Of a stretch of 64,000 bases of DNA, positions 1-64,000 are shown piece by piece (position 1 is the first letter of the stretch; each line of letters begins with the position of its first letter). This DNA comes from Demequina sp. B12 (GTDB taxonomy: Bacteria > Actinomycetota > Actinomycetes > Actinomycetales > Demequinaceae): the NCBI RefSeq assembly GCF_028823635.1, contig NZ_JAPEHU010000002.1, forward strand, positions 558,001 to 622,000, written 5' to 3'. Under the pieces are notes generated by a model. That model was not told the DNA's origin, did no database searches, and saw nothing but the letters and a program-made list of their open reading frames with translations. A program made the position numbers and the translations under genes.

Positions 1-1971
1 CACGACAAGCGATGCCCGAGTGCGAGAGTGGTTGCGCACCAAGTGATGGTGCACGGCCGATGTCAGCAGGAGCGACGGGATCGGTGCAAAGTCCTGGTTG
101 CCGTCGCGGTCGGACAGGACGATGAATGAGACGCCTTCCTTGATGGCCTGATCGACCTCGTCAAAGATGTCATCGAGGCGGCGCTGCAGCCCCTCTTCGC
201 CGTCTTGAACGCGGTAGAGACCACGGATCTTGCGCGCTGAGAAGACGCCCTTCAGGCGCGGGTCAGCATCGATGTGGAGGATCTTCGCCAGTTCATCGTT
301 GTCGATGACGGGGAACTCCAACATGATCTTGCGAGCGTGTTCCGCCGTGGTGTCCAGCAGGTTTGGCTCGGGACCGATCGCGCCGCCGATGGCGGTCACG
401 ATCTCTTCACGGATGGCATCCAGCGGCGGGTTCGTGACCTGCGCGAACATCTGTGTGAAGTAGTCGAACAGCAAACGGGGGCGATCCGACAACACCGCAA
501 TGGGGGTGTCGGAGCCCATCGCACCGATCGGCTCTGCACCGTTGAGGGCCATCGGGGTCAGAAGCTTCTTCAGCTCCTCTTCCGTGTAACCAAAGGCGCG
601 CTGACGACGCTTGACCGACGCCTGTGAGTGCACAATGTGCTCTCGATCCGGGACCTCAGACAAGCGCACGGCGTTGTCGCGCACCCACTGCTCGTAGGGG
701 TGTTCCGAAGCAAGACGGGTCTTAATTTCTTCGTCTTCAATGATGCGCCCAGCAGCGGTGTCTACCAGGAACATGCGGCCTGGCTGCAGGCGTCCCTTGC
801 GGACGACCTTGGCGGGATCGATGTCAAGGAGACCGGCTTCCGATCCGGCCACCACCAAGCCTTCATCCGTCACCCAGAAACGACCTGGACGGAGACCGTT
901 GCGGTCGAGCGTGGCACCGATCACCGTGCCGTCGGTGAAGTGAAGGGCAGCGGGACCGTCCCACGGTTCCATGAGCGCCGAGTGGTACTCGTAGAAGGAC
1001 CGCCGTGCGGGGTCCATCTCGGAGTTGTTCTGCCAGGCCTCAGGCATCATCATGAGCACGGCATGCGGCAGCGACCGGCCGGCGAGGTGCAGGAGCTCCA
1101 AAACCTCATCGAAAGAGGCGGTGTCGGAGGCCGAGGCGGAACACACTGGCATCAGGTCCGCGACTTCCCCGAGTACCTCGGAGCGCAGGGTGCCTTCGCG
1201 TGCGGTCATCCAGTTGCGGTTGCCCTGCACGGTGTTGATCTCACCGTTGTGCGCGATTCCGCGCAGCGGCTGTGCGAGTGGCCAGGACGGGAAAGTGTTG
1301 GTCGAGAAGCGCGAGTGTACGAGCGCAAGCTCAGACGCATACAGCTCATGGGTCAGATCAGGAAACACCTGCTCCAACTGATAGGTCGTGAGCATCCCCT
1401 TGTAGGTGAGCGTTCGGCTCGACAGGGAGGCAAAGAACGGACCACCATTGTTCTCTGCACGCTTACGGACCCGGTAGACACGGCGGTCAAGCGCAATGCC
1501 CGACAGTCCGTCGACGGCGACGAACACCTGACGGAAGGTTGGCATCGCCTCACGTGCCGACGGTCCGAGCGGATCGCCAACGGCTGGAACATCGCGCCAA
1601 CCCAGGACCGTCACGCCCTCAAGGGCGGCCGCACTCTCAAAGGCTGAAACCTCAGTCGACTCGGAACCCGGAGTCAAGAAGGCGATGCCGACGGCGTACT
1701 CGCCCTTCTCGGGAAGGTCAAAGTCGACGACAGCACGAAGGAAGGCGTCCGGCACCTGAGTCAGGATGCCCGCGCCGTCGCCTGTCTCCGTCTCTGCACC
1801 AACCGCGCCGCGGTGCTCCAAGTTCTTCAGAGCCGTCAGCCCAGCCTCGACAATGTCGCGACCAGGCGTGCCTCGTAGGGTCGCTACAAAAGCGACACCA
1901 CACGCATCGTGCTCGTACGCGGGGTTATACAGCCCTTGCGCGGGCTGGGAAGCGCCAGTGAGCGCAGCCAT
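1..1971 (-). CDS. gltB: Glutamate synthase large subunit, N-terminal part (cut by window edge)
   Basis: Large subunit of NADPH-dependent glutamate synthase, which makes two glutamates from glutamine and 2-oxoglutarate. The first 657 residues are visible. The N-terminus reads YNPAYEHDACGVAFVA, whose Cys is the glutamine amidotransferase (class II, Ntn) nucleophile; in this family it is exposed by propeptide cleavage, so the preceding ~22 residues are a likely propeptide. The last visible part reads LSDRDGN, PIPSLLL and AVHHHLVRNHSRT, typical of the end of the central domain before the FMN-binding domain. ATG at 1971 is preceded by AAGGACGG; a GTG directly before it is an alternative. The C-terminal half, and probably gltD, lie beyond position 1. 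It is the last visible gene of the his-trp-lgt series. Confidence 0.97.
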   Translation of the reverse strand, partial: MAALTGASQPAQGLYNPAYEHDACGVAFVATLRGTPGRDIVEAGLTALKNLEHRGAVGAETETGDGAGILTQVPDAFLRAVVDFDLPEKGEYAVGIAFLTPGSESTEVSAFESAAALEGVTVLGWRDVPAVGDPLGPSAREAMPTFRQVFVAVDGLSGIALDRRVYRVRKRAENNGGPFFASLSSRTLTYKGMLTTYQLEQVFPDLTHELYASELALVHSRFSTNTFPSWPLAQPLRGIAHNGEINTVQGNRNWMTAREGTLRSEVLGEVADLMPVCSASASDTASFDEVLELLHLAGRSLPHAVLMMMPEAWQNNSEMDPARRSFYEYHSALMEPWDGPAALHFTDGTVIGATLDRNGLRPGRFWVTDEGLVVAGSEAGLLDIDPAKVVRKGRLQPGRMFLVDTAAGRIIEDEEIKTRLASEHPYEQWVRDNAVRLSEVPDREHIVHSQASVKRRQRAFGYTEEELKKLLTPMALNGAEPIGAMGSDTPIAVLSDRPRLLFDYFTQMFAQVTNPPLDAIREEIVTAIGGAIGPEPNLLDTTAEHARKIMLEFPVIDNDELAKILHIDADPRLKGVFSARKIRGLYRVQDGEEGLQRRLDDIFDEVDQAIKEGVSFIVLSDRDGNQDFAPIPSLLLTSAVHHHLVRNHSRTRASLVV

Positions 1972-2090
1972 CACACCGTCCTTGCTTTTCCCGGGAATGA
2001 GCCGGGCAATCGTTGGTTGCGGGGCGCCGTCGACCCGGTGAACACACGGGTGTTAAGCCTACCGCGAACCAGGCGTAGGTAAAGAATCGG

Positions 2091-3104
2091 CTAGGTGTTT
2101 TCCTGCCGGGGCGTCTCTTCCGCATCATCGGCCGGAGAATCGGCGGATGGGGCCTGGTCACTGACCTGGTCCAGGCCTGCTTCGCCACGGTTTCCGAGGT
2201 CACTCTCGTCTGCCGCAGCACCGTGGTGCGCGACAGACTCAGCGTCCTCTACCCCGGCGACGGCCGCGAGCTGACTCCTTGGCATGGTCGCTATAGCTCG
2301 CCCACGCTGGAGGCGTCCCAGCATGACGAACATCACGACAGCAAGCGTGAGCACAGCGAGCGACACCCACACGTTGACGCGTACGCCAAGAATGTGCACA
2401 GCGGTATCGATGCGGACTGTCTCAATCCAGAGACGTCCAGAGACGTAGACGATCACGTAGAGCCAGAACACTCGACCGCCACGCAAGTTGTACTTGCGGT
2501 CCAACCAGATGATGAGGAACGCTCCAACGAGGTTCCACAACAACTCATACAAGAAGGTCGGGTGGAAGGTGGTGTACTGCTCAAAGCCTTCGGGTCGGAA
2601 AGCCGGATCAATCTCGAGCGCCCATGGCAGGTCGGTCGGACCACCAAAGAGCTCTTGGTTGAAGTAGTTGCCCAAACGTCCGATCGCCTGCGCGATCAGC
2701 ACTGCGGGTGCGGCGGAGTCTGCGAAGGCGGAGAACGAAACTCCGCTGCGACGTGCGCCGATGAAGGCGCCCAAGGCTCCGAGGGCAACAGCGCCCCAGA
2801 TTCCCAGTCCACCTTCCCAAATCTTGAAGGCGTCCCACGGGTTCCCGTTGGCGCCGAAGTACGGGCCGGGGGTGGAGATCACGTGGTACAGCCGGCCGCC
2901 AACAATGCCAAAAGGAATCGCCCAGATCGCGATGTCGGCAACGGCATCGGCGTCACCACCGCGCTCTACCCATCGCTTGGTGGTGAGCCATAGCGCGACA
3001 AAGATCCCCAGCATGATGCACAACGCGTACGTGTGGATCGTGAGCGGCCCAAGCGCGAAACTCGACCACTCCACCGGAGGACTGGGGATGGAGGCTGGAA
3101 TCAT
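2091..3104 (-). CDS. lgt: Prolipoprotein diacylglyceryl transferase
   Basis: Integral membrane enzyme that transfers diacylglycerol from phosphatidylglycerol to the lipobox Cys of prolipoproteins, the first step of lipoprotein maturation. The 337 residues contain about seven hydrophobic segments and the family signature GRLGNYFNQELFG, including the conserved Arg and Asn. After the last membrane segment (about residue 265) there is a roughly 70-residue hydrophilic, acidic tail ending ETPRQENT, absent from the compact E. coli enzyme but common in actinomycetes. The ATG overlaps the trpA stop as ATGA, so translation is probably coupled to the trp genes. The FKBP protein upstream (14698-15705) is a likely lipoprotein substrate. 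Confidence 0.96.
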   Translation of the reverse strand: MIPASIPSPPVEWSSFALGPLTIHTYALCIMLGIFVALWLTTKRWVERGGDADAVADIAIWAIPFGIVGGRLYHVISTPGPYFGANGNPWDAFKIWEGGLGIWGAVALGALGAFIGARRSGVSFSAFADSAAPAVLIAQAIGRLGNYFNQELFGGPTDLPWALEIDPAFRPEGFEQYTTFHPTFLYELLWNLVGAFLIIWLDRKYNLRGGRVFWLYVIVYVSGRLWIETVRIDTAVHILGVRVNVWVSLAVLTLAVVMFVMLGRLQRGRAIATMPRSQLAAVAGVEDAESVAHHGAAADESDLGNRGEAGLDQVSDQAPSADSPADDAEETPRQENT

Positions 3105-3889
3105 GACTGTCCTCGCACTCCTGCGGCAAGTTCTTGAACCTTGATCCTCAGAGCTTCCATATCGCCATGGTCGCCGAGCGCCTTCACGAAGGCTGACCCG
3201 ACGATCACACCGTCGGCGTAGGCAGCCACGTCTGCTGCCTGAACACCCGTCGACACACCCAGGCCCACGCAGACGAACTCAGCACCCGCGGCTCGCGCCT
3301 CCACTACCACGCGTTCGGCAGCTGAACCCACTGACGCACGCTCGCCGGTCACGCCCATCAATGAGGTCGCGTACACAAAGCCGCGCGAAGCTCCGACGGT
3401 GAGGTGCATTCGCTCGCGAGTGGTCGACGGCGCCGCCAGGAAGATCGTGTCGACGTCCTCGGCTCGCGCAGCAGCGATCCAATCTTGGCCCGTATCCGGG
3501 GTCAAGTCAGGCGTAATGACGCCGGCTCCACCGGCAGCCTTGAGTTCCTGGGCAAAGCGCTCATAGCCACGCTGGATCATCAGGTTGCAGTACGACATCA
3601 CCACTGGTACCGCACCCGCTTGCGCGACTGCCTCGACAGCGGTGAATGCGTCGTCGACCTTGACCCCGCCCTCAAGCGCAATCGCGGCGGCGTGCTGGAT
3701 GACAGGACCGTCCAGAACGGGATCCGAATATGGCGGCCCCACCTCAACAATGTCGCAACCCGCATCAACCAGAACACGCATCGCCTCGACCGAGGCTTCG
3801 ACCGTGGGATAGCCGACCGGCAGATAGCCGATCAATGCAGCGCGGCCTTCGGCGCGCACCTCCGCCAGGCGGTCCGTCAGGGCGCTCAT
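3101..3889 (-). CDS. trpA: Tryptophan synthase alpha subunit
   Basis: Cleaves indole-3-glycerol phosphate to indole and glyceraldehyde 3-phosphate; the indole is channelled to TrpB. A TIM barrel of 262 residues, normal for the family. Catalytic Glu49 (DIVEVG) and Asp60 (SDPVLDGP) sit at the same numbers as in the Salmonella enzyme. The start ATG overlaps the trpB stop (ATGA) and the stop overlaps the lgt start (ATGA), showing tight coupling in the order trpC-trpB-trpA-lgt. Confidence 0.97.
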
Positions 3890-5094
3890 GCGTCCTCCTT
3901 AGGCAGCATGTCGAACCATCGCGCGGCCTGCTCCACGTCCTTGTCTCCACGACCTGACAATGTCACCAGAACTGTGGCATCGGGACCAAGCTCATTGCCC
4001 AGACGGATTGCTCCGGCCAGTGCGTGGGACGACTCGATAGCCGGCATGATTCCCTCGGTACGAGTCAACAGGCGGAAGGCGTCCATAGCGTCGGCATCGG
4101 TCACCGGCCAGTATTCAGCGCGGCCGATGCTTGCAAGCCACGTGTGTTCAGGACCCACGCCCGGGTAGTCCAGGCCTGCGGAAATGGAGTGGGAGGGAAG
4201 CGTCTGGCCTTCCTCGTCCTGCAGGATGAAGGAGCGCGAGCCATGGAGGATGCCGGGGCGTCCGCCCGTCAGCGTTGCGGCGTGCCGTCCAGTTTCGACG
4301 CCATCACCTGCAGCTTCACAACCGATCAAACGCACGTCAGTGTCGTCTAAGAACGCGTCGAAGGAGCCGATTGCGTTGGAGCCGCCTCCAATACATGCCA
4401 CCACCGCGTCGGGCAGGCCACCCAAGTCAAGCATCTGCGCACGGGACTCTACGGAGATGATCCGCTGGAAGTCGCGAACCATCGCGGGGAATGGGTGCGG
4501 ACCTGCTGCAGTCCCAAAGACGTAGTTCGTGTGGTCAACATTGGCCACCCAGTCCCGGAAGGCTTCGTTGATCGCGTCACGAAGAGTACGGGTACCGGTC
4601 GCCACGGGAATCACTTCAGCCCCGAGCAAGCGCATGCGAGCGACATTGAGCGCCTGGCGCTCGGTGTCTTCCTCGCCCATATAGATCACGCACTCGAGGT
4701 CCATCAAAGCAGCGGCGGTCGCCGTGGCAACGCCATGCTGGCCGGCGCCCGTCTCCGCGATGACGCGAGTCTTGCCGATGCGCTTGGTCAGGAGTGCTTG
4801 ACCCAGCACGTTGTTGATCTTGTGCGATCCAGTGTGATTGAGATCCTCACGCTTGAGGAGAACCCGTGCACCACCAGCGTGCTTGGCGAACCGGGGCACG
4901 TCAGTGATGATGGACGGCCGTCCCGTGTAGTCCCGGGCCAGGCGTACAAGTTCCTCAGTGAAGGACGGATCGATCCGCGCCTTCTCATATGCGTCCGTGA
5001 GTTCATCCAGCGCTGCCATGAGGGCCTCTGGTACAAACTGGCCGCCAAACTCTCCAAAGAAAGGCCCGGGCGCTGACTGAAGGGACTCTGTCAC
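3886..5094 (-). CDS. trpB: Tryptophan synthase beta subunit
   Basis: PLP enzyme that condenses indole with serine to tryptophan, in an alpha2-beta2 complex with TrpA. The 402 residues include [11 protein letters not shown], with Lys92 as the Schiff-base lysine, and the phosphate-binding glycine stretch CIGGGSNA. The C-terminal TLSGRGDKD motif is also present. It starts with GTG overlapping the trpC stop (GTGA) and overlaps trpA by 4 bases. Length and motifs indicate the standard TrpB1 type. Confidence 0.97.
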
Positions 5095-5900
5095 GGGCGC
5101 ACCGCCCGGAGTGCGGGGTGTGCACCCGCGGCAACCATCTCAGCAACAGCGTGGCGGGGGTCCTTGTGCTTCACCAGGGCTTCCCCCACGAGAACCGCAT
5201 CCGCACCCATCCGGGCGTACTCAACGACGTCATGACCGTCACGAATGCCGGACTCTGCGACTCGCACGATTCCTTCAGGAATGATGGGCGCCACACGCTG
5301 GAAGGTGTGCCGGTCCACTTCGAGGGTCTTGAGGTTCCTTGCGTTGACGCCGATCACGCGCGCTCCCGCATCGGCCGCCCGCTTAACTTCTTCCTCGTCA
5401 TGCACTTCGACAAGGGCGCACATCCCGAGGGAGTGCACTCGCTCGATCAGGCTTTCAAGTGCCATCTGGTCCAACGCCGCAACGATGAGAAGCACCACAT
5501 CAGCGCCGTGTGCCCGCGCTTCCCAGACTTGATAGGGAGTAACGATGAAGTCCTTGCGCAGAATGGGAATCTCCACCTTGGAACGGACCGCGTCGAGGTC
5601 GTCCAGGGAGCCTCCAAAGCGGCGCTCTTCGGTCAGGACCGAAATGACGGATGCGCCGCCGGCTTCATACTCCGTGGCGAGCAGCGCTGGGTCGGTGATC
5701 GAGGCAAGCGAGCCCTTCGAGGGGCTCGAACGCTTGACCTCAGCGATGACAGCGACTTCGTCGCGAGCCAACATTTGCCGGGCATCAATGGCACCGGGGA
5801 GCCGTGAAGCCCGCTCCTTCAACTGGTCCATGGGCGTTGCCGCCTCACGCACAGCGAGGTCCTCCCGGACACCTGCAATGATGCTGTCGAGCACGCTCAT
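5091..5900 (-). CDS. trpC: Indole-3-glycerol phosphate synthase
   Basis: Closes the indole ring of 1-(2-carboxyphenylamino)-1-deoxyribulose 5-phosphate to give indole-3-glycerol phosphate. The 269-residue TIM barrel contains [13 protein letters not shown] with the conserved Glu and Lys, the second Lys in LRKDFI, and the [13 protein letters not shown] segment. It is a stand-alone TrpC without a TrpF domain; in actinomycetes the TrpF reaction is usually done by PriA/HisA. ATG is preceded by GGAGAGG at suitable distance. The 114 bases upstream hold no other gene; a nine-codon reading frame (5926-5897) ends by overlapping the trpC ATG. Confidence 0.96.
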
Positions 5901-6014
5901 ACTGTTGCCTCTCCCATGGCCACCATGGTAGCGCCGAGTGGCGGCCTCCCAGACCGCTCCCTCAGCTGAGCAAGCACTGTCTCGGCGAACGCACGTAGGG
6001 AGTGCCCGGAGGTC

Positions 6015-6470
6015 TCACGGAGCAAGGAATGGCGCGAAGGGCGGCACATTGCGCAACACAAAGAAGAGCGCCAACGTCAGGGCCAACACCACGCCATGCC
6101 ACGGCTTGACTCCCCACGGGCGCGAGGGGTAGCCGCGTGTCCAACGCCACCACCTCCACCACAGTGCCGCTAGCACCGGCACCGCTGCCACGACGAGCGG
6201 GTTCATATCCCAGGCAGCGCTCACATCACCATGAGCCATGGAGTAGACCGCGCGAGTACCCCCACACCCGGGACACCACCATCCGGTCATCGCCAGGAAC
6301 TGACATGACGCCACTCCCCCGCCTGGCTCGTACGGATTTCTGGCGACCACCACCGCACCGCCGACGACAACGGAAGACGCCACCACCCACGGCCAGGCTC
6401 GGGCGTCGGCGACCAAGCCGCGCACCAGCGCTACCCCCCGCAACGCGCGGCGAGAGTGTGGTTCACGCAT
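6015..6470 (-). CDS. DUF2752 membrane protein (copy 1)
   Basis: Protein of 151 residues with three or four hydrophobic segments and the DUF2752 signature GWWCPGCGGTRAVYSMAHGD. The Cys pair (CPGC) and following Arg-His residues suggest a metal- or redox-related site. The function of the family is not established. It follows a DUF4190 gene by 9 bases and precedes trpC. Its C-terminus (LRNVPPFAPFLAP) closely matches that of the second DUF2752 protein at 7141-7581, indicating duplication. Start ATG at 6470; no strong Shine-Dalgarno sequence is seen. Confidence 0.85.
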   Translation of the reverse strand: MREPHSRRALRGVALVRGLVADARAWPWVVASSVVVGGAVVVARNPYEPGGGVASCQFLAMTGWWCPGCGGTRAVYSMAHGDVSAAWDMNPLVVAAVPVLAALWWRWWRWTRGYPSRPWGVKPWHGVVLALTLALFFVLRNVPPFAPFLAP

Positions 6471-6479
6471 CGTTGTCGC

Positions 6480-7022
6480 TTACACGGAGTAGAGCATGGT
6501 GCCGTAGCTGAACACTGTCCACACGACAGACACCAACGCGCCGAGCGTGGCGAAACCTCCGGTCACCAACCCCGCGATCGCCATTCCACGTCCTGATCGG
6601 TAGATGCCGTCCGTCTCCTTGAGCGCAAGCACGCCAAGGATGACCGCTGTCACTCCCGCGGGGAGCATGAGGAACCAGTAACACAGGAACAACGAGACGA
6701 TTCCGGTCACCATGGATGCCACGGCCTTGCCCGAGTTGACGGGAGACGAAGGCGTGGCGGCTGGCGGGAACGCTGGCTGGGGTGCTCCAGGAGCCATCGG
6801 CTGTGGAGGCAAAGGCTGGGGGTGCGGCGGCCAGGCTTGCGATGGGGGCGTCGGGGGCGCTGCCAACGGCGGAGGATATGCACCAGGCGACGGCGGTGGA
6901 GGTGGCCCAGTGGTGCCGGAGCCGTCCGAGTCGAGCCCGCGATAAGGCGATTCGTCGTCGGTCCCCCGAGATTCGGGTTCAGGCTGCTGCGATCCCGGCG
7001 GTGGCGGTGGCAGGTCTGACAT
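6480..7022 (-). CDS. DUF4190 membrane protein with proline-rich N-terminus (copy 1)
   Basis: A 180-residue protein. About the first 100 residues are rich in Pro, Gly, Ser and Ala (MSDLPPPPPG onward) and probably disordered and cytoplasmic. The last 75 residues form two hydrophobic hairpin segments with the DUF4190 pattern (SMVTGIVSLFLCYWF; LGVLALKETDGIYRSGRGMAIAG). ATG at 7022 is preceded by AGGGGGACC and is preferred over upstream in-frame starts at 7058. Proline-rich DUF4190 proteins are common in actinomycetes and have no proven role. It forms a pair with the DUF2752 gene downstream. Confidence 0.82.
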   Translation of the reverse strand: MSDLPPPPPGSQQPEPESRGTDDESPYRGLDSDGSGTTGPPPPPSPGAYPPPLAAPPTPPSQAWPPHPQPLPPQPMAPGAPQPAFPPAATPSSPVNSGKAVASMVTGIVSLFLCYWFLMLPAGVTAVILGVLALKETDGIYRSGRGMAIAGLVTGGFATLGALVSVVWTVFSYGTMLYSV

Positions 7023-7140
7023 CGAGGTCCCCCTCTTGTTGTCCTCGTGATGCATCACGCATCTGTTCGCCCAGAAAACTACCGCATGCGGCTGACACCA
7101 CCACGAGACGACCGCAAGACAATGGCGGCGGCGTCGTCAG

Positions 7141-7581
7141 TCACGGCGCAAGGAACGGTTGCAACACCGGGATGTTGCGAAGAACCCAAAACACTGCCAG
7201 AAGGACGGGCAGTCCCACCGCGAGCCACAGCGGAATACGCGGCAAAGCGGTCCCCCGCCACGCGGCGACCCACCACAACACGATGAGCGTCGCAAGCAAG
7301 GGCAAGATCACCACGACGACGACAGGATTCAAAGCGAGTGCCGCCCACACATCCCCATGGGCGAGTTCGTGGGTGGCCCGTAGACCACCGCAGCCAGGGC
7401 ACCACATCCCTGTCAACGCAAGCCACATACATCCAGGGAAGTGCCCCGGCGCATACGGGTCGCCCCATGCGTTGTAGGCGGTCGCGCCCATAGCAAGGGC
7501 CGATGCTGCGGCGGGCGCCATGAGGCGCCGCACCCGGGAACGGGACGTCCCGGGCGTCGCAGCATCGGCCCAAGCCGACAC
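7141..7581 (-). CDS. DUF2752 membrane protein (copy 2)
   Basis: About 146 residues with the same DUF2752 signature as copy 1 (GMWCPGCGGLRATHELAHGD) and a matching C-terminus (LRNIPVLQPFLAP). The reading frame is open to 7677, but that start would lie inside the preceding DUF4190 gene. GTG at 7581, two bases beyond that gene's stop codon, fits the local gene spacing. An ATG at 7521 is also possible, so the start is uncertain. The 118 bases between this stop and the next DUF4190 start hold no recognised feature. Confidence 0.8.
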   Translation of the reverse strand: MSAWADAATPGTSRSRVRRLMAPAAASALAMGATAYNAWGDPYAPGHFPGCMWLALTGMWCPGCGGLRATHELAHGDVWAALALNPVVVVVILPLLATLIVLWWVAAWRGTALPRIPLWLAVGLPVLLAVFWVLRNIPVLQPFLAP

Positions 7582-7583
7582 TT

Positions 7584-7949
7584 CTAGAATCCGTAGGTGT
7601 CGAGCGAAATTGCTCCTGTTGCTAGGAGCACTCCATTCAGGATCAGGCTCAACGCAAACAGGCCGACGCCGACCCAACCAAGGATCACACCGATCTTGCC
7701 CAACTGGCCGTTTGTTGCCAGGCCCTGTGACTCCGCTTCCTGCGACTTCTTACCGACGATGATCGCGGGGATCGCCGTGAAAATACCGCAACACACGATG
7801 CCTAGGATCCCGAGCACCAATGCCCAGGTACCCAAGTTGTTCTTCGACTCATTACCGCCGTTGAACCCTCCGGGAGGGGGCGGGGTGGTGCCGTAAGGAG
7901 GCATCGCTCCGCCTGGAGGACCTGCGGGAGGCTGCTGGAAATCTGACAT
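7584..7949 (-). CDS. DUF4190 membrane protein with Pro/Gly-rich N-terminus (copy 2)
   Basis: A 121-residue protein. A Pro/Gly-rich N-terminal segment (MSDFQQPPAGPPGG onward, to about residue 38) is followed by two hydrophobic segments (LGTWALVLGILGIVCCGIF and KIGVILGWVGVGLFALSLI) separated by a polar loop, the DUF4190 arrangement. The start is well defined by AAAGGAGAAAACGC before the ATG. It is the first gene of the duplicated DUF4190-DUF2752 unit between trpE and trpC. Function unknown. Confidence 0.84.
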   Translation of the reverse strand: MSDFQQPPAGPPGGAMPPYGTTPPPPGGFNGGNESKNNLGTWALVLGILGIVCCGIFTAIPAIIVGKKSQEAESQGLATNGQLGKIGVILGWVGVGLFALSLILNGVLLATGAISLDTYGF

Positions 7950-8022
7950 GCGTTTTCTCCTTTGAACGGGCTTGCCTTTGACCTCAAGCCCTGGTGAAAG
8001 TGAACACTACAGGTGAGACCTA

Positions 8023-8259
8023 CTACTCCAGGGGCTGGCCGTGACCGAGCGCGCGCAACGCAGCGCCCGCCACCAACGCCACGACGGCGATGCCTACACC
8101 AACCCACACCAGCGCCCACACGGGGATCGCGATGCCGAACGACACCAGCAGGGCGGCGATAATGAGGCCCACATTCGTGACCCAGGCAGCCGTCGTCCGG
8201 CCGTGGTTCGTGTGCGCAACCTCAGGGAGATCTTCCGGGGCGATCTCAATGCTCGACAT
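8023..8259 (-). CDS. HGxxPAAW-type small membrane protein
   Basis: A 78-residue protein with two transmembrane segments (residues about 25-45 and 48-70) and the motif HGRTTAAW near the N-terminus. This matches the small HGxxPAAW family that sits next to trpE in many actinomycetes. The usual Pro is replaced here (TTAAW). The role is unknown. ATG is preceded by GAGGAGTATTC. It lies 36 bases downstream of trpE, inside the trp operon. Confidence 0.8.
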   Translation of the reverse strand: MSSIEIAPEDLPEVAHTNHGRTTAAWVTNVGLIIAALLVSFGIAIPVWALVWVGVGIAVVALVAGAALRALGHGQPLE

Positions 8260-8295
8260 GAATACTCCTCGTGTTTCTTTCTGGCCTGCGCCAGT

Positions 8296-9840
8296 CTAGT
8301 CAGACTCCGCAGGTACAAGCCTCGCAGCAGTGCGAATCGCGCGGATCATGGCCGCGGCCTTGTCCTTCGTCTCTTGGTCTTCGTTGGCGGGCACGGAGTC
8401 AGCAACGACACCTGCACCCGCTTGCACGTGTGCAGTGCCGTCCTCGATCAGCGCCGTACGAATCGTGATGGCCATGTCCATGTTCCCCGCGAAGTCGAAG
8501 TAGCCGACGGCACCTCCGTAATAGGCACGGCGAGTGGGCTCGATTTCGTCGATCAACGCAATCGCGCGCGGCTTAGGTGCACCGGACAACGTTCCCGCAG
8601 GGAAAGTCGCCGTCAACACATCAAGCGGGCCGTAGCTCTCTTCGAGTTCCCCCACAACGGTCGAACAAATGTGCATGATGTGGCTGTAACGGTTCACCTT
8701 CATGAACTCCAGCACTTCAACGGATGTGGGTGCGCACACTTTCACCAGATCATTACGTGCGAGATCAACCAGCATGACGTGCTCGGCGATCTCCTTGGGG
8801 TCCGCGAGGAGTTCCTCTTCGAGGGCACGGTCCTCGCCTGGGGTTTCGCCTCGCGGGCGCGAGCCAGCGATAGGGAAAGTAGAGACCTTGCGGTCCTTCA
8901 CCGCGGCGAGAGACTCTGGGCTTGCGCCCACCACGGCGAAGTCGCGCCCCTCGTCGTCTCGAAGTTGAAAGTAATACATGTAAGGCGACGGGTTAAGAGT
9001 GCGCAAGACCCGGTAGACATCCAGAGGGCGCGCAGGGCAGTCGACATCGAAACGCTGAGAGGGCACCATCTGGAAAACCTCTCCATCCCTGATGGCTTCC
9101 TTGGCGAAGCGAACCGCAGCCTCGTACTCCCCTGGCGCACTGCGCTGGCGCACCACAGGCTCGTCCCCGTCCTCAGCGAGCACGGAGATGGCGCCCGCAG
9201 GTGCGGAGAGCAACGCAGACTCCATACGGTCCAAGCGCTCAACAGCGTCGGCATACGCGCCTTCAATACCGGTCGCCTCGGCGTTGGCATTCACCGCGTT
9301 CGCCATCAGCCACACTGATCCATCGTGATGATCAATCGCGGCGATGTCCGTGGCGAGCATCAGCATGACATCGGGAACGTCCACCTCACGTGGCGCCTTT
9401 GCAGGCAGGGTTGGCTCCCATTGGCGGATGATGTCCCACCCGAGCACGCCCACCATTCCACCCGTCAGCGGTGGCAAACCAGGGATGGGCTCCGAGTGCA
9501 GTTCCGTCAACACATTGCGAATCGCGTCCAGCGGCGCTCCGTCGGAAAGCCCGACGGGGACATCCCCTGCCCACGTCGCGTCGTCACCCCGTACCGAGAG
9601 CGTGGCTCGCGAGTTCACACCGACGAAGGAAAAGCGTCCTCGTGAGCCATCCGGATCTGCCGACTCCAGGATGAAAGTTCCCGGACGCTCATCAGCCAGG
9701 GCCCGGTACACAGCAACCGGCGTGAGCCCGTCCGCAAGCAAGCGGCGCACCACGGGGACGACCCGTCGCGACGCTCCAATCTCAATGAACCGTTCGAGCG
9801 CAGGCCACGTAGCGCCCCACTCCACCGACACTGCTTCCAT
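8296..9840 (-). CDS. trpE: Anthranilate synthase component I
   Basis: Converts chorismate to anthranilate with ammonia supplied by the TrpG amidotransferase; first committed step of tryptophan synthesis. About 514 residues. The N-terminal part carries TFILESADPDGSRGRFSFVG, with the LLES/S region of the tryptophan feedback site. The C-terminal chorismate-binding domain has FQMVPSQRF, PSPYMYYF, IAGSRPRG, ARNDLVKV and FPAGTLSGAPK. ATG at 9840 was chosen; GTG at 9846, overlapping the hisI stop as GTGA, is an equally plausible coupled start. No trpG or trpD lies in the window, so these must be elsewhere. Confidence 0.95.
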   Translation of the reverse strand: MEAVSVEWGATWPALERFIEIGASRRVVPVVRRLLADGLTPVAVYRALADERPGTFILESADPDGSRGRFSFVGVNSRATLSVRGDDATWAGDVPVGLSDGAPLDAIRNVLTELHSEPIPGLPPLTGGMVGVLGWDIIRQWEPTLPAKAPREVDVPDVMLMLATDIAAIDHHDGSVWLMANAVNANAEATGIEGAYADAVERLDRMESALLSAPAGAISVLAEDGDEPVVRQRSAPGEYEAAVRFAKEAIRDGEVFQMVPSQRFDVDCPARPLDVYRVLRTLNPSPYMYYFQLRDDEGRDFAVVGASPESLAAVKDRKVSTFPIAGSRPRGETPGEDRALEEELLADPKEIAEHVMLVDLARNDLVKVCAPTSVEVLEFMKVNRYSHIMHICSTVVGELEESYGPLDVLTATFPAGTLSGAPKPRAIALIDEIEPTRRAYYGGAVGYFDFAGNMDMAITIRTALIEDGTAHVQAGAGVVADSVPANEDQETKDKAAAMIRAIRTAARLVPAESD

Positions 9841-9842
9841 AT

Positions 9843-10202
9843 TCACTGAGCTTCCGCCAACGTCACGTCGAGCGAGCCGCCCGCCTCGAAACAGCTGTGC
9901 GTTCCTGTGTGACATGCCGGTCCCTGCTGTGTCACCGACAACAGCAATGCGTCACCGTCACAGTCAAGGCTCACGGCGTGAACATGCTGGACATGACCGG
10001 AGGTGTCGCCCTTACGCCACAACTCTTGGCGAGACCGCGACCAGTACACGGCACGGCCCGTCGTCAACGTCAGGTGAAGCGCTTCGTCGTTCATCCAGGC
10101 CACCATGAGGACATCTCCGGTGGCGTGTTCCTGCACGACCGCGCACACCAAACCATCAGGCGTGCGCTTCAAGCGATCTGCAATGCTCGGCTCCAAAGGC
10201 AT
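9843..10202 (-). CDS. hisI: Phosphoribosyl-AMP cyclohydrolase
   Basis: Zn/Mg-dependent hydrolase that opens the adenine ring of PR-AMP, third step of histidine synthesis. A single-domain protein of 119 residues, not fused to HisE. Visible family motifs are [18 protein letters not shown], the Asp cluster DCDGDALL for metal binding, and the two Cys of [17 protein letters not shown] precedes the ATG. Its stop touches or overlaps the trpE start, linking histidine and tryptophan genes, an arrangement typical of actinomycetes, although hisF is separated from it here by two ABC genes. Confidence 0.95.
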
Positions 10203-10275
10203 GGCGCCTATCCTTCCACGTGCCTAGCCCGGGGTCGTCACTGCGGTGAGGCCGCTCGCGTCCCCTGCCAGGAAC

Positions 10276-12063
10276 CTACTCGCGGGTTTGCGAAACCCAC
10301 GCTCCATAGAGAGCAGCGTATGTCCCGCCTGCTGCGACAAGGTCTCGGTGAGATCCAACCTCGATCAGTTCGCCCTGCTCCATCACGGCCACAAGATCAG
10401 CGCGCTCCGCCGTAGACAAACGGTGGGCAATCACCACTGCGGTCCGACCCTGCATCAGCCCCTCCAAGGCACGGGAAATGCGGACCTCCGTTGCAGGGTC
10501 AACAGCACTTGTCGCCTCATCCAGAATCAGCAAGTCCGGATCACGCAAGTACGCTCGCGCGATCGACACCAGCTGGCGTTCACCAGCACTCAGCAGTTCA
10601 CCGCGAGGACCGACGGGAGAATCAATCCCCTCAGGCATGGCCTCAAGCCACCCCTCGAGTCCAAGCGACTCAAACGCGGACAACGACCGCTGAGCCAAGT
10701 CTTCGGAGCTCAGGTGAGGCAATGCATAGGCAAGGTTCGACAAAATCGTGCCATCAAACAGGAAGCCCTCTTGCGGGACAACTGCAATCGAGCGGCGCAG
10801 CGAATCCGCTGGAACGGCTTTCAAGTCCACCCCACCGACACGCACTTCGCCCTCCGAGGGGTCGAAGAAACGAGACATGAGACGAGCGAGCGACGTCTTA
10901 CCTGAACCGGTCGCACCGACCAACGCGATGCGTTTCCCCGACGGCACTTTGAGGTCGATCCCCTTCAGGACCTCCGGGCCTCCGGGGTATGTCAGGCGCA
11001 CATTGTCGATGTCCAAATCACCATGGCCGTGAGGAATGGCGGTGCCATCCTCACCCGGGTCCACGACGGTGACTTCCTGATCCACCAACTCCAAGACACG
11101 GCGCCAGCCAACGATCGCGCGCTGCATCTCCGCTAGCATCTCGATGATCCACATCAGGGGCCCTGAGAACTGGTAGACCAAGAACGCCATCGCCACCACG
11201 GTGCCCACAGACATCATCCCGTTGATAGCCATCACCGTTCCGGTGACCAACGCCAGTCCGGTAGCAAGTGACTGGCCCACCACAGTCGACGAAAAGTTCA
11301 CTGAGGCGAGAATCGATGCCTTGCGCTCGGCTCGGAGAATGTCGTCGTTCTCCTCGTTGAGCTGGTCACGCATCCGCTGCTGCACTCCATAGGCACGGAT
11401 CGTCGACACTCCGACGATCTGCTCAGAGGTACGTCCCAACAGGTCAGCCATCTGCTCCCGCACATGGCGGAAGGCCTTCTGCACACGGGGCTGAATCCAC
11501 AAGAGCGAGCCCACCATCGGCAAGAACGCCAGCAGGACCACCAGCGACACCTGCCAGGAGTAGGCGACCATCACGGCATACACGACGACCGACTCCAACG
11601 CGGCGACAATCATCGCCGCGCCGGTCCACTGCATCAGGTCACGCATGGTCTCCACGTCGCCCGTGACTCGGGAAACGTAGCGGCCACGTTGCTCTTCATT
11701 CTGGGTGAGCACCGACAGTTCGTGAACTTTGTCGAACGCCCGCAATCGCAGCGTCGCCAGGCCCTTCTCAGAGGCTTCAACCATCCGCACGCGGACCCGC
11801 CAGGCAAGCAGTGAAGTAATGAGCAGCACCACCGCACCCGCTGCCGCGTACTTGACGACGAGATCGACGTTGACACCCCCAGGTGCGAGCAGACCCAAGT
11901 CCGTCACACGCTGGGTCAGGAACGGCACAGCGGCACGCCCCGACGCGGCGAGAGCCGCAAGAGTCAACGTAATCCAGAGTCCCGCCTTCATCTCCGGGCT
12001 CACTTGGAAGCCGCGCTTGAGCAGGCCACGGACGGTAGTGATATCCACGGGTGATGCCGTCAT
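10276..12063 (-). CDS. ABC exporter half-transporter, catalytically canonical Walker B
   Basis: A 595-residue protein with an N-terminal six-helix type I exporter domain (about 1-330) and a C-terminal nucleotide-binding domain. Walker A is GATGSGKT (383-390), Walker B LLILDE with Glu516 present, and the H-loop is IAHRLS with His547. The signature motif is altered to LSAGE (491-495) instead of LSGGQ. Its ATG overlaps the stop of the partner gene (ATGA). Together with the partner's degenerate Walker B and H-loop, this is the pattern of a heterodimeric exporter (TM287/288, BmrCD-like). The substrate cannot be read from sequence; multidrug or lipid export is typical. Confidence 0.92.
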   Translation of the reverse strand: MTASPVDITTVRGLLKRGFQVSPEMKAGLWITLTLAALAASGRAAVPFLTQRVTDLGLLAPGGVNVDLVVKYAAAGAVVLLITSLLAWRVRVRMVEASEKGLATLRLRAFDKVHELSVLTQNEEQRGRYVSRVTGDVETMRDLMQWTGAAMIVAALESVVVYAVMVAYSWQVSLVVLLAFLPMVGSLLWIQPRVQKAFRHVREQMADLLGRTSEQIVGVSTIRAYGVQQRMRDQLNEENDDILRAERKASILASVNFSSTVVGQSLATGLALVTGTVMAINGMMSVGTVVAMAFLVYQFSGPLMWIIEMLAEMQRAIVGWRRVLELVDQEVTVVDPGEDGTAIPHGHGDLDIDNVRLTYPGGPEVLKGIDLKVPSGKRIALVGATGSGKTSLARLMSRFFDPSEGEVRVGGVDLKAVPADSLRRSIAVVPQEGFLFDGTILSNLAYALPHLSSEDLAQRSLSAFESLGLEGWLEAMPEGIDSPVGPRGELLSAGERQLVSIARAYLRDPDLLILDEATSAVDPATEVRISRALEGLMQGRTAVVIAHRLSTAERADLVAVMEQGELIEVGSHRDLVAAGGTYAALYGAWVSQTRE

Positions 12064-13934
12064 CCGATGTACCCCGCTTCCTGTTCCTTCTGTCGCTTCG
12101 AGTCTTCCTCGTACGCGAGCACCAGCTCGCGATAGCCGGCGTCACGAGCCACCAAATCGTCATGCGTGCCAGCATCGACAACACGGCCCGAGTCCACATG
12201 CACCACATGATCCGCGAGCTGAATCGACGCGAGACGGTACGCAATGATCAACACTGTGGGCCCCTGGCCGTCGGCGCTCAGTCCACGAAGGATCTCCTGC
12301 TCGACGCGTGGGTCAACGGCACTCGTCGCGTCGTCAAGCACCAGAACGCGCGGCTGGCGCACCAGCGCGCGAGCCAACGCGAGTCGTTGGCGCTGGCCTC
12401 CGGAGAGGTTCATTCCTCGCTCCGCAAGGGTCGCGTCCAAGCCCGATTTGCCGTCCTTCGCGAGACGTTCCACCACGTCCACGACGTTCGCCTGGTCGAG
12501 GGCCTTCCAGACCTGCTCATCCGAATAGTCCTCGCCCAAGGTCACGTTCTCACGCACACTTCCGGCGAACACAAATGCCGTTTGCGGCACCAAGGCCACG
12601 TGGTCGCCAAGGCTCGCAATGACCTCCAGATCCGTATCGTCCAATGTGATCGCACCCTGAGTAGGGCGTGCAAGACGTGTCGCCGCAAGCGCGACAGTCG
12701 ACTTGCCGGAGCCCGTGGCACCCACCAGCGCCGTGACCGTTCCAGGTCGCAGCTCAAGGGAGACATCGGTCAGGATCGTTGCGAGGTTGCCGTCGCCGTC
12801 GTCAGCACCAATGTCGGCGCCAGAGAATGCCAACGCACCTGCCCCAGCACGCTCCACTTCGACGGATCCCGGCTCATCGATCTCAGTGGCAGCCTGCGCG
12901 ATCTCCCCCACTCGGCGAAACGCCACCAACGCCTGCGGCATCTGGCCCAATACCCAGCCAAGTCCACGAATGGGGACGGCCATGAGAGTCACCAAGTAGA
13001 TCGCGGACACCACGTTTCCTACGGACACATAGCCGGCGTCGGCACGGATGGCTCCCACAATCATCAGTGCGACCGAACCCAGCGGAACTACCACATCCAT
13101 CATGGGTTCAAACCATGCAGAGGTCTTCCCCACGCGGATGTCGGCATCGCGCAAACCAAGGACGGCGTCCCTAAATCGATCGCTCTCGATCTTCTCGGCA
13201 CCGAGAGCCTTCACGACAGTGCCACCCTCAAAGCTTTCGTGGGCGATCGTCGAGACGTCCGCGCGACGCGACTGACCAAGATCCCAGCGTGGGGTGATGA
13301 TCTTCTCGTACGCCAAGTTGATCGCAAAGATCACCGGCACGACCGCCAGCCCTGTCACTGCAAGCCACGGATCCATACGCCACATTGACCAGCCCGCCGC
13401 GAACATCATCACGAACGACCCCACGGTAAACGCGAAGGGATGCAGCGTGTTCGTCGCTGACTCCGAATCCGACGACATCGCGGATAGTAGCCGCCCGGAG
13501 GGATTTGACCGGTGCCATCCCAGCGGAAGGCTGGCGAGTGCATCGGCCACTACCCGACGGTGGCGTGCCGCGACACCCGCCACAGCAATGCCTTGGACAC
13601 CGCGACGCAGGCCCACGAGCACGGCATTCACCACGCCGATCGCGAGAAAGACCGCACCCGCGATCCAGATCGCAGCCACAGGGTCCTGCGTGAAGTCTCC
13701 CCACACGCCTCGAATAGGGTCGCCGGCGACTGCGGGGATGACAACATCGTCAGTGATGTCCCCCAACAGGGTTCCAAACACCACGGTCAAAATGGAGAAG
13801 ATCGCAGCAAAGAGGATCGCCAAAGAGAAACGCAGGCGCTCGGTCCGCATCGCGTGGCGGATCAGTTGTCCTGCTTTACGGTTAAACGACCCCGTGAGTC
13901 GATAGTCTGCTGCCGCGTCGTTGGGGCTGCTCAC
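12060..13934 (-). CDS. ABC exporter half-transporter with degenerate catalytic site
   Basis: A 624-residue protein with a six-helix exporter domain (about 30-340) and a nucleotide-binding domain. Walker A is GATGSGKS (405-412) and the signature is canonical LSGGQ (510-514). The Walker B motif reads VLVLDD, with Asp535 where the catalytic Glu should be, and the H-loop reads IAYRLAS, with Tyr566 replacing His. The protein is therefore expected to bind ATP in its own Walker site without efficient hydrolysis and to work as a heterodimer with the next gene. GTG at 13934 overlaps the hisF stop (GTGA) and has GAGG upstream; an in-frame start at 13952 would lie inside hisF. Confidence 0.92.
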
Positions 13935-14701
13935 CGCACCTCGATTCCGCACTCGCGCATGTAGTTCTTGACGTCGCTGATCTTCAGGTGTCCAAAGTGA
14001 AACACGCTTGCTGCCAACACCGCATCTGCTCCGGCCCGTGCAGCCTCGACGAAGTGCTCGACGTTGCCGGCGCCGCCGGAAGCAATGAGCGGGATAGAAA
14101 CCTGCTCGCGCACGTGGCCCAGCATCTCCAGATCAAAGCCATCCGTGGTGCCGTCCGCGTCCATGGAGTTCAACAAGATCTCACCGGCACCGAGCTCCTG
14201 GCCGCGAGTGGCCCACTCGACCGCATCGATACCCGTCCCCTGGCGCCCACCATGGGTCGTGACTTCAAAGCCCGAGGCAGTGGTCACCCCATCGCGGCAG
14301 CGACGTGCGTCCACTGACAGCACCAACACCTGGGCACCGAAACGTGCTGAGATCTCCCGAATCAACTCCGGCCGCGCGATCGCTGCCGTGTTAACTCCCA
14401 CCTTGTCTGCCCCCGCCCGGAGTAGCCGGTCGACATCCTCAGGCGTGCGAACGCCACCTCCGACGGTCAACGGCACAAAAACCTGATCTGCGGTGCGCCG
14501 CACGACGTCATAGGTCGTGTCGCGATTGGCGGAAGAGGCGGTGACATCAAGGAAAGTCACCTCATCGGCTCCCTCCGCACCATACGCCTGTGCGAGCTCT
14601 ACGGGGTCGCCGGCGTCACGGAGGTTCGTAAAGTTGACACCCTTGACGACGCGGCCAGCATCGACATCCAGGCAAGGGATAACCCGAACTGCAGTACTCA
14701 C
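13931..14701 (-). CDS. hisF: Imidazole glycerol phosphate synthase cyclase subunit
   Basis: Cyclase half of IGP synthase; with HisH it makes imidazole-glycerol phosphate and AICAR from PRFAR. A (beta-alpha)8 barrel of 256 residues beginning [20 protein letters not shown], with catalytic Asp12 and the second Asp in LSVDARR. GTG at 14701 overlaps the stop of the FKBP gene (GTGA) and has GGAGG four bases upstream, so this start is preferred over an in-frame start at 14719. hisH and hisA are not in the window. Confidence 0.95.
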
Positions 14702-15705
14702 ATGTCCTCCGCGTTCCACACATCCAAGATGTCAATCACCATGATCATCGTCCCTCGCAACGGGTATCCCATTGACGACGGGACGAGTAGCTCTACCCGT
14801 GAGCCCTCGGTTTGATCCAGCAACCCTGCTGTCATACCGGAGACCACCGCTCCCGATTCCATGTCCAGCAGGTATGGGGCTCGTTCCACCGGCCACGTCG
14901 AGTCGAACACATCACCGGCGGACCAGGATTCGGTTTCGCTCTCGCCGTCGTCGTTCGTACCTTCCGTCTCGCCATCCTCGTAATAGAAGATCGCGTAGTT
15001 CATCGTGACTCGCGACGTCGCCGTGATCTGGGGCCCGATTCCCTGTATCAAGGTGGCGGTTTGAAGATCCGCGACTGGTTCCGCGTCCTCGGCAATCACC
15101 ACACGCGGCTCGCCGGATTCGTCAACGACCACTTCGGGCATGCTGGATTTAGGTTCCTGCGCTTCGCCCACAGCGTGCTCAGAACGCACATCCACCACAA
15201 GGCCAACAGGAGGTGCCTCGGTGACCGTGTCATGGCCGTCATCCTCAGAAGCCTCGTCCTCTGCTTCCTGATCCTGCTCCGTCTGTGGGATCAACTCCGC
15301 TGGCTCCAATGCCAACACTCGTGCCCCCACACGGGCATCCACGAGGACGTCGTACAGCGCTTGGCCGACAGACTCCGGAGTCAGCACATACGCCTCAGGC
15401 GAGCCGTCGAAAGTGTTGATCACGACATCGCCCGAGTCAAGCGATTCGCCATACACGTCAAGAAGCAACGGCTGCCCAGACACCAGGCGTTCCCCTTCGC
15501 CGTCCCACAGCAACCGGGTCTGCGCCTCGTCGTACTCCAAGCCCTGCTCGTACGTCAGCGAAGGCGCCTGGGTATCGCTTGACCCCACCGTGATCTGGTC
15601 AATGTCTCCACTCAAGGTGGGCGACGTGTCGACATCGGCTGGCGGTCCCGTGCAGGCACCAAGAACCAGCGCCACAGAAGCGGCGAGTGCGGCGACAGCG
15701 CGCAT
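14698..15705 (-). CDS. FKBP-type peptidyl-prolyl isomerase, lipoprotein
   Basis: A 335-residue secreted lipoprotein. The N-terminus is a signal peptide ending in the lipobox LGAC with Cys18 as lipidation site. A middle domain carries acidic insertions ([14 protein letters not shown]). The C-terminal ~100 residues fit an FKBP fold ([33 protein letters not shown]-like ending [10 protein letters not shown]). It likely assists folding of exported proteins on the outer face of the membrane. FKBP genes commonly follow pafA in Micrococcales. ATG is preceded by AGAGGACC. Some active-site aromatics of classical FKBPs are not obvious, so enzymatic activity is uncertain. Confidence 0.82.
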
Positions 15706-15721
15706 GAGTGGTCCTCTTTCG

Positions 15722-15754
15722 CGTAGGGGTGGAATGAGCGATTCTATCCCTACG
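15722..15754 (-). terminator. Hairpin between pafA and the FKBP gene
   Basis: Arms 15722-15730 and 15746-15754 pair over nine bases, and GAAT/ATTC continues the stem inside, leaving a five-base loop. It begins three bases after the pafA stop codon. No U-tract follows on the minus strand; the next bases contain the Shine-Dalgarno of the FKBP gene. It may be a weak terminator or an mRNA processing/stability element. Confidence 0.5.
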
Positions 15755-15756
15755 TG

Positions 15757-17157
15757 TCAGGATTCGATAGCCTCCACAAGGGCCTCGACACGAGGGTCGA
15801 TATTCCGGAACGGATCCTTCAGCAGGACGGTCTGATGTGCTCCTGTCAGCTTCAGATGCACCCAGTCAACTGTGAAGTCTTGCTGGGCTTTCACTGCAGC
15901 CTCAACGAAGGCCCCGCGCAACCGTGCACGGGTCGTCTGCGGCGGCGTTGTCATCGCCGTGGTGATCCGCTCTGGGTCAACGACTGTCTGGACGAGTCCC
16001 TGTTCCACGAGCTTGTAGTACAGCCCCCGTTGGGGGGACACATCGTGAAAGGCGAGTTCAAGACGGGCCAAGCGTGGGTCGTCGAGCGAACACTGGAGAC
16101 GCTCCTGATACCGCGTCAGCAGCCGGAGCTTGATCGCCCAGTCAAGTTCCGTATCGATCAGCGAGTAGTCCTGCGTCTCGACGGCGCGCAAGCCACGTTC
16201 CCACAAATCAAGGATGCGAGCGACCTCATCCGTGGGCTCGATCACGCCGCCCACGTTCGCCTGCACCACTGCCAGATACTCGCGTTGGATCTGAATGGCC
16301 GTGAGGTGCCGACCGTCTGCTAACTCGACGGTCGCTTGCGCCGAAAGATCGTGAGCGACCGCACGGATCGCCTGCATCTCGTTCGCCAAGGTCAGATCAG
16401 GCAGCCGCACATGCGCTTCCATGAGCCGAAGCATCAGGTCGGTCGCGCCGACCTTGAGCAACGTCGTGGCCTCGGCCATCGTGGAGTCGCCCACGATGAC
16501 GTGCATGCGCCGATACAGCTCTGCGGTCGCGTGTGGCTCGTCACGAGTGTTGATCATGGGCCGCGACCGTGTCGTCGCCGAGCTGAGGCCCTCCCACATG
16601 TGGTCAGCACGTGGAGAGAAACTGAAGTGCGCGCCTTGTGGGGTCCGGGTAATGCACCCGGCACCAGTCACCACCTGACGCGTCACGAGGAACGGCAGCA
16701 AAGCCGATGCGAAAGCGCGGAAGTCCGCCCTACGGCGCACCAAGTAGTTCTCGTGGCACCCGTAGGAGTTCCCGTGAGAGTCCGTGTTGTTCTTGTACAG
16801 GTGGATCGTGCCATCCACCCCGGCCTCAGCGAGGCGCCGTTCACCATCCGCGATGAGATCGTGGACGATGCGTTCACCAGCCTTGTCAGAGGCAATCAGA
16901 TCGGTCAGCGAGTCACACTCTGCCGTCGCATACTCGGGGTGCGCGCCCACATCGATGTAGAGACGGGAGGCGTTGGGCAGGAACACGTTCGATGACCGTC
17001 CCCACTCGACAACAGAGCGGAAGAGATGCCCCGCGACTTCCTCGGGAGTGACGGCACGCGCGCGCGGGGCATCAAGGTGCAGCCCGAACTCGGTTTCCAA
17101 GCCAAAAATCCGACGCTCGGCTGGAACCTCCAGCGGCGGCGGAACATCGAATCCCAC
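15757..17157 (-). CDS. pafA: Pup-protein ligase
   Basis: Attaches the C-terminal glutamate of Pup (after deamidation by Dop) to lysines of target proteins using ATP; carboxylate-amine ligase related to glutamine synthetase. The 466 residues show RRIFGLETEFGLH, with the Glu/Phe of the ligase type (Dop has EY), KNNTDSHGNSYGCHENYL and the RSRPMINTRDEPHA nucleotide-site segment. GTG at 17157 is 17 bases after the pup stop; no alternative start is obvious. No prcB/prcA genes lie between pup and pafA, unlike in Mycobacterium. Confidence 0.96.
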   Translation of the reverse strand: MGFDVPPPLEVPAERRIFGLETEFGLHLDAPRARAVTPEEVAGHLFRSVVEWGRSSNVFLPNASRLYIDVGAHPEYATAECDSLTDLIASDKAGERIVHDLIADGERRLAEAGVDGTIHLYKNNTDSHGNSYGCHENYLVRRRADFRAFASALLPFLVTRQVVTGAGCITRTPQGAHFSFSPRADHMWEGLSSATTRSRPMINTRDEPHATAELYRRMHVIVGDSTMAEATTLLKVGATDLMLRLMEAHVRLPDLTLANEMQAIRAVAHDLSAQATVELADGRHLTAIQIQREYLAVVQANVGGVIEPTDEVARILDLWERGLRAVETQDYSLIDTELDWAIKLRLLTRYQERLQCSLDDPRLARLELAFHDVSPQRGLYYKLVEQGLVQTVVDPERITTAMTTPPQTTRARLRGAFVEAAVKAQQDFTVDWVHLKLTGAHQTVLLKDPFRNIDPRVEALVEAIES

Positions 17158-17174
17158 AGGCGAAGCGGACGAGG

Positions 17175-17354
17175 CTACTGCCCGCCCTTCTGCACAAACG
17201 ACCGCACGAACTGCTCAGCATTGACCTGCAAAGAGTCATCAATTTCGTCCAGCAGACTATCGAGTGCGTCCGTACTCTCGACCTTGGCTGGGGCTGGAGC
17301 CGGTTCCGGGGTTTCGTCCTCGTACCCGTGGCTGGAGGAATGTGTCTGAGGCAT
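17175..17354 (-). CDS. pup: Prokaryotic ubiquitin-like protein Pup
   Basis: Small disordered protein modifier of 59 residues ending in QKGGQ. The terminal Gln must be deamidated to Glu by Dop before PafA can conjugate it. The helix-forming segment that binds the Mpa coiled coil (LLDEIDDSLQVNAEQFVRS) is well conserved; the N-terminus is Ser/Pro/Glu-rich. ATG at 17354 was chosen because TAGACT lies seven bases upstream (a leaderless promoter pattern). A GTG at 17372, just after the dop stop, would add six residues. Confidence 0.96.
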   Translation of the reverse strand: MPQTHSSSHGYEDETPEPAPAPAKVESTDALDSLLDEIDDSLQVNAEQFVRSFVQKGGQ

Positions 17355-17361
17355 GTTCGTC

Positions 17362-17367
17362 AGTCTA
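17362..17367 (-). promoter_or_regulatory. -10 element for leaderless pup transcript
   Basis: TAGACT on the minus strand, seven bases before the pup ATG. This spacing places the transcription start at or beside the start codon. It suggests pup can be transcribed separately from dop. Inferred from sequence only. Confidence 0.5.
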
Positions 17368-17375
17368 GCCACGAC

Positions 17376-18905
17376 TCATGCGCGCTGGGACGCGAGGGCA
17401 TCGATCAAGGGGTGACTCGCTCGATGCGGGTCATCCAAGTGGATGACCTCGAGCTCTCCATGCTCAGTGTCCCGGTCGAGCACGACCGAGGCCCACCCGG
17501 CGGCGTCCACAATGTCGGGACGCGCCGCGATCAACCGTGCACGCGCTGCAGCACGCGTGTCGCGCGGCGCACGCTTCATCGCTTCCGCCACTTCCGCATC
17601 GTCCGTGAGACGCGTCACCTGACCTGCCTGGGTGAGTTTGTGCGCCCACCCGTCACCTAGCCGACTCCATTGAACGTCCAACGCCGCGAGCCGCGCGTCT
17701 GTCCACGCAAGCGGCTCCGCAGTTCCATCGGGGTGGACGGTTGCATGACGTTCGCGAAGACGTCCCAGCAACGCGAGTTTCGCCACCCATTCCACATCTT
17801 TCGATGCACTCATGGGGTCGCGTTCCAACGCGTCGAGTACTCGTTCCCAATGCACCAACACCAGGTGATCGCCCGCGTCGGTAGCGTAGTCACGGCAGAT
17901 CCCCAGCAGTGCCCGCTGGATCTCCAGCGCGGTGGCGTTCTCCCCTGTTGCCAGTGGAATCGTCACACGCAAGGAAACGTCGTGTGACACCGTTTGGACG
18001 GCGGGTACGGCATCGGCCAGTTCAAGCGCATCGAGGCGCTCGTCCTGCGCCTCAACCGCAGCAAGAACCAACGAGGTGGTTCCAACCTTCAGCAACACCG
18101 GCATCTCGAAGCAGTTGGCATCGCCGATGATCACGTGCAGACGCCGCCACTGGGCACGATCCGCGTGAGGTTCGTCTCGGGTATTGATGATGGGACGCCG
18201 CAAGGTCGTCTCGAGACCGACCTCCGCCTCCATATAGTCGGCACGCTGGGAGATCTGGAAGCCCTCGTGTTCACCGCGCTGCCCCAGTCCCACTCTTCCC
18301 GCGCCCGTCATGACTTGTCGCGTCACCAAGTGCGGTGTGAGCCGCCGAATCAAGTCGTCGAAGTTGACATCGCGGCGCACAAGAAAGTTCTCATGGGTGC
18401 CGTAGGACGCTCCCTTGCCGTCAACATTGTTCTTATAGAGAGCGATGTCGAGCCCCTCGGACTCCCGGTACTGGCTGGCAGCCTCCAGCGTGATCGCATC
18501 CCCAGCACGGTCCCACAGCACCGCATCCCGCGCGCTCGACACCTCCGGACCCGAGTACTCCGGGTGCGCATGGTCGACGTAGAAACGCGCACCATTGGCA
18601 AGTACCGCGTTGAGATGGGCGGGGTCCTCCCAGGACCCGCGACGCCGACGCAACGTGACCTTCCCTGCCCCACGATCGAACTCTGATTCATCCGTCAGCA
18701 TGTCCGGATGGGCTTGCGACCGCTCACGGCGGGAACCTCGCTGGTCCTGCAGCGGGTCTTCTCCGCCGTAGTCCCAGCGAGCAGTGTTGTCCCCTGCCCA
18801 CTGCCGGCACGCCTCCACAAGACGTGAGGACATCAGAATCGGATTAGCCTGCGGGTTCGCGGGATCCACAATCCCGTATTCGGTCTCAATGCCGACGATA
18901 CGCAT
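17376..18905 (-). CDS. dop: Deamidase/depupylase of Pup
   Basis: Deamidates the C-terminal Gln of Pup and also removes Pup from conjugates; ATP-binding homologue of PafA. The 509 residues begin MRIVGIETEYGIVDP, with the Dop-type ETEYG. Residues 46-72 hold an insertion (GGEDPLQDQRG and following) that corresponds to the Dop loop absent from PafA. KNNVDGKGASYGTHENFLV and the RRPIINTRDEPHAD segment are conserved. ATG is preceded by AAGGGT and lies 5 bases after the mpa stop. Dop and PafA here are clear paralogues within one operon. Confidence 0.96.
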   Translation of the reverse strand: MRIVGIETEYGIVDPANPQANPILMSSRLVEACRQWAGDNTARWDYGGEDPLQDQRGSRRERSQAHPDMLTDESEFDRGAGKVTLRRRRGSWEDPAHLNAVLANGARFYVDHAHPEYSGPEVSSARDAVLWDRAGDAITLEAASQYRESEGLDIALYKNNVDGKGASYGTHENFLVRRDVNFDDLIRRLTPHLVTRQVMTGAGRVGLGQRGEHEGFQISQRADYMEAEVGLETTLRRPIINTRDEPHADRAQWRRLHVIIGDANCFEMPVLLKVGTTSLVLAAVEAQDERLDALELADAVPAVQTVSHDVSLRVTIPLATGENATALEIQRALLGICRDYATDAGDHLVLVHWERVLDALERDPMSASKDVEWVAKLALLGRLRERHATVHPDGTAEPLAWTDARLAALDVQWSRLGDGWAHKLTQAGQVTRLTDDAEVAEAMKRAPRDTRAAARARLIAARPDIVDAAGWASVVLDRDTEHGELEVIHLDDPHRASHPLIDALASQRA

Positions 18906-18910
18906 ACGAG

Positions 18911-20320
18911 TTACCCTTCGCGCAGGGTGCTTGCTGCAACCGCGCGGGCCTCCGCCAACTCCTGTTCGCAGGCACGCTCAAGATGTTCAGCGGTGATGCC
19001 ACGTTCGCCACCAGCAATCACTTCCTTGATCGCGAGCGTCTTGGCACGATCAACCACGTTGCGCACCAAGGCGCCGGACATGTGCTGACGGTTGTCAGGA
19101 TCTGCGTAGAGGCGTCCCACGGCATGGTCGGCGAGTTCCTTGACAGCGGCCTCAGGGTCTCCTCCGGACGCTGCGAGTGCACTCGTCGACAGCGGCAGCT
19201 CCGAAGTGAGGTACTTGGAGAAGATGTCACGTGCGCTAGCGGCGTCAGGGCGCGAGATCTCGATCTTCACGTCCAACCGGCCGGGCCTCAGAATCGCAGG
19301 ATCGATCATGTCCTCGCGGTTGGAGGCACCAATCACGATGACGTTCCCCAGCTGCTCGACGCCATCAAGTTCGGTGAGGAGCTGCGGAACGATGGTGGTT
19401 TCCATGTCCGAGCTGACGCCGCTACCGCGTGAACGGAACAAGGCTTCCATCTCGTCAAAGAAGACGACAACGGGGGCTCCGGAGGACGCCTTCGCCCGCG
19501 CGCGCTCAAAGATGGTGCGGATGTAACGTTCGGTCTCACCCACGTACTTGTTGAGCAGCTCGGGGCCCTTCACCGACAGAAAGTACGACCGGTCCGCACC
19601 CACCGCATCTGCCAAGGAGTGGGCGACTGCCTTCGCGATCAAAGTCTTGCCACAGCCAGGAGGGCCATAGAGCAGCAGTCCGCGAGGCGGGTTCAACGCG
19701 TGTTCGCGGTACAACTCGGGGTGTCGTAGCGGCAGTTCAATAGCGTCGCGAATGCGCTCGATCTGACCGCTGAGACCACCGATCGAGGCAAAGTCTGCGT
19801 CAGGCACTTCTTCCAGCAAGAGCGCTTCGACACCCGATCGGTCGATGCGTTCCGTCGCAAAGCCCGAACGGGGATCGATGATGACCGTGTCACCCTCGTG
19901 GAGACGTTCACGAGCCTCGCCTCCCACGAGACGCACCACCCGCTCGTCTTCGCCGCGCGACACGACCAAGACACGGTCGTTATCGAGCACCTCGCGTACC
20001 AGCGCGCCCTGGCCGGTGCGCTCAGGTTCCGCGACTCCCACGACCACACTCATGGGGTTCACGAGCACCTCGTCGCCAGGCGACAGGTCGACATCTAGAT
20101 CAGGCATGATCCCCACGCGCATACGGCGTCCGCTGCTCACAATGTCCACATGCTCGCCGACCCGCTGAACGAAGGTGGCAAAGGTGTGTGGTGGGGCCGA
20201 TGCTTCAGCGAGTTTGATCCGCATCTCCCCGAGCGCTTCGCGTGAGGTTTCGAGGAGTCGTTGCAGTTCAGCGTTCCGTGCCTGGAGAGCTGCGATTCGG
20301 TCCTGACCTTCGGTTACCAC
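18911..20320 (-). CDS. mpa: Pup-recognising AAA ATPase (Mpa/ARC)
   Basis: Hexameric unfoldase that binds Pup. The 469 residues have an N-terminal coiled coil (about 5-42) that binds Pup in known homologues, two OB-type domains, and one AAA module with Walker A GPPGCGKT and Walker B VVFFDEME. Arginine-finger/SRH residues are in [21 protein letters not shown]. The protein ends STLREG. Mycobacterial Mpa ends in a GQYL-type tail that docks into the 20S proteasome, and this tail is missing. GTG at 20320 shares one base with the trmI stop. With no prcBA nearby, proteasome coupling is doubtful. Confidence 0.94.
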
Positions 20321-21309
20321 TAGTCCTGGTCCCCCTGTGTCTGTGCTGTCGTGACGTCGCGACGGACGCGCCGGATCTTCTTGTCAGACACGGCGCGCTC
20401 GCCCAAGTCCTCAGGTGTCCACTCACCATCTGTGGGGTATGCACCCTTGGCCGGACGGCGTTTGCGCACCGGAGCCTGAACTCCAGGTGCCATCCGGCGG
20501 CTAGTGATCAAGAAACCGGTGTGCCCGATCATGCGGTGGTCAGGGCGAACCGCGAGTCCCTCGAGGTGCCAGGTACGCACCATCGACTCCCATGCCTGGG
20601 GTTCTGTATAGCCGCCGTGATCGCGCAACGCCTCAGCGGTACGCGACAACTGTGTGGTGGTCGCGACATAGGCGAGGAACACACCACCGGGCGTCAACGC
20701 GTCTGCTGCGGCGTCGATGTTCTCCCACGGTGCCAGCATGTCCAGGATGACGCGGTCGACAGTGCCGGGTTCTGCAACGTCTGCGACACGGTCAGCGAAG
20801 TCGCCAGTCTCAAGACGCCACGCGGGGTGTGGACCACCAAACTGGTTCTCGACGTTGGCTCGCGCGATGTCGGCGAAGTCTTCACGGCGCTCGATCGAGA
20901 TGAGTTGTCCCCCATCGCCCACGGCGCGCAACAACGACATCGATAGGGCTCCCGACCCCACCCCGGCTTCCACCACGCGCGCACCCGGGTAGATGTCCGC
21001 CATCTGGATGATCTGTCCGGAGTCCTTGGGGTAGATCACGGCGGCGCCACGCGGCATCGACATGACGTAGTCGCTCAGGAGCGGACGCAAGACCAGGTAC
21101 TCGTAGCCCGCGGTGTTGGTCACCACCGCGCCTTCCGGCCCACCGATGATGTCGTCGTGATTGAACTGGCCCCGATGCGTGTGAAACGTCTTTCCCGGTT
21201 CAAGAATGATCGTGTGGTGGCGACCCTTGGCATCGGTGAGTTGAACACGGTCGCCCGCACGCAGCGGACCGCGACGCTCTGCCGCGCCAGTGGGGAGGGA
21301 TGAAGTCAT
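20320..21309 (-). CDS. trmI: tRNA (adenine-58-N1)-methyltransferase
   Basis: SAM-dependent enzyme forming m1A58 in the T-loop of tRNAs. The 329 residues have a small N-terminal beta domain and a Rossmann fold with the SAM motif VVEAGVGSGALSMSLL, followed by the acidic motif and VILDMLAPWENI. A basic C-terminal extension (VRKRRPAKG onward) is present. Upstream of mpa in many actinomycetes, as here. TAGACT lies six bases before the ATG, so this gene probably heads the pupylation transcript as a leaderless mRNA. Confidence 0.94.
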   Translation of the reverse strand: MTSSLPTGAAERRGPLRAGDRVQLTDAKGRHHTIILEPGKTFHTHRGQFNHDDIIGGPEGAVVTNTAGYEYLVLRPLLSDYVMSMPRGAAVIYPKDSGQIIQMADIYPGARVVEAGVGSGALSMSLLRAVGDGGQLISIERREDFADIARANVENQFGGPHPAWRLETGDFADRVADVAEPGTVDRVILDMLAPWENIDAAADALTPGGVFLAYVATTTQLSRTAEALRDHGGYTEPQAWESMVRTWHLEGLAVRPDHRMIGHTGFLITSRRMAPGVQAPVRKRRPAKGAYPTDGEWTPEDLGERAVSDKKIRRVRRDVTTAQTQGDQD

Positions 21310-21315
21310 GCCCCC

Positions 21316-21321
21316 AGTCTA
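21316..21321 (-). promoter_or_regulatory. -10 element for leaderless trmI transcript
   Basis: TAGACT on the minus strand with a six-base spacer (GGGGGC) to the trmI ATG. Predicted to drive the trmI-mpa-dop genes with no 5' leader. Confidence 0.5.
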
Positions 21322-21328
21322 GGGCGCG

Positions 21329-22471
21329 CTATTGCAGGGCCTTCATCGCGTCAGTCAACCGCAGTACGCCGGCAAACCCTCCCGCATCGGTCACGACCAC
21401 GACATCAGTCTTACCCCACCACTGCTCGAGCGCCTGGGTGACATCGCTACCGGTGGCGTCCACACTGATGGTGGCACCTTGCGGCAAGGGCATAGTGACG
21501 GACACCAGCGTGGTGGCGTCCCGTTCTTCAGCGGGAACAGACGATGCGAGACTGACAGGAAAATGACCGGCCGCCTGCCCCGTGGGATTGACGACAATCA
21601 CCTCGGCCGCGCCCGCGCTCTGCGCAAGCGCAAGCGCGTCGCGAACTGACCGGTGATGCTCCATTGCCACTGCAGGCAGCATGAGCGCCGCAACACTCAT
21701 GCTGTCGCGGGCTTGCAACACCTGAGACATGCGCAACGCATGCGACGCTGCGGGCCACAGCAGCATGAAGATCAACCCGGCCCACACCACCTCAAAGGCC
21801 GAAGGCGCGCGGCCCTGGAGCAGCGGTCCTCCGAGGGAGTAGATCACAAAACCAACCGCGACCACGCGGCCACCCCACGCCGCGACACGCAACCCTGTGT
21901 ACCTCGATCCGGTGCCAGCCCACACGAGCGATTCAAGTACCCGGCCCCCGTCCATCGGGATACCCGGGAGTGCATTGAAGATCGCCAACAGCACGTTCGC
22001 CCAGATCACCCATTGGAGCGCGGCGTACAACCACACATCTCCCGCGAGGCGGTCGAGCAAGTCCATACTGACCCAGCCCAGCCAGATCGGTACATACGCA
22101 AGCCCGGCAACGACCAGGTTCGCAACGGGACCAGCGGCGGCGACGAGTCCCTGCACTCGCGGAGTGAGTCCTGCGCCGTCAAAACTCGTGTGCCCGCCCC
22201 ACAACGTGATCACTACTTCGTCCACTCGCCGGCCGAACGCGCGTGCTGTCGCCGCGTGGGCCAACTCATGAAGAAACACCGACACGAATAGCAGAACCGC
22301 GAAGATCACCCCAAGAGTGAAACTTCTCCGCGTGAGCTCGGTACCGCTTCCGGTACTGAAGATGAGGGCAAGCACCACCACCATCACGAGGGTCGACGGC
22401 CTGAGGACCAGGCGTGCACCAAAGAGGTGACCGAAGTTCCAGCCTGGGCTGCGTTGCGGGGACGAAGTCAT
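21329..22471 (-). CDS. M50-family site-2 metalloprotease with CBS-like region
   Basis: A 380-residue membrane zinc protease. HELAH (68-72) supplies two zinc ligands and the catalytic Glu69, and NALPGIPMDGG (165-175) supplies Asp173. Five to six membrane segments surround these sites. The C-terminal ~120 residues resemble a CBS-domain pair (ARDSMSVAALMLP; VTQALEQWWGKTDVVVVTDAGG). Intramembrane proteases of this group cleave anti-sigma factors or membrane proteins; the substrate here is unknown. ATG at 22471 is preferred over 22531 because TACCGT lies seven bases upstream and the longer form would run into the divergent gene. Confidence 0.9.
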   Translation of the reverse strand: MTSSPQRSPGWNFGHLFGARLVLRPSTLVMVVVLALIFSTGSGTELTRRSFTLGVIFAVLLFVSVFLHELAHAATARAFGRRVDEVVITLWGGHTSFDGAGLTPRVQGLVAAAGPVANLVVAGLAYVPIWLGWVSMDLLDRLAGDVWLYAALQWVIWANVLLAIFNALPGIPMDGGRVLESLVWAGTGSRYTGLRVAAWGGRVVAVGFVIYSLGGPLLQGRAPSAFEVVWAGLIFMLLWPAASHALRMSQVLQARDSMSVAALMLPAVAMEHHRSVRDALALAQSAGAAEVIVVNPTGQAAGHFPVSLASSVPAEERDATTLVSVTMPLPQGATISVDATGSDVTQALEQWWGKTDVVVVTDAGGFAGVLRLTDAMKALQ

Positions 22472-22529
22472 GGTGACAACGGTAGAGGGTTCGCCTCCAC
22501 TGTCGGAGCCACCGCCTACGCTGGGTTTC
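22472..22529. promoter_or_regulatory. Divergent leaderless promoters (M50 protease / RecB-like nuclease)
   Basis: A 58-base spacer between two divergent start codons. On the minus strand TACCGT (22479-22484) is seven bases from the M50 ATG; on the plus strand TACGCT (22517-22522) is seven bases from the nuclease ATG. Both match the TANNNT plus 6-8 base pattern of leaderless genes. Confidence 0.5.
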
Positions 22530-23366
22530 ATGTCTGCTGCACGCCGAGCCCCTGCTCTGTCCCCATCACGAGCAGGCGACTTTCGCCAGTGCCCCCACCT
22601 CTACCGACTGCGCGTTGTCGACAAGATTCCCGAGCCGCCGTCCGCCGCGGCAACCCTAGGCACGTTGGTGCACGCCGTTCTCGAAGACTTGTACGACCAG
22701 CCTGCGCGTGAACGCAGCGAACAAGCGGCCCTTGCGATGCTGGAGCCCCGGTGGCGGCTCATGCTCAAGCGCACACCCGCGCTCGGAGACTTGCACGCCA
22801 GTCCCGCCGACGAGTCCGCCTGGCTTGACGACGGTCGCCAACGACTCCGCACCTACTTCACGATGGAGAACCCGCAACGGCTCGAACCCGACGCCCGCGA
22901 GGAGTTCGTCGAACTTCAACTTCCCGACGGACCGCTCTTGCGTGGATTCATCGACCGGGTCGACGTCGCCCCTGACGGTTCCATCAGAATCATCGATTAC
23001 AAGACTGGCAAGACCCCTCTCCCTCAGTACGGGGCCAAAGAGAAGTTCCAGATGAAGTTCTACGCCCTGCTGGTGGAACGGCTGCGTGGGCGTCGCCCCG
23101 CGCTTCTACAACTGCTGTTCCTCAAAGATGGCGGAACTCTCGTGTTGCGCCCTACGTCAGGAGACCTCGACCTCGTGGAACACGAGATTCGGGAGTTGTG
23201 GGATGAGATCCTCGGCGCAGCGAAGGCGGGTGTCTTCCGTCCGCAGAAGTCGAAACTCTGTGGCTGGTGCAGTTTCCAAAGCTTGTGCCCCGCATTTGGC
23301 GGCACGCCACCGGAACTCGACCCCGACGCTGTCGAGGTCGCGCTGGGAGTTCGACCTCAGGCCTAG
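22530..23366 (+). CDS. RecB-family PD-(D/E)XK nuclease with Fe-S cluster
   Basis: A 278-residue single-domain nuclease of the COG2887/Cas4-AddB type. HAVLEDLY holds the conserved His, GFIDRVDV and IIDYKTGK give the Asp-(Asp)-Lys metal site, and QMKFYALL the downstream QxxxY helix. Cys21 and Cys244, Cys247, Cys253 (CGWCSFQSLC) are arranged as 4Fe-4S ligands. The gene is a usual neighbour of trmI and mpa in actinomycetes. ATG at 22530 is chosen over 22470, which would overlap the divergent M50 start. Exact DNA-processing role unknown. Confidence 0.91.
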   Translation: MSAARRAPALSPSRAGDFRQCPHLYRLRVVDKIPEPPSAAATLGTLVHAVLEDLYDQPARERSEQAALAMLEPRWRLMLKRTPALGDLHASPADESAWLDDGRQRLRTYFTMENPQRLEPDAREEFVELQLPDGPLLRGFIDRVDVAPDGSIRIIDYKTGKTPLPQYGAKEKFQMKFYALLVERLRGRRPALLQLLFLKDGGTLVLRPTSGDLDLVEHEIRELWDEILGAAKAGVFRPQKSKLCGWCSFQSLCPAFGGTPPELDPDAVEVALGVRPQA

Positions 23367-23375
23367 TGTCCGGGG

Positions 23376-24065
23376 CTACTGAGCGTCGCCGAGTTCGTCA
23401 ATCACTTCACCGGCGCTGACCCGCGCGAGCGTCTGTGCATCCCAACCCTCCAGGCTGTGGACTCGCGACAAGCCCGCTCGCGCCACCAAAGGCGTCAGAC
23501 GCCGCACGCCCACCGTCGCCGCGCCCGACATCCACGCGGATTGCACCCCCGCTGGCGAGTCCTCGATCGCCACACAGCGTTCGATGTCGACGCCAAGCTC
23601 TCGCGCCGCCGTGAGATACGCCTCGGGGTCCGGCTTGCCCCGTTCCACCCGGTCCCCCGTCACCACGACCGCGAACGCGTCAGGAACCGCCGCCGTCAAT
23701 GCCTCAGCCAGTGGCGTGTACGACATCGTCACCAGCGCGTTAGGAATGCCCGCAGCCACGGAGGCCTCGAGAAGTGCACGCGCATCGGCCTGCCACGGCA
23801 CGTGCGACGAGATCTGGGCACGCACCCGCATGATGAGATAGCCAATGATCTCGTCGTCGCTCAGCGCAACTCCGCGGTCACGAAGAATCTGCGCCGACAC
23901 CGGCAAGGGGTTGCCCACCATCTGGAGGCCATCCTCGTGCGTCCAGGTCACGCCAAACCGGGCTGCGAGCTCGGTTTCGGCCGCTATCCAGTACGGCTCC
24001 GAGTCGATCAGAGTTCCGTCCATGTCCCACAGAACGGCTTGCGGATCAGAAGGGTGCGAAGTCAC
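23376..24065 (-). CDS. HAD-superfamily phosphatase (beta-phosphoglucomutase-like)
   Basis: A 229-residue HAD hydrolase. Motif I is VLWDMDGTLIDSE with the nucleophile Asp and acid/base Asp, motif II is VTMSYTP, and the C-terminal RVERGKPDPEAYL and CVAIEDSPAGVQSA supply the Lys and acidic residues. The helical cap after motif I fits sugar-phosphate-type phosphatases (subclass IA). Substrate unknown. The frame is open to 24257, but GTG at 24065 is preferred because the longer form would overlap the divergent PAC2 gene and TAGACT lies eight bases before this GTG. Ends nine bases from the convergent nuclease gene. Confidence 0.88.
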   Translation of the reverse strand: MTSHPSDPQAVLWDMDGTLIDSEPYWIAAETELAARFGVTWTHEDGLQMVGNPLPVSAQILRDRGVALSDDEIIGYLIMRVRAQISSHVPWQADARALLEASVAAGIPNALVTMSYTPLAEALTAAVPDAFAVVVTGDRVERGKPDPEAYLTAARELGVDIERCVAIEDSPAGVQSAWMSGAATVGVRRLTPLVARAGLSRVHSLEGWDAQTLARVSAGEVIDELGDAQ

Positions 24066-24089
24066 GGCACACAAGTCTAGGCTGGCTGA
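24066..24089. promoter_or_regulatory. Bidirectional promoter with overlapping -10 elements
   Basis: Only 24 bases separate the divergent HAD and PAC2 start codons. The sequence AGTCTAGGCT (24074-24083) contains TAGACT read on the minus strand and TAGGCT read on the plus strand, sharing two bases. Spacers to the start codons are 8 and 6 bases. Both genes are therefore predicted to be leaderless and to compete for one polymerase site. Confidence 0.55.
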
Positions 24090-24956
24090 ATGACCCCGGA
24101 CGATCTGAACCCCGCACTCGGCCCTGACGACTCTGTCATGATCGCTGCCTTTGAGGGCTGGAATGATGCCGGAGGTGCGGCCTCGACTGCACTCGACCAC
24201 CTCGCTACGACCTGGGATGCCACGGTGCATGCCACGTTGGATCCCGAGGACTATCACGACTTCCAGGTTTCCCGCCCTTCGATCGTGCGGGATGCCAACG
24301 GCGAGCGTGTGATGTCGTGGCCCGGCACCATCATTTCGACGACCAGCATTGAAGGCTCTCCGGCAGTGAGCATTGTGCGCGGCATCGAGCCTTCAATGCG
24401 GTGGCGCACCTTCTGCAAGGAGATCCTTGACCACGCCGAGAACTTGGGCGTCAGCACCCTCGTCACCTGTGGCGCACTGCTAGTCGATGTGCCTCACACC
24501 CGGCCTCGTCCTACCTTTGTCACGTCGGAACAGGAATCGGCACGCGCCCGCTTTGGTCTTGAGGCCTCAGACTACGAAGGCCCCACAGGAATCGTGGGCG
24601 TCTTGGGCCACGAGGCTGAGCAGCGGGGCATCACGGTCCTGAGTGTCTGGGTGGGAGTTCCCCATTACATCGCGCACCCACCAAGCCCCAAGGCAACGGC
24701 CGCGCTCTTGGTACAACTCGAACGGCTGCTCGACACGACCATCGACCTTGGCGACTTGCCTGATGAGGCCGATGCCTGGGTTCGTGGAGCAGACGAACTC
24801 GCCCAAGAGGACGAGGAGATCGCCGAACACGTGCAGCAACTCGAAGCGCTGATGGACGAAACTAGCCTCCCGGAGGCATCAGGCGATGCGATCGCCGCAG
24901 AGTTCGAAAGGTTCCTGCGCCGCCGCGACGGCGGTGGCCCCAAGAACTTCGAATAG
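24090..24956 (+). CDS. PAC2-family protein
   Basis: A 288-residue soluble protein of the PAC2 family (named after the proteasome assembly chaperone 2 of eukaryotes). It begins with a phosphorylase-like core (MIAAFEGWNDAGGAASTALDHL), has LVTCGALLVDVPHTRP and GILG-type motifs (GPTGIVGVLGHEAEQRGI), and ends with a C-terminal helical segment rich in acidic residues. Its function in bacteria is not established. It lies close to the pupylation locus, which lacks proteasome subunits, so a strictly 20S-related role is unlikely. TAGGCT lies six bases before the ATG. Confidence 0.9.
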   Translation: MTPDDLNPALGPDDSVMIAAFEGWNDAGGAASTALDHLATTWDATVHATLDPEDYHDFQVSRPSIVRDANGERVMSWPGTIISTTSIEGSPAVSIVRGIEPSMRWRTFCKEILDHAENLGVSTLVTCGALLVDVPHTRPRPTFVTSEQESARARFGLEASDYEGPTGIVGVLGHEAEQRGITVLSVWVGVPHYIAHPPSPKATAALLVQLERLLDTTIDLGDLPDEADAWVRGADELAQEDEEIAEHVQQLEALMDETSLPEASGDAIAAEFERFLRRRDGGGPKNFE

Positions 24957-25005
24957 GGAGCGGTCCTCCGGCCCGGGTGTGGTGCCGGGGCCCACAGCTC
25001 GGGAA

Positions 25006-25866
25006 CTACAGCGCAGGGATCGTACCCGCGGCAAGCAGCCCCACAATGAGGATTGCCAAGCCGATGCGGTACCAGACGAACGGCCAGAACGTGTGGTGCG
25101 TAATCAGTTTCAGGAACCACACGATCACGACATAGCCGACAGCGAAGGCGACGATGGTGGCAATCACCGTATTGGCAACTCCGGGGCCACCGGCATGCGT
25201 CAACTCATCTGCATTCGTGACCAGTTCCAAGCCAGCGGAGCCCAGGACTGCGGGAATGGCAAGAAGGAACGAGTAGCGCGCCGCAGCCTCGCGGGTGAGT
25301 CCGAGCAACAGGCCCATCGAGATCGTGCCACCGGAGCGGGACACACCAGGGATGAGCGCCATGGCTTGTGCGAGACCAAGCAAGACTGCATCCTTGCCCC
25401 GCAGGCTCGTCAGTTCGCGTTCCTTGCGTCCCAGCTTGTCCGCAATACCCAAGACGATGCCGAACACCGCCAGCACGATTGCGGTCAAATACAAGTTGCG
25501 AAGGTGGCCTTCGATGTAGTCCTGGAAGGCAAGCCCAGCAATCACGATCGGCAAGGTTCCGAGGATGACCCACCAACCCATGCGGGCATCAGCGTTCTTC
25601 GAACCGAAGCGCTCAGCACGGCTCGGCCCATCCTTGCCGGCCAAAGCTCGTACCCAAGCAGTGATGATGCGCGCGATGTCCTTGCGGAAGTACAGCAACA
25701 CGGCCGCTTCCGTACCCAACTGAATGATCGCGGTGAACGCGGCCCCCGGATCCTCACCTCCAGGCAGCAACGGCCCAATGACTCGAATATGCGCGCTCGA
25801 AGAGATCGGCAGGAACTCCGTGATGCCCTGCACAAGTCCGAGGATGACTGCTTCCCACCAACCCAT
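25006..25866 (-). CDS. uppP: Undecaprenyl-diphosphatase
   Basis: Membrane phosphatase (BacA type) that recycles undecaprenyl pyrophosphate to the monophosphate carrier for peptidoglycan synthesis; overexpression gives bacitracin resistance in homologues. The 286 residues have about eight hydrophobic segments, the motif LVQGITEFLPISSSAH near the N-terminus with the catalytic Glu, and PGVSRSGGT with the conserved Arg/Ser. ATG at 25866 (MGWWEAV) is chosen over 25905 because TAGCCT lies seven bases upstream. Converges on the PAC2 gene across 49 bases containing a GC-rich imperfect hairpin. Confidence 0.96.
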   Translation of the reverse strand: MGWWEAVILGLVQGITEFLPISSSAHIRVIGPLLPGGEDPGAAFTAIIQLGTEAAVLLYFRKDIARIITAWVRALAGKDGPSRAERFGSKNADARMGWWVILGTLPIVIAGLAFQDYIEGHLRNLYLTAIVLAVFGIVLGIADKLGRKERELTSLRGKDAVLLGLAQAMALIPGVSRSGGTISMGLLLGLTREAAARYSFLLAIPAVLGSAGLELVTNADELTHAGGPGVANTVIATIVAFAVGYVVIVWFLKLITHHTFWPFVWYRIGLAILIVGLLAAGTIPAL

Positions 25867-25934
25867 GACGGCAAGGCTAGCGCCCGCGAGTCGCACCACT
25901 GACACGTGCCGCCAGAGCGATAGCGTTCCGGACT
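25867..25934. promoter_or_regulatory. Divergent leaderless promoters (uppP / aldo-keto reductase)
   Basis: A 68-base spacer. TAGCCT on the minus strand (25874-25879) lies seven bases from the uppP ATG, and TAGCGT on the plus strand (25921-25926) lies eight bases from the reductase ATG. Confidence 0.45.
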
Positions 25935-26897
25935 ATGGAACGCAGGCGAATCGGCAACAGCGGACTCGAAGTCTCGAGGCTCGCACTCGGGACCATGACG
26001 TGGTCGCGCGACACCAACGCTGACGAAGCCGGCGCACAACTTGACCTGTTCCTCGACGCTGGGGGCACGCTTGTCGATACGGCGGCTTCGTACGCTGATG
26101 GCGGTTCTGAAGCCACCATCGGCGCGATGCTCGGCGGCACCGTGAACCGCAGCGAAGTTCAGATCTGCACCAAGGCTGGCATCAGGAGAACGTCACGCGG
26201 CGGTGTCATCGATTCTTCACGCAACACCATGCTGGCCTCTCTCGACGCGTCCTTGAAGCGTCTCCACACCGATCATGTCGATCTGTGGCTCGTCCATGCG
26301 TACGACTCGGTCACCCCGCTGGAAGAGACTCTGCACGCCTTGGAAATCGCGGCGAACTCCGGTCGCGCACGCTACGTGGGCGTGTCGAACTTCCCTGCCT
26401 GGGCGATGACGCACATCGCGACACTTGCCACAGGACGCCCCGCCATCGCCGCCACCCAATGCGAGTACTCGCTGCTCCAACGTGGCGTCGAACGAGAGGT
26501 ATTGCCCGCGACTGAGGCGCTAGGCATGGGCTTTCTTGGCTGGTCGCCACTTGGCCGTGGCGTGCTGACCGGCAAATACCTGGATTCGATTCCCGCGGAC
26601 TCCCGAGCGGCGTCAGAACATCTCGCAGGCTTCGTTGAGCCGTACCTCGACGAGCGTTCCACCGCCATTACCCGAGCCCTCGCCACAGCCGCAGAAGGAC
26701 TCGATTGGAGCATGCAGGAGACTGCCCTCGCCTGGGTCCTCGGACGCGATGAGGTTGCTTCGACTGTGGTCGGCGCGCGAACCGCCACGCAGCTGGCGCC
26801 GTCACTTCGGGCCGCTACCCACCACCTGCCGGAAGCCATCGGGTCCGCGCTCGATGAGATCTCCGCCCCTCACATCGGCTATCCCGAACGTCGGTAA
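25935..26897 (+). CDS. Aldo/keto reductase
   Basis: NADPH-dependent oxidoreductase with a TIM barrel, 320 residues. The catalytic tetrad is visible: Asp in LVDTAASYADG with Tyr five residues on, Lys in ICTKAG, and His in LWLVHAYD. GVSNFPAW and the C-terminal VVGARTATQL nucleotide-site motif are present. It belongs to the YajO/Tas-like group whose physiological substrates are usually unknown. Ends 33 bases before the convergent acidic protein gene. Confidence 0.92.
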   Translation: MERRRIGNSGLEVSRLALGTMTWSRDTNADEAGAQLDLFLDAGGTLVDTAASYADGGSEATIGAMLGGTVNRSEVQICTKAGIRRTSRGGVIDSSRNTMLASLDASLKRLHTDHVDLWLVHAYDSVTPLEETLHALEIAANSGRARYVGVSNFPAWAMTHIATLATGRPAIAATQCEYSLLQRGVEREVLPATEALGMGFLGWSPLGRGVLTGKYLDSIPADSRAASEHLAGFVEPYLDERSTAITRALATAAEGLDWSMQETALAWVLGRDEVASTVVGARTATQLAPSLRAATHHLPEAIGSALDEISAPHIGYPERR

Positions 26898-26930
26898 CGA
26901 GATGAGTGCCTTCACGTTTCGCGACGCGGT

Positions 26931-27215
26931 TTACTGCAAGTCGAAGTCGTCAAGGTCGTCGTCAAGGGCGTCTTCGTCCTCCACCGCATGCCCATCCAGG
27001 ACATCGCTGTCGAAGTCATCGGCGAGCACTATTGGCAACGTCTCCGCGTACTCGCGATCAAGAGCATCCTCATACGTCGCAAATGCACTCGCCACGACTT
27101 CGTACGCATTGTCAACGGCAGCGTCCTCGTCCCCGCGGCGCTCCGCAATGGCCTCGAGATGTGTCTCCAAGGCCGCTGTCAACCGCCGCAGTGCTTCTCG
27201 CGCATCAACGCTCAT
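26931..27215 (-). CDS. Small acidic protein of unknown function
   Basis: A 94-residue protein. Residues 1-60 are predicted helical and charged (REALRRLTAALETHLEAI; VASAFATYEDALDREY); the C-terminal third is highly acidic (DDFDSDVL, EDEDALDDDLDDFDLQ). Proteins of this kind, adjacent to DUF5703 genes in Micrococcales, are sometimes labelled primosomal proteins, but nothing in this sequence supports that. TATCGT lies seven bases before the ATG, supporting this start and a leaderless mRNA. Divergent from the DUF5703 gene. Confidence 0.75.
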   Translation of the reverse strand: MSVDAREALRRLTAALETHLEAIAERRGDEDAAVDNAYEVVASAFATYEDALDREYAETLPIVLADDFDSDVLDGHAVEDEDALDDDLDDFDLQ

Positions 27216-27257
27216 GTTCTCGACGATAACCGTGAAAGCGGTTCAATGGGAGGTGTC
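27216..27257. promoter_or_regulatory. Divergent start region (acidic protein / DUF5703)
   Basis: A 42-base spacer. The minus-strand gene has a -10-like TATCGT at 27223-27228, seven bases from its ATG. The plus-strand gene instead has a Shine-Dalgarno sequence GGGAGGTG before its ATG, so at least its mRNA must have a leader that reaches into this spacer. Confidence 0.35.
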
Positions 27258-27509
27258 ATGACACACGAAGTTCGGCCCCAGCACAGGATCACCCCCACTC
27301 GCCGTGGCGCAAGCCGCCCCAAACGCTACGAATGGCGCGTGATCACTATCCCCATGGGCATGACCCGCGCCGATGCTCGCACCATGCTCACCGAGCACGC
27401 TGAGTACGGCAGGTGGGAGTTGACCCGTTCTCAGATCTTGATTGGCGGGAGTCGGCGTGTGTGGCTCCGGCGTCGGGTGATTCGACCTCAGCGCACTGAC
27501 GTCGCCTAG
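27258..27509 (+). CDS. DUF5703 family protein
   Basis: An 83-residue basic protein matching the actinobacterial DUF5703 family: YEWRVITIP, TRADARTMLTEHAEYGRWELTRSQI and RRVWLRRRVI. No membrane segment or catalytic motif. Function unknown; the high Arg content suggests nucleic-acid or membrane-surface contact, which is only inference. The start is fixed by GGGAGGTGTC before ATG at 27258; longer in-frame readings overlap the divergent gene. Its last four bases overlap the end of the convergent M20 peptidase gene. Confidence 0.83.
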   Translation: MTHEVRPQHRITPTRRGASRPKRYEWRVITIPMGMTRADARTMLTEHAEYGRWELTRSQILIGGSRRVWLRRRVIRPQRTDVA

Positions 27510-28801
27510 CAGTCAGACAGGAAGTTCACCAGGACGCGGGTACCGAAGTGAAGGCTCTCCACAGGGATCCGCTCATCGATGCCGTGGAACAACGATGGGA
27601 AGTCCAACTCAGGGGGCAGGAGCAATGGCGCAAACCCGTAGCCAGTAATGCCGAGCGCAGCGAGATGCTTGTTGTCAGTGCCACCCATCAGCGAATACGG
27701 CAGCACCGGAGCACCCGGGTCCTCGACACCCAATGCCTGGATCATCTTGTCTACCAGCGGCACTGTGAATGGCGCTTCGAGGCTGCGCTCGGTGATGTAG
27801 GGCTCGACCTTGACATGTGTGCCGGCGAGTTCCTCGATCTTGCGTAGCACCTGCTCTTGTTGTCCAGGCAGGTAGCGCGTGTCGACATACCCAATGGCGG
27901 TGTCGGGAACGACGTTGGTCTTGTATCCGGCGTCCATCATGGTCGGATTCGAGGTGTTGCGAATCGAAGCATCGATCATCGGTGCCATGGCGCCCATCCC
28001 CTCCACGAGGCGGCCGATGCATGCGTCCGTGGGCTCGTAGTCCACACCCTCGAGCTCGGCAACCCCGCGCAATAGCTGCTCCACCGTAGGGGTCACGTCG
28101 ACGTCCCAGCGGTGGGCAGCAATCCGCTCGAGCGCACCCGCCAGGTGCGCTACAGCGTTGTCGGTATGCACGAGCGATCCGTGGCCTTGTTTCCCCGTGG
28201 CGATGAGCTTCAACCACTGGATGCCCTTTTCCGCGGTTTGCACCAAGTAGGCCCGCTGGCCGTTGACGTAGGCGCTGAAGCCGCCCACCTCGCTGATCGC
28301 CTCGGTAGCGCCAGCAAAGTCATCGGGGTGGTTCTCCACCATCCACTTGGCCCCGCGGTGCCCGCCGTGCTCTTCGTCAGCGAAAAACGCCAAGATGATG
28401 TCGCGCGGCGGAGTTGCCCCCGCCTCAATCATCTGCGCGACCGCCGCCAGGATCATCGCGTCCATGTTCTTCATGTCCACAGCGCCACGGCCGTACAGCA
28501 TGCCGTCCTTGACTTCGGCGCCAAAGGGATCAACCGACCAGTCCTCGGCGAACGCAGGAACCACGTCGAGGTGGCCATGCACCACGAGGGCATCGCGTGA
28601 AGGATCTGCGCCACGCCAGCGGGCGACAACAGATGCTCGACCCGGCGCCGCTTCACGGACAACGGGATCGAGGCCCAGGTCCGAGAGCACGGTCGCGACA
28701 TAGTCTGCGGCAACCCGCTCCCCTGGCCCGGGCTCGTCACCGTAGTTGGAGGTGTCGATGCGGATGAGGTCCTGGCAGATCTGTACGACGTCGCGGCTCA
28801 T
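27506..28801 (-). CDS. M20/M25/M40-family metallopeptidase
   Basis: A 431-residue dizinc hydrolase related to DapE, ArgE and carboxypeptidase G2. VVHGHLDVVPA supplies the first zinc His and Asp, YGRGAVDMKNMDA the bridging Asp, and FFADEEHGGHRG the catalytic Glu pair; a central dimerisation domain (about 190-310) and a C-terminal PYSLMGGTDNKH zinc His region follow. Such proteins are usually annotated as dipeptidases or acetylornithine-deacetylase-like; the substrate cannot be assigned. TAGCCT (28808-28813, minus strand) lies six bases before the ATG. Confidence 0.93.
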   Translation of the reverse strand: MSRDVVQICQDLIRIDTSNYGDEPGPGERVAADYVATVLSDLGLDPVVREAAPGRASVVARWRGADPSRDALVVHGHLDVVPAFAEDWSVDPFGAEVKDGMLYGRGAVDMKNMDAMILAAVAQMIEAGATPPRDIILAFFADEEHGGHRGAKWMVENHPDDFAGATEAISEVGGFSAYVNGQRAYLVQTAEKGIQWLKLIATGKQGHGSLVHTDNAVAHLAGALERIAAHRWDVDVTPTVEQLLRGVAELEGVDYEPTDACIGRLVEGMGAMAPMIDASIRNTSNPTMMDAGYKTNVVPDTAIGYVDTRYLPGQQEQVLRKIEELAGTHVKVEPYITERSLEAPFTVPLVDKMIQALGVEDPGAPVLPYSLMGGTDNKHLAALGITGYGFAPLLLPPELDFPSLFHGIDERIPVESLHFGTRVLVNFLSDC

Positions 28802-28807
28802 GACATC

Positions 28808-28813
28808 AGGCTA
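28808..28813 (-). promoter_or_regulatory. -10 element for leaderless M20 peptidase transcript
   Basis: TAGCCT on the minus strand with spacer GATGTC to the ATG at 28801. Matches the window-wide leaderless pattern. Confidence 0.5.
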
Positions 28814-28911
28814 ACGGGAGTCGCGCAGTGGCAAGCACGGCTAGTCCGGGCTGCGCCGCTCGGAGTGTCCCGCGGGTCCACAGACGCGTTCCCCGGGGTG
28901 CACATGGCGAA

Positions 28912-28944
28912 GGTGGTGTGCTGGTGTCGCACCGGCACACCACC
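28912..28944. terminator. Strong GC hairpin, terminator-like
   Basis: GGTGGTGTGC (28912-28921) pairs perfectly with GCACACCACC (28935-28944), and GGTG/CACC continues the stem to a three-base TCG loop with one mismatch. It is just downstream of the 48-residue microprotein gene on the minus strand. No U-tract follows on either strand. Confidence 0.5.
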
Positions 28945-28957
28945 CCCTCCACGCGCA

Positions 28958-29104
28958 TTAGGGATTGAAGATTGAGACTCCCGCCGGACCCACAAGGAAT
29001 GCGGCCACAATGAGGATCGCTCCCCAAAGGAAGTCCCTCTGAATCAGTCGAATGACTCCGATGACACCGAGGATGACGGCGATAATCCACAGAAGGGTTC
29101 CCAT
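28958..29104 (-). CDS. GPGG-type small membrane protein
   Basis: A 48-residue protein, MGTLLWIIAVILGVIG through VGPAGVSIFNP. It has two hydrophobic segments joined by a short charged turn (RLIQRD) and the C-terminal family motif region, here GPAG instead of GPGG. The ATG has a strong Shine-Dalgarno, AAAGGAG. Small actinomycete membrane proteins of this family are conserved but of unknown function. The gene lies alone between the M20 gene and tRNA-Leu and is too short for many gene finders. Confidence 0.8.
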   Translation of the reverse strand: MGTLLWIIAVILGVIGVIRLIQRDFLWGAILIVAAFLVGPAGVSIFNP

Positions 29105-29210
29105 GGAACTACTCCTTTACTGATCTTGCCTTCACTGCTTCGGACGACTGGTGCAACGTGATCGTCGTCGCTGGTATTCCCAAGGCTGCTCAGTGCGGAG
29201 GAGAGAAAGC

Positions 29211-29242
29211 AGAAGGGCCGGAACTTACGTTCCGGCCCTTCT
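29211..29242 (-). terminator. Intrinsic terminator after tRNA-Leu
   Basis: A perfect 14-base inverted repeat (AGAAGGGCCGGAAC / GTTCCGGCCCTTCT) with a four-base loop, two bases beyond the tRNA 3' end. On the minus strand it is followed by GCTTTCTC. The base of the stem (AGAAGGGCCG) is shared with the hairpin at 44714-44750. Confidence 0.8.
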
Positions 29243-29244
29243 CA

Positions 29245-29333
29245 TGGTGTCCGAGGGGGGACTTGAACCCCCACGCCCTTAAACGGGCACTAGCACCTCA
29301 AGCTAGCGCGTCTGCCAATTCCGCCACCCGGAC
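29245..29333 (-). tRNA. tRNA-Leu (anticodon GAG)
   Basis: An 89-base class II tRNA with encoded CCA. The acceptor stem GTCCGGG pairs with CTCGGAC (one G-U). The anticodon stem CTAGC/GCTAG encloses loop TTGAGGT, anticodon GAG, reading CUC and CUU. A long variable arm (GCCCGTTTAAGGGC) confirms the leucine/serine class. The T arm is GGGGGTTCAAGTCCCCC. Confidence 0.96.
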
Positions 29334-29377
29334 GAGGTGACCTGAGTTACTCTTTCGAGCGCCTCAGCGCGACGGCA

Positions 29378-29383
29378 ATACTA
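29378..29383 (-). promoter_or_regulatory. Possible -10 element of the tRNA-Leu promoter
   Basis: TAGTAT on the minus strand, 44 bases before the tRNA 5' end; TCATTG lies 17 bases further upstream as a weak -35 candidate. The rest of the 93-base gap to dnaE2 shows no gene. Confidence 0.35.
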
Positions 29384-29426
29384 GCACGCATTTTCGGCTC
29401 CAATGAAATCGCCTCTGGCCTCTGTC

Positions 29427-32400
29427 TCATCGGAAGTCTCGACTCTTCGCAGGCACTGCGAGTGACAGCGGCGCCAGATGCTCTGCCACCAGGTTCGTGG
29501 CGCCGTCTGCCCGCTCAATGCGACCTCTGATGACCAACCCCGCGCTTCGTCTAGCGACCGCCTGGAAACGCTTCCACACTCCCCTCGAGCACACCACGTT
29601 GAGAAACCCTGTCTCGTCTTCCAAGGAGATGAACGTCACGCCTTTCGCTGTTCCGGGCCGCTGACGATGTGTGACAACACCGGCAACCGTCACACGCCGT
29701 TCTGCCTCATGCGCGAGAACCTGAGCCACCGTCATCACTCCCTGACCCTTCAGTCCCTCACGCACATGAGCGGTGGGATAACTCCCGACCGACACACCTG
29801 AGGCCCACACGTCTGCGATCGCTTCCTCCACCTCGCTCATTCCGGGGAGCATGGGGGCCGCTGTTCCAGGCACCACATCTGGCAACGTGTCCGGACCTTC
29901 CTTGCCCAGCGCACCCGAGGCCCACAGCCCTTCACGCCGAGTGACCCCTAACGACTCAAGCGCGCCTGCTGTGGCCAGGGCCTCCCACTGAGCCACTGTC
30001 AGGCCTTTGCTGGGCGCTAATCCCCACGAGTCGGAGACACCCGCAGGCCGGACACGAACGCGGCGCGCCATATCCGTCATGGACAAGAACGGCCCCTGCT
30101 CCCTTGCCTTGACGATGGCGTGCGCTGCGTCTCGTCCGAGCCCCTTGATGGAGGCCAGTCCCATCCGGACCGCAAGGGACCTGTCGACCCGACTCAGCCG
30201 CGCAAAGTCGACGCGGACGTCTGAAGGTTCAGCGAAGGGCCGATCCAACCGTTCGACACAAGCGAGCACCCGGGAATGCGCCACACAGGGACGGAGTACC
30301 ACTTGACCATGACGACGAGCATCTGCGGTCAGGGACTGAGGGCTGTAGAAGCCCATGGGCTGTGCCGCGAGCAGTCCCGCGTAGAAAGCTGCCGGCTGGT
30401 GCACCTTCAACCAACTCGAGGCGTACACCAAGTACGCGAAAGAGTAAGAATGCGACTCTGGGAAGCCAAAATCAGAGAAGGCTTTGAGTTTGTCGAAGAT
30501 CTGTGTCGCCACCGCAGCGTCGATGCCACGCTCGTGAGCCCCCACCATGAAGCGTGCGCGCAGCGCTTCCATTCGTTCAGGGCTACGTTTTGATCCCATG
30601 GCTCGCCGCAGTTGGTCGGCAAGTGCCCCATCGAACCCGGCACAGTCCATCGCCATCTGCATCAGTTGCTCCTGAAAGAGCGGCACGCCCAATGTCTTTC
30701 CTAGGGACTTCTCCAGCAACGGGTGGAGGTACGTGACTGGCTCACGCCCACGTTTACGTGAGATGTAGGGATGAACCGAGCCGCCTTGAATCGGCCCTGG
30801 CCGGATGAGGGCCACCTCGATGACGATGTCGTAGAAGGTTCGCGGCCGTAGCCGCGGCAACGTCGCCATTTGGGCCCGGGACTCGACTTGAAAGACCCCC
30901 ACCGTGTCGGCAGCACAGAGGAGGTCGTAAACTGCCGGATCCTCTTGCGGCAAGGAGTGCAAACCGAGGTCTGTGTCCTGTGTCTCCCTGACGAATCCAA
31001 AGGCATATTTGAGCGCCGAGAGCATCCCTAGCCCAAGAAGGTCAAACTTGACCAGCCCTGCGTCTGCACAGTCGTCCTTATCCCACTGGAGGACGGTGCG
31101 CCCCGGCATCCGGGCCCATTCGACCGGACACACATCAATGACGGGACGGTCACACAGCACCATGCCTCCGGGGTGAATCCCCAGATGTCGGGGCAGCTGC
31201 ATCAGCCGGTCGGCCAAGTCCAATACTTGATTCGGGATGTGGTCCAGGTCCTGGCTCGGGGGCGGTTCAGGCCACATGGCGTCACGTTGTTGTGCAGCCC
31301 ATGCCTCCATCTTCTCTTGAGGAACACGCAAGGATCCCCACCGGTCGATGCTTTTGGACCAGGCGTCTTGCTGTCCTACGTCGAACCCCAGCGCCTTCGC
31401 CGCGTCTCGGACAGCAGAGCGAGGCCGGTATTGAATGACGTTGGCGACCATCGCAGCGTTGATTCGCCCAAAGCGATTGAACACATACTGGATCACTTCT
31501 TCGCGGCGGTCTGACTCAATGTCGACGTCGATATCGGGAGGTCCGTCGCGTTCCGGTGCCAAGAAACGCTCAAAGAGAAGTCCATGGGTCACGGCGTCAA
31601 CGGCCGTCACGCCGAGCGCGTAGCACACTGCAGAGTTGGCGGCAGAGCCTCGTCCCTGGCACAGGATGTCCTCTCTGCGGCAGAAGTCCACGATGTCATG
31701 AACAATCAGGAAGTATCCGGGGAAGTCCAAAGCCTCAATGACATTGAGTTCGTGCTCGATCTGTCTCCATGCCCCTGGAACGCGTTCATTGTTGATCGTG
31801 CCGTAGCGGGCATTTGCTCCACGGCGCACTAGCTCGCGAAGCCACGAGGCTTCGGTGTGCCCTTCAGGCACCGGATACGGGGGAAGGTTGGGCGCGACGA
31901 GGTGGAGGTCAAAGGCGGATTCCTGAGCAAGCATCACCGTGTTCTCCACAGCCTGCGGGTGGTGACGGTGCCGTTGCCTCATCTCGGCTGCCGATCGGAG
32001 ATGAGCCCCGCTTCCGCCTGACAGCCAGCCATCCATATCGTCCAGTGATGACCGTGCCCGGACAGCTGCCATCGCGCCAGCAAGGTCTGCCTCCTGTGGC
32101 GTGGCGTAGTGAGCATTCGTCGTTGCCACGGCGGGAAGGCCTGCATCAAAGGCCAGGTCGTACAGCGCGGAGTTGCGGTCAGAGTCGTGAGGGTCTCCCG
32201 TGTCGGTGAGTTCGATGGCGACGTTGTCGCGACCGAAGAGCGCTACCAACCGGTCGATCTCTGCTTTGGCGGCGGCATAGCCCTGTGGTGTGACGGCTCC
32301 ACTGAGCGCGTTCACGCCAGGCACGCCAGCACCCGATAGCGCCCGTCGGACTGAGCCTTTGCGGCAGCCGGTGAGGACCAGGAGCTCTCCGTTTCCGTCG

Positions 32401-32813
32401 TCCGCAAGGTTCTCGATGTTGTACTGCGCGAGACCTTTCTCCCCTGTCGCAAGATGCGCGAGGCCGATGGCGTGGGAGAGCCTGGCATAGCCGCTGGCGC
32501 CACGTGCAAGGACAAGCAGGTGGCTGCTCTGCGGGTCGGGGGTTCCGGCTGACGGTTCCAGGAGTGGTGGGCCTCCCCCGCTACTCGGCACGGCCAGATG
32601 GAGCTCTGCTCCAAAGACGGTAGGCAGCCCGATGGTTCTGGCCGCGTTGGCGAAGCGCACCGCACCATAGAGGCCGTCGTGGTCGGTGAGAGCAAGCGCG
32701 GAGAGTCCCAGGCGTCCCGCCTCCGCGACCATCTGTTCAGGATGGCTGGCACCATCCAGGAAGCTGAAGGCGCTGTGTGCATGCAGCTCGGCATAGCGAG
32801 CGTGGTCAGTCAT
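29427..32813 (-). CDS. dnaE2: Error-prone DNA polymerase DnaE2
   Basis: C-family polymerase for translesion synthesis and induced mutagenesis, working with ImuA' and ImuB. The 1128 residues begin with a PHP domain (YAELHAHSAFSFLDGAS, ALTDHDGLYG). The polymerase core has PDIDVDIE (426-433) with the catalytic Asp pair and QWDKDD with the third Asp. A helix-hairpin-helix region and a C-terminal OB fold (VTVAGVVTHRQRPGTAKG, FISLEDETGFLNVV) follow. The ATG overlaps the end of imuB by eight bases. The beta-clamp is contacted through ImuB in known systems, not DnaE2. Regulated through the LexA box at 35263-35278. Confidence 0.96.
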   Translation of the reverse strand: MTDHARYAELHAHSAFSFLDGASHPEQMVAEAGRLGLSALALTDHDGLYGAVRFANAARTIGLPTVFGAELHLAVPSSGGGPPLLEPSAGTPDPQSSHLLVLARGASGYARLSHAIGLAHLATGEKGLAQYNIENLADDGNGELLVLTGCRKGSVRRALSGAGVPGVNALSGAVTPQGYAAAKAEIDRLVALFGRDNVAIELTDTGDPHDSDRNSALYDLAFDAGLPAVATTNAHYATPQEADLAGAMAAVRARSSLDDMDGWLSGGSGAHLRSAAEMRQRHRHHPQAVENTVMLAQESAFDLHLVAPNLPPYPVPEGHTEASWLRELVRRGANARYGTINNERVPGAWRQIEHELNVIEALDFPGYFLIVHDIVDFCRREDILCQGRGSAANSAVCYALGVTAVDAVTHGLLFERFLAPERDGPPDIDVDIESDRREEVIQYVFNRFGRINAAMVANVIQYRPRSAVRDAAKALGFDVGQQDAWSKSIDRWGSLRVPQEKMEAWAAQQRDAMWPEPPPSQDLDHIPNQVLDLADRLMQLPRHLGIHPGGMVLCDRPVIDVCPVEWARMPGRTVLQWDKDDCADAGLVKFDLLGLGMLSALKYAFGFVRETQDTDLGLHSLPQEDPAVYDLLCAADTVGVFQVESRAQMATLPRLRPRTFYDIVIEVALIRPGPIQGGSVHPYISRKRGREPVTYLHPLLEKSLGKTLGVPLFQEQLMQMAMDCAGFDGALADQLRRAMGSKRSPERMEALRARFMVGAHERGIDAAVATQIFDKLKAFSDFGFPESHSYSFAYLVYASSWLKVHQPAAFYAGLLAAQPMGFYSPQSLTADARRHGQVVLRPCVAHSRVLACVERLDRPFAEPSDVRVDFARLSRVDRSLAVRMGLASIKGLGRDAAHAIVKAREQGPFLSMTDMARRVRVRPAGVSDSWGLAPSKGLTVAQWEALATAGALESLGVTRREGLWASGALGKEGPDTLPDVVPGTAAPMLPGMSEVEEAIADVWASGVSVGSYPTAHVREGLKGQGVMTVAQVLAHEAERRVTVAGVVTHRQRPGTAKGVTFISLEDETGFLNVVCSRGVWKRFQAVARRSAGLVIRGRIERADGATNLVAEHLAPLSLAVPAKSRDFR

Positions 32814-34503
32814 AGATAGCTTCCAGCCACCATTGGCCAGCGCTGAAGCACGCCAATACAGCGGGGCCAGCGCTGCCGTCGGCGTTCCGCATGGCTATCT
32901 GCATAAAGGCCCGCCGCGACGAGTCTTCTGACCACCACCTCTCCACCATGGGCCATGGGCCTGCCCAGGCATCAACAGGGCGCGCTTGACCCCAGGTAGG
33001 CTCCCAGCCCACATTCCCAGCGCTCGGGTGGCGTCGGGTTGCGGCGGGGCGAGCCTGCCCTGGCTCTGCTTGAAGGCGCACCCAGGTGGGCGAGGCGCTC
33101 ATTCCCAGACGTCTGTCGATCGCGACGGGGGAACCGCCGGCATCGAGCACTTCCATGGGTTCTGCAAAGGGGAGGACAGTCGCAGGCGGCGGGTCCGGGA
33201 TTTGTCCTGGCCAGGGGTGATCAACGCGGCGCGCCTGACGAGTCTCTTGCCCCCAAGGCAGTGCGAGAACGCGATCCCGAGGAGAACGGCCACCCTGCTC
33301 TGCCACGGACAGCACGGACTCCACTCCAAGGAGGGCCTGCAGTCTTTCCACGGTGCGGTGGGCTCGGGAATCGGTCCCCGATGTGCCTCCCCACAGGTAG
33401 GCCTGCTCATCGCCCAACGACACGACGTCTTCCGCAGTCAGGCTCAGGGACGTCAAGGGTGCGGGTTCGGGGCCTTGCGCGGTCCCTGACAGCCATCCCT
33501 CGAGTTGCCATCGCACGCGGTCCGTCATGTGTCGAGCGAATGCCCCCGTCCGCACGCCGACATCGGTGCGCCACACCCGGGCCAAAGTGTCGCCGCGCTC
33601 GGTGCTTGCTTCGATCCGGACTCTGCCGCATCTCACCCCTGCGGCAAGGAGCGCCTCGTCGAGTTCCTTCGCGGCCTGAGCTGCGATCAGAGTGAGTTGC
33701 TCCACTCGTTCGGCTGGCTCTTCACACAGGTAACCCACACTGATGTCGTCCAAGGAACGCCGGACTACGGGAGGGCGAACGTCATGCCCACGTGCGACAA
33801 GGTGCCCCCACCTCCCCACTGCGCCGAACCGGGCAACGACGTCTGCGCGAGGGAGTGCGGTGAAGTCTCCTAGCGTCACGATGCCTAACCTCACGAGGAC
33901 GTCCACGAGTCCCTCCACGGATTCGCGTTGCCGTCGTTCCATGGCAGCAAGAGCCAAATCCTGGATGGGCAGACCCCGCAAAAACTCCTCAGATTTCCCT
34001 GGGGGCACGATGCTCACGCTGCGTGCGGCAATCACCGCAGCGAGAATGCCGTCTGCAGCACCGACCGCGCACTCATACCCGCTGAGTTCCGCAACAGCTC
34101 CCGTGAGTGCCTCTGCCAAGGCTTCTTCTGAACCGTGAAAGCGAGCTGCCCCCTCGGCTGGGACCATCAGCAGCCCCGGTCGGGATATCTCCACACCTGC
34201 CACCACCTGCTCTGCCGCAGCAGCGACAGGCTCAAACTCACGGGAGTCACGCCCTTCGTCGTGACGAAGGATCGCGATGTCAGGGCAGGCCCGCTGGGCC
34301 AGACGTTGAGTCTGCCCCCGTCTCACGCCAGCGGATCGTGCAGCAGCAGACACCGCGACAAGTCCACGTCCGTGAAGAACCGCGGCTGGCGCATCCGTCT
34401 TGAGACCCGCTTCTTTCATCGCTGCGGCGACAGGCCAGTCCGGCACCCACAGCACGGCCCGGCGAGTCGTCGCCACCACGCTGCTGGGCTTTGCGCGACT
34501 CAT
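32806..34503 (-). CDS. imuB: ImuB, Y-family polymerase-like mutasome scaffold
   Basis: A 565-residue protein with the Y-family polymerase fold but without the catalytic carboxylates. The N-terminal segment is AVLWVPDWPVAA where active enzymes have an Asp-rich motif, and VEISRPGLLMVP replaces the SxDE region. The little-finger domain is followed by QAYLWG (about 367-372), matching the QxxLWG clamp-binding motif of mycobacterial ImuB, and a long Pro/Arg-rich C-terminal region. It probably bridges the beta-clamp to DnaE2. ATG at 34503 overlaps the imuA stop (ATGA) and is preferred over 34548. Confidence 0.92.
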   Translation of the reverse strand: MSRAKPSSVVATTRRAVLWVPDWPVAAAMKEAGLKTDAPAAVLHGRGLVAVSAAARSAGVRRGQTQRLAQRACPDIAILRHDEGRDSREFEPVAAAAEQVVAGVEISRPGLLMVPAEGAARFHGSEEALAEALTGAVAELSGYECAVGAADGILAAVIAARSVSIVPPGKSEEFLRGLPIQDLALAAMERRQRESVEGLVDVLVRLGIVTLGDFTALPRADVVARFGAVGRWGHLVARGHDVRPPVVRRSLDDISVGYLCEEPAERVEQLTLIAAQAAKELDEALLAAGVRCGRVRIEASTERGDTLARVWRTDVGVRTGAFARHMTDRVRWQLEGWLSGTAQGPEPAPLTSLSLTAEDVVSLGDEQAYLWGGTSGTDSRAHRTVERLQALLGVESVLSVAEQGGRSPRDRVLALPWGQETRQARRVDHPWPGQIPDPPPATVLPFAEPMEVLDAGGSPVAIDRRLGMSASPTWVRLQAEPGQARPAATRRHPSAGNVGWEPTWGQARPVDAWAGPWPMVERWWSEDSSRRAFMQIAMRNADGSAGPAVLACFSAGQWWLEAIYD

Positions 34504-35225
34504 GCGACTTCCTCGTTCACCGCCTGGCGAGAACTGCGCAAACCCCACGCATGATCGTGTTCCAACACGACCTGCACCCGCCGCGGACGGGCGTCATGCT
34601 TCGTCGACACTAGGACTGTCAACGACCGTTCTCGCAGACGCCCTTGCCCGTCCCCTAATCCTCTCCATTGTGAATGCTCCACTCGAAGCGTGGCCTGGGC
34701 TTGACCCCACGGACCAGCCGCCACGATCACGACGGACCGTTCCTTTGCCCGCGCGGCGAGTCTGCGACGGTCCGCGTCAGACAACGCCACGGCACTTCCC
34801 ACTAGCACCATCTCTATGCCCTCGATGGCAGCTCCCACCGCTTGCGGGGCATGGATGCCGGGGTGTGGCACCAGCGCCACACGCGATAAGTCGATGCCTC
34901 TCCTGGCCGCCGCGAGGACACCCACCGTGGGCATTCCCATCAGGGCAGTCCACGCTCCCCGCCGTGAATTTTCCACCGCGACTTCGAGCATCAGCGCGGT
35001 GGAGCCCTCAACTCTCACCACGCTGCCGGGTCGCACTCCACTGGGCAGCAACGCGGCGATAGCGGGAGTCAAGGGCAGAGACTCCGCGATTGCAGGAGAC
35101 CGGGTTGCACCCATTCGTGCTTCTACGCTGTGAAGCGCCGCCCGGGCACGCTTCAGACGCTCGTCTCTCCTTGACGCAACAGCGCCGGTGGAGACCAAGG
35201 ACCCCAGAGCGTTCAGTTCCTTCAT
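34500..35225 (-). CDS. imuA: ImuA' mutasome protein (RecA-like)
   Basis: A 241-residue protein with a RecA-like core but no intact Walker A; the corresponding region is GVRPGSVVRVEGSTALMLEVA. VALVPHPGIHAPQAVGAAIEGIEMVLV and the C-terminal VQVVLEHDHAWGLR fit actinobacterial ImuA'. In M. tuberculosis the equivalent protein is required for DnaE2-dependent mutagenesis. ATG at 35225 is preceded by AGGAGAG and lies downstream of the LexA box; the in-frame start at 35300 would put the operator inside the gene. First gene of imuA-imuB-dnaE2. Confidence 0.88.
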   Translation of the reverse strand: MKELNALGSLVSTGAVASRRDERLKRARAALHSVEARMGATRSPAIAESLPLTPAIAALLPSGVRPGSVVRVEGSTALMLEVAVENSRRGAWTALMGMPTVGVLAAARRGIDLSRVALVPHPGIHAPQAVGAAIEGIEMVLVGSAVALSDADRRRLAARAKERSVVIVAAGPWGQAQATLRVEHSQWRGLGDGQGRLRERSLTVLVSTKHDARPRRVQVVLEHDHAWGLRSSRQAVNEEVA

Positions 35226-35262
35226 CACCACTCTCCTGCGATCACCGCGAGTCACCTCGCGT

Positions 35263-35278
35263 TCGAACATATGTTCGA
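35263..35278. promoter_or_regulatory. LexA binding site (SOS box)
   Basis: TCGAACatatGTTCGA, a perfect palindrome that matches the actinobacterial/Gram-positive SOS box (CGAAC-N4-GTTCG). It lies 38 bases upstream of the imuA ATG. It places the whole imuA-imuB-dnaE2 cassette under DNA-damage control. No other such site was found in the window. Confidence 0.92.
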
Positions 35279-35320
35279 TTATCGCAGGAGGGCCTGACAT
35301 CGTCTACATGACGGGTAGCC

Positions 35321-36115
35321 CTACTTCAACGCCCACAACGCCACCGCAGAGGCTGCGGCCACATTCAACGAGTCCACTCCCCCCGCCATCGGGATCGTCA
35401 CGACAGCATCGGCCGCCTGCACAGCACTGGAAGACAGCCCGTCTCCTTCAGCCCCCATGACAATCGCCACACGCTCATGCCTGTCAGCAGCAAAGTCATC
35501 TAAGGAAACAGCGTGATCGGCAAGGGCAAGAGCGGCAACAGTGAAACCCTCGTCCTTCAGGTCGGTCAACGCCCCTGGCCATTCCTGCACTCTGGTCCAC
35601 GGCACTTGAAACACCGTGCCCATGGAGACCTTGACCGAGCGGCGATACAACGGGTCCGCGCAGGTAGGAGCCACCACGATCGCATCAGCGCCGATTCCCG
35701 CAGCAGACCGGAAAATCGCTCCCACATTCGTGTGGTCCACGATGCCCTCCAGCACCACCACACGGCGAGCGCCCGCAACGAGATCGCGCAGCTGAGGCAG
35801 TGCTGGCCGCTCCATCGCCGCCAGCGCTCCGCGGTGCACTTGATACCCGGTGATGGTTTCCATCAACTCTTCTGACGCCACGAGCACGTCGGCCGTCGCG
35901 CCCGTGTGCGCCAACACCTCATTCACACCCGAAAGCCAGCGTTCACTCACCAAAATCGAGCGCGGTCGATGCCCTGCCCGCAACGCCCGCTCAATCACCT
36001 TGGCGCCTTCCGCCATATACAGACCTCGCTCGGGCTCAAGCCTGCGCCGTAGCGCTACATCAGTGAGCGAGCGATAGTCGTCAAGGCGAGGATCAGCAGA
36101 GTCAGCAATCAGCAC
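35321..36115 (-). CDS. SpoU/TrmH-family RNA 2'-O-ribose methyltransferase
   Basis: A 264-residue SPOUT methyltransferase. An N-terminal substrate-binding domain (about 1-90, MAEGAKVIERAL) precedes the knotted catalytic domain with motif 1 VDHTNVGAIFRSAAG, motif 2 IVMGAEGDGLS and motif 3 IPMAGGVDSLNVAAASAVAL. Acts on rRNA or tRNA; the target nucleoside cannot be told. Starts with GTG at 36115. CACAAT lies six bases upstream, a weaker version of the leaderless -10 pattern. Confidence 0.92.
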   Translation of the reverse strand: MLIADSADPRLDDYRSLTDVALRRRLEPERGLYMAEGAKVIERALRAGHRPRSILVSERWLSGVNEVLAHTGATADVLVASEELMETITGYQVHRGALAAMERPALPQLRDLVAGARRVVVLEGIVDHTNVGAIFRSAAGIGADAIVVAPTCADPLYRRSVKVSMGTVFQVPWTRVQEWPGALTDLKDEGFTVAALALADHAVSLDDFAADRHERVAIVMGAEGDGLSSSAVQAADAVVTIPMAGGVDSLNVAAASAVALWALK

Positions 36116-36121
36116 GCCTCG

Positions 36122-36127
36122 ATTGTG
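36122..36127 (-). promoter_or_regulatory. Weak -10 candidate for the SpoU methyltransferase
   Basis: CACAAT on the minus strand, six bases before the GTG start. It lacks the usual first T, so support is lower than for the other leaderless candidates. Confidence 0.3.
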
Positions 36128-36184
36128 ACAGGCCGATGCGAGGAGGACCGAAAGCCCCGGTCACCCCGCCCGCGGCAAAAAGAA

Positions 36185-36220
36185 AGGGAGGCGGCAGAAA
36201 CGAGGATCTGCCGCCTCCCT
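36185..36220 (-). terminator. Intrinsic terminator of the nfeD-SPFH operon
   Basis: A perfect 14-base stem (36185-36198 with 36207-36220, AGGGAGGCGGCAGA) with an eight-base loop. On the minus strand it is followed by TTCTTTTTGCC, a good U-tract. It lies 20 bases after the SPFH stop codon. Confidence 0.88.
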
Positions 36221-36240
36221 ATGAGGCTACGAAAAGCGGT

Positions 36241-37314
36241 CTACTGACCCTTCTCCGCATCCGGGTTAAACGGACGTCCCGAACGCGTGCCTGCATCTGT
36301 GGCGTCCGAGGTCGCGTCCTGCACCTCTTGCTTTGCCTGGCGCAAGGCCTCAGCCGGGTCTGCCAATGCCGATGTGATCCGCGTGGAACGGTTCGCGCCG
36401 CGTTCAGGGTTCTTGGTCAGAGGCTCCAACTCTTCCTCTTGACCGAAGGCCGCGGAGATCGACTTCAGCGCGCCAGTGAACTCGGTTGGGACGAACCACA
36501 CCTTGTTCGACTCTGTCTTCGCGATCTCGGGCAGAACCTGGAGGTACTGGTAGGCCAGCAACTTCGAGTCGGCATCGCCCTCGTGGATGGCATCGAAGAC
36601 CTGAAGAATGGCGCGAGCCTCTCCCTCAGCCTTAAGGATCGCCGACTGCGCTTCACCTTCAGCCTTGAGAATGGCGGACTGCTTCTCACCCTCAGCCGTC
36701 AAGATCTGCGACTGCTTCACACCTTCAGCAGTAAGGATCGCGGCACGGCGGTCACGCTCGGCACGCATCTGCTTTTCCATCGAGTCCTTGACAGACAAGG
36801 GCGGGTCAATGGCTTTGAGCTCAACACGGCCCACACGGATGCCCCACTTGCCCGTGGCCTCGTCCAGCACGGTACGCAACTGACCGTTGATCTGATCACG
36901 GCTGGTCAGGGTTTGCTCAAGGTCCATCGTTCCGATGACGTTACGGATGGTGGTCACCGTCAACTGCTGCATACCCACGATGTAGTTGGCGATCTCATAG
37001 ACCGCTGCCTTGGCATCCGTCACCTGGAAGTAGATGACCGTATCAATCTCTACGTTCAGGTTGTCTGACGTGATGACGCTCTGAGGCGGGAATGACACCA
37101 CCTGCTCGCGCATGTCAACGGACTGACGCACACGATCAATGAACGGCACCAGGAGGTGCATGCCGGCTTCCATCGTGCGGTTATAGCGACCAAGACGCTC
37201 GACTACTCGAGCCTCCGTCTGCGGCACAATTTGAATAGCCTTGGCCAACGCAACGATCACAAAGATCGCAAAAGCGACGGCAAGGACAATGATGACTATC
37301 TGAACTGGAGTCAT
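36241..37314 (-). CDS. SPFH/Band 7 (stomatin-like) membrane protein
   Basis: A 357-residue protein with one N-terminal membrane segment (about 4-26) followed by an SPFH domain (VPQTEARVVERLGRY, MEAGMHLLVPFIDRV, IRNVIGTMDLEQTLTSRDQIN). A helical region with four tandem 11-residue repeats of ILxAEGExQSA type occupies about 193-235. The C-terminal tail is polar. Such proteins form large oligomeric rings in the membrane and are often encoded with NfeD, as here (3 bases after the nfeD stop). Roles in membrane organisation or protease control are proposed for the family. Confidence 0.92.
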   Translation of the reverse strand: MTPVQIVIIVLAVAFAIFVIVALAKAIQIVPQTEARVVERLGRYNRTMEAGMHLLVPFIDRVRQSVDMREQVVSFPPQSVITSDNLNVEIDTVIYFQVTDAKAAVYEIANYIVGMQQLTVTTIRNVIGTMDLEQTLTSRDQINGQLRTVLDEATGKWGIRVGRVELKAIDPPLSVKDSMEKQMRAERDRRAAILTAEGVKQSQILTAEGEKQSAILKAEGEAQSAILKAEGEARAILQVFDAIHEGDADSKLLAYQYLQVLPEIAKTESNKVWFVPTEFTGALKSISAAFGQEEELEPLTKNPERGANRSTRITSALADPAEALRQAKQEVQDATSDATDAGTRSGRPFNPDAEKGQ

Positions 37315-37317
37315 GGC

Positions 37318-37758
37318 CTAATCCCCCTTACTTTCTGGCGCCACAATCGCTGTGGCGCCCTTGATATCGATGACAGTGACGTCCTGTCCTTCATCGATCG
37401 GCTCCGCATCATCGCGGGTTCGTGCCGACCAGACTTCTCCGCCGAGCTTGATCCGACCGGAGTTCTCCGAAACCCGATCGAGAGTTCGCGCTTCCGTGCC
37501 GACCAAAGCAGCGGAGTTTGTCTCCACTAGTTCACTGCGAGCACGAATGGACTTCAGAAGCCACGGCCGCAAGGTGAACAGCATCAGTCCCGCCACGAGG
37601 CAAGCAATCACCATGCTCAACCAGAACGGGGCTCCCAACAGGGCGGCGGCACCTCCGGCAAGCGCACCCGCGGCAAGCATGGCGAACACTAGATCCAGAG
37701 TGAAGATCTCAACGATGCCCAGCACTATCGCTGCGACAAACCACCACAGTGAATCCAT
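37318..37758 (-). CDS. NfeD-like membrane protein
   Basis: A 146-residue protein with three hydrophobic segments (WWFVAAIVLGIVEIFTLDL; MLAAGALAGGAAALLGA; SMVIACLVAGLMLFTL) and a C-terminal OB-fold domain (LVGTEARTLDRVSENSGRIKLGGEVWSAR; DVTVIDIKGATAIV). This is the short, protease-less NfeD type that pairs with SPFH proteins. ATG at 37758 has AGGAGGT seven bases upstream; GTG at 37767 would be too close to it. The 153 bases upstream hold no recognised gene. Confidence 0.9.
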   Translation of the reverse strand: MDSLWWFVAAIVLGIVEIFTLDLVFAMLAAGALAGGAAALLGAPFWLSMVIACLVAGLMLFTLRPWLLKSIRARSELVETNSAALVGTEARTLDRVSENSGRIKLGGEVWSARTRDDAEPIDEGQDVTVIDIKGATAIVAPESKGD

Positions 37759-37911
37759 GGTTACCACCTCCTATGGGAAACCTAGCAGGCACTGCGCATG
37801 CGAAGCATCGGCCTGAGGGATGAGCCTGCGCGACCCCAAGGATGACTGCCTCCACCACCAGCCCCAGGCCCTCCGTGAGCCCCGGGGCGCGCCGTCAGGA
37901 GGAACGCGAGA

Positions 37912-38694
37912 CTACGCCTTGCGGGCAGTCCACCTGCCTTGATGTGCATGCAACGCCACCGGCATTCCATACGCCTCAGATAGCGACGCCGACGTAATCG
38001 TGGAATGAAGCGGACCTGCGGCGACCACGCGCCCCTCACGCAACAACAGTGCGTGAGTAAAGTCCAACGGGATCTCTTCTACGTGGTGCGTCACCATCAC
38101 CATGGCGGGCGAGCGACGGTCACCTGCAAGTTCGGATAGTGCCGCCAGCAGTTCCTCACGTCCCCCTAGGTCCAAACCTGCGGCAGGCTCATCAAGAATC
38201 AAGAGTTCAGGGTCCGTCATCAGCGCACGTGCAATCTGCACTCGTTTACGTTCACCCTCGGAAAGCGTCCAGAACGGCCGCTCAGCAAAGTCCAACATGC
38301 CAAACGCCGCAAGGAGGTCCTCAGCACGGCTCTCGTCGAGTCGCTCGTACTCTTCGCGCCACCGACCCGTCACGCCATAGGCAGCCGTCATGACGACGTC
38401 ACGGACCGTCTCATCGTCTGGGATCCGGTCGGCCAGCGCCGCGGACGTCAAACCGACGCGCGTGCGGAGATCCTGTGTGTCAGTGCGGCCCAGCACCTCA
38501 CCAAGGATCTGTACTTCTCCCTCGGATGGGTGCATGCGCGCCGAGGCCAAGTTAGTGAGTGTCGTCTTGCCTGCACCGTTGGGGCCAAGGACTACCCAAC
38601 GCTGCTGAGAGTCTACAGTCCAGTCGATATCGCGCAGGATCGGATTGTCGTCGCGACGCAACTGAACGCCGGAGAACTTCAGCACCTCGGTCAT
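37912..38694 (-). CDS. ABC transporter ATP-binding protein
   Basis: A 260-residue stand-alone ATPase. Walker A GPNGAGKTT, Q-loop region (VGLTSAALADRIP), signature LSEGERKR instead of LSGGQ, Walker B LLILDEPAAGLD and the H-loop VTHHVEEIP are visible. The family resembles YlmA/PhnC-type orphan ATPases that are found without a permease gene, and none is adjacent here. Whether it is a transporter subunit is uncertain. TAGGCT lies eight bases before the ATG. Confidence 0.88.
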   Translation of the reverse strand: MTEVLKFSGVQLRRDDNPILRDIDWTVDSQQRWVVLGPNGAGKTTLTNLASARMHPSEGEVQILGEVLGRTDTQDLRTRVGLTSAALADRIPDDETVRDVVMTAAYGVTGRWREEYERLDESRAEDLLAAFGMLDFAERPFWTLSEGERKRVQIARALMTDPELLILDEPAAGLDLGGREELLAALSELAGDRRSPAMVMVTHHVEEIPLDFTHALLLREGRVVAAGPLHSTITSASLSEAYGMPVALHAHQGRWTARKA

Positions 38695-38702
38695 GGTGGC
38701 TC

Positions 38703-38708
38703 AGCCTA
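38703..38708 (-). promoter_or_regulatory. -10 element for leaderless ABC ATPase transcript
   Basis: TAGGCT on the minus strand with an eight-base spacer to the ATG at 38694. It lies two bases beyond the glgA coding region's lower end, partly in the 11-base gap and glgA's last codons. Confidence 0.4.
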
Positions 38709-39908
38709 TCCGAGAATTTCCTGATAAAGGCGTTCCGTACGTTCACCAATCGTGTGCCACGAGAAATGCTCGGCTGCGCGAGCACGTCCCGCCTGACCCC
38801 ACCGGCGTGCGCGGTCAAGGTCGGAGACCATGTCGGTCAAGGCCGCTGCAAGATCACGGACAAAAGCATCCGGATCTGTCGGCGTGCCGGTACCGTCCTT
38901 CACCTGGTCGATGGGCACCAGGATCCCGGTCTCTCCATCCACGACCACCTCGGGAATGCCACCGGTCGCGGTAGCCACCACAGGCAGGCCCACCGCCATC
39001 GCCTCGAGGTTCACAATGCCCAAAGGCTCGTAAACGCTGGGACACACAAAAGCAGTACACGCATCCAACACCGCTACGAGTTCTGGACGGGGAAGATGCT
39101 TGTCGATCCAGACCACGCCGTCACGCTTGGTCTGCAAGTGCTCGACCAAACCGCTCACTTCTGCCGCGATCTCCTTGGTGTCGGGCGCACCTGCGCACAG
39201 GATGATCTGCACGTCGGCGGGCAGCTCTTCCACCGCGCGCAGGAAGTAGGGCAAGCCCTTTTGGCGGGTAATACGGCCCACGAAAACAATCGCAGGTCGT
39301 GCAGGATCAATCCCCCACTGCTCCACCACCGCGTTGGCGGCGGCCCGCTCCTGCTCCGTTGACGGTGCCGCCCACGCATCCACGTCAATCCCGTTGTGAA
39401 TCACATGGACCTTGGCCGGGTCCACATCCGGGTACGAGCGCAGCACGTCCTCACGCATGCCACCTGACACCGCAATGATTGCATCGGCTGCTTCGTAGGC
39501 GGTTTTCTCGATCCACGAGGACACGCGATAGCCACCACCGAGTTGCTCCGCCTTCCACGGCCGCATGGGCTCCAGCGAATGCGCACTGATGACGTGCGGA
39601 ATCCCGTGCAGCGTCGCCGCAAGATGTCCTGCCATGTTGGCGTACCACGTGTGCGAGTGCACCAGGTCGGCACCTTCGCAGTCACGAGCCATAGGCAAGT
39701 TGTGCGCGAGTACATCAAGCGACGCGTCCCCGACACCGCCGCCAAGCGCGTCGTAGCCCGTCACGCCCGTTTCATCGCGCGGACCATCGAAGGCACGGAC
39801 CACTACATCCATGTGTTCTCGTAGCACCGCGGCCAGTTCCGTCACATGGACGCCAGCGCCTCCGTAGATGTGCGGCGGGTATTCACGGGTGAGGATGTCA
39901 GCTCGCAT
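38706..39908 (-). CDS. glgA: Glycogen synthase, GT4 type (GlgA/GlgM)
   Basis: A 400-residue GT-B glycosyltransferase of the actinobacterial type. [21 protein letters not shown] is the N-terminal glycine loop; [26 protein letters not shown] and [22 protein letters not shown] (with the nucleotide-sugar Glu) are present. It uses ADP-glucose. Mycobacterial members (GlgM) form maltose-1-phosphate rather than extending glycogen, so the exact product is open. ATG at 39908 follows TAGCGT by seven bases; the frame is open much further upstream but would overlap the divergent glgC. Confidence 0.93.
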
Positions 39909-39980
39909 ATGACACACGCTATCGCCCCAGGGTTGGTGTCGTGCATTCCATCCGCCGCATGTGGCCACTATGGTGAGAAT
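39909..39980. promoter_or_regulatory. Divergent leaderless promoters (glgA / glgC)
   Basis: A 72-base spacer. TAGCGT on the minus strand (39916-39921) lies seven bases from the glgA ATG; TATGGT on the plus strand (39969-39974) lies six bases from the glgC ATG. Co-regulation of the two glycogen genes from this spacer is likely. Confidence 0.5.
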
Positions 39981-41222
39981 ATGCCCGCTCCGAAAGTACT
40001 CGCCATCGTCCTTGCCGGAGGTGAGGGCAAGCGCCTGATGCCCCTCACCGCGTCTCGCGCCAAGCCCGCTGTGCCGTTCGGCGGCACCTATCGGCTCGTC
40101 GACTTCGCGTTGTCGAACTTGGTCAACTCGCACTATCTGCACGTCGTTGTGCTCACTCAGTACAAGTCTCACTCGATGGACCGCCACATCGCCCGTACGT
40201 GGCGCATGTCCCCACTGCTCGGCAACTATGTTGCGCCTGTGCCTGCTCAGCAACGTCGCGGCAAGCACTGGTACCTCGGCAGCGCCGACGCGATTTACCA
40301 GACCGTCAACATCATTGAGGACGAAGAACCTGACTATGTGGTGATCGTGGGAGCAGACCACGTGTACCGCATGGACTTCTCCCAGATGGTCGACGCCCAC
40401 ATTCGCACTGGCGCGGACTTCTCTGTCGCCGGAATCCGCCAGCCCATCGAACTCGCGGACCAGTTCGGGATCATCGATGTCGACAAGGAACGTCCGGGCT
40501 TCATCAAGGCGTTCCTCGAAAAGCCCTCTGAAGTCGAGGGTCTACCCGACAGCCCCGACGAGGTTCTGGTCAGCATGGGCAACTACGTCGCCTCTGTTGA
40601 ACCGTTCCTCGAAGCGCTGAAGGCGGACGCCGAATCCGCAACGTCCAAGCACGATATGGGTGGTGACATCGTTCCCCACTTCGTCGACAAGGGCACCTGC
40701 GGTTTCTACGACTTCCTCGACAACGATGTCCCCGGTTCCGCTGACCGCGACCGCGACTACTGGCGCGACGTCGGTACCCTCGACAGCTACTACGACGCCC
40801 ACATGGACCTCATCGCGGTTGAACCTATCTTCAATGTGTACAACCGCGAGTGGCCCTTACATCAAGGGCTCATCACGGAACCGCCGGCGAAGTTCATTCA
40901 CTCGGAAGAAGGTCGACTTGGTCACGCAGCGGACTCGATCGTCTCGCCTGGCGTCATTGTCTCCGGTGCGACGGTGACAGGATCGGTGCTTTCCCCTGGC
41001 GTCCGTCTGCACTCGTGGTCGACGGTGTCGGACTCCGTCTTGTTGGACGACGTTGTCGTGAACCGCCACGCCCAAGTCCACCGCGCGATTCTCGACAAGA
41101 ACGTAGTGATCGAGGAAGGCGCCCGCGTTGGCATCGACCGTCAGTCCGACCTGGAGCGTGGCTTCACCGTGACTGAGTCCGGCATTACCGTCGTTCCCAA
41201 GGGCACGGTGGTGACCGGATGA
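39981..41222 (+). CDS. glgC: Glucose-1-phosphate adenylyltransferase
   Basis: Makes ADP-glucose from glucose 1-phosphate and ATP, the substrate of the divergent glgA. The 413 residues show the nucleotidyltransferase signature [40 protein letters not shown] and FLEKPSE, followed by a C-terminal left-handed beta-helix (hexapeptide-like repeats from about residue 310). ATG at 39981 is chosen over 39846 because TATGGT is six bases upstream; GGTGAGA could also act as a weak ribosome site. The stop overlaps the serB start (ATGA). Confidence 0.95.
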
Positions 41223-41881
41223 CGCGACGTCTGATCGTTCTGGACGTCGATTCCACGCTGATCACCTCCGAAGTCATCGAGATGATCGCCGCGCGAGCGG
41301 GGACGGAAGCCGAGGTTGCCGCCGTCACTGAGGCAGCCATGCGAGGTGAGATCGACTTTGGTGAATCACTGACTCAACGTGTCGCTACCCTCGCGGGAGT
41401 GCCGGAGTCCGTGTTCGAGGACGTGCTCGCTGAGGTGGAGTTCACCCCCGGCGCAGAAACACTCATCTCTACCCTGCAGCAACGCGGGTGGACTGCGGCA
41501 CTGGTATCCGGCGGGTTTGAGGAGATCGTGGCGCCGCTGGCCGCCCGGCTGGGAATCACGCATTTCCGGGCTAACGGGCTTGAAGTCCGCGACGGTGTGC
41601 TCACCGGACGGACCCGGGGACCGATCATTGACCGAGCTGCGAAAGCCGTAGCGCTACGTGAGTACGCAGCGGAACTTGGAATCGCGCCGGCCGATGCGGT
41701 GGCGGTGGGAGACGGGGCCAATGACCTTGACATGATGGGGGCGGCGGGGCTTGGCATCGCATTCAATGCGAAGCCTGTCGTCCAGGAACAGGCGGATGTT
41801 GCGCTCAATGAGCCCCGTCTTGACGCGGCACTTGCCATCATCGATGCGGCACCTGCGCACATAACGGCAAACCTGAAGTAG
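41219..41881 (+). CDS. serB: Phosphoserine phosphatase
   Basis: HAD-family enzyme that completes serine synthesis by dephosphorylating phosphoserine. The 220 residues have DVDST (nucleophile Asp9, acid/base Asp11), VSGGF (Ser97), Lys142 and [10 protein letters not shown] (Asp165, Asp169). No N-terminal ACT domain is present, unlike the longer mycobacterial SerB2. The ATG overlaps the glgC stop, an unusual coupling of glycogen and serine genes. A strong hairpin follows. Confidence 0.93.
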
Positions 41882-41891
41882 CGCGTCAACG

Positions 41892-41939
41892 ACGTATGAA
41901 GGGGCCCACAGTCGTGTGACTGTGGGCCCCTTCATACGT
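41892..41939. terminator. Bidirectional terminator between serB and sixA
   Basis: A perfect 22-base inverted repeat (41892-41913 with 41918-41939) with loop GTGT. It lies between convergent genes, 11 bases after serB and 23 bases from the sixA stop. The stem contains GAAGGGGCCC/GGGCCCCTTC, similar to other hairpins in the window. Confidence 0.88.
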
Positions 41940-41961
41940 TCACGCTGGGTGCGGTGAAGTC

Positions 41962-42468
41962 TTACTCGACGTCGCGACCGGAGATGATCTGCGACAAGAC
42001 CGCCGTGCGTGAACCGAGTTCTGCCCACGTGCCCTCGAAGGTCAGGACCGCAGCGGTGGCTGTCCGCAATCCGTGAGCGACAAACTTCAGCGAATCCGTG
42101 TCAGACCCGCCGGCGGCGAGGTAGGCCGCCGCTGCCGACCAGGTGGGTTCGTGCCCGACGGCGATGACGGTGTCCTCGTCGCCGATCTCGTTCAGTACCT
42201 CGAGCAGCCCTTCGACGTGAGTCTCGTAGAGGTCGTCGACGGTACGCACTTCGCAGTCACCAAGCGAACCTGCCATCAGGTTCCATGTCTGCTGCGTGCG
42301 GTTCGAGGGCGACACCAGAGCAAGCGAGGGCTTCAGACCGGCTGCCGCAATCTCTGTGCCGAGCTTCTGCGATGCCTTCCGGCCAATGATCGCCAATGGG
42401 CGGTCCATGTCCGGTAGCCCGGCAGGGCGTTCTGCTTTGGCGTGTCGAGCAAGAATCAACGTTGGCAT
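41962..42468 (-). CDS. SixA-like phosphohistidine phosphatase
   Basis: A 168-residue histidine phosphatase. It opens with LILARHAKAE (catalytic His in RHG-type motif), has SPSNRTQQT, and ends the core with VIAVGHEPTWS, the second His. This is the compact SixA architecture. Target proteins are unknown. ATG at 42468 begins one base after the fabI stop (TGACATG), so translation is probably coupled. Confidence 0.9.
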   Translation of the reverse strand: MPTLILARHAKAERPAGLPDMDRPLAIIGRKASQKLGTEIAAAGLKPSLALVSPSNRTQQTWNLMAGSLGDCEVRTVDDLYETHVEGLLEVLNEIGDEDTVIAVGHEPTWSAAAAYLAAGGSDTDSLKFVAHGLRTATAAVLTFEGTWAELGSRTAVLSQIISGRDVE

Positions 42469-42469
42469 G

Positions 42470-43237
42470 TCACTGTCCCATCGCGTGCACGCCACCATCG
42501 ACGTGCACCATTTCTCCGGTGGTGGCCGGGAACCAGTCGCTGAGGAGCGCGGTCACGGCCTTGGCGGTTGGTTCGGTTGCTGACGAGTCCCAGCCCAGCG
42601 GCGCACGCTCGGACCAGGTTCCTTCCATCTGCTCGAACCCGGGAATGTTCTTTGCTGCAGTGGTCTTGATGGGGCCTGCGGACACCATGTTGCAACGGAT
42701 GCCCTGAGCGCCCAGGTCACGAGCCAGGTAGCGGCTGGTGGACTCGAGGGCGGCCTTCGCCACACCCATCCAGTCGTAGACGGGCCACGCCACGGTGGCG
42801 TCGAACGTGAGTCCGACGATCGAGCCGCCGTTCGGCATCAAGGGCTGTGCGGCTTCCGCAAGGGCTTTCAGCGAGTAGGCAGAGATGTGCATGGCTGTGG
42901 AGACGTCGTCCCACTGCCCGCTCATGAAGTTGCCGCCCATGACGGTCTGCGGAGCAAAGCCGATCGAGTGCACAACGCCGTCAAGGTGGGGCACGTGTTC
43001 ACGGACGGCATCTGCCAGGCCCGTCAACTGTTCGGGGTCGGTCACGTCGAGCGGCACGACCTGCGCTTCTACCGGCAGGCGGCGACCCATGGCCTGAGTG
43101 ATCTTCAGCGTGCGGCCCACACCGGTGAGCACCACGGTTGCACCCTGTTCTTGGCACAGGCGTGCCACGTCAAAAGCGATCGAGCCTTCCGTGAGGACGC
43201 CGGTGACGAGGATGTTCTTACCTTCAAGGATTCCCAT
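42470..43237 (-). CDS. fabI: Enoyl-[acyl-carrier-protein] reductase (InhA type)
   Basis: NADH-dependent reductase of the last step of each fatty-acid elongation cycle. The 255 residues follow InhA: LVTGVLTEGSIAFDVA, HSIGFAP, and the catalytic Tyr154-x6-Lys161 in PVYDWMGVAKAAL; AGPIKTTAAKNIPGF is also typical. Isoniazid and triclosan act on homologues. AGGAGGAAACGAATAC precedes the ATG. The usual partner fabG is 1.5 kb away on the same strand but separated by a permease gene. Confidence 0.95.
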   Translation of the reverse strand: MGILEGKNILVTGVLTEGSIAFDVARLCQEQGATVVLTGVGRTLKITQAMGRRLPVEAQVVPLDVTDPEQLTGLADAVREHVPHLDGVVHSIGFAPQTVMGGNFMSGQWDDVSTAMHISAYSLKALAEAAQPLMPNGGSIVGLTFDATVAWPVYDWMGVAKAALESTSRYLARDLGAQGIRCNMVSAGPIKTTAAKNIPGFEQMEGTWSERAPLGWDSSATEPTAKAVTALLSDWFPATTGEMVHVDGGVHAMGQ

Positions 43238-43374
43238 GTATTCGTTTCCTCCTGACGGGAAGCCTAGCGGTCCTCGCTACCGCTTGCGGCACGCCGGGAC
43301 GCGTGTATGGCGCGATGCAGATAGATTGTGCGCAATCCCCACGCAGACACTGCTGGACCATCCAAGGAGAAACG

Positions 43375-44697
43375 ATGGCATTCATGAGTTGGAGCCTTCA
43401 TGGCGACGGTCGCACCATTGCGCCCGATGCTGCGGTGGCACCTCGCGAGCGGCTCACGTGGCCGCGCACTATCGGTATTGGTGCACAACACGTCCTGGCG
43501 ATGTTTGGTTCCACCTTTGTGGTGCCGACCATCACCGGTTTCCCTCCGTCGACCACGCTGTTCTTCTCGGCGGTCGGTACGGTGCTGTTCCTCATCATCA
43601 CGGGCAACCGCTTGCCGTCCTACCTGGGTTCGAGCTTTGCGTTCTTGGCGCCCATCATGGCGGCTACTGGCTCTCACTCCATGGGTGTGGCGCTTGGTGG
43701 CCTCGTCATGGTGGGGCTGATGCTGGCGATCGTGGGTCTCGTGGTCCACTTCGCTGGTACGCGGTGGATTGAAGTCACGATGCCGCCGGTGGTCACGGGG
43801 GCGATTGTGATGCTGATCGGCCTCAACCTCGCCCCTGCGGCGTGGGGCATGGTGTCAGTCTCGCTGACGTCTGCGCTCGTGTCGGGACTCGCAGTGATTG
43901 TCGTCACGGTGCTGTTCAAGGGCGTTCTGGGACGCCTATCGATTCTGCTGGGTACGGCTGTCGGCTGCGTTGTCGCGGCGTTCAACGGTGAGTACAACCT
44001 TGACAAGGTGAAGAGTGCAGCGTGGCTGGGCCTCCCTGACTTCACTGCACCACAGTTCGACACCTCGGTGATCATCATGTTCTTGCCGGTGCTGTTCGTG
44101 TTGATTGCCGAGAACATCGGGCACGTGAAGTCGGTGGCAGCCATGACGGGCGACAACCTGGACCCCTTGACTGGACGCGCGTTGCTTGCTGATGGCTTGG
44201 CTACCGCTGTGGCAGGTGCCGGCGGCGGTTCGGGTACGACGACGTATGCCGAGAACATTGGGGTGATGGCCGCGACGCGCGTCTACTCCACCGCTGCCTA
44301 CTGGTTCGCCGCGGGATTCGCACTGCTGCTGAGCCTGTCGCCCAAGTTCGGTGAACTGATCGCCGCGACGCCCGCTGGAGTGCTCGGTGGGCTCGCCACG
44401 GTGCTGTTCGGCATGATCGCTGTGCTGGGCGCGCGCATCTGGAGCCAGGGCAACGTGGACTTCGGTAACCCTGTCAACCTCATGCCCGTGGGTATCGCGC
44501 TCATTGTGGGCGCCGCCAACTACACGTGGGAAGTGGGCGATCTGAAGTTCGAAGGCATCGTGCTGGGCACGGCTGCGGCGTTGATCTGCTACCACCTTAT
44601 GGCGGTCATTACGCGTTGGCGTAGCGCAGACAACTCCGTCGCTTCTCCCGCTTTCGTTGAAGGCGACGAGGACAGAGAACTCGCTGAAGAGAAGTAG
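43375..44697 (+). CDS. NCS2 nucleobase:cation symporter (uracil permease-like)
   Basis: A 440-residue membrane protein with 12 to 14 hydrophobic segments. Family markers are GAQHVLAMFGSTFVVP at the N-terminus, NRLPSYLGSSFAF, IAENIGHVKSVAAMTG with the conserved Glu, and GSGTTTYAENIGVMA, the second conserved Glu region. The sequence fits UraA/uracil-xanthine permeases; substrate (uracil or xanthine) is not certain. ATG at 43375 is preceded by AAGGAG. The 137-base region upstream holds no recognised riboswitch. Confidence 0.92.
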   Translation: MAFMSWSLHGDGRTIAPDAAVAPRERLTWPRTIGIGAQHVLAMFGSTFVVPTITGFPPSTTLFFSAVGTVLFLIITGNRLPSYLGSSFAFLAPIMAATGSHSMGVALGGLVMVGLMLAIVGLVVHFAGTRWIEVTMPPVVTGAIVMLIGLNLAPAAWGMVSVSLTSALVSGLAVIVVTVLFKGVLGRLSILLGTAVGCVVAAFNGEYNLDKVKSAAWLGLPDFTAPQFDTSVIIMFLPVLFVLIAENIGHVKSVAAMTGDNLDPLTGRALLADGLATAVAGAGGGSGTTTYAENIGVMAATRVYSTAAYWFAAGFALLLSLSPKFGELIAATPAGVLGGLATVLFGMIAVLGARIWSQGNVDFGNPVNLMPVGIALIVGAANYTWEVGDLKFEGIVLGTAAALICYHLMAVITRWRSADNSVASPAFVEGDEDRELAEEK

Positions 44698-44713
44698 TCC
44701 GCGCATTCACGTG

Positions 44714-44750
44714 AGAAGGGCCGATGGGTGAGTCACCCATCGGCCCTTCT
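44714..44750. terminator. Bidirectional terminator between the permease and fabG
   Basis: An 18-base inverted repeat (AGAAGGGCCGATGGGTGA / TCACCCATCGGCCCTTCT) separated by one base, so the real loop is formed by opening the innermost pairs. It lies between convergent genes. The stem base is the same AGAAGGGCCG as at 29211-29242. Confidence 0.88.
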
Positions 44751-44770
44751 TGCGTGCTGTGGCCGCTGCT

Positions 44771-45475
44771 TTAGTGACCCATGCCGAGGCCGCCGTCGAC
44801 AGGCAGCACGGCGCCGGACACGTAGCCGGCGGCGTCGGAGGCAAGGTACAGCGCGGCTGCGGCAACATCGTCCGCAGAACCAAAGCGCTTGGCAGGGATG
44901 TTTGCCTCGTACTGCTTCACGAGGTCCTCTCCGAGCTCTTCGGTCATGTCGGTCGTAATGAATCCCGGGGCAATAACGTTGGCGGTGATCCCACGCTGCC
45001 CCACCTCGCGAGTAATGGAACGCGCCATGCCCACCAAGGCCGACTTCGACGATGAGTAGTTGACCTGGCCGGGGTTGCCCAGGAGACCCACCACCGAACC
45101 CACCAGGATGATGCGTCCGAAACGCTGGCGCATCATGGACTGGGTGGCGCGGCGAACGGTGCGGAACGTGCCGGTGAGGTTGACATTGAGGACGGTCTCG
45201 AAGTCCTCGTCCGACATCCGCATCAGTAGTCCGTCCTTGGTGATGCCCGCGTTGGCGACGAGCACTTCAACGCGCCCGTGACGCTCTTCAAGCGCGTCAA
45301 AGGCCGCATTCACCGCATCGGTATCCGTGATGTCTGCGATAGCACCGTCGACACCTTCCGGAAGCTCACCACTGCGGTGAATCGAACTGACGGTGTAGCC
45401 GGCTGCCACAAAGGACTCGGCGATGGCGCGGCCGATGCCGCGGTTGGCTCCAGTAACAAGGACGTGACGTGTCAT
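44771..45475 (-). CDS. fabG: 3-oxoacyl-[acyl-carrier-protein] reductase
   Basis: Short-chain dehydrogenase of 234 residues reducing 3-oxoacyl-ACP with NADPH. The cofactor motif is VTGANRGIGRAIAE, the NAGI motif is VLVANAGITKDGLL, and the active site is the Ser of SVVGLLG with Tyr and Lys in NYSSSKSALVG. The C-terminal AAALYLASDAAGYVSG is typical. ATG at 45475 is chosen over far-upstream starts; TACCGT lies seven bases upstream. Likely housekeeping fatty-acid elongation partner of fabI. Confidence 0.93.
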   Translation of the reverse strand: MTRHVLVTGANRGIGRAIAESFVAAGYTVSSIHRSGELPEGVDGAIADITDTDAVNAAFDALEERHGRVEVLVANAGITKDGLLMRMSDEDFETVLNVNLTGTFRTVRRATQSMMRQRFGRIILVGSVVGLLGNPGQVNYSSSKSALVGMARSITREVGQRGITANVIAPGFITTDMTEELGEDLVKQYEANIPAKRFGSADDVAAAALYLASDAAGYVSGAVLPVDGGLGMGH

Positions 45476-45502
45476 GGGTGACACGGTACTAGCATCGCTG
45501 GC
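45476..45502. promoter_or_regulatory. Bidirectional promoter with adjacent -10 elements
   Basis: The divergent fabG and SURF1 starts are only 27 bases apart. TACCGT on the minus strand (45483-45488) and TAGCAT on the plus strand (45490-45495) are separated by a single base, each seven bases from its start codon. Both genes are predicted to be leaderless. Confidence 0.55.
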
Positions 45503-46312
45503 GTGACATTTCGAGGTTTGCCGGTCGCACGGATCGTGTTGACGGTCGTGATTGCGCTGAGCGTGAGCGCTGTCGCAGTCATGCTCGGCATGTGGCAGTA
45601 CGAGCGCCACGAGGTGAAGCGCGATGCCCGTGCCGCCTATGACGTGGCACAAGAACTCTCTCCCGTGCCACTGGCCGATGTTGTTCCGGCGGGGGCGTCG
45701 GAACTGCCTGCCGACGCCGAGTGGCGTTCCGTCATTGTCGAGGGCATCTTTGCCCAGGACTCAGCAACCGTGCTGCGTGGCCGTCCGGTGGATTCCACCC
45801 CCGCGCTGCAGTACTTGGCGTGGCTCGACAAGACCGATGGCGACAGCGTGCTGGTGTCGACAGGATGGGTGCCTCAACCTGAATCGCAGTCGGCCTTCGC
45901 GCAACCGAGCTACCCCACCGGTCACGTCACGGTGACGGGCATCGTGCGGGCGTGGGAAGACGACGACGGCAAGTCAGCGGAAGACTCGGTGTCCCGCATC
46001 AGTGCCGAACAACTCTCCCCCGCCTCCAGCCAACCAATGCCCGGCTACATCATGATTCGCGAGGTGTGCGATGCCGAAGGGTGCCGCGACACCGTAGCCG
46101 GTGAGCCAGTCCCTCTTCCCGAGCTGTCGCTCGGCCCCCACTTGTCGTATGCCTGGCAGTGGTGGATCTTCGCGGTTCTAGTGCCCGCTGGGGCGTTCTT
46201 GCTGCTGCGCCGCGATGCCCGCGAGGGCACCGCAACCGCCACTCCTACAGCCGTTCCGCGCAAGAAGCGCCGGCACACACTCTCTGACGAAGAGATTGAG
46301 GACGCGCTCTAG
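45503..46312 (+). CDS. SURF1 family protein
   Basis: A 269-residue membrane protein with N- and C-terminal membrane segments (about 10-32 and 210-230) flanking an extracytoplasmic domain. Family features are LGMWQYERHEVKRDA after the first segment, VLRGRPVDSTPALQYLAWL and VLVSTGWVP. SURF1/Shy1 proteins help assemble haem-copper cytochrome oxidase. The cytoplasmic tail is basic (KKRRHTLSDEEIEDAL). Starts with GTG. It fits with ctaA further along the window. The stop overlaps the end of the convergent ABC-F gene by four bases. Confidence 0.9.
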   Translation: MTFRGLPVARIVLTVVIALSVSAVAVMLGMWQYERHEVKRDARAAYDVAQELSPVPLADVVPAGASELPADAEWRSVIVEGIFAQDSATVLRGRPVDSTPALQYLAWLDKTDGDSVLVSTGWVPQPESQSAFAQPSYPTGHVTVTGIVRAWEDDDGKSAEDSVSRISAEQLSPASSQPMPGYIMIREVCDAEGCRDTVAGEPVPLPELSLGPHLSYAWQWWIFAVLVPAGAFLLLRRDAREGTATATPTAVPRKKRRHTLSDEEIEDAL

Positions 46313-47907
46313 GCCAAGGTGATGAGGTCTCGGTAGGAGTCGTTCCAGAGGTCCTCATCGGCGTCGGGCAACAACAGCACGCGTTCGGGCTCAAGCGCGT
46401 CGACAGCACCTTCATCGTGGGTCACGAGCACCACTGCGCCCTCGTAGGTCCTGAGCGCGCTGAGGATCTCCGCACGCGAGGCAGGGTCGAGGTTGTTGGT
46501 CGGCTCGTCAAGGAGCAACACATTCGCTTGGCTCACCACCAGTGTTGCAAGCGCCAAACGTGTCTTCTCTCCACCGGACAGCACGCGCGCAGGCTTGTCC
46601 GCGTCGTCCCCTGAGAATAGGAAAGAGCCCAACACCTTGCGGACCTCCGTATCGGCAAGGTCAGGAGCCGCGTGGCGCAAGTTCTCGACGACGGTGGCGT
46701 CCATGTCGAGAGTGTCGTGCTCCTGGGCGTAGTAGCCCAGCTTCAGTCCGTGGCCAGGCTCCACCTCACCGGTATCGGCGTCCTCCACGCCGGACAGCAA
46801 CTTGAGAAGGGTCGTCTTTCCCGCGCCGTTGAGGCCCAATACCACCACACGTGAACCACGGTCGATCGCCAAGTCCACGTCTGTGAAGACTTCGAGCGAC
46901 CCGTAACTCTTGGACAACCCATAGCCGCGCAGCGGAGTCTTGCCGCACGGAGCTGGGGTGGGGAAACGCAGACTTGCGACCTTGTCGATCTGCCGTTCGC
47001 CTTCGGTGTCGTTGAGGAGTTTCTCCGCACGTTTGATCATCTGCTGCGCAGCTGTCGCCTTCGATGCCTTGGCACGCATCTTCTCTGCCTGTGCCATGAG
47101 CGCAGAGGCCTTCTTCTCGGCATTGCGGCGTTCGGTGCGGCGACGCTTCTCGTCATCCTCACGCTGCTGGAGATAAAGATCCCAGCCCATCGCGTACTGG
47201 TCGAGCTCGCCGCGATTCGCGTCCAGGTAGAACACCTTCGTCACGACAGTACGGACCAGGTCGACGTCGTGACTGATCACGATCAATCCGCCAGAGTATG
47301 CCTTGAGGAAGTCCCGCAACCAGATGATGGAATCCGCATCGAGGTGGTTGGTCGGCTCGTCAAGGAGCAACGTCTCCGCATTCGAGAACAGAATCCGCGC
47401 CAGTTCTACGCGGCGCCGCTGACCGCCGGACAACGTGTGCAACGGCTGGCCCAGAATCCGGGAGTCAAGTCCAAGGTTTGCCGCGATCTGGGAGGCCTCA
47501 GACTCCGCCGCATACCCCCCGGCAGCGCGGAATCGTTCTTCGAGGCGGGGATACCGTTCCATCGCCTTGATCGACAACTTCTCGTCGGTACTCGACATGG
47601 CTTCCTCGGCCTCGCGCATCTTTGCCGCCAAACCGGCCAAGTCACGCGCTCCAAGGATGCGGTCCCGAGCCATCTTGTTCAGGTCGCCGCTGCGAGGATC
47701 CTGCGGCAGGTAGCCCACGGAACCGCGATGGGTCACCGACCCTCCTGAAGGCTGTCCTTCGCCTGCGAGGATTCGCGTCATCGTGGTCTTGCCAGCACCG
47801 TTGCGTCCCACCAGGCCGATGCGGTCTCCTGCATTCACGTGGAAGGACGTGGGGTGCAACAAGACACGGGGGCCGATGCGCATCTCAAGATTTTGCGCGC
47901 TAATCAC
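46309..47907 (-). CDS. ABC-F family ATPase
   Basis: A 532-residue protein with two ABC domains in tandem and no membrane segment. First domain: GRNGAGKTT, LSGGQRRRVE, LLLDEPTNHLD. Second domain: GLNGAGKTT, LSGGEKTRLA, LLLDEPTNNLD. The linker (about 240-315) is a Lys/Arg/Glu-rich helical hairpin as in ribosome-associated ABC-F proteins. These act on the ribosomal E site as translation factors or antibiotic-resistance proteins. Nothing here separates housekeeping from resistance types. Confidence 0.93.
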   Translation of the reverse strand: MISAQNLEMRIGPRVLLHPTSFHVNAGDRIGLVGRNGAGKTTMTRILAGEGQPSGGSVTHRGSVGYLPQDPRSGDLNKMARDRILGARDLAGLAAKMREAEEAMSSTDEKLSIKAMERYPRLEERFRAAGGYAAESEASQIAANLGLDSRILGQPLHTLSGGQRRRVELARILFSNAETLLLDEPTNHLDADSIIWLRDFLKAYSGGLIVISHDVDLVRTVVTKVFYLDANRGELDQYAMGWDLYLQQREDDEKRRRTERRNAEKKASALMAQAEKMRAKASKATAAQQMIKRAEKLLNDTEGERQIDKVASLRFPTPAPCGKTPLRGYGLSKSYGSLEVFTDVDLAIDRGSRVVVLGLNGAGKTTLLKLLSGVEDADTGEVEPGHGLKLGYYAQEHDTLDMDATVVENLRHAAPDLADTEVRKVLGSFLFSGDDADKPARVLSGGEKTRLALATLVVSQANVLLLDEPTNNLDPASRAEILSALRTYEGAVVLVTHDEGAVDALEPERVLLLPDADEDLWNDSYRDLITLA

Positions 47908-48039
47908 TAAAAAGCTCTCCTTGGCGGCAGCCGCTTGGTGGGATTTCTACAACGAACGAGCGCCTACCGCATCTTGTCCCCCGACTGCCAGGGACACCGC
48001 AGTAGCGTAAGCGCCGGTCCATTATCGCAAGGAGAACCC

Positions 48040-48651
48040 ATGAGCTCGCGCCACATCCTTTCCGGCCCCAACATCGCGCTGATCGCGGTGTTCGCCGCGT
48101 TCATCGCCGCCTCGACTCTGGTTCCGGAAGTCACCTTGGCGTTCGGAGTGCCATTCTCACTGCAAACGCTCGCAGTCGTCCTTGCGGGACTGTGCTTGGG
48201 CCCCTGGCGCGGCGCCGCCGCCGTCACGCTGTACGTCGTCGTGGGCGCAGCAGGTCTGCCGATCTATGCCAACAATGCTGCTGGGCTGGCAATCCTGGCC
48301 GGTCCCACCGGCGGGTTCCTCGTCGGCTTCATCCCCGCCGCATGGCTGGTCGGCTACGTGGCGGTACTGGTGCGCAAACGCATCAGACTCTCGTTGCCGG
48401 CGCTCATCATTGCCGGCCTCGTGTCGATTCCCGTGGTCTACGCGGTCGGCATCCCCTGGCTGTCACAGATCACGGGACTGACCCTGGGGCAGGCGACGGT
48501 GGCAATGTCGCCGTTCATGATTGGAGACGCCATCAAGGTTGTCATCGCCGCAAGTTTGGCGTCGATCATTCACCGGGCTTATCCCCAACTCATGCCTGCA
48601 AACCCCGTTCAGAAGACCGCTGTGGACGTGGAAGAGGCCGCGACCGCATAG
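48040..48651 (+). CDS. bioY: Biotin transporter S component
   Basis: A 203-residue membrane protein with six hydrophobic segments that binds biotin in an ECF transporter. Typical are LVPEVTLAFGVPFSLQTLAVVLAGLCLGPWRGA and the GAAGLPIYANNAAGLAILAGPTGGFLVGF segment. ATG at 48040 is preceded by AAGGAGAACCC and preferred over 47935. The 132-base upstream region contains a short inverted repeat TGTCCC/GGGACA (47975-47996), a possible regulatory site without known match. First gene of bioYMN. Confidence 0.94.
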   Translation: MSSRHILSGPNIALIAVFAAFIAASTLVPEVTLAFGVPFSLQTLAVVLAGLCLGPWRGAAAVTLYVVVGAAGLPIYANNAAGLAILAGPTGGFLVGFIPAAWLVGYVAVLVRKRIRLSLPALIIAGLVSIPVVYAVGIPWLSQITGLTLGQATVAMSPFMIGDAIKVVIAASLASIIHRAYPQLMPANPVQKTAVDVEEAATA

Positions 48652-48660
48652 CCTTAAGGC

Positions 48661-49368
48661 ATGATCGAGTTCAAGGGGGCTTCTGTCATCGCGCCCGACA
48701 CGGGCGTGACGATCCTGCAGCCGACAACACTTTCGCTGACGGAACGTCACATCAGCATCGTGGGCGCAAACGGCGGAGGCAAGTCAACATTGGTGAGGCT
48801 CATCAACGGCCTCATTCCGCCCACGGAAGGTTCCGTTGAGGTCGAAGGACTGAACGTCGCGACTCACGGTGCGGAAGTGCGCCGGCGCGTCGGATTCCTT
48901 TTCACCGACCCCTCAGCGCAGCTCATCATGCCCACTGCCGTCGAAGACGTCATGCTGTCGTTGCGCCGCTCGATCAAGGACAAGAACAAGCGCACCCGCG
49001 CCGCACTTGATGCCCTCGAAGAAATGGGACTTGGCGAACGCGCAGACGTGTCAGTCTCGGCGCTCTCCGGTGGCCAACGACAGTTGCTCGCACTTGCCGG
49101 AGTGCTCGCCGTGACACCGTCGGTTCTGATCGCCGACGAGCCCACCACGTTGCTCGACTTGCGCTGGCGCGCCCATGTCGGCGCGCTGCTGCGTTCCCTA
49201 CCAGTGCAGTTGATTGAAGTAACCCACGATCTCGACTCGGCATCACGGGCACAGCGCACCCTCGTCATCGACGACGGTCAGATCGCCTTCGACGGCCACC
49301 CCCATGAGGCCATCCAGCGCTACCGCGACCTGATGTTCGGACGCACCGCCAGGCAGGCACCCCAGTGA
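48661..49368 (+). CDS. bioM: ECF transporter ATPase for biotin
   Basis: A 235-residue ABC ATPase that energises the BioY module. Walker A is GANGGGKST, the signature is LSGGQRQLLA, Walker B is LIADEPTTLLD and the H-loop is VTHDLDSA. FLFTDPSAQLIMPTAVEDV is the Q-helix region typical of ECF ATPases (CbiO/EcfA). It lies nine bases after bioY, and its end overlaps bioN (GTGA). TAGCCT six bases before the ATG includes the bioY stop codon and may be coincidental. Confidence 0.93.
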   Translation: MIEFKGASVIAPDTGVTILQPTTLSLTERHISIVGANGGGKSTLVRLINGLIPPTEGSVEVEGLNVATHGAEVRRRVGFLFTDPSAQLIMPTAVEDVMLSLRRSIKDKNKRTRAALDALEEMGLGERADVSVSALSGGQRQLLALAGVLAVTPSVLIADEPTTLLDLRWRAHVGALLRSLPVQLIEVTHDLDSASRAQRTLVIDDGQIAFDGHPHEAIQRYRDLMFGRTARQAPQ

Positions 49369-50165
49369 TCTCCACCCTGGGTTTGTACCGACGGCGGGAC
49401 ACCCCGCTCCACCATGCTGCTGCCTGGTTCAAGGTACTGCTCCTGGTCGTGACTACCGTGGTGGTGCTCGTCAGCAACGACGTCGTCACCTCCATAGGAA
49501 TCATGTGCGCGGCACTGCTCTTGCTCGCCAGCACCGTTCCTCCCGCACGTGTCACGTTGTGGACCCTCATCGGTACCGCGCTCGTGGGTCTTCTCTCCTC
49601 AACTTTGTACCTGTGGCGCGGCGACTATCTCCGTGCAGCCGAGGTCAGTGCGGACCTGATCACGATTGTGGCCCTTGCGCTTGCGGTCACGACGTCAACA
49701 TCGATGGCAGCCATGCTCGACTTCGTCGCCGCGGCCGCACGCCCCATTCGTTTCATTCTTCCGCCTGAGACTCTGGGGCTCATGTTCGCTCTCATGCTGC
49801 GTGCGCTACCTGAGGTTGCGAAGATCTACATGGAGTCTCGCCAAGCCGCGCGGGCCCGTGGACTCGATAAATCCATGCGTGCAGTTCTCTTCCCCACCAC
49901 CACGCGTACCGTGGGCTTCGCACTCCAGCTCGGACAAGCGATCCATGCACGAGGAATCGGCGAAGAGTTCGATGCCACTCATGAGGCTAGGAGCGCACGC
50001 GACGCTCGCCTCAGCAAAAGAAAGCGCTCCAAGCCCTCCGCAGCCAGCTCCTCTACACACGCCACTGAGAAAGCCACTGCTGCAAGCGCGACGTCAACGT
50101 CTTCCATGACGAAGGAAGACGCGTTTGAGCTGCTCATTGCACCGCGTCCCCGCGACAACGAATAA
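49365..50165 (+). CDS. bioN: ECF transporter T component for biotin
   Basis: A 266-residue membrane coupling protein (CbiQ family). Five hydrophobic segments are followed by the EcfT coupling helices, with MESRQAARARGL supplying the Ala-Arg-Gly motif that contacts the ATPase. After GIGEEFDA there is a ~55-residue basic, Ser/Ala/Thr-rich tail that is longer than usual for BioN. Starts with GTG overlapping the bioM stop. The set bioY-M-N is complete. Confidence 0.92.
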   Translation: MISTLGLYRRRDTPLHHAAAWFKVLLLVVTTVVVLVSNDVVTSIGIMCAALLLLASTVPPARVTLWTLIGTALVGLLSSTLYLWRGDYLRAAEVSADLITIVALALAVTTSTSMAAMLDFVAAAARPIRFILPPETLGLMFALMLRALPEVAKIYMESRQAARARGLDKSMRAVLFPTTTRTVGFALQLGQAIHARGIGEEFDATHEARSARDARLSKRKRSKPSAASSSTHATEKATAASATSTSSMTKEDAFELLIAPRPRDNE

Positions 50166-50250
50166 CCGCCGCCGCACCACGTTCTGAACGCGCTTTGTCC
50201 GCATCTGCGGACTAGCCTGACGTGAACGGCGCATCTTCGAGGGAGGACGC

Positions 50251-51702
50251 ATGAGCGCACCCGATCACGGCCCAGCTGACGAGTTTGCTGTACCTGCCTC
50301 CAGTGGCCGCGCCACCATGAGCGTTCCTGTTCTCACGGCCATGGTCGTGGGAACGATGGTCGGTGCCGGGGTTTACTCCCTTCCCGCCTCCTTCGCCTCG
50401 TCGACGGGAGTGGCGGGGGCAGCCATTGCCTGGGCGATTGCGGGCGGCGGTATGTTGGCGTTGGCATTCGTGTTTCAGCGGCTCGCCATCGCGCGACCAG
50501 ACTTGGATTCCGGGATCTTCGCCTACGCGCAGGCCGGGTTCGGCGACTACATCGGATTCTTTTCTGCGTTCGGCTACTGGGTGAGCGCGTGCGTAGCGAA
50601 CGTCACCTACTGGGTCCTGGTGTCGTCCACGCTGGGATCGGTCGCTCCAGTGTTCGGGGATGGCGACACGTTTGCTGCCCTCCTGCTCGGCACAGCCGGC
50701 ATCTGGCTCTTCCACTTCATCATCCAGAAGGGCGTCACCCGCGCCACTGTCATCAACGGAATCGCCACCGTCGCCAAGATGGTGCCGTTGGCGATCTTCG
50801 CCGTGATCATCATGTCGGGGGCGTTCTCGTGGGAGACGTTCACGGACAACTTGTGGGCAGAGGACGGGTCGCTGGGTTCGTTGTCTGACCAAGTCCGCAG
50901 CACGATGCTTGTCACTGTCTTTGTGTTCATCGGAATCGAAGGCGCGAGCGTGTACTCCCGCTGGGCACGCAAGCGTGAAGACGTCGGAAAAGCTACAGTC
51001 TGGGGTTTCCTGTCAGTCCTCGCCATATTTGTCGCAGTGACGATGCTGAGCTACGGCGTACTCCCCCGCGAAGACCTCGCAGCGATGCGCCAACCTTCAG
51101 TAGCCGGGGTCTTAGAAGAAGCGGTGGGTGCCTGGGGCGCATGGGTTATCGGCATCGGCCTGCTGATCTCGGTGCTGGGCGCATACCTCGCTTGGTGTTT
51201 GCTTGCCGTCGAGTCGCTCTACATGACAGCCCGTCACGGCGATGCGCCGGCGGTGTTGTCTCACCTCAACAAGAACCGGGTGCCCTTCCGAGCACTCCTG
51301 GTGACGTCATTGGTGACGCAACTCTTCCTCGTGGTGGCGTTCTTCGCCGAAAGCGCCTTTGATTTCTCCCTTGAACTCACGAGTGCACTTGCCATCTTGC
51401 CGTACCTCCTGACCGCAGGGTTTGGCCTCAAGATCGCACTCAACGGAGGCAAGGTGGCGACGGCGGTGGCAGCGTCGTCAGTCGCGACCGTGTACGCGAT
51501 CTATCTTGTGTACGCCATGGGGCTCAAGTACGCACTGCTGGCGCTCATCATCTACGCCCCCGCGTCCCTGGTGTATGTCTGGTCGCGCAAGCAGCGCGGG
51601 AGAAAGATCTTCACACCGGCCGAGGCGGTCGTGTGTGTGCTCGCAAGCATCGGCGCGATCGCCGGCGTGTGGGCGCTGGCATCTGGAACCATCGCTCTGT
51701 AG
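50251..51702 (+). CDS. Basic amino acid antiporter (ArcD-like, APC superfamily)
   Basis: A 483-residue protein with about 12 to 13 membrane segments. TAMVVGTMVGAGVYSLP is the first-helix Gly-rich motif of APC exchangers, and IGIEGASVYSRWARKREDVG matches arginine:ornithine antiporters of the ArcD/LysI group. No arginine deiminase genes are adjacent, so lysine or arginine exchange outside an ADI operon is possible. ATG is preceded by GAGGGAGG. The 85 bases upstream contain a short hairpin GTCCGC/GCGGAC (50197-50212). Confidence 0.9.
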   Translation: MSAPDHGPADEFAVPASSGRATMSVPVLTAMVVGTMVGAGVYSLPASFASSTGVAGAAIAWAIAGGGMLALAFVFQRLAIARPDLDSGIFAYAQAGFGDYIGFFSAFGYWVSACVANVTYWVLVSSTLGSVAPVFGDGDTFAALLLGTAGIWLFHFIIQKGVTRATVINGIATVAKMVPLAIFAVIIMSGAFSWETFTDNLWAEDGSLGSLSDQVRSTMLVTVFVFIGIEGASVYSRWARKREDVGKATVWGFLSVLAIFVAVTMLSYGVLPREDLAAMRQPSVAGVLEEAVGAWGAWVIGIGLLISVLGAYLAWCLLAVESLYMTARHGDAPAVLSHLNKNRVPFRALLVTSLVTQLFLVVAFFAESAFDFSLELTSALAILPYLLTAGFGLKIALNGGKVATAVAASSVATVYAIYLVYAMGLKYALLALIIYAPASLVYVWSRKQRGRKIFTPAEAVVCVLASIGAIAGVWALASGTIAL

Positions 51703-51710
51703 GCGCACAC

Positions 51711-51777
51711 GACAGGCCACGCGCATGGGAAAGGCCGTGCCGCCCCCGCCGTCTGGCAAGGGGCCGCACGGCCTGTC
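51711..51777. terminator. Bidirectional terminator region with alternative stems
   Basis: The main hairpin is 51733-51746 with 51760-51773 (14 pairs, one mismatch). An outer arm GACAGGCC (51711-51718) can pair instead with GGCCTGTC (51770-51777). It lies between the convergent antiporter gene and sufT. Confidence 0.7.
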
Positions 51778-51831
51778 TCATGGTTCTGAGTGCGTCACCA
51801 ATCGGTGCGCTCACGCGCTGGCTTGCGAAAC

Positions 51832-52158
51832 TTAGACGTTGAAGCCCAAAGCACGCAGTTGTTCACGTCCGTCGTCGGTGATCTTGTCCGGACCCCACGG
51901 CGGCATCCACACCCAGTTGATGCGGTAGCCGTTGACCAGGCCTTCGAGAGCCTGGCCTGCCTGGTCTTCAATCACGTCGGTCAGCGGGCACGCTGCAGAC
52001 GTGAGCGTCATGTCAATGACGGCGTGCTGGTTCTCGTCCAGCGAGACCCCGTACACCAGCCCCAAGTCCACAACGTTGATGCCCAACTCGGGGTCAATCA
52101 CATCACGCAGAGCCTCTTCAACATCCGCCGCATTCGGCGGCGTTGCTGTCTCGGTCAT
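51832..52158 (-). CDS. sufT: SufT-like Fe-S maturation protein (DUF59)
   Basis: A 108-residue MIP18/DUF59 protein. DPELGINVVDLGLVYGV and LTSAACPLTDVIEDQ, with the conserved Cys, are the family markers; the Trp-rich C-terminal WVWMPPWGPDKITDDGR is also typical. In Gram-positive bacteria SufT helps deliver clusters to target enzymes. The ATG overlaps the sufU stop (ATGA). Last gene of the suf operon. Confidence 0.92.
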   Translation of the reverse strand: MTETATPPNAADVEEALRDVIDPELGINVVDLGLVYGVSLDENQHAVIDMTLTSAACPLTDVIEDQAGQALEGLVNGYRINWVWMPPWGPDKITDDGREQLRALGFNV

Positions 52159-52616
52159 GCCTCGTCCTTTCGTGCCTGGATCATGGCGTCCTTAAACGCC
52201 ATCCACCCCAGCATGGCGCACTTGATGCGCGCTGGGTACTTTCCCACCCCGACGAACGCGGTTGCGTCGCCCAGGAGATCTTCTCGGTCATCATCAAGCG
52301 CTTCGCCTTTGGCCTGCATCAGGTCGCGGAACGCTTCCATCGTGGCCTCGGCCTCGGACAACGTGGTGCCCTCCACTAGTTCATGGAGAACGGACACGGA
52401 GGCCTGCGAGATAGAACACCCCTGGCCTTCCCAGGTCACGGATTCCACGCGGTCGTCCTCGAGCCCCACCCGCAACCTGATCTCGTCACCACATGTGGTG
52501 TTGACCTGGTGCGACTCCCCCACCTGAATGAGGTTGAGGTCAACAAGACCCTTGCCGTGCGCCTGCTTGGCGTGATCCATGATGACCTGCTGGTACATCT
52601 GTTCAAGACTGCTCAT
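52155..52616 (-). CDS. sufU: Sulfur-transfer protein SufU
   Basis: A 153-residue zinc protein that accepts persulfide sulfur from SufS. The zinc ligands are visible as Cys42 and Asp44 (TCGDE), Cys67 (GQGCSIS) and Cys133 (IKCAML). The insertion between the second and third Cys is typical of SufU and separates it from IscU scaffolds. Its ATG shares one base with the sufS stop (TGATG) and its stop overlaps sufT. Confidence 0.94.
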   Translation of the reverse strand: MSSLEQMYQQVIMDHAKQAHGKGLVDLNLIQVGESHQVNTTCGDEIRLRVGLEDDRVESVTWEGQGCSISQASVSVLHELVEGTTLSEAEATMEAFRDLMQAKGEALDDDREDLLGDATAFVGVGKYPARIKCAMLGWMAFKDAMIQARKDEA

Positions 52617-53887
52617 CAGTTCACTCCAAAGAATGCGGGGACAGTGGCCACAGCTGCGACGAACGCTTCCGCGTCCTCCCTAGTGGTGTACACGTGGGCG
52701 CTTGCGCGCGTCGAGCCTGTGACGCCGAACTTTCGATGCAGCGGTTGCGCACAGTGATGCCCCACTCGCACGGCGATGCCAGCGTCGTCGAGGACCTGCC
52801 CTACGTCGTGAGGGTGAACACCGTCGACGGCAATAGAAGCAACACCGATCACGTCGCGGGCGTCCGCGCTGCCGACCGGCCCGAGGAGCCGTACCCCAGG
52901 GATCTCAGCAACGCCGGCACGCATGACTGCCGCGATCTCCCGCTCATGCGCCTCAACGCGATCCATGCCCACACCTGCCAGGTAGCGTGCAGCCGCGCCC
53001 ATGCCTACTGCCTGGGCAACGGGCTGAGAGCCAGCTTCAAAGCGCATCGGCGCTTCTTGCCAGCTGGTCTCTTCCATCGTCACCACCTTGACAGCACCTC
53101 CCCCAAAGATGCTGGGAGGAAGAGCATCCAGCAGTTCTTTGCGCCCGTACAACGCACCGATGCCGGTAGGCCCGAGCATCTTGTGGGCGCTCATCGCCAT
53201 GAAGTCGATGTCGAGCGCCTTCACGTCGACCGGCAGGTGCGGAACCGACTGGCAACCGTCGAGTACGGTCAACGCCCCGACAGCCTTGGCCCTGGCCACG
53301 AGTGCGCCAACGGGACTGATGAGGCCTGTCACATTCGACACATGGGTGAAAGCCAAGACTCGAGTGCGCTCGTTCACGAGGGAATCGAGGTCGTCAAGAA
53401 TCATCCGGCCCTGGTCATCGACCGGAATCCACCGCAAGGTGGCTCCAGTTCGTGTCGCGAGGGCCTGCCAGGGCACCAGGTTCGCGTGATGCTCGGTCTC
53501 GGTGACGCAGATCTCGTCTCCGGGGCCAATCTTGAACCGGGCAGCCTCGTCTCCGCCTATCCCCGCGGAAGCGTTTCCGATGCCGCTTGCCACCAAGTTC
53601 ACAGCGGCTGTCGCGTTCTCGGCCCACACGATCTCCTGCGACTGCGCCCCCACGAGGGACGCCACGTCACCGCGTGCCCCTTCAAAAAGTTCAGTCGCTT
53701 CCTCAGCTAACAGGTGCGCACCGCGCTGAACTGCCGCGTTGTGCTGTTCGTAAAACTCGCGTTCTGCGTCCAACACGACGCGCGGCTTTTGCGCTGTCGC
53801 TCCGGAGTCGAGGTACACGAGGGGCTTCCCGTTCCTGACCGTACGGGTCAGGAGCGGGAAGTCCTCGCGAAGATCGGGAAGCAGCAT
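52616..53887 (-). CDS. sufS: Cysteine desulfurase SufS
   Basis: PLP enzyme that takes sulfur from cysteine for Fe-S assembly. The 423 residues contain the PLP lysine Lys236 in MSAHKMLGPTG, EHHANLVPW, and the persulfide-carrying Cys379 in RVGHHCAQP, a group II arrangement. The Asp of the PLP pyridine site is in VLDGCQSVPH, where most relatives have DGAQ. ATG at 53887 is preceded by AAGGACC and preferred over 53965, which lies inside sufC. Confidence 0.95.
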   Translation of the reverse strand: MLLPDLREDFPLLTRTVRNGKPLVYLDSGATAQKPRVVLDAEREFYEQHNAAVQRGAHLLAEEATELFEGARGDVASLVGAQSQEIVWAENATAAVNLVASGIGNASAGIGGDEAARFKIGPGDEICVTETEHHANLVPWQALATRTGATLRWIPVDDQGRMILDDLDSLVNERTRVLAFTHVSNVTGLISPVGALVARAKAVGALTVLDGCQSVPHLPVDVKALDIDFMAMSAHKMLGPTGIGALYGRKELLDALPPSIFGGGAVKVVTMEETSWQEAPMRFEAGSQPVAQAVGMGAAARYLAGVGMDRVEAHEREIAAVMRAGVAEIPGVRLLGPVGSADARDVIGVASIAVDGVHPHDVGQVLDDAGIAVRVGHHCAQPLHRKFGVTGSTRASAHVYTTREDAEAFVAAVATVPAFFGVN

Positions 53888-53900
53888 TCGGAAGGGGTCC

Positions 53901-54656
53901 TTACGCCTCGACCAGGTAGCGGTCGTAGCCTTCTGCCTCGAGTCGCTCTGCGAGCTCGGGGCCACCCTCTTCCGCGACCTGGCCGTTCACGAACACGTGG
54001 ACGAAGTCAGGCTTGATGTACCGCAGGATGCGCGTGTAGTGGGTGATGAGCATGACGCCGAGGCCGGTGTTCTCCTTGACGCGGTTCACTCCTTCGGAGA
54101 CGATGCGCAGTGCGTCGACGTCCAGGCCGGAGTCCGTCTCATCGAGAACGGCGATCTTGGGCGACAGCAGTTCCATCTGGAGGATCTCGTGGCGCTTCTT
54201 CTCACCACCCGAGAATCCTTCGTTGACGTTGCGCTCTGCGAACGAGGCGTCCATGCGCAGGTTGTCCATGGAACCCTTCACGTCCTTGACCCACGTGCGG
54301 AGCTTGGGTGCTTCGCCATCGATCGCGGTCTTTGCGGTACGCAGGAAGTTCGACACGGACACGCCCGGTACCTCGACGGGGTACTGCATGGCCAGGAACA
54401 GGCCAGCCTTGGCGCGCTCGTCCACGCTCATCTCGAGCACGTCTTCACCGTCGAGGAACACGGAGCCCTCGGTGATGTCGTACTTGGGGTGACCAGCGAT
54501 TGCGTAGGCGAGAGTCGACTTGCCGGAGCCATTGGGGCCCATGATGGCGTGGGTTTCGCCGGAGTTGATGGTCAGGTTGACGCCCTTGAGGATCTGCTTG
54601 GTGCCCTCGGGGGTCTCCACGGAGGCGTGGAGGTTCTTGATTTCCAGGGTGCTCAT
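53901..54656 (-). CDS. sufC: Fe-S assembly ATPase SufC
   Basis: A 251-residue ABC-type ATPase of the SufBC2D scaffold; soluble, not a transporter. Walker A is GPNGSGKST, then YPVEVPGVSVSNFLR, the signature FSGGEKKRHE, and Walker B IAVLDETDSGLD, where SufC proteins have the extra Thr-Asp. ITHYTRILRYI is the H-loop. AAGGAGCATC precedes the ATG. Confidence 0.96.
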   Translation of the reverse strand: MSTLEIKNLHASVETPEGTKQILKGVNLTINSGETHAIMGPNGSGKSTLAYAIAGHPKYDITEGSVFLDGEDVLEMSVDERAKAGLFLAMQYPVEVPGVSVSNFLRTAKTAIDGEAPKLRTWVKDVKGSMDNLRMDASFAERNVNEGFSGGEKKRHEILQMELLSPKIAVLDETDSGLDVDALRIVSEGVNRVKENTGLGVMLITHYTRILRYIKPDFVHVFVNGQVAEEGGPELAERLEAEGYDRYLVEA

Positions 54657-54678
54657 GATGCTCCTTGATTCACTCTTC

Positions 54679-55017
54679 TTAAGACTTGGGGTTGTCGACG
54701 TCTACGAGCACGCGCTCGCCGTCGATACGAACGGGGTAGGTCGCGACAGGCGTCACGGCAGGCAACTCGTCCGGCACTCCGGTGCGTACGTCGAAGCGTG
54801 AGCCGTGGGCCCAGCACTCAACGAAGCAGCCTTCGACGTCTCCCTCGCCGAGCGGTACCTCACCGTGGGTGCACATACCGCCGATCGCATAGAAGTCGCC
54901 GTCATCGCTGCGCACGACCGCGACAGGCGTGTCAGAACCGGAGGCGAGCGTCAGCTCGACATCCATCGCTGACCCCGGTTCGAGGTCGGACACCATGCAG
55001 GCGAGTTGCTCGCTCAC
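54679..55017 (-). CDS. Rieske [2Fe-2S] ferredoxin-like protein
   Basis: A 112-residue single-domain Rieske protein. The ligands are Cys49 and His51 (CTH) and Cys68 and His71 (CWAH), normal spacing for the dioxygenase-ferredoxin type. It sits between sufD and sufC, as in many actinomycetes, and may pass electrons during cluster assembly, though this is not proven. GTG at 55017 overlaps the sufD stop (GTGA). Confidence 0.93.
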   Translation of the reverse strand: MSEQLACMVSDLEPGSAMDVELTLASGSDTPVAVVRSDDGDFYAIGGMCTHGEVPLGEGDVEGCFVECWAHGSRFDVRTGVPDELPAVTPVATYPVRIDGERVLVDVDNPKS

Positions 55018-56212
55018 GCTTGCGTCTCCGCGAGCTCCTCGTTGACGTGCTCGAGTTCGAGGTCGATCGCCTTCATCAACGACTGCTCAACGCTGGCCAC
55101 GCCGATCTCCTGGACGAGGTCCGCGAAGAAGCCACGCACCACAAGCTTGCGCGCCTCGTCTTCAGAGATGCCGCGTGAACGCAGGTAGAACATCTGCTCT
55201 TCATCGAAGCGTCCGGTGGCCGATGCGTGACCAGCACCCGCGATCTCGCCCGTCTCAATCTCGAGGTTAGGCACCGAGTCGGCGCGTGCGCCGTCGGTGA
55301 GCACCAGGTTGCGGTTGAGCTCGTAGGTGTCGGTGTCTTCTGCTTCCTTGCGGATCAGCACATCACCAATCCACACGGTGCGAGCAGTCTTGCCGGCAAG
55401 CGCACCCTTGTACGTCACACGCGAGGTGCAGCGCGGCACCGCGTGGTCGACGAACAACTGGTGTTCCTGGTGCTGTCCTGAGTCCGCGAAGTACAAGCCA
55501 AACAGGTCGACGCGCGCGCCTTCGCCAGCGAACGCTGCCGAGGTGTTGAGGCGCACCGACTTTCCGCCGAGGGTGACGACCGAGCCGCGCAGGCGTGAGT
55601 CGCGGCCCAGACGGGCGACCACTTCACCAGCGTGAACGGCGTCTTCGTCCCACAGCTGCAGGAGAACCAGGTTCAGTCCTGCGTTATCGGCGAGGTCCAC
55701 GGAGACAAACTCCGAGTACGTTGCGGAGCCCTTGCGCTCGATGATGACAGTCGCCTCGGAGGACGCACCTGCTTCGACCAGGAGGTGTCCACGCACGTCC
55801 TGACCGGTGCCGGTCACCGTGATTTGGATGGGCTCATCGACCACGGTGTTCGGAGCGATGGACAGGACACGCGCGCCGCCGGAGTGCGCCACGGCTACGG
55901 CCGATGCGCGGTCGCCAGGGGCACGAACAGAACGCTCTCGCGCGGTCGCCACGTCAACATCAGTCAACGTCACACCCGCGGGAAGTGCCGGGACATCCCA
56001 CTCAAGGTGGCCATCGGCGGCTTCGTCGGCGAGCATCGGCTTGATGTCCTTCAGTGCCGAGAATCGCCATTCTTCTTCGCGTCCCGTGGGGACGGTGAAG
56101 TCGGCAACCTCGAAAGAGGTCGGACGGTCAGCACGCGATGCGTCGGGGCTGGGGGTGCCAAGGCCGTGCGTGTGCGCGGCGTCGGCAGTGGCTCGGGAGT
56201 GGTCAGTGACGG

Positions 56213-56216
<4 letters not shown>
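55014..56216 (-). CDS. sufD: Fe-S assembly protein SufD
   Basis: A 400-residue beta-helix protein of the SufBC2D scaffold. The N-terminal [16 protein letters not shown]-like motif ([15 protein letters not shown]), [17 protein letters not shown] with conserved His, and the C-terminal [22 protein letters not shown] are typical. It appears to start with TTG overlapping the sufB stop as TTGA; no ATG or GTG gives a full-length protein. GGATCC just upstream could serve as ribosome site. Confidence 0.93.
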
Positions 56217-57649
<1,433 letters not shown>

Positions 57650-57651
57650 GG

Positions 57652-58302
57652 TCATCCTTCTTTCAGTGCCGCCGGGGCGACGGGGATGGTCGTGGTGCAC
57701 ACGTGTGCTCCGCCTGCCAGAGTTGACAGGCGCTGGACATGGACATCGAGGACGCGTGAGAACGCACGAGTTTCTGCCTCGCACCACTCGGGCGCTTCCT
57801 CAGCGATGGACTGAACCGGGCAATGGCCTTGACACAACTGAACGGTGAATCCGCCTGGGCCCGGACGAACCGAAGTAGCGTACCCCTGCTCTGCGAGCAC
57901 GGCCGCCATCAACTCGACACGCTTCTCCATCGGCGCGTCAGCGGGGACAGCGCCTTCGAGAAGGCCTTCAAGTTCTGCAGCCTTGGCTTCGACGAAAGCG
58001 TCGAGATTGCCGTGCTCACGCATGAAGGCGACAGCATCGACCGCAACGGTCGAGTATGCCGACGTCAGCGATCGCTGGCCTTCGGTCGTCGCCACGTAGG
58101 ACTTGGCCGGCCGACCGCGTCCACGCGCGTGCTGGCCTGGGGGTTCGTGGTCCTCGATCAGACCGTCAGCGATGAGCGCAGACAAGTGTCGGCGCACACC
58201 CGCGGCCGTCACACCCAGCTCGTCAGCAAGGGTCGACGCGGTGATCGGCCCCGCGGAGGCAATCAAGCCGAGCACTCGGTCACGAGTGGTGTCGGTCGTC
58301 AT
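57652..58302 (-). CDS. sufR: Fe-S sensing transcriptional repressor SufR
   Basis: A 216-residue regulator. The N-terminal winged helix ([32 protein letters not shown]) is followed by the Arg-rich wing [11 protein letters not shown]. The C-terminal part has Cys157, Cys161 (CQGHCPVQ), Cys174 and Cys202, suitable for a 4Fe-4S cluster that controls DNA binding. It heads the sufBDCSUT operon, as in mycobacteria, and likely represses it. AAGGAGAGATCC precedes the ATG. Candidate operator at 58343-58356. Confidence 0.94.
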
Positions 58303-58334
58303 GGATCTCTCCTTAGATGCTGGGCTGGGGTGGC

Positions 58335-58340
58335 TATGTA
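58335..58340 (-). promoter_or_regulatory. Possible -10 element of the suf operon
   Basis: TACATA on the minus strand, 32 bases before the sufR ATG, giving a normal leader with Shine-Dalgarno. The SufR-like palindrome lies immediately upstream of it, in the position of the spacer and -35. No convincing -35 hexamer is seen. Confidence 0.4.
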
Positions 58341-58342
58341 GA

Positions 58343-58356
58343 CAACATTGTTGTTG
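58343..58356. promoter_or_regulatory. Candidate SufR operator
   Basis: CAAC-ATTGTT-GTTG matches the CAAC-N6-GTTG site known for cyanobacterial SufR. It is 41 bases upstream of the sufR start, just before the -10 candidate, where repression of the suf operon would be expected. Confidence 0.6.
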
Positions 58357-58376
58357 CCAAATTCCTTCCCGGCAAG

Positions 58377-58390
58377 CAAGGTATGCCTAA
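58377..58390. promoter_or_regulatory. Weak DtxR/IdeR-like half palindrome
   Basis: On the minus strand TTAGGCATACCTTG, which keeps TTAGG and ACCT of the iron-box consensus but not the full 19-base symmetry. Iron control of the suf operon would make sense, yet the match is partial. Confidence 0.25.
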
Positions 58391-58482
58391 GTTGTGGGTT
58401 GCGAAAATTCCCGACAGCAGCGTGTGTAGGCGCCAGCTGATGACCCGACGTGCCGCCGTGCCAGGTGTTGCGCAGACGAATC

Positions 58483-58488
58483 TAAGAT
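58483..58488 (+). promoter_or_regulatory. -10 element for leaderless ctaA transcript
   Basis: TAAGAT, six bases before the GTG start at 58495. No Shine-Dalgarno is present, in line with a leaderless mRNA. Confidence 0.55.
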
Positions 58489-58494
58489 GGTGGC

Positions 58495-59409
58495 GTGTTC
58501 AGCAGACTTTTCGCGACCGTTCAGCGTGCGTTCTTGGCCATCCTTGAATGGATCGCGAGACACGGCCGTGGCTTCATCCTCGCCAACATCGTGGCGCAGG
58601 CAGGCATCATCGTCACTGGCGGCATTGTCCGGCTGACCGGCTCTGGGTTGGGCTGCTCGACGTGGCCCCAATGCGAGCCAGGCCGTTTCACTCCGGAGTT
58701 CCACCCTGAACAGTGGTTTCACCCTGCGGTCGAATTTGGTAACAGGCTGCTGACCTTCGTCCTCGTCATCGTGGCACTGGGGGTCGCAATCGCAGTGTGG
58801 CGCAACCGCCCTGATCTCAAATGGTGGGGACTGGTACCGGGCATCGGTGTCATCGTTCAAGCGGTCGTCGGTGGCATCACAGTGCTCGTCGACCTTCACC
58901 CGCTCGTGGTCGCTCCGCACCTGCTGTTGTCAACGATCCTGGTCTGGTTCTCCGTGTGGCTTGCCCTGACGTACCGCAACGCTCCTCGACGTGCGGGGCG
59001 CTCGGTGATCTGGCACCAACGACTCCTCGCCCTCTGCGTGACCGCGATTCTGGTCCTCGGGGCTCTCACCACTGGGGCGGGCCCCCACTCGGGCGACATT
59101 GAGGCTACGGAACGGCTTGCGCTTGATCCTGCGTTGATCGCACGTGCCCACGCGGTGGCTGTGTGGGCGTTCCTCGTCGTGTTCGCGCTCTTGGTGTGGC
59201 GGGTCCGTGGTGACCGCTCTGTGGGGCCTCGCGATGAAGTACGCAAGGCGTGGCTTGTCCTCGCAGTTGTCACTGCGGCTCAGGGGCTCATCGGGTACAT
59301 CCAGTACTTCACCGGTTTGCCTGAGGCGGTCGTCGCGCTTCACCTCGTGGGGATTGGAGTGTTTGCTGCGGCACACGCTGCTAGCCACTACCTCATTCGC
59401 AATCGGTAA
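58495..59409 (+). CDS. ctaA: Heme A synthase (COX15/CtaA family)
   Basis: A 304-residue membrane protein with eight hydrophobic segments that oxidises haem O to haem A for cytochrome aa3 oxidase. GGIVRLTGSGLGCSTWPQCEPG is the N-terminal motif; its Cys pair in the first extracytoplasmic loop is characteristic. Conserved His residues appear in EFGNRLLTF-type, APHLLLS, ARAHAVAVW and VALHLVG contexts. Starts with GTG at 58495. Neighbourhood with sufR is common in actinomycetes; SURF1 elsewhere in the window serves the same oxidase. Confidence 0.94.
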   Translation: MFSRLFATVQRAFLAILEWIARHGRGFILANIVAQAGIIVTGGIVRLTGSGLGCSTWPQCEPGRFTPEFHPEQWFHPAVEFGNRLLTFVLVIVALGVAIAVWRNRPDLKWWGLVPGIGVIVQAVVGGITVLVDLHPLVVAPHLLLSTILVWFSVWLALTYRNAPRRAGRSVIWHQRLLALCVTAILVLGALTTGAGPHSGDIEATERLALDPALIARAHAVAVWAFLVVFALLVWRVRGDRSVGPRDEVRKAWLVLAVVTAAQGLIGYIQYFTGLPEAVVALHLVGIGVFAAAHAASHYLIRNR

Positions 59410-59444
59410 CACACACAACTCCCGTGAAGAAGGTGACACCGCCG

Positions 59445-60679
59445 GTGAACTCTTCCCCCTCCCTCGTTACCCTGGCGTCGATCGAAGACGCTGCCCGGAT
59501 TCTCGACGGCATTGCGCAACGGACCCCGCTCGACCACGCCACGATGGTGAGCGCGACTTTTGGCGCACCTGTCACGATGAAGTTGGAAAATCTTCAACGC
59601 ACGGGCTCGTTCAAACTGCGCGGAGCAACCTACCGGCTATCCCGCCTCACCGCGGAAGAGCGGGCGCATGGTGTGGTCGCCGCATCGGCAGGAAACCATG
59701 CTCAAGGTGTCGCGTTCGCAGCCCAAGAGCTGGGCATTCACGCCACGATCTTCATGCCGCTCGGTGCACCGGTGCCCAAGTTGCTAGCGACGAAAGGCTA
59801 CGGCGCCACAGTCGTGACCGACGGCGCCACAGTGGAAGAGTGTCTCGCGCTCGCGTACCGGCACGCCGCAGCCACTGGCGCCACCATGATCCACCCCTTC
59901 GATCACCCCGATGTGATTTCTGGCCAAGGAACTGTCGGCCTGGAGATCTATGACGACGTCCCGGATCTTGACACCGTGGTGGTGCCGCTGGGCGGCGGTG
60001 GACTCATCAGCGGGATCGCGGTTGCGGTCAAAGAACGTGCCGCCCGCGATGGCCGTCAGGTTCGGGTGATCGGGGTGCAGGCCGCCGCGTCGGCCGCATT
60101 CCCTGCTGCGTTGGCGGCAGGAGAACCGGTGTCGATTACTCGGGACAGCACGATCGCCGATGGCATTGCCGTCGCGCGAGCGGGCGAGGTCACCTATCCC
60201 CTGGTGCGCGACCTCGTTGATGACATTGTGACCGTCTCCGAGGATGATCTTGCACGTGCGGTGTTGACGGTCTTGGAACGGACCAAGCTCGTCGTGGAAC
60301 CCGCGGGGGCCGCAGGTATCGCGGCTGTCTTGGGCGGACTCGTCGAAGCACACGGTCCCACAAGCATCGTGCTGTCTGGCGGCAACATTGACCCGCTGCT
60401 CATGCAGCGGATCATCGCGCTAGGACTCGTTGCCTCGGGACGCTACATGACCATGCGCATTCCACTCCCGGACCGTCCAGGCCAACTTGCGCAGGTGTCA
60501 GCGATCCTCTCCAACGTGCGCGCTAACGTCATCGAGGTGCTCCACACCCGCCATGACCTGGGCCTGACCGTGAGCGGCGTGATCCTGCACATCAGTGTGG
60601 AAACACGCGGTCCGAACCATCAAGAAGAAGTACTGGCATCGCTACGTGCCGCGGGCTTCGCCCCTGAGGTGGCAGAAGG

Positions 60680-60683
<4 letters not shown>
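59445..60683 (+). CDS. ilvA: Threonine ammonia-lyase
   Basis: PLP enzyme that deaminates threonine to 2-oxobutyrate. About 412 residues; TGSFKLRGA holds the PLP lysine, SAGNHAQGVAFAA and VPLGGGGLISGIA (phosphate loop) follow, and a C-terminal ACT-like domain (MRIPLPDRPGQLAQVSAIL) is present. The short C-terminal domain resembles catabolic/TdcB-like actinomycete enzymes, so isoleucine synthesis and catabolism both remain possible. GTG at 59445 has AAGG upstream; GTG at 59424 would add seven residues. Four-base overlap with the convergent NUDIX gene. Confidence 0.92.

Positions 60684-64000
<3,317 letters not shown>

Follow-up and report, generated by a model that had tools for sequence, protein, structure and literature searches.

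Paired DUF4190 and DUF2752 genes in a variable slot of the Demequina trp operon point to a co-inherited membrane module

The trp operon of Demequina sp. B12 carries, between trpE and trpC, two successive pairs of small membrane protein genes, each a DUF4190 gene followed by a DUF2752 gene, in the window (the whole 64,000-nucleotide stretch of DNA analysed here). We propose that the two families form a co-inherited, exchangeable two-protein membrane module with a shared cysteine site, most likely as a physical complex, a reading to which we give a probability of roughly 0.55. The co-inherited two-gene module is well supported, and we infer the physical complex, its outward face and its thiol chemistry. 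Two families without a described function thus gain a partner and a testable site and become linked to the dispanins, a superfamily whose members in animals, the IFITM proteins, block the entry of viruses. The first-pass annotation had proposed the families as partners, which is borne out by their co-occurrence far outside this locus and by their coming and going together in the operon slot.

The four genes lie on the minus strand within 6015-7949, the coordinates given by that annotation, and score above the curated Pfam cut-offs. The slot and its edges comprise the following features:

8296..9915, minus strand: trpE, anthranilate synthase component I (PF00425 E 1e-87; NF010086 705 bits, cut-off 693)
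8023..8259, minus strand: HGxxPAAW-family small membrane protein, one edge of the variable slot (NF041681 E 5.7e-10)
7584..7949, minus strand: DUF4190-B, the partner in pair B (PF13828 E 5.9e-12)
7141..7581, minus strand: DUF2752-B, 146 aa, probable GTG start at 7581 (PF10825 E 1.5e-16 for the ORF 7141-7677)
6480..7022, minus strand: DUF4190-A, the partner in pair A, probable ATG start at 7022 (PF13828 E 4e-13; ORF open from GTG 7058, 6480-7058)
6015..6470, minus strand: DUF2752-A, 151 aa, ATG start (PF10825 E 7.3e-21)
5091..5900, minus strand: trpC, indole-3-glycerol phosphate synthase, the other slot edge (PF00218 E 1.2e-80)

Read along the minus strand, the genes run trpE, the HGxxPAAW gene, DUF4190-B, DUF2752-B, DUF4190-A, DUF2752-A, trpC, trpB, trpA and lgt, and in ORF coordinates pair B spans 7949-7141 and pair A 7058-6015. 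The DUF2752 profile PF10825 scores 74.4 and 60.6 bits in the two copies against a gathering score of 27, covering 49 and 47 of its 49 positions, and the DUF4190 profile PF13828 scores 49.4 and 45.6 bits in the two partners against a gathering score of 35. DUF2752-B probably starts at GTG 7581, directly past the DUF4190-B stop, and ATG 7022 is the probable start of DUF4190-A. With these preferred starts, the genes within a pair are separated by 2 nt (B) and 9 nt (A), and 73 nt precede pair B, 118 nt separate it from pair A and 114 nt follow pair A. No promoter-like site was found inside the four-gene array, and terminator-like sites numbered 3 against 1.8 expected. DUF4190-B consists of a Pro-rich N-terminus and a two-helix hydrophobic domain with a double cysteine at residues 53-54; DUF4190-A has a long Pro-rich N-terminus and a single cysteine in its first hydrophobic helix. 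The key residues of DUF2752-B are C51, C61-P-x-C64-G, R68 and R135. The genome holds only these two DUF2752 genes and has nine DUF4190 matches.

Across 24 further genomes of the genus, the slot between the HGxxPAAW gene and trpC holds no pair in 9, one pair in 14 and two pairs in 1 (G019). DUF2752 occurs in 15 of these genomes, in every case in the trp operon with DUF4190 or CD225 directly upstream, and the remaining 9 have the trpE, HGxxPAAW and trpC neighbours with no DUF2752, DUF4190 or CD225 gene between them. The two families are gained and lost jointly in this slot. With slot states assigned by hand, the best TrpC tree (31 rows) requires 13 state changes, between the minimum possible of 7 and a shuffled mean of 17.5, and the clade holding the window TrpC (100/99), which is 97% identical to that of D. 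globuliformis (L122), contains the states B+A, B, B and CD225-type. Closely related Demequina with zero, one or two pairs at the same place thus provide a natural experiment. Further double arrays were found in D. oxidasica (L127) and in a Demequinaceae MAG (L132). Where the slot is empty, the HGxxPAAW gene still stands between trpE and trpC.

This fast turnover could also mean that the genes are neighbours by chance or are carried along by a recombination hotspot and share no function, and Streptomyces species do carry DUF2752 in the same place without an adjacent partner. We consider this improbable, since none of the 15 occupied slots holds an orphan DUF2752, none of the 9 empty ones an orphan partner, and the same pairing recurs without trp markers in many families. 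The co-occurrence outside the locus comes from an adjacency survey, a check that the first-pass annotation had proposed, and it favours partnership. The survey covered 193 DUF2752 stretches from the window and 200 loci; a few of these stretches repeat a gene in truncated form, as happens once for DUF2752-A. A DUF4190 or CD225 partner lies at most 450 bp upstream in 59 of the 193, of which 40 have trp-operon markers and 19 have no trp marker in the fetched flank; another 70 are trp-operon DUF2752 genes without a partner, mostly in Streptomyces, and the remaining 64 lack both a partner and trp markers.

The 40 partnered loci with trp-operon markers might suggest a role of the pair in making tryptophan or in regulating its synthesis, and another small membrane protein of a trp locus, TrpP of Corynebacterium glutamicum, affects [Fe-S] cluster formation according to the part of the source available (PMC11995493). 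However, that part describes TrpP as SdpI-like (PMC11995493). The 19 pairs lacking a trp marker, together with the 9 genomes of the genus that retain trpE, HGxxPAAW and trpC and have no pair, also speak against this role, which we regard as very unlikely.

CD225 (dispanin; PF04505, IFITM superfamily) takes the place of DUF4190 upstream of DUF2752 in other Demequina and in other Actinomycetota. Searching 296 Actinomycetota genomes gave 27 CD225 matches, 25 of them over the cut-off. Matching CD225 places to DUF2752 places by eye, we found that 15 of these 25, spread over 15 of 20 genomes, immediately precede a DUF2752 gene on the same strand. A sixteenth (G262) opens a tandem of two CD225 genes that leads into DUF2752, and 9 are not near DUF2752. 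No natural fusion of DUF2752 to a partner was seen in the loci examined. A plasmid search returned 4 records for DUF2752, all from actinobacterial genera, and 1 record for the CD225 partner. Distances in the two proteins are correlated (Mantel r = 0.52, 56 pairs, p = 2e-4), also within the 27 Demequina pairs (r = 0.67), the 20 DUF4190-type Demequina pairs (r = 0.61; p = 2e-4 each), the 24 CD225-type pairs (r = 0.53, p = 2e-4) and the 7 CD225-type Demequina pairs (r = 0.78, p = 0.0022), all of these figures including the species history common to both partners. Phycicoccus jejuensis (L143) has both a CD225-DUF2752 and a DUF4190-DUF2752 pair at one locus, on opposite strands and with no trp markers.

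Other small membrane-domain families, DUF4234 (PF14018) and TM2 (PF05154), also stand beside DUF2752, differing from the pairs described here both in family and in gene order. A neighbour scan of 60 unpaired non-trp stretches yielded 57 upstream and 58 downstream ORFs, with the downstream ORF of L103 left out; TM2 and RDD each account for 6/57 upstream ORFs and DUF4234 for 16/57 downstream ORFs. Among 89 loci taken from an evenly drawn sample of the phylum, 17 have DUF4190 or CD225 upstream and 11 a DUF4234-like gene plus DUF4190 downstream; a DUF4234-like gene is the sole neighbour in 12, trp markers are the sole feature in 9, and 39 show no neighbour of the kinds sought. TM2 was found once in this sample, by a pattern that proved too strict, against 6 by Pfam. 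We also observed a three-gene variant in distant Actinomycetota (L072, L085, L088, L095-L099, L101, L110, L119), in which DUF2752, mostly with the motif CLxCGxTRS, is followed about 1 kb downstream by DUF4190, with a DUF4234-like gene between them in the loci read; the DUF4190 proteins read from these loci have a cysteine-rich N-terminus.

Pairs A and B descend separately. The first-pass annotation had read the array as a tandem duplication, and the phylogeny of the two copies that it had called for contradicts this: A and B are not closest relatives, and an A+B clade is rejected both by the tree of 29 concatenated pairs (AU p = 1.3e-4) and by that of the partners alone (p = 0.0085). Forcing the clade on the DUF2752 tree costs 32 log units and gives AU p = 0.086, so that the DUF2752 data taken by themselves also lean against A+B without reaching the 0.05 level. 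A recent duplication of one ancestral pair within the operon would agree with this last value, with the same gene order occurring twice and with the homology of the DUF2752 copies, which share 48% identity over 108 aa (BLASTP E 1e-20; 43-48% across comparisons). However, the two DUF4190 proteins match each other by BLASTP only at chance level (best E 1.0), and DUF2752-B is far closer to that of another genome, L026 (73% identity), than to DUF2752-A. We regard such a duplication as extremely unlikely, the pair phylogeny having contradicted it. The motifs WCPGCGG, AHGD and PFLAP, which the first-pass annotation had noted as shared, are indeed present in both DUF2752 copies; yet close forms occur in most of the Demequina DUF2752 proteins examined, so that the motifs do not point to a recent duplication.

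Judged by sequence, pair B is the usual pair of the genus, grouping with L122 of D. globuliformis and L026. In the 96-row DUF2752 tree, DUF2752-B lies inside the Demequina DUF4190-type clade, sister to L026 (100/92) and with L122 (100/99), and DUF4190-B is 87% identical over 67 columns to the partner in L122. DUF2752-A is instead sister to L015, from another genome of the genus (96/96, 49% identity), whose partner is also the nearest relative of DUF4190-A (46% over 63 columns); one neighbour for both halves is what would be expected if pairs travel whole. A and L015 also group in the pair tree (97/94), within a larger group that includes Streptosporangiaceae pairs (97/93); the deeper placement in these trees is unsure because the branches are long and the proteins short.

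Pair A would have joined the usual pair B by transfer or have persisted as an older paralogue, rather than arising by local copying. It is a tentative possibility, rated below even odds, that the genus ancestor already had A as a paralogous pair, which most species then lost, with no later transfer involved. It would account for L015, of the same genus, having an A-type pair alone, and the empty slots indicate that the pair is often lost or never gained. Against it, the closest TrpC relatives of the window (L122 and L026) have B only and L013 has a CD225 pair only, so that several losses would be needed, and A and L015 group with the Streptosporangiaceae pairs.

The partner cysteines form the basis of the proposed site. 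We compared 57 distinct partner domains located at most 450 bp upstream of DUF2752, after dropping a truncated second copy of the window partner B. Within their first 34 matched residues all 57 have a cysteine, and 38 have a double one; in one (L034), the domain is cut by the contig end and the counted cysteine lies in the second helix. A cysteine is present in the first hydrophobic helix of all 56 adjacent domains for which that helix is in the fetched DNA, making the cysteine-based site that had been suggested from the window a plausible one. Among DUF4190 domains that are linked to DUF2752 and non-adjacent, 13/15 have a cysteine in this region, and among unlinked ones 22/91 (3 with a double cysteine). 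The aligned cysteine block is found in 32/32 adjacent versus 4/91 unlinked DUF4190 domains, and in 23/25 adjacent (it misses L034 and L035) versus 6/8 unlinked CD225 domains. A phylogenetic test of the link between cysteine and adjacency found 2 independent pairs on supported branches and was not significant, being underpowered; few independent events underlie the link. The only invariant column among 22 aligned partners corresponds to C54 of DUF4190-B. Within the genome of the window, the two partners differ by their first-helix cysteine from the other DUF4190 proteins examined, as none of 6 examined among the 7 other genes has one. Runs of DUF4190 genes also occur away from DUF2752, four at G008:C11:24856-26751 (L229) and two at G000:C30:265658-266430 (L006), with a cysteine in one of the six domains.

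On the DUF2752 side, five positions are invariant in 13 diverse rows (C32, C42, C45, R49 and R116, equivalent to C51, C61, C64, R68 and R135 of the protein). In the larger set of 149 rows, the invariance of C61, C64 and R68 is partly by construction, since the 188 stretches of the cysteine count were filtered on CxxCG and the search profile was seeded by the motif and the following Arg; C51 and R135 lie outside the filter. In the same motif-filtered set, the three cysteines are kept in 69 trp and 60 non-trp stretches without an adjacent partner, for example in Streptomyces trp operons, so that the cysteine site may not need the partner. Two DUF2752-like proteins (L118 and L119) lack one or both CxxC cysteines and are possibly decayed or repurposed. 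CPxCG is a usual motif of zinc knuckles, and this retention with or without a partner would also suit a structural zinc knuckle or disulphide in DUF2752, with no redox or metal-handling role and no relation to the partner cysteine. The occurrence of a first-helix cysteine in every visible adjacent partner domain argues against such a structural site, which we consider rather unlikely.

The AlphaFold2 model of DUF2752-B (pLDDT 86.7, pTM 0.72) has helices at residues 13-39, 52-57, 62-74, 78-84, 86-109, 118-135 and 138-144, boundaries that put the CPxC motif (61-64) at a helix start. Over 149 DUF2752 rows, the cysteine loop averages 1.95 K+R and 3.06 D+E and the next loop 3.56 K+R and 0.41 D+E, which suggests that the cysteine loop faces outside and the next loop inside. 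DUF4190-B is modelled poorly (pLDDT 60.8), the low-confidence model setting the double cysteine at the end of the first helix. For the DUF2752 fold, Foldseek gave no match at E <= 0.001 and the best VIA Z among 9 chains compared was 3.4; a profile search of solved structures returned 0 matches for DUF2752 and none significant for the partner (best E 0.029, by name a designed protein). With no clear likeness to a solved structure, no chemistry of DUF2752 can be read from its fold. In its CxxC motif with an Arg four residues past the second Cys, near a membrane face, DUF2752 may resemble the DsbB/VKOR thiol oxidoreductases; the searches run gave no fold or sequence match to DsbB or VKOR.

As a plausible mechanism, DUF2752, a three-helix protein, would act as one membrane module together with a hairpin protein of dispanin-like build, which is DUF4190 here and CD225 elsewhere. 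In Demequina, the module is encoded in the variable slot between the HGxxPAAW gene and trpC. C51 and the C61-P-x-C64 motif of DUF2752 would lie in the predicted outward loop, with CPxC opening a helix, and could form a shared thiol site with the single or double cysteine in the first helix of the partner. On the outward-facing side of the membrane, such a site may carry out chemistry of a redox (disulphide) or metal kind. A comparison with IFITM3 speaks against this geometry. The double cysteine of IFITM3 lies towards the cytosol, and an IFITM3-like cytosolic position would set the partner and DUF2752 cysteines on opposite faces. In animal IFITM3, this double cysteine is S-palmitoylated, as stated in the part of the dispanin paper available (PMC3282796).

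The CD225 proteins read have the same build as DUF4190-B, with a Pro-rich N-terminus and a two-helix domain, mostly with a double cysteine in the first helix; the CD225-style double cysteine is present in DUF4190-B, and DUF4190-A has a single one. The window partners are nevertheless DUF4190 and not CD225, only DUF4190 having matched at E up to 0.1, and no CD225 match was found anywhere in this genome. NF040945 ('CCC motif membrane protein') matches 10/22 aligned partner proteins weakly; DUF4190-B scores 18.2 bits, far under the cut-off of 65, and DUF4190-A has no match. In the literature searched, there was no mention of DUF2752 (PF10825, IPR021215), DUF4190 (PF13828, IPR025241) or 'CCC motif membrane protein', and no function or partner was described for DUF2752. 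The available part of the dispanin paper leaves the bacterial double cysteine unexplained and does not mention operons or gene neighbourhoods (PMC3282796). It is conceivable, if doubtful, that in bacteria the dispanin (IFITM) superfamily has DUF2752 as its standing partner; if so, the IFITM family would descend from half of an exchangeable bacterial membrane module.

The kinship of the CD225 partner with IFITM, together with the patchy presence of the pair and the swapping of unlike variants in one slot, might point to a module of defence or immunity against phage or bacteriocin, comparable to the antiviral animal dispanins IFITM1-3. Mycobacterial IFITM proteins act against influenza virus in human cells, as reported in the accessible portion of the source (PMC4488726). 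However, none of the four window proteins matched any PADLOC family at E up to 0.1, the location is a housekeeping operon, and DUF2752 has long been retained in Streptomyces trp operons; we give a defence role little credence. Elsewhere in the window, at 10276-13952, two adjacent long ORFs beside hisI resemble a two-subunit ABC exporter, the first of them confirmed by Pfam.
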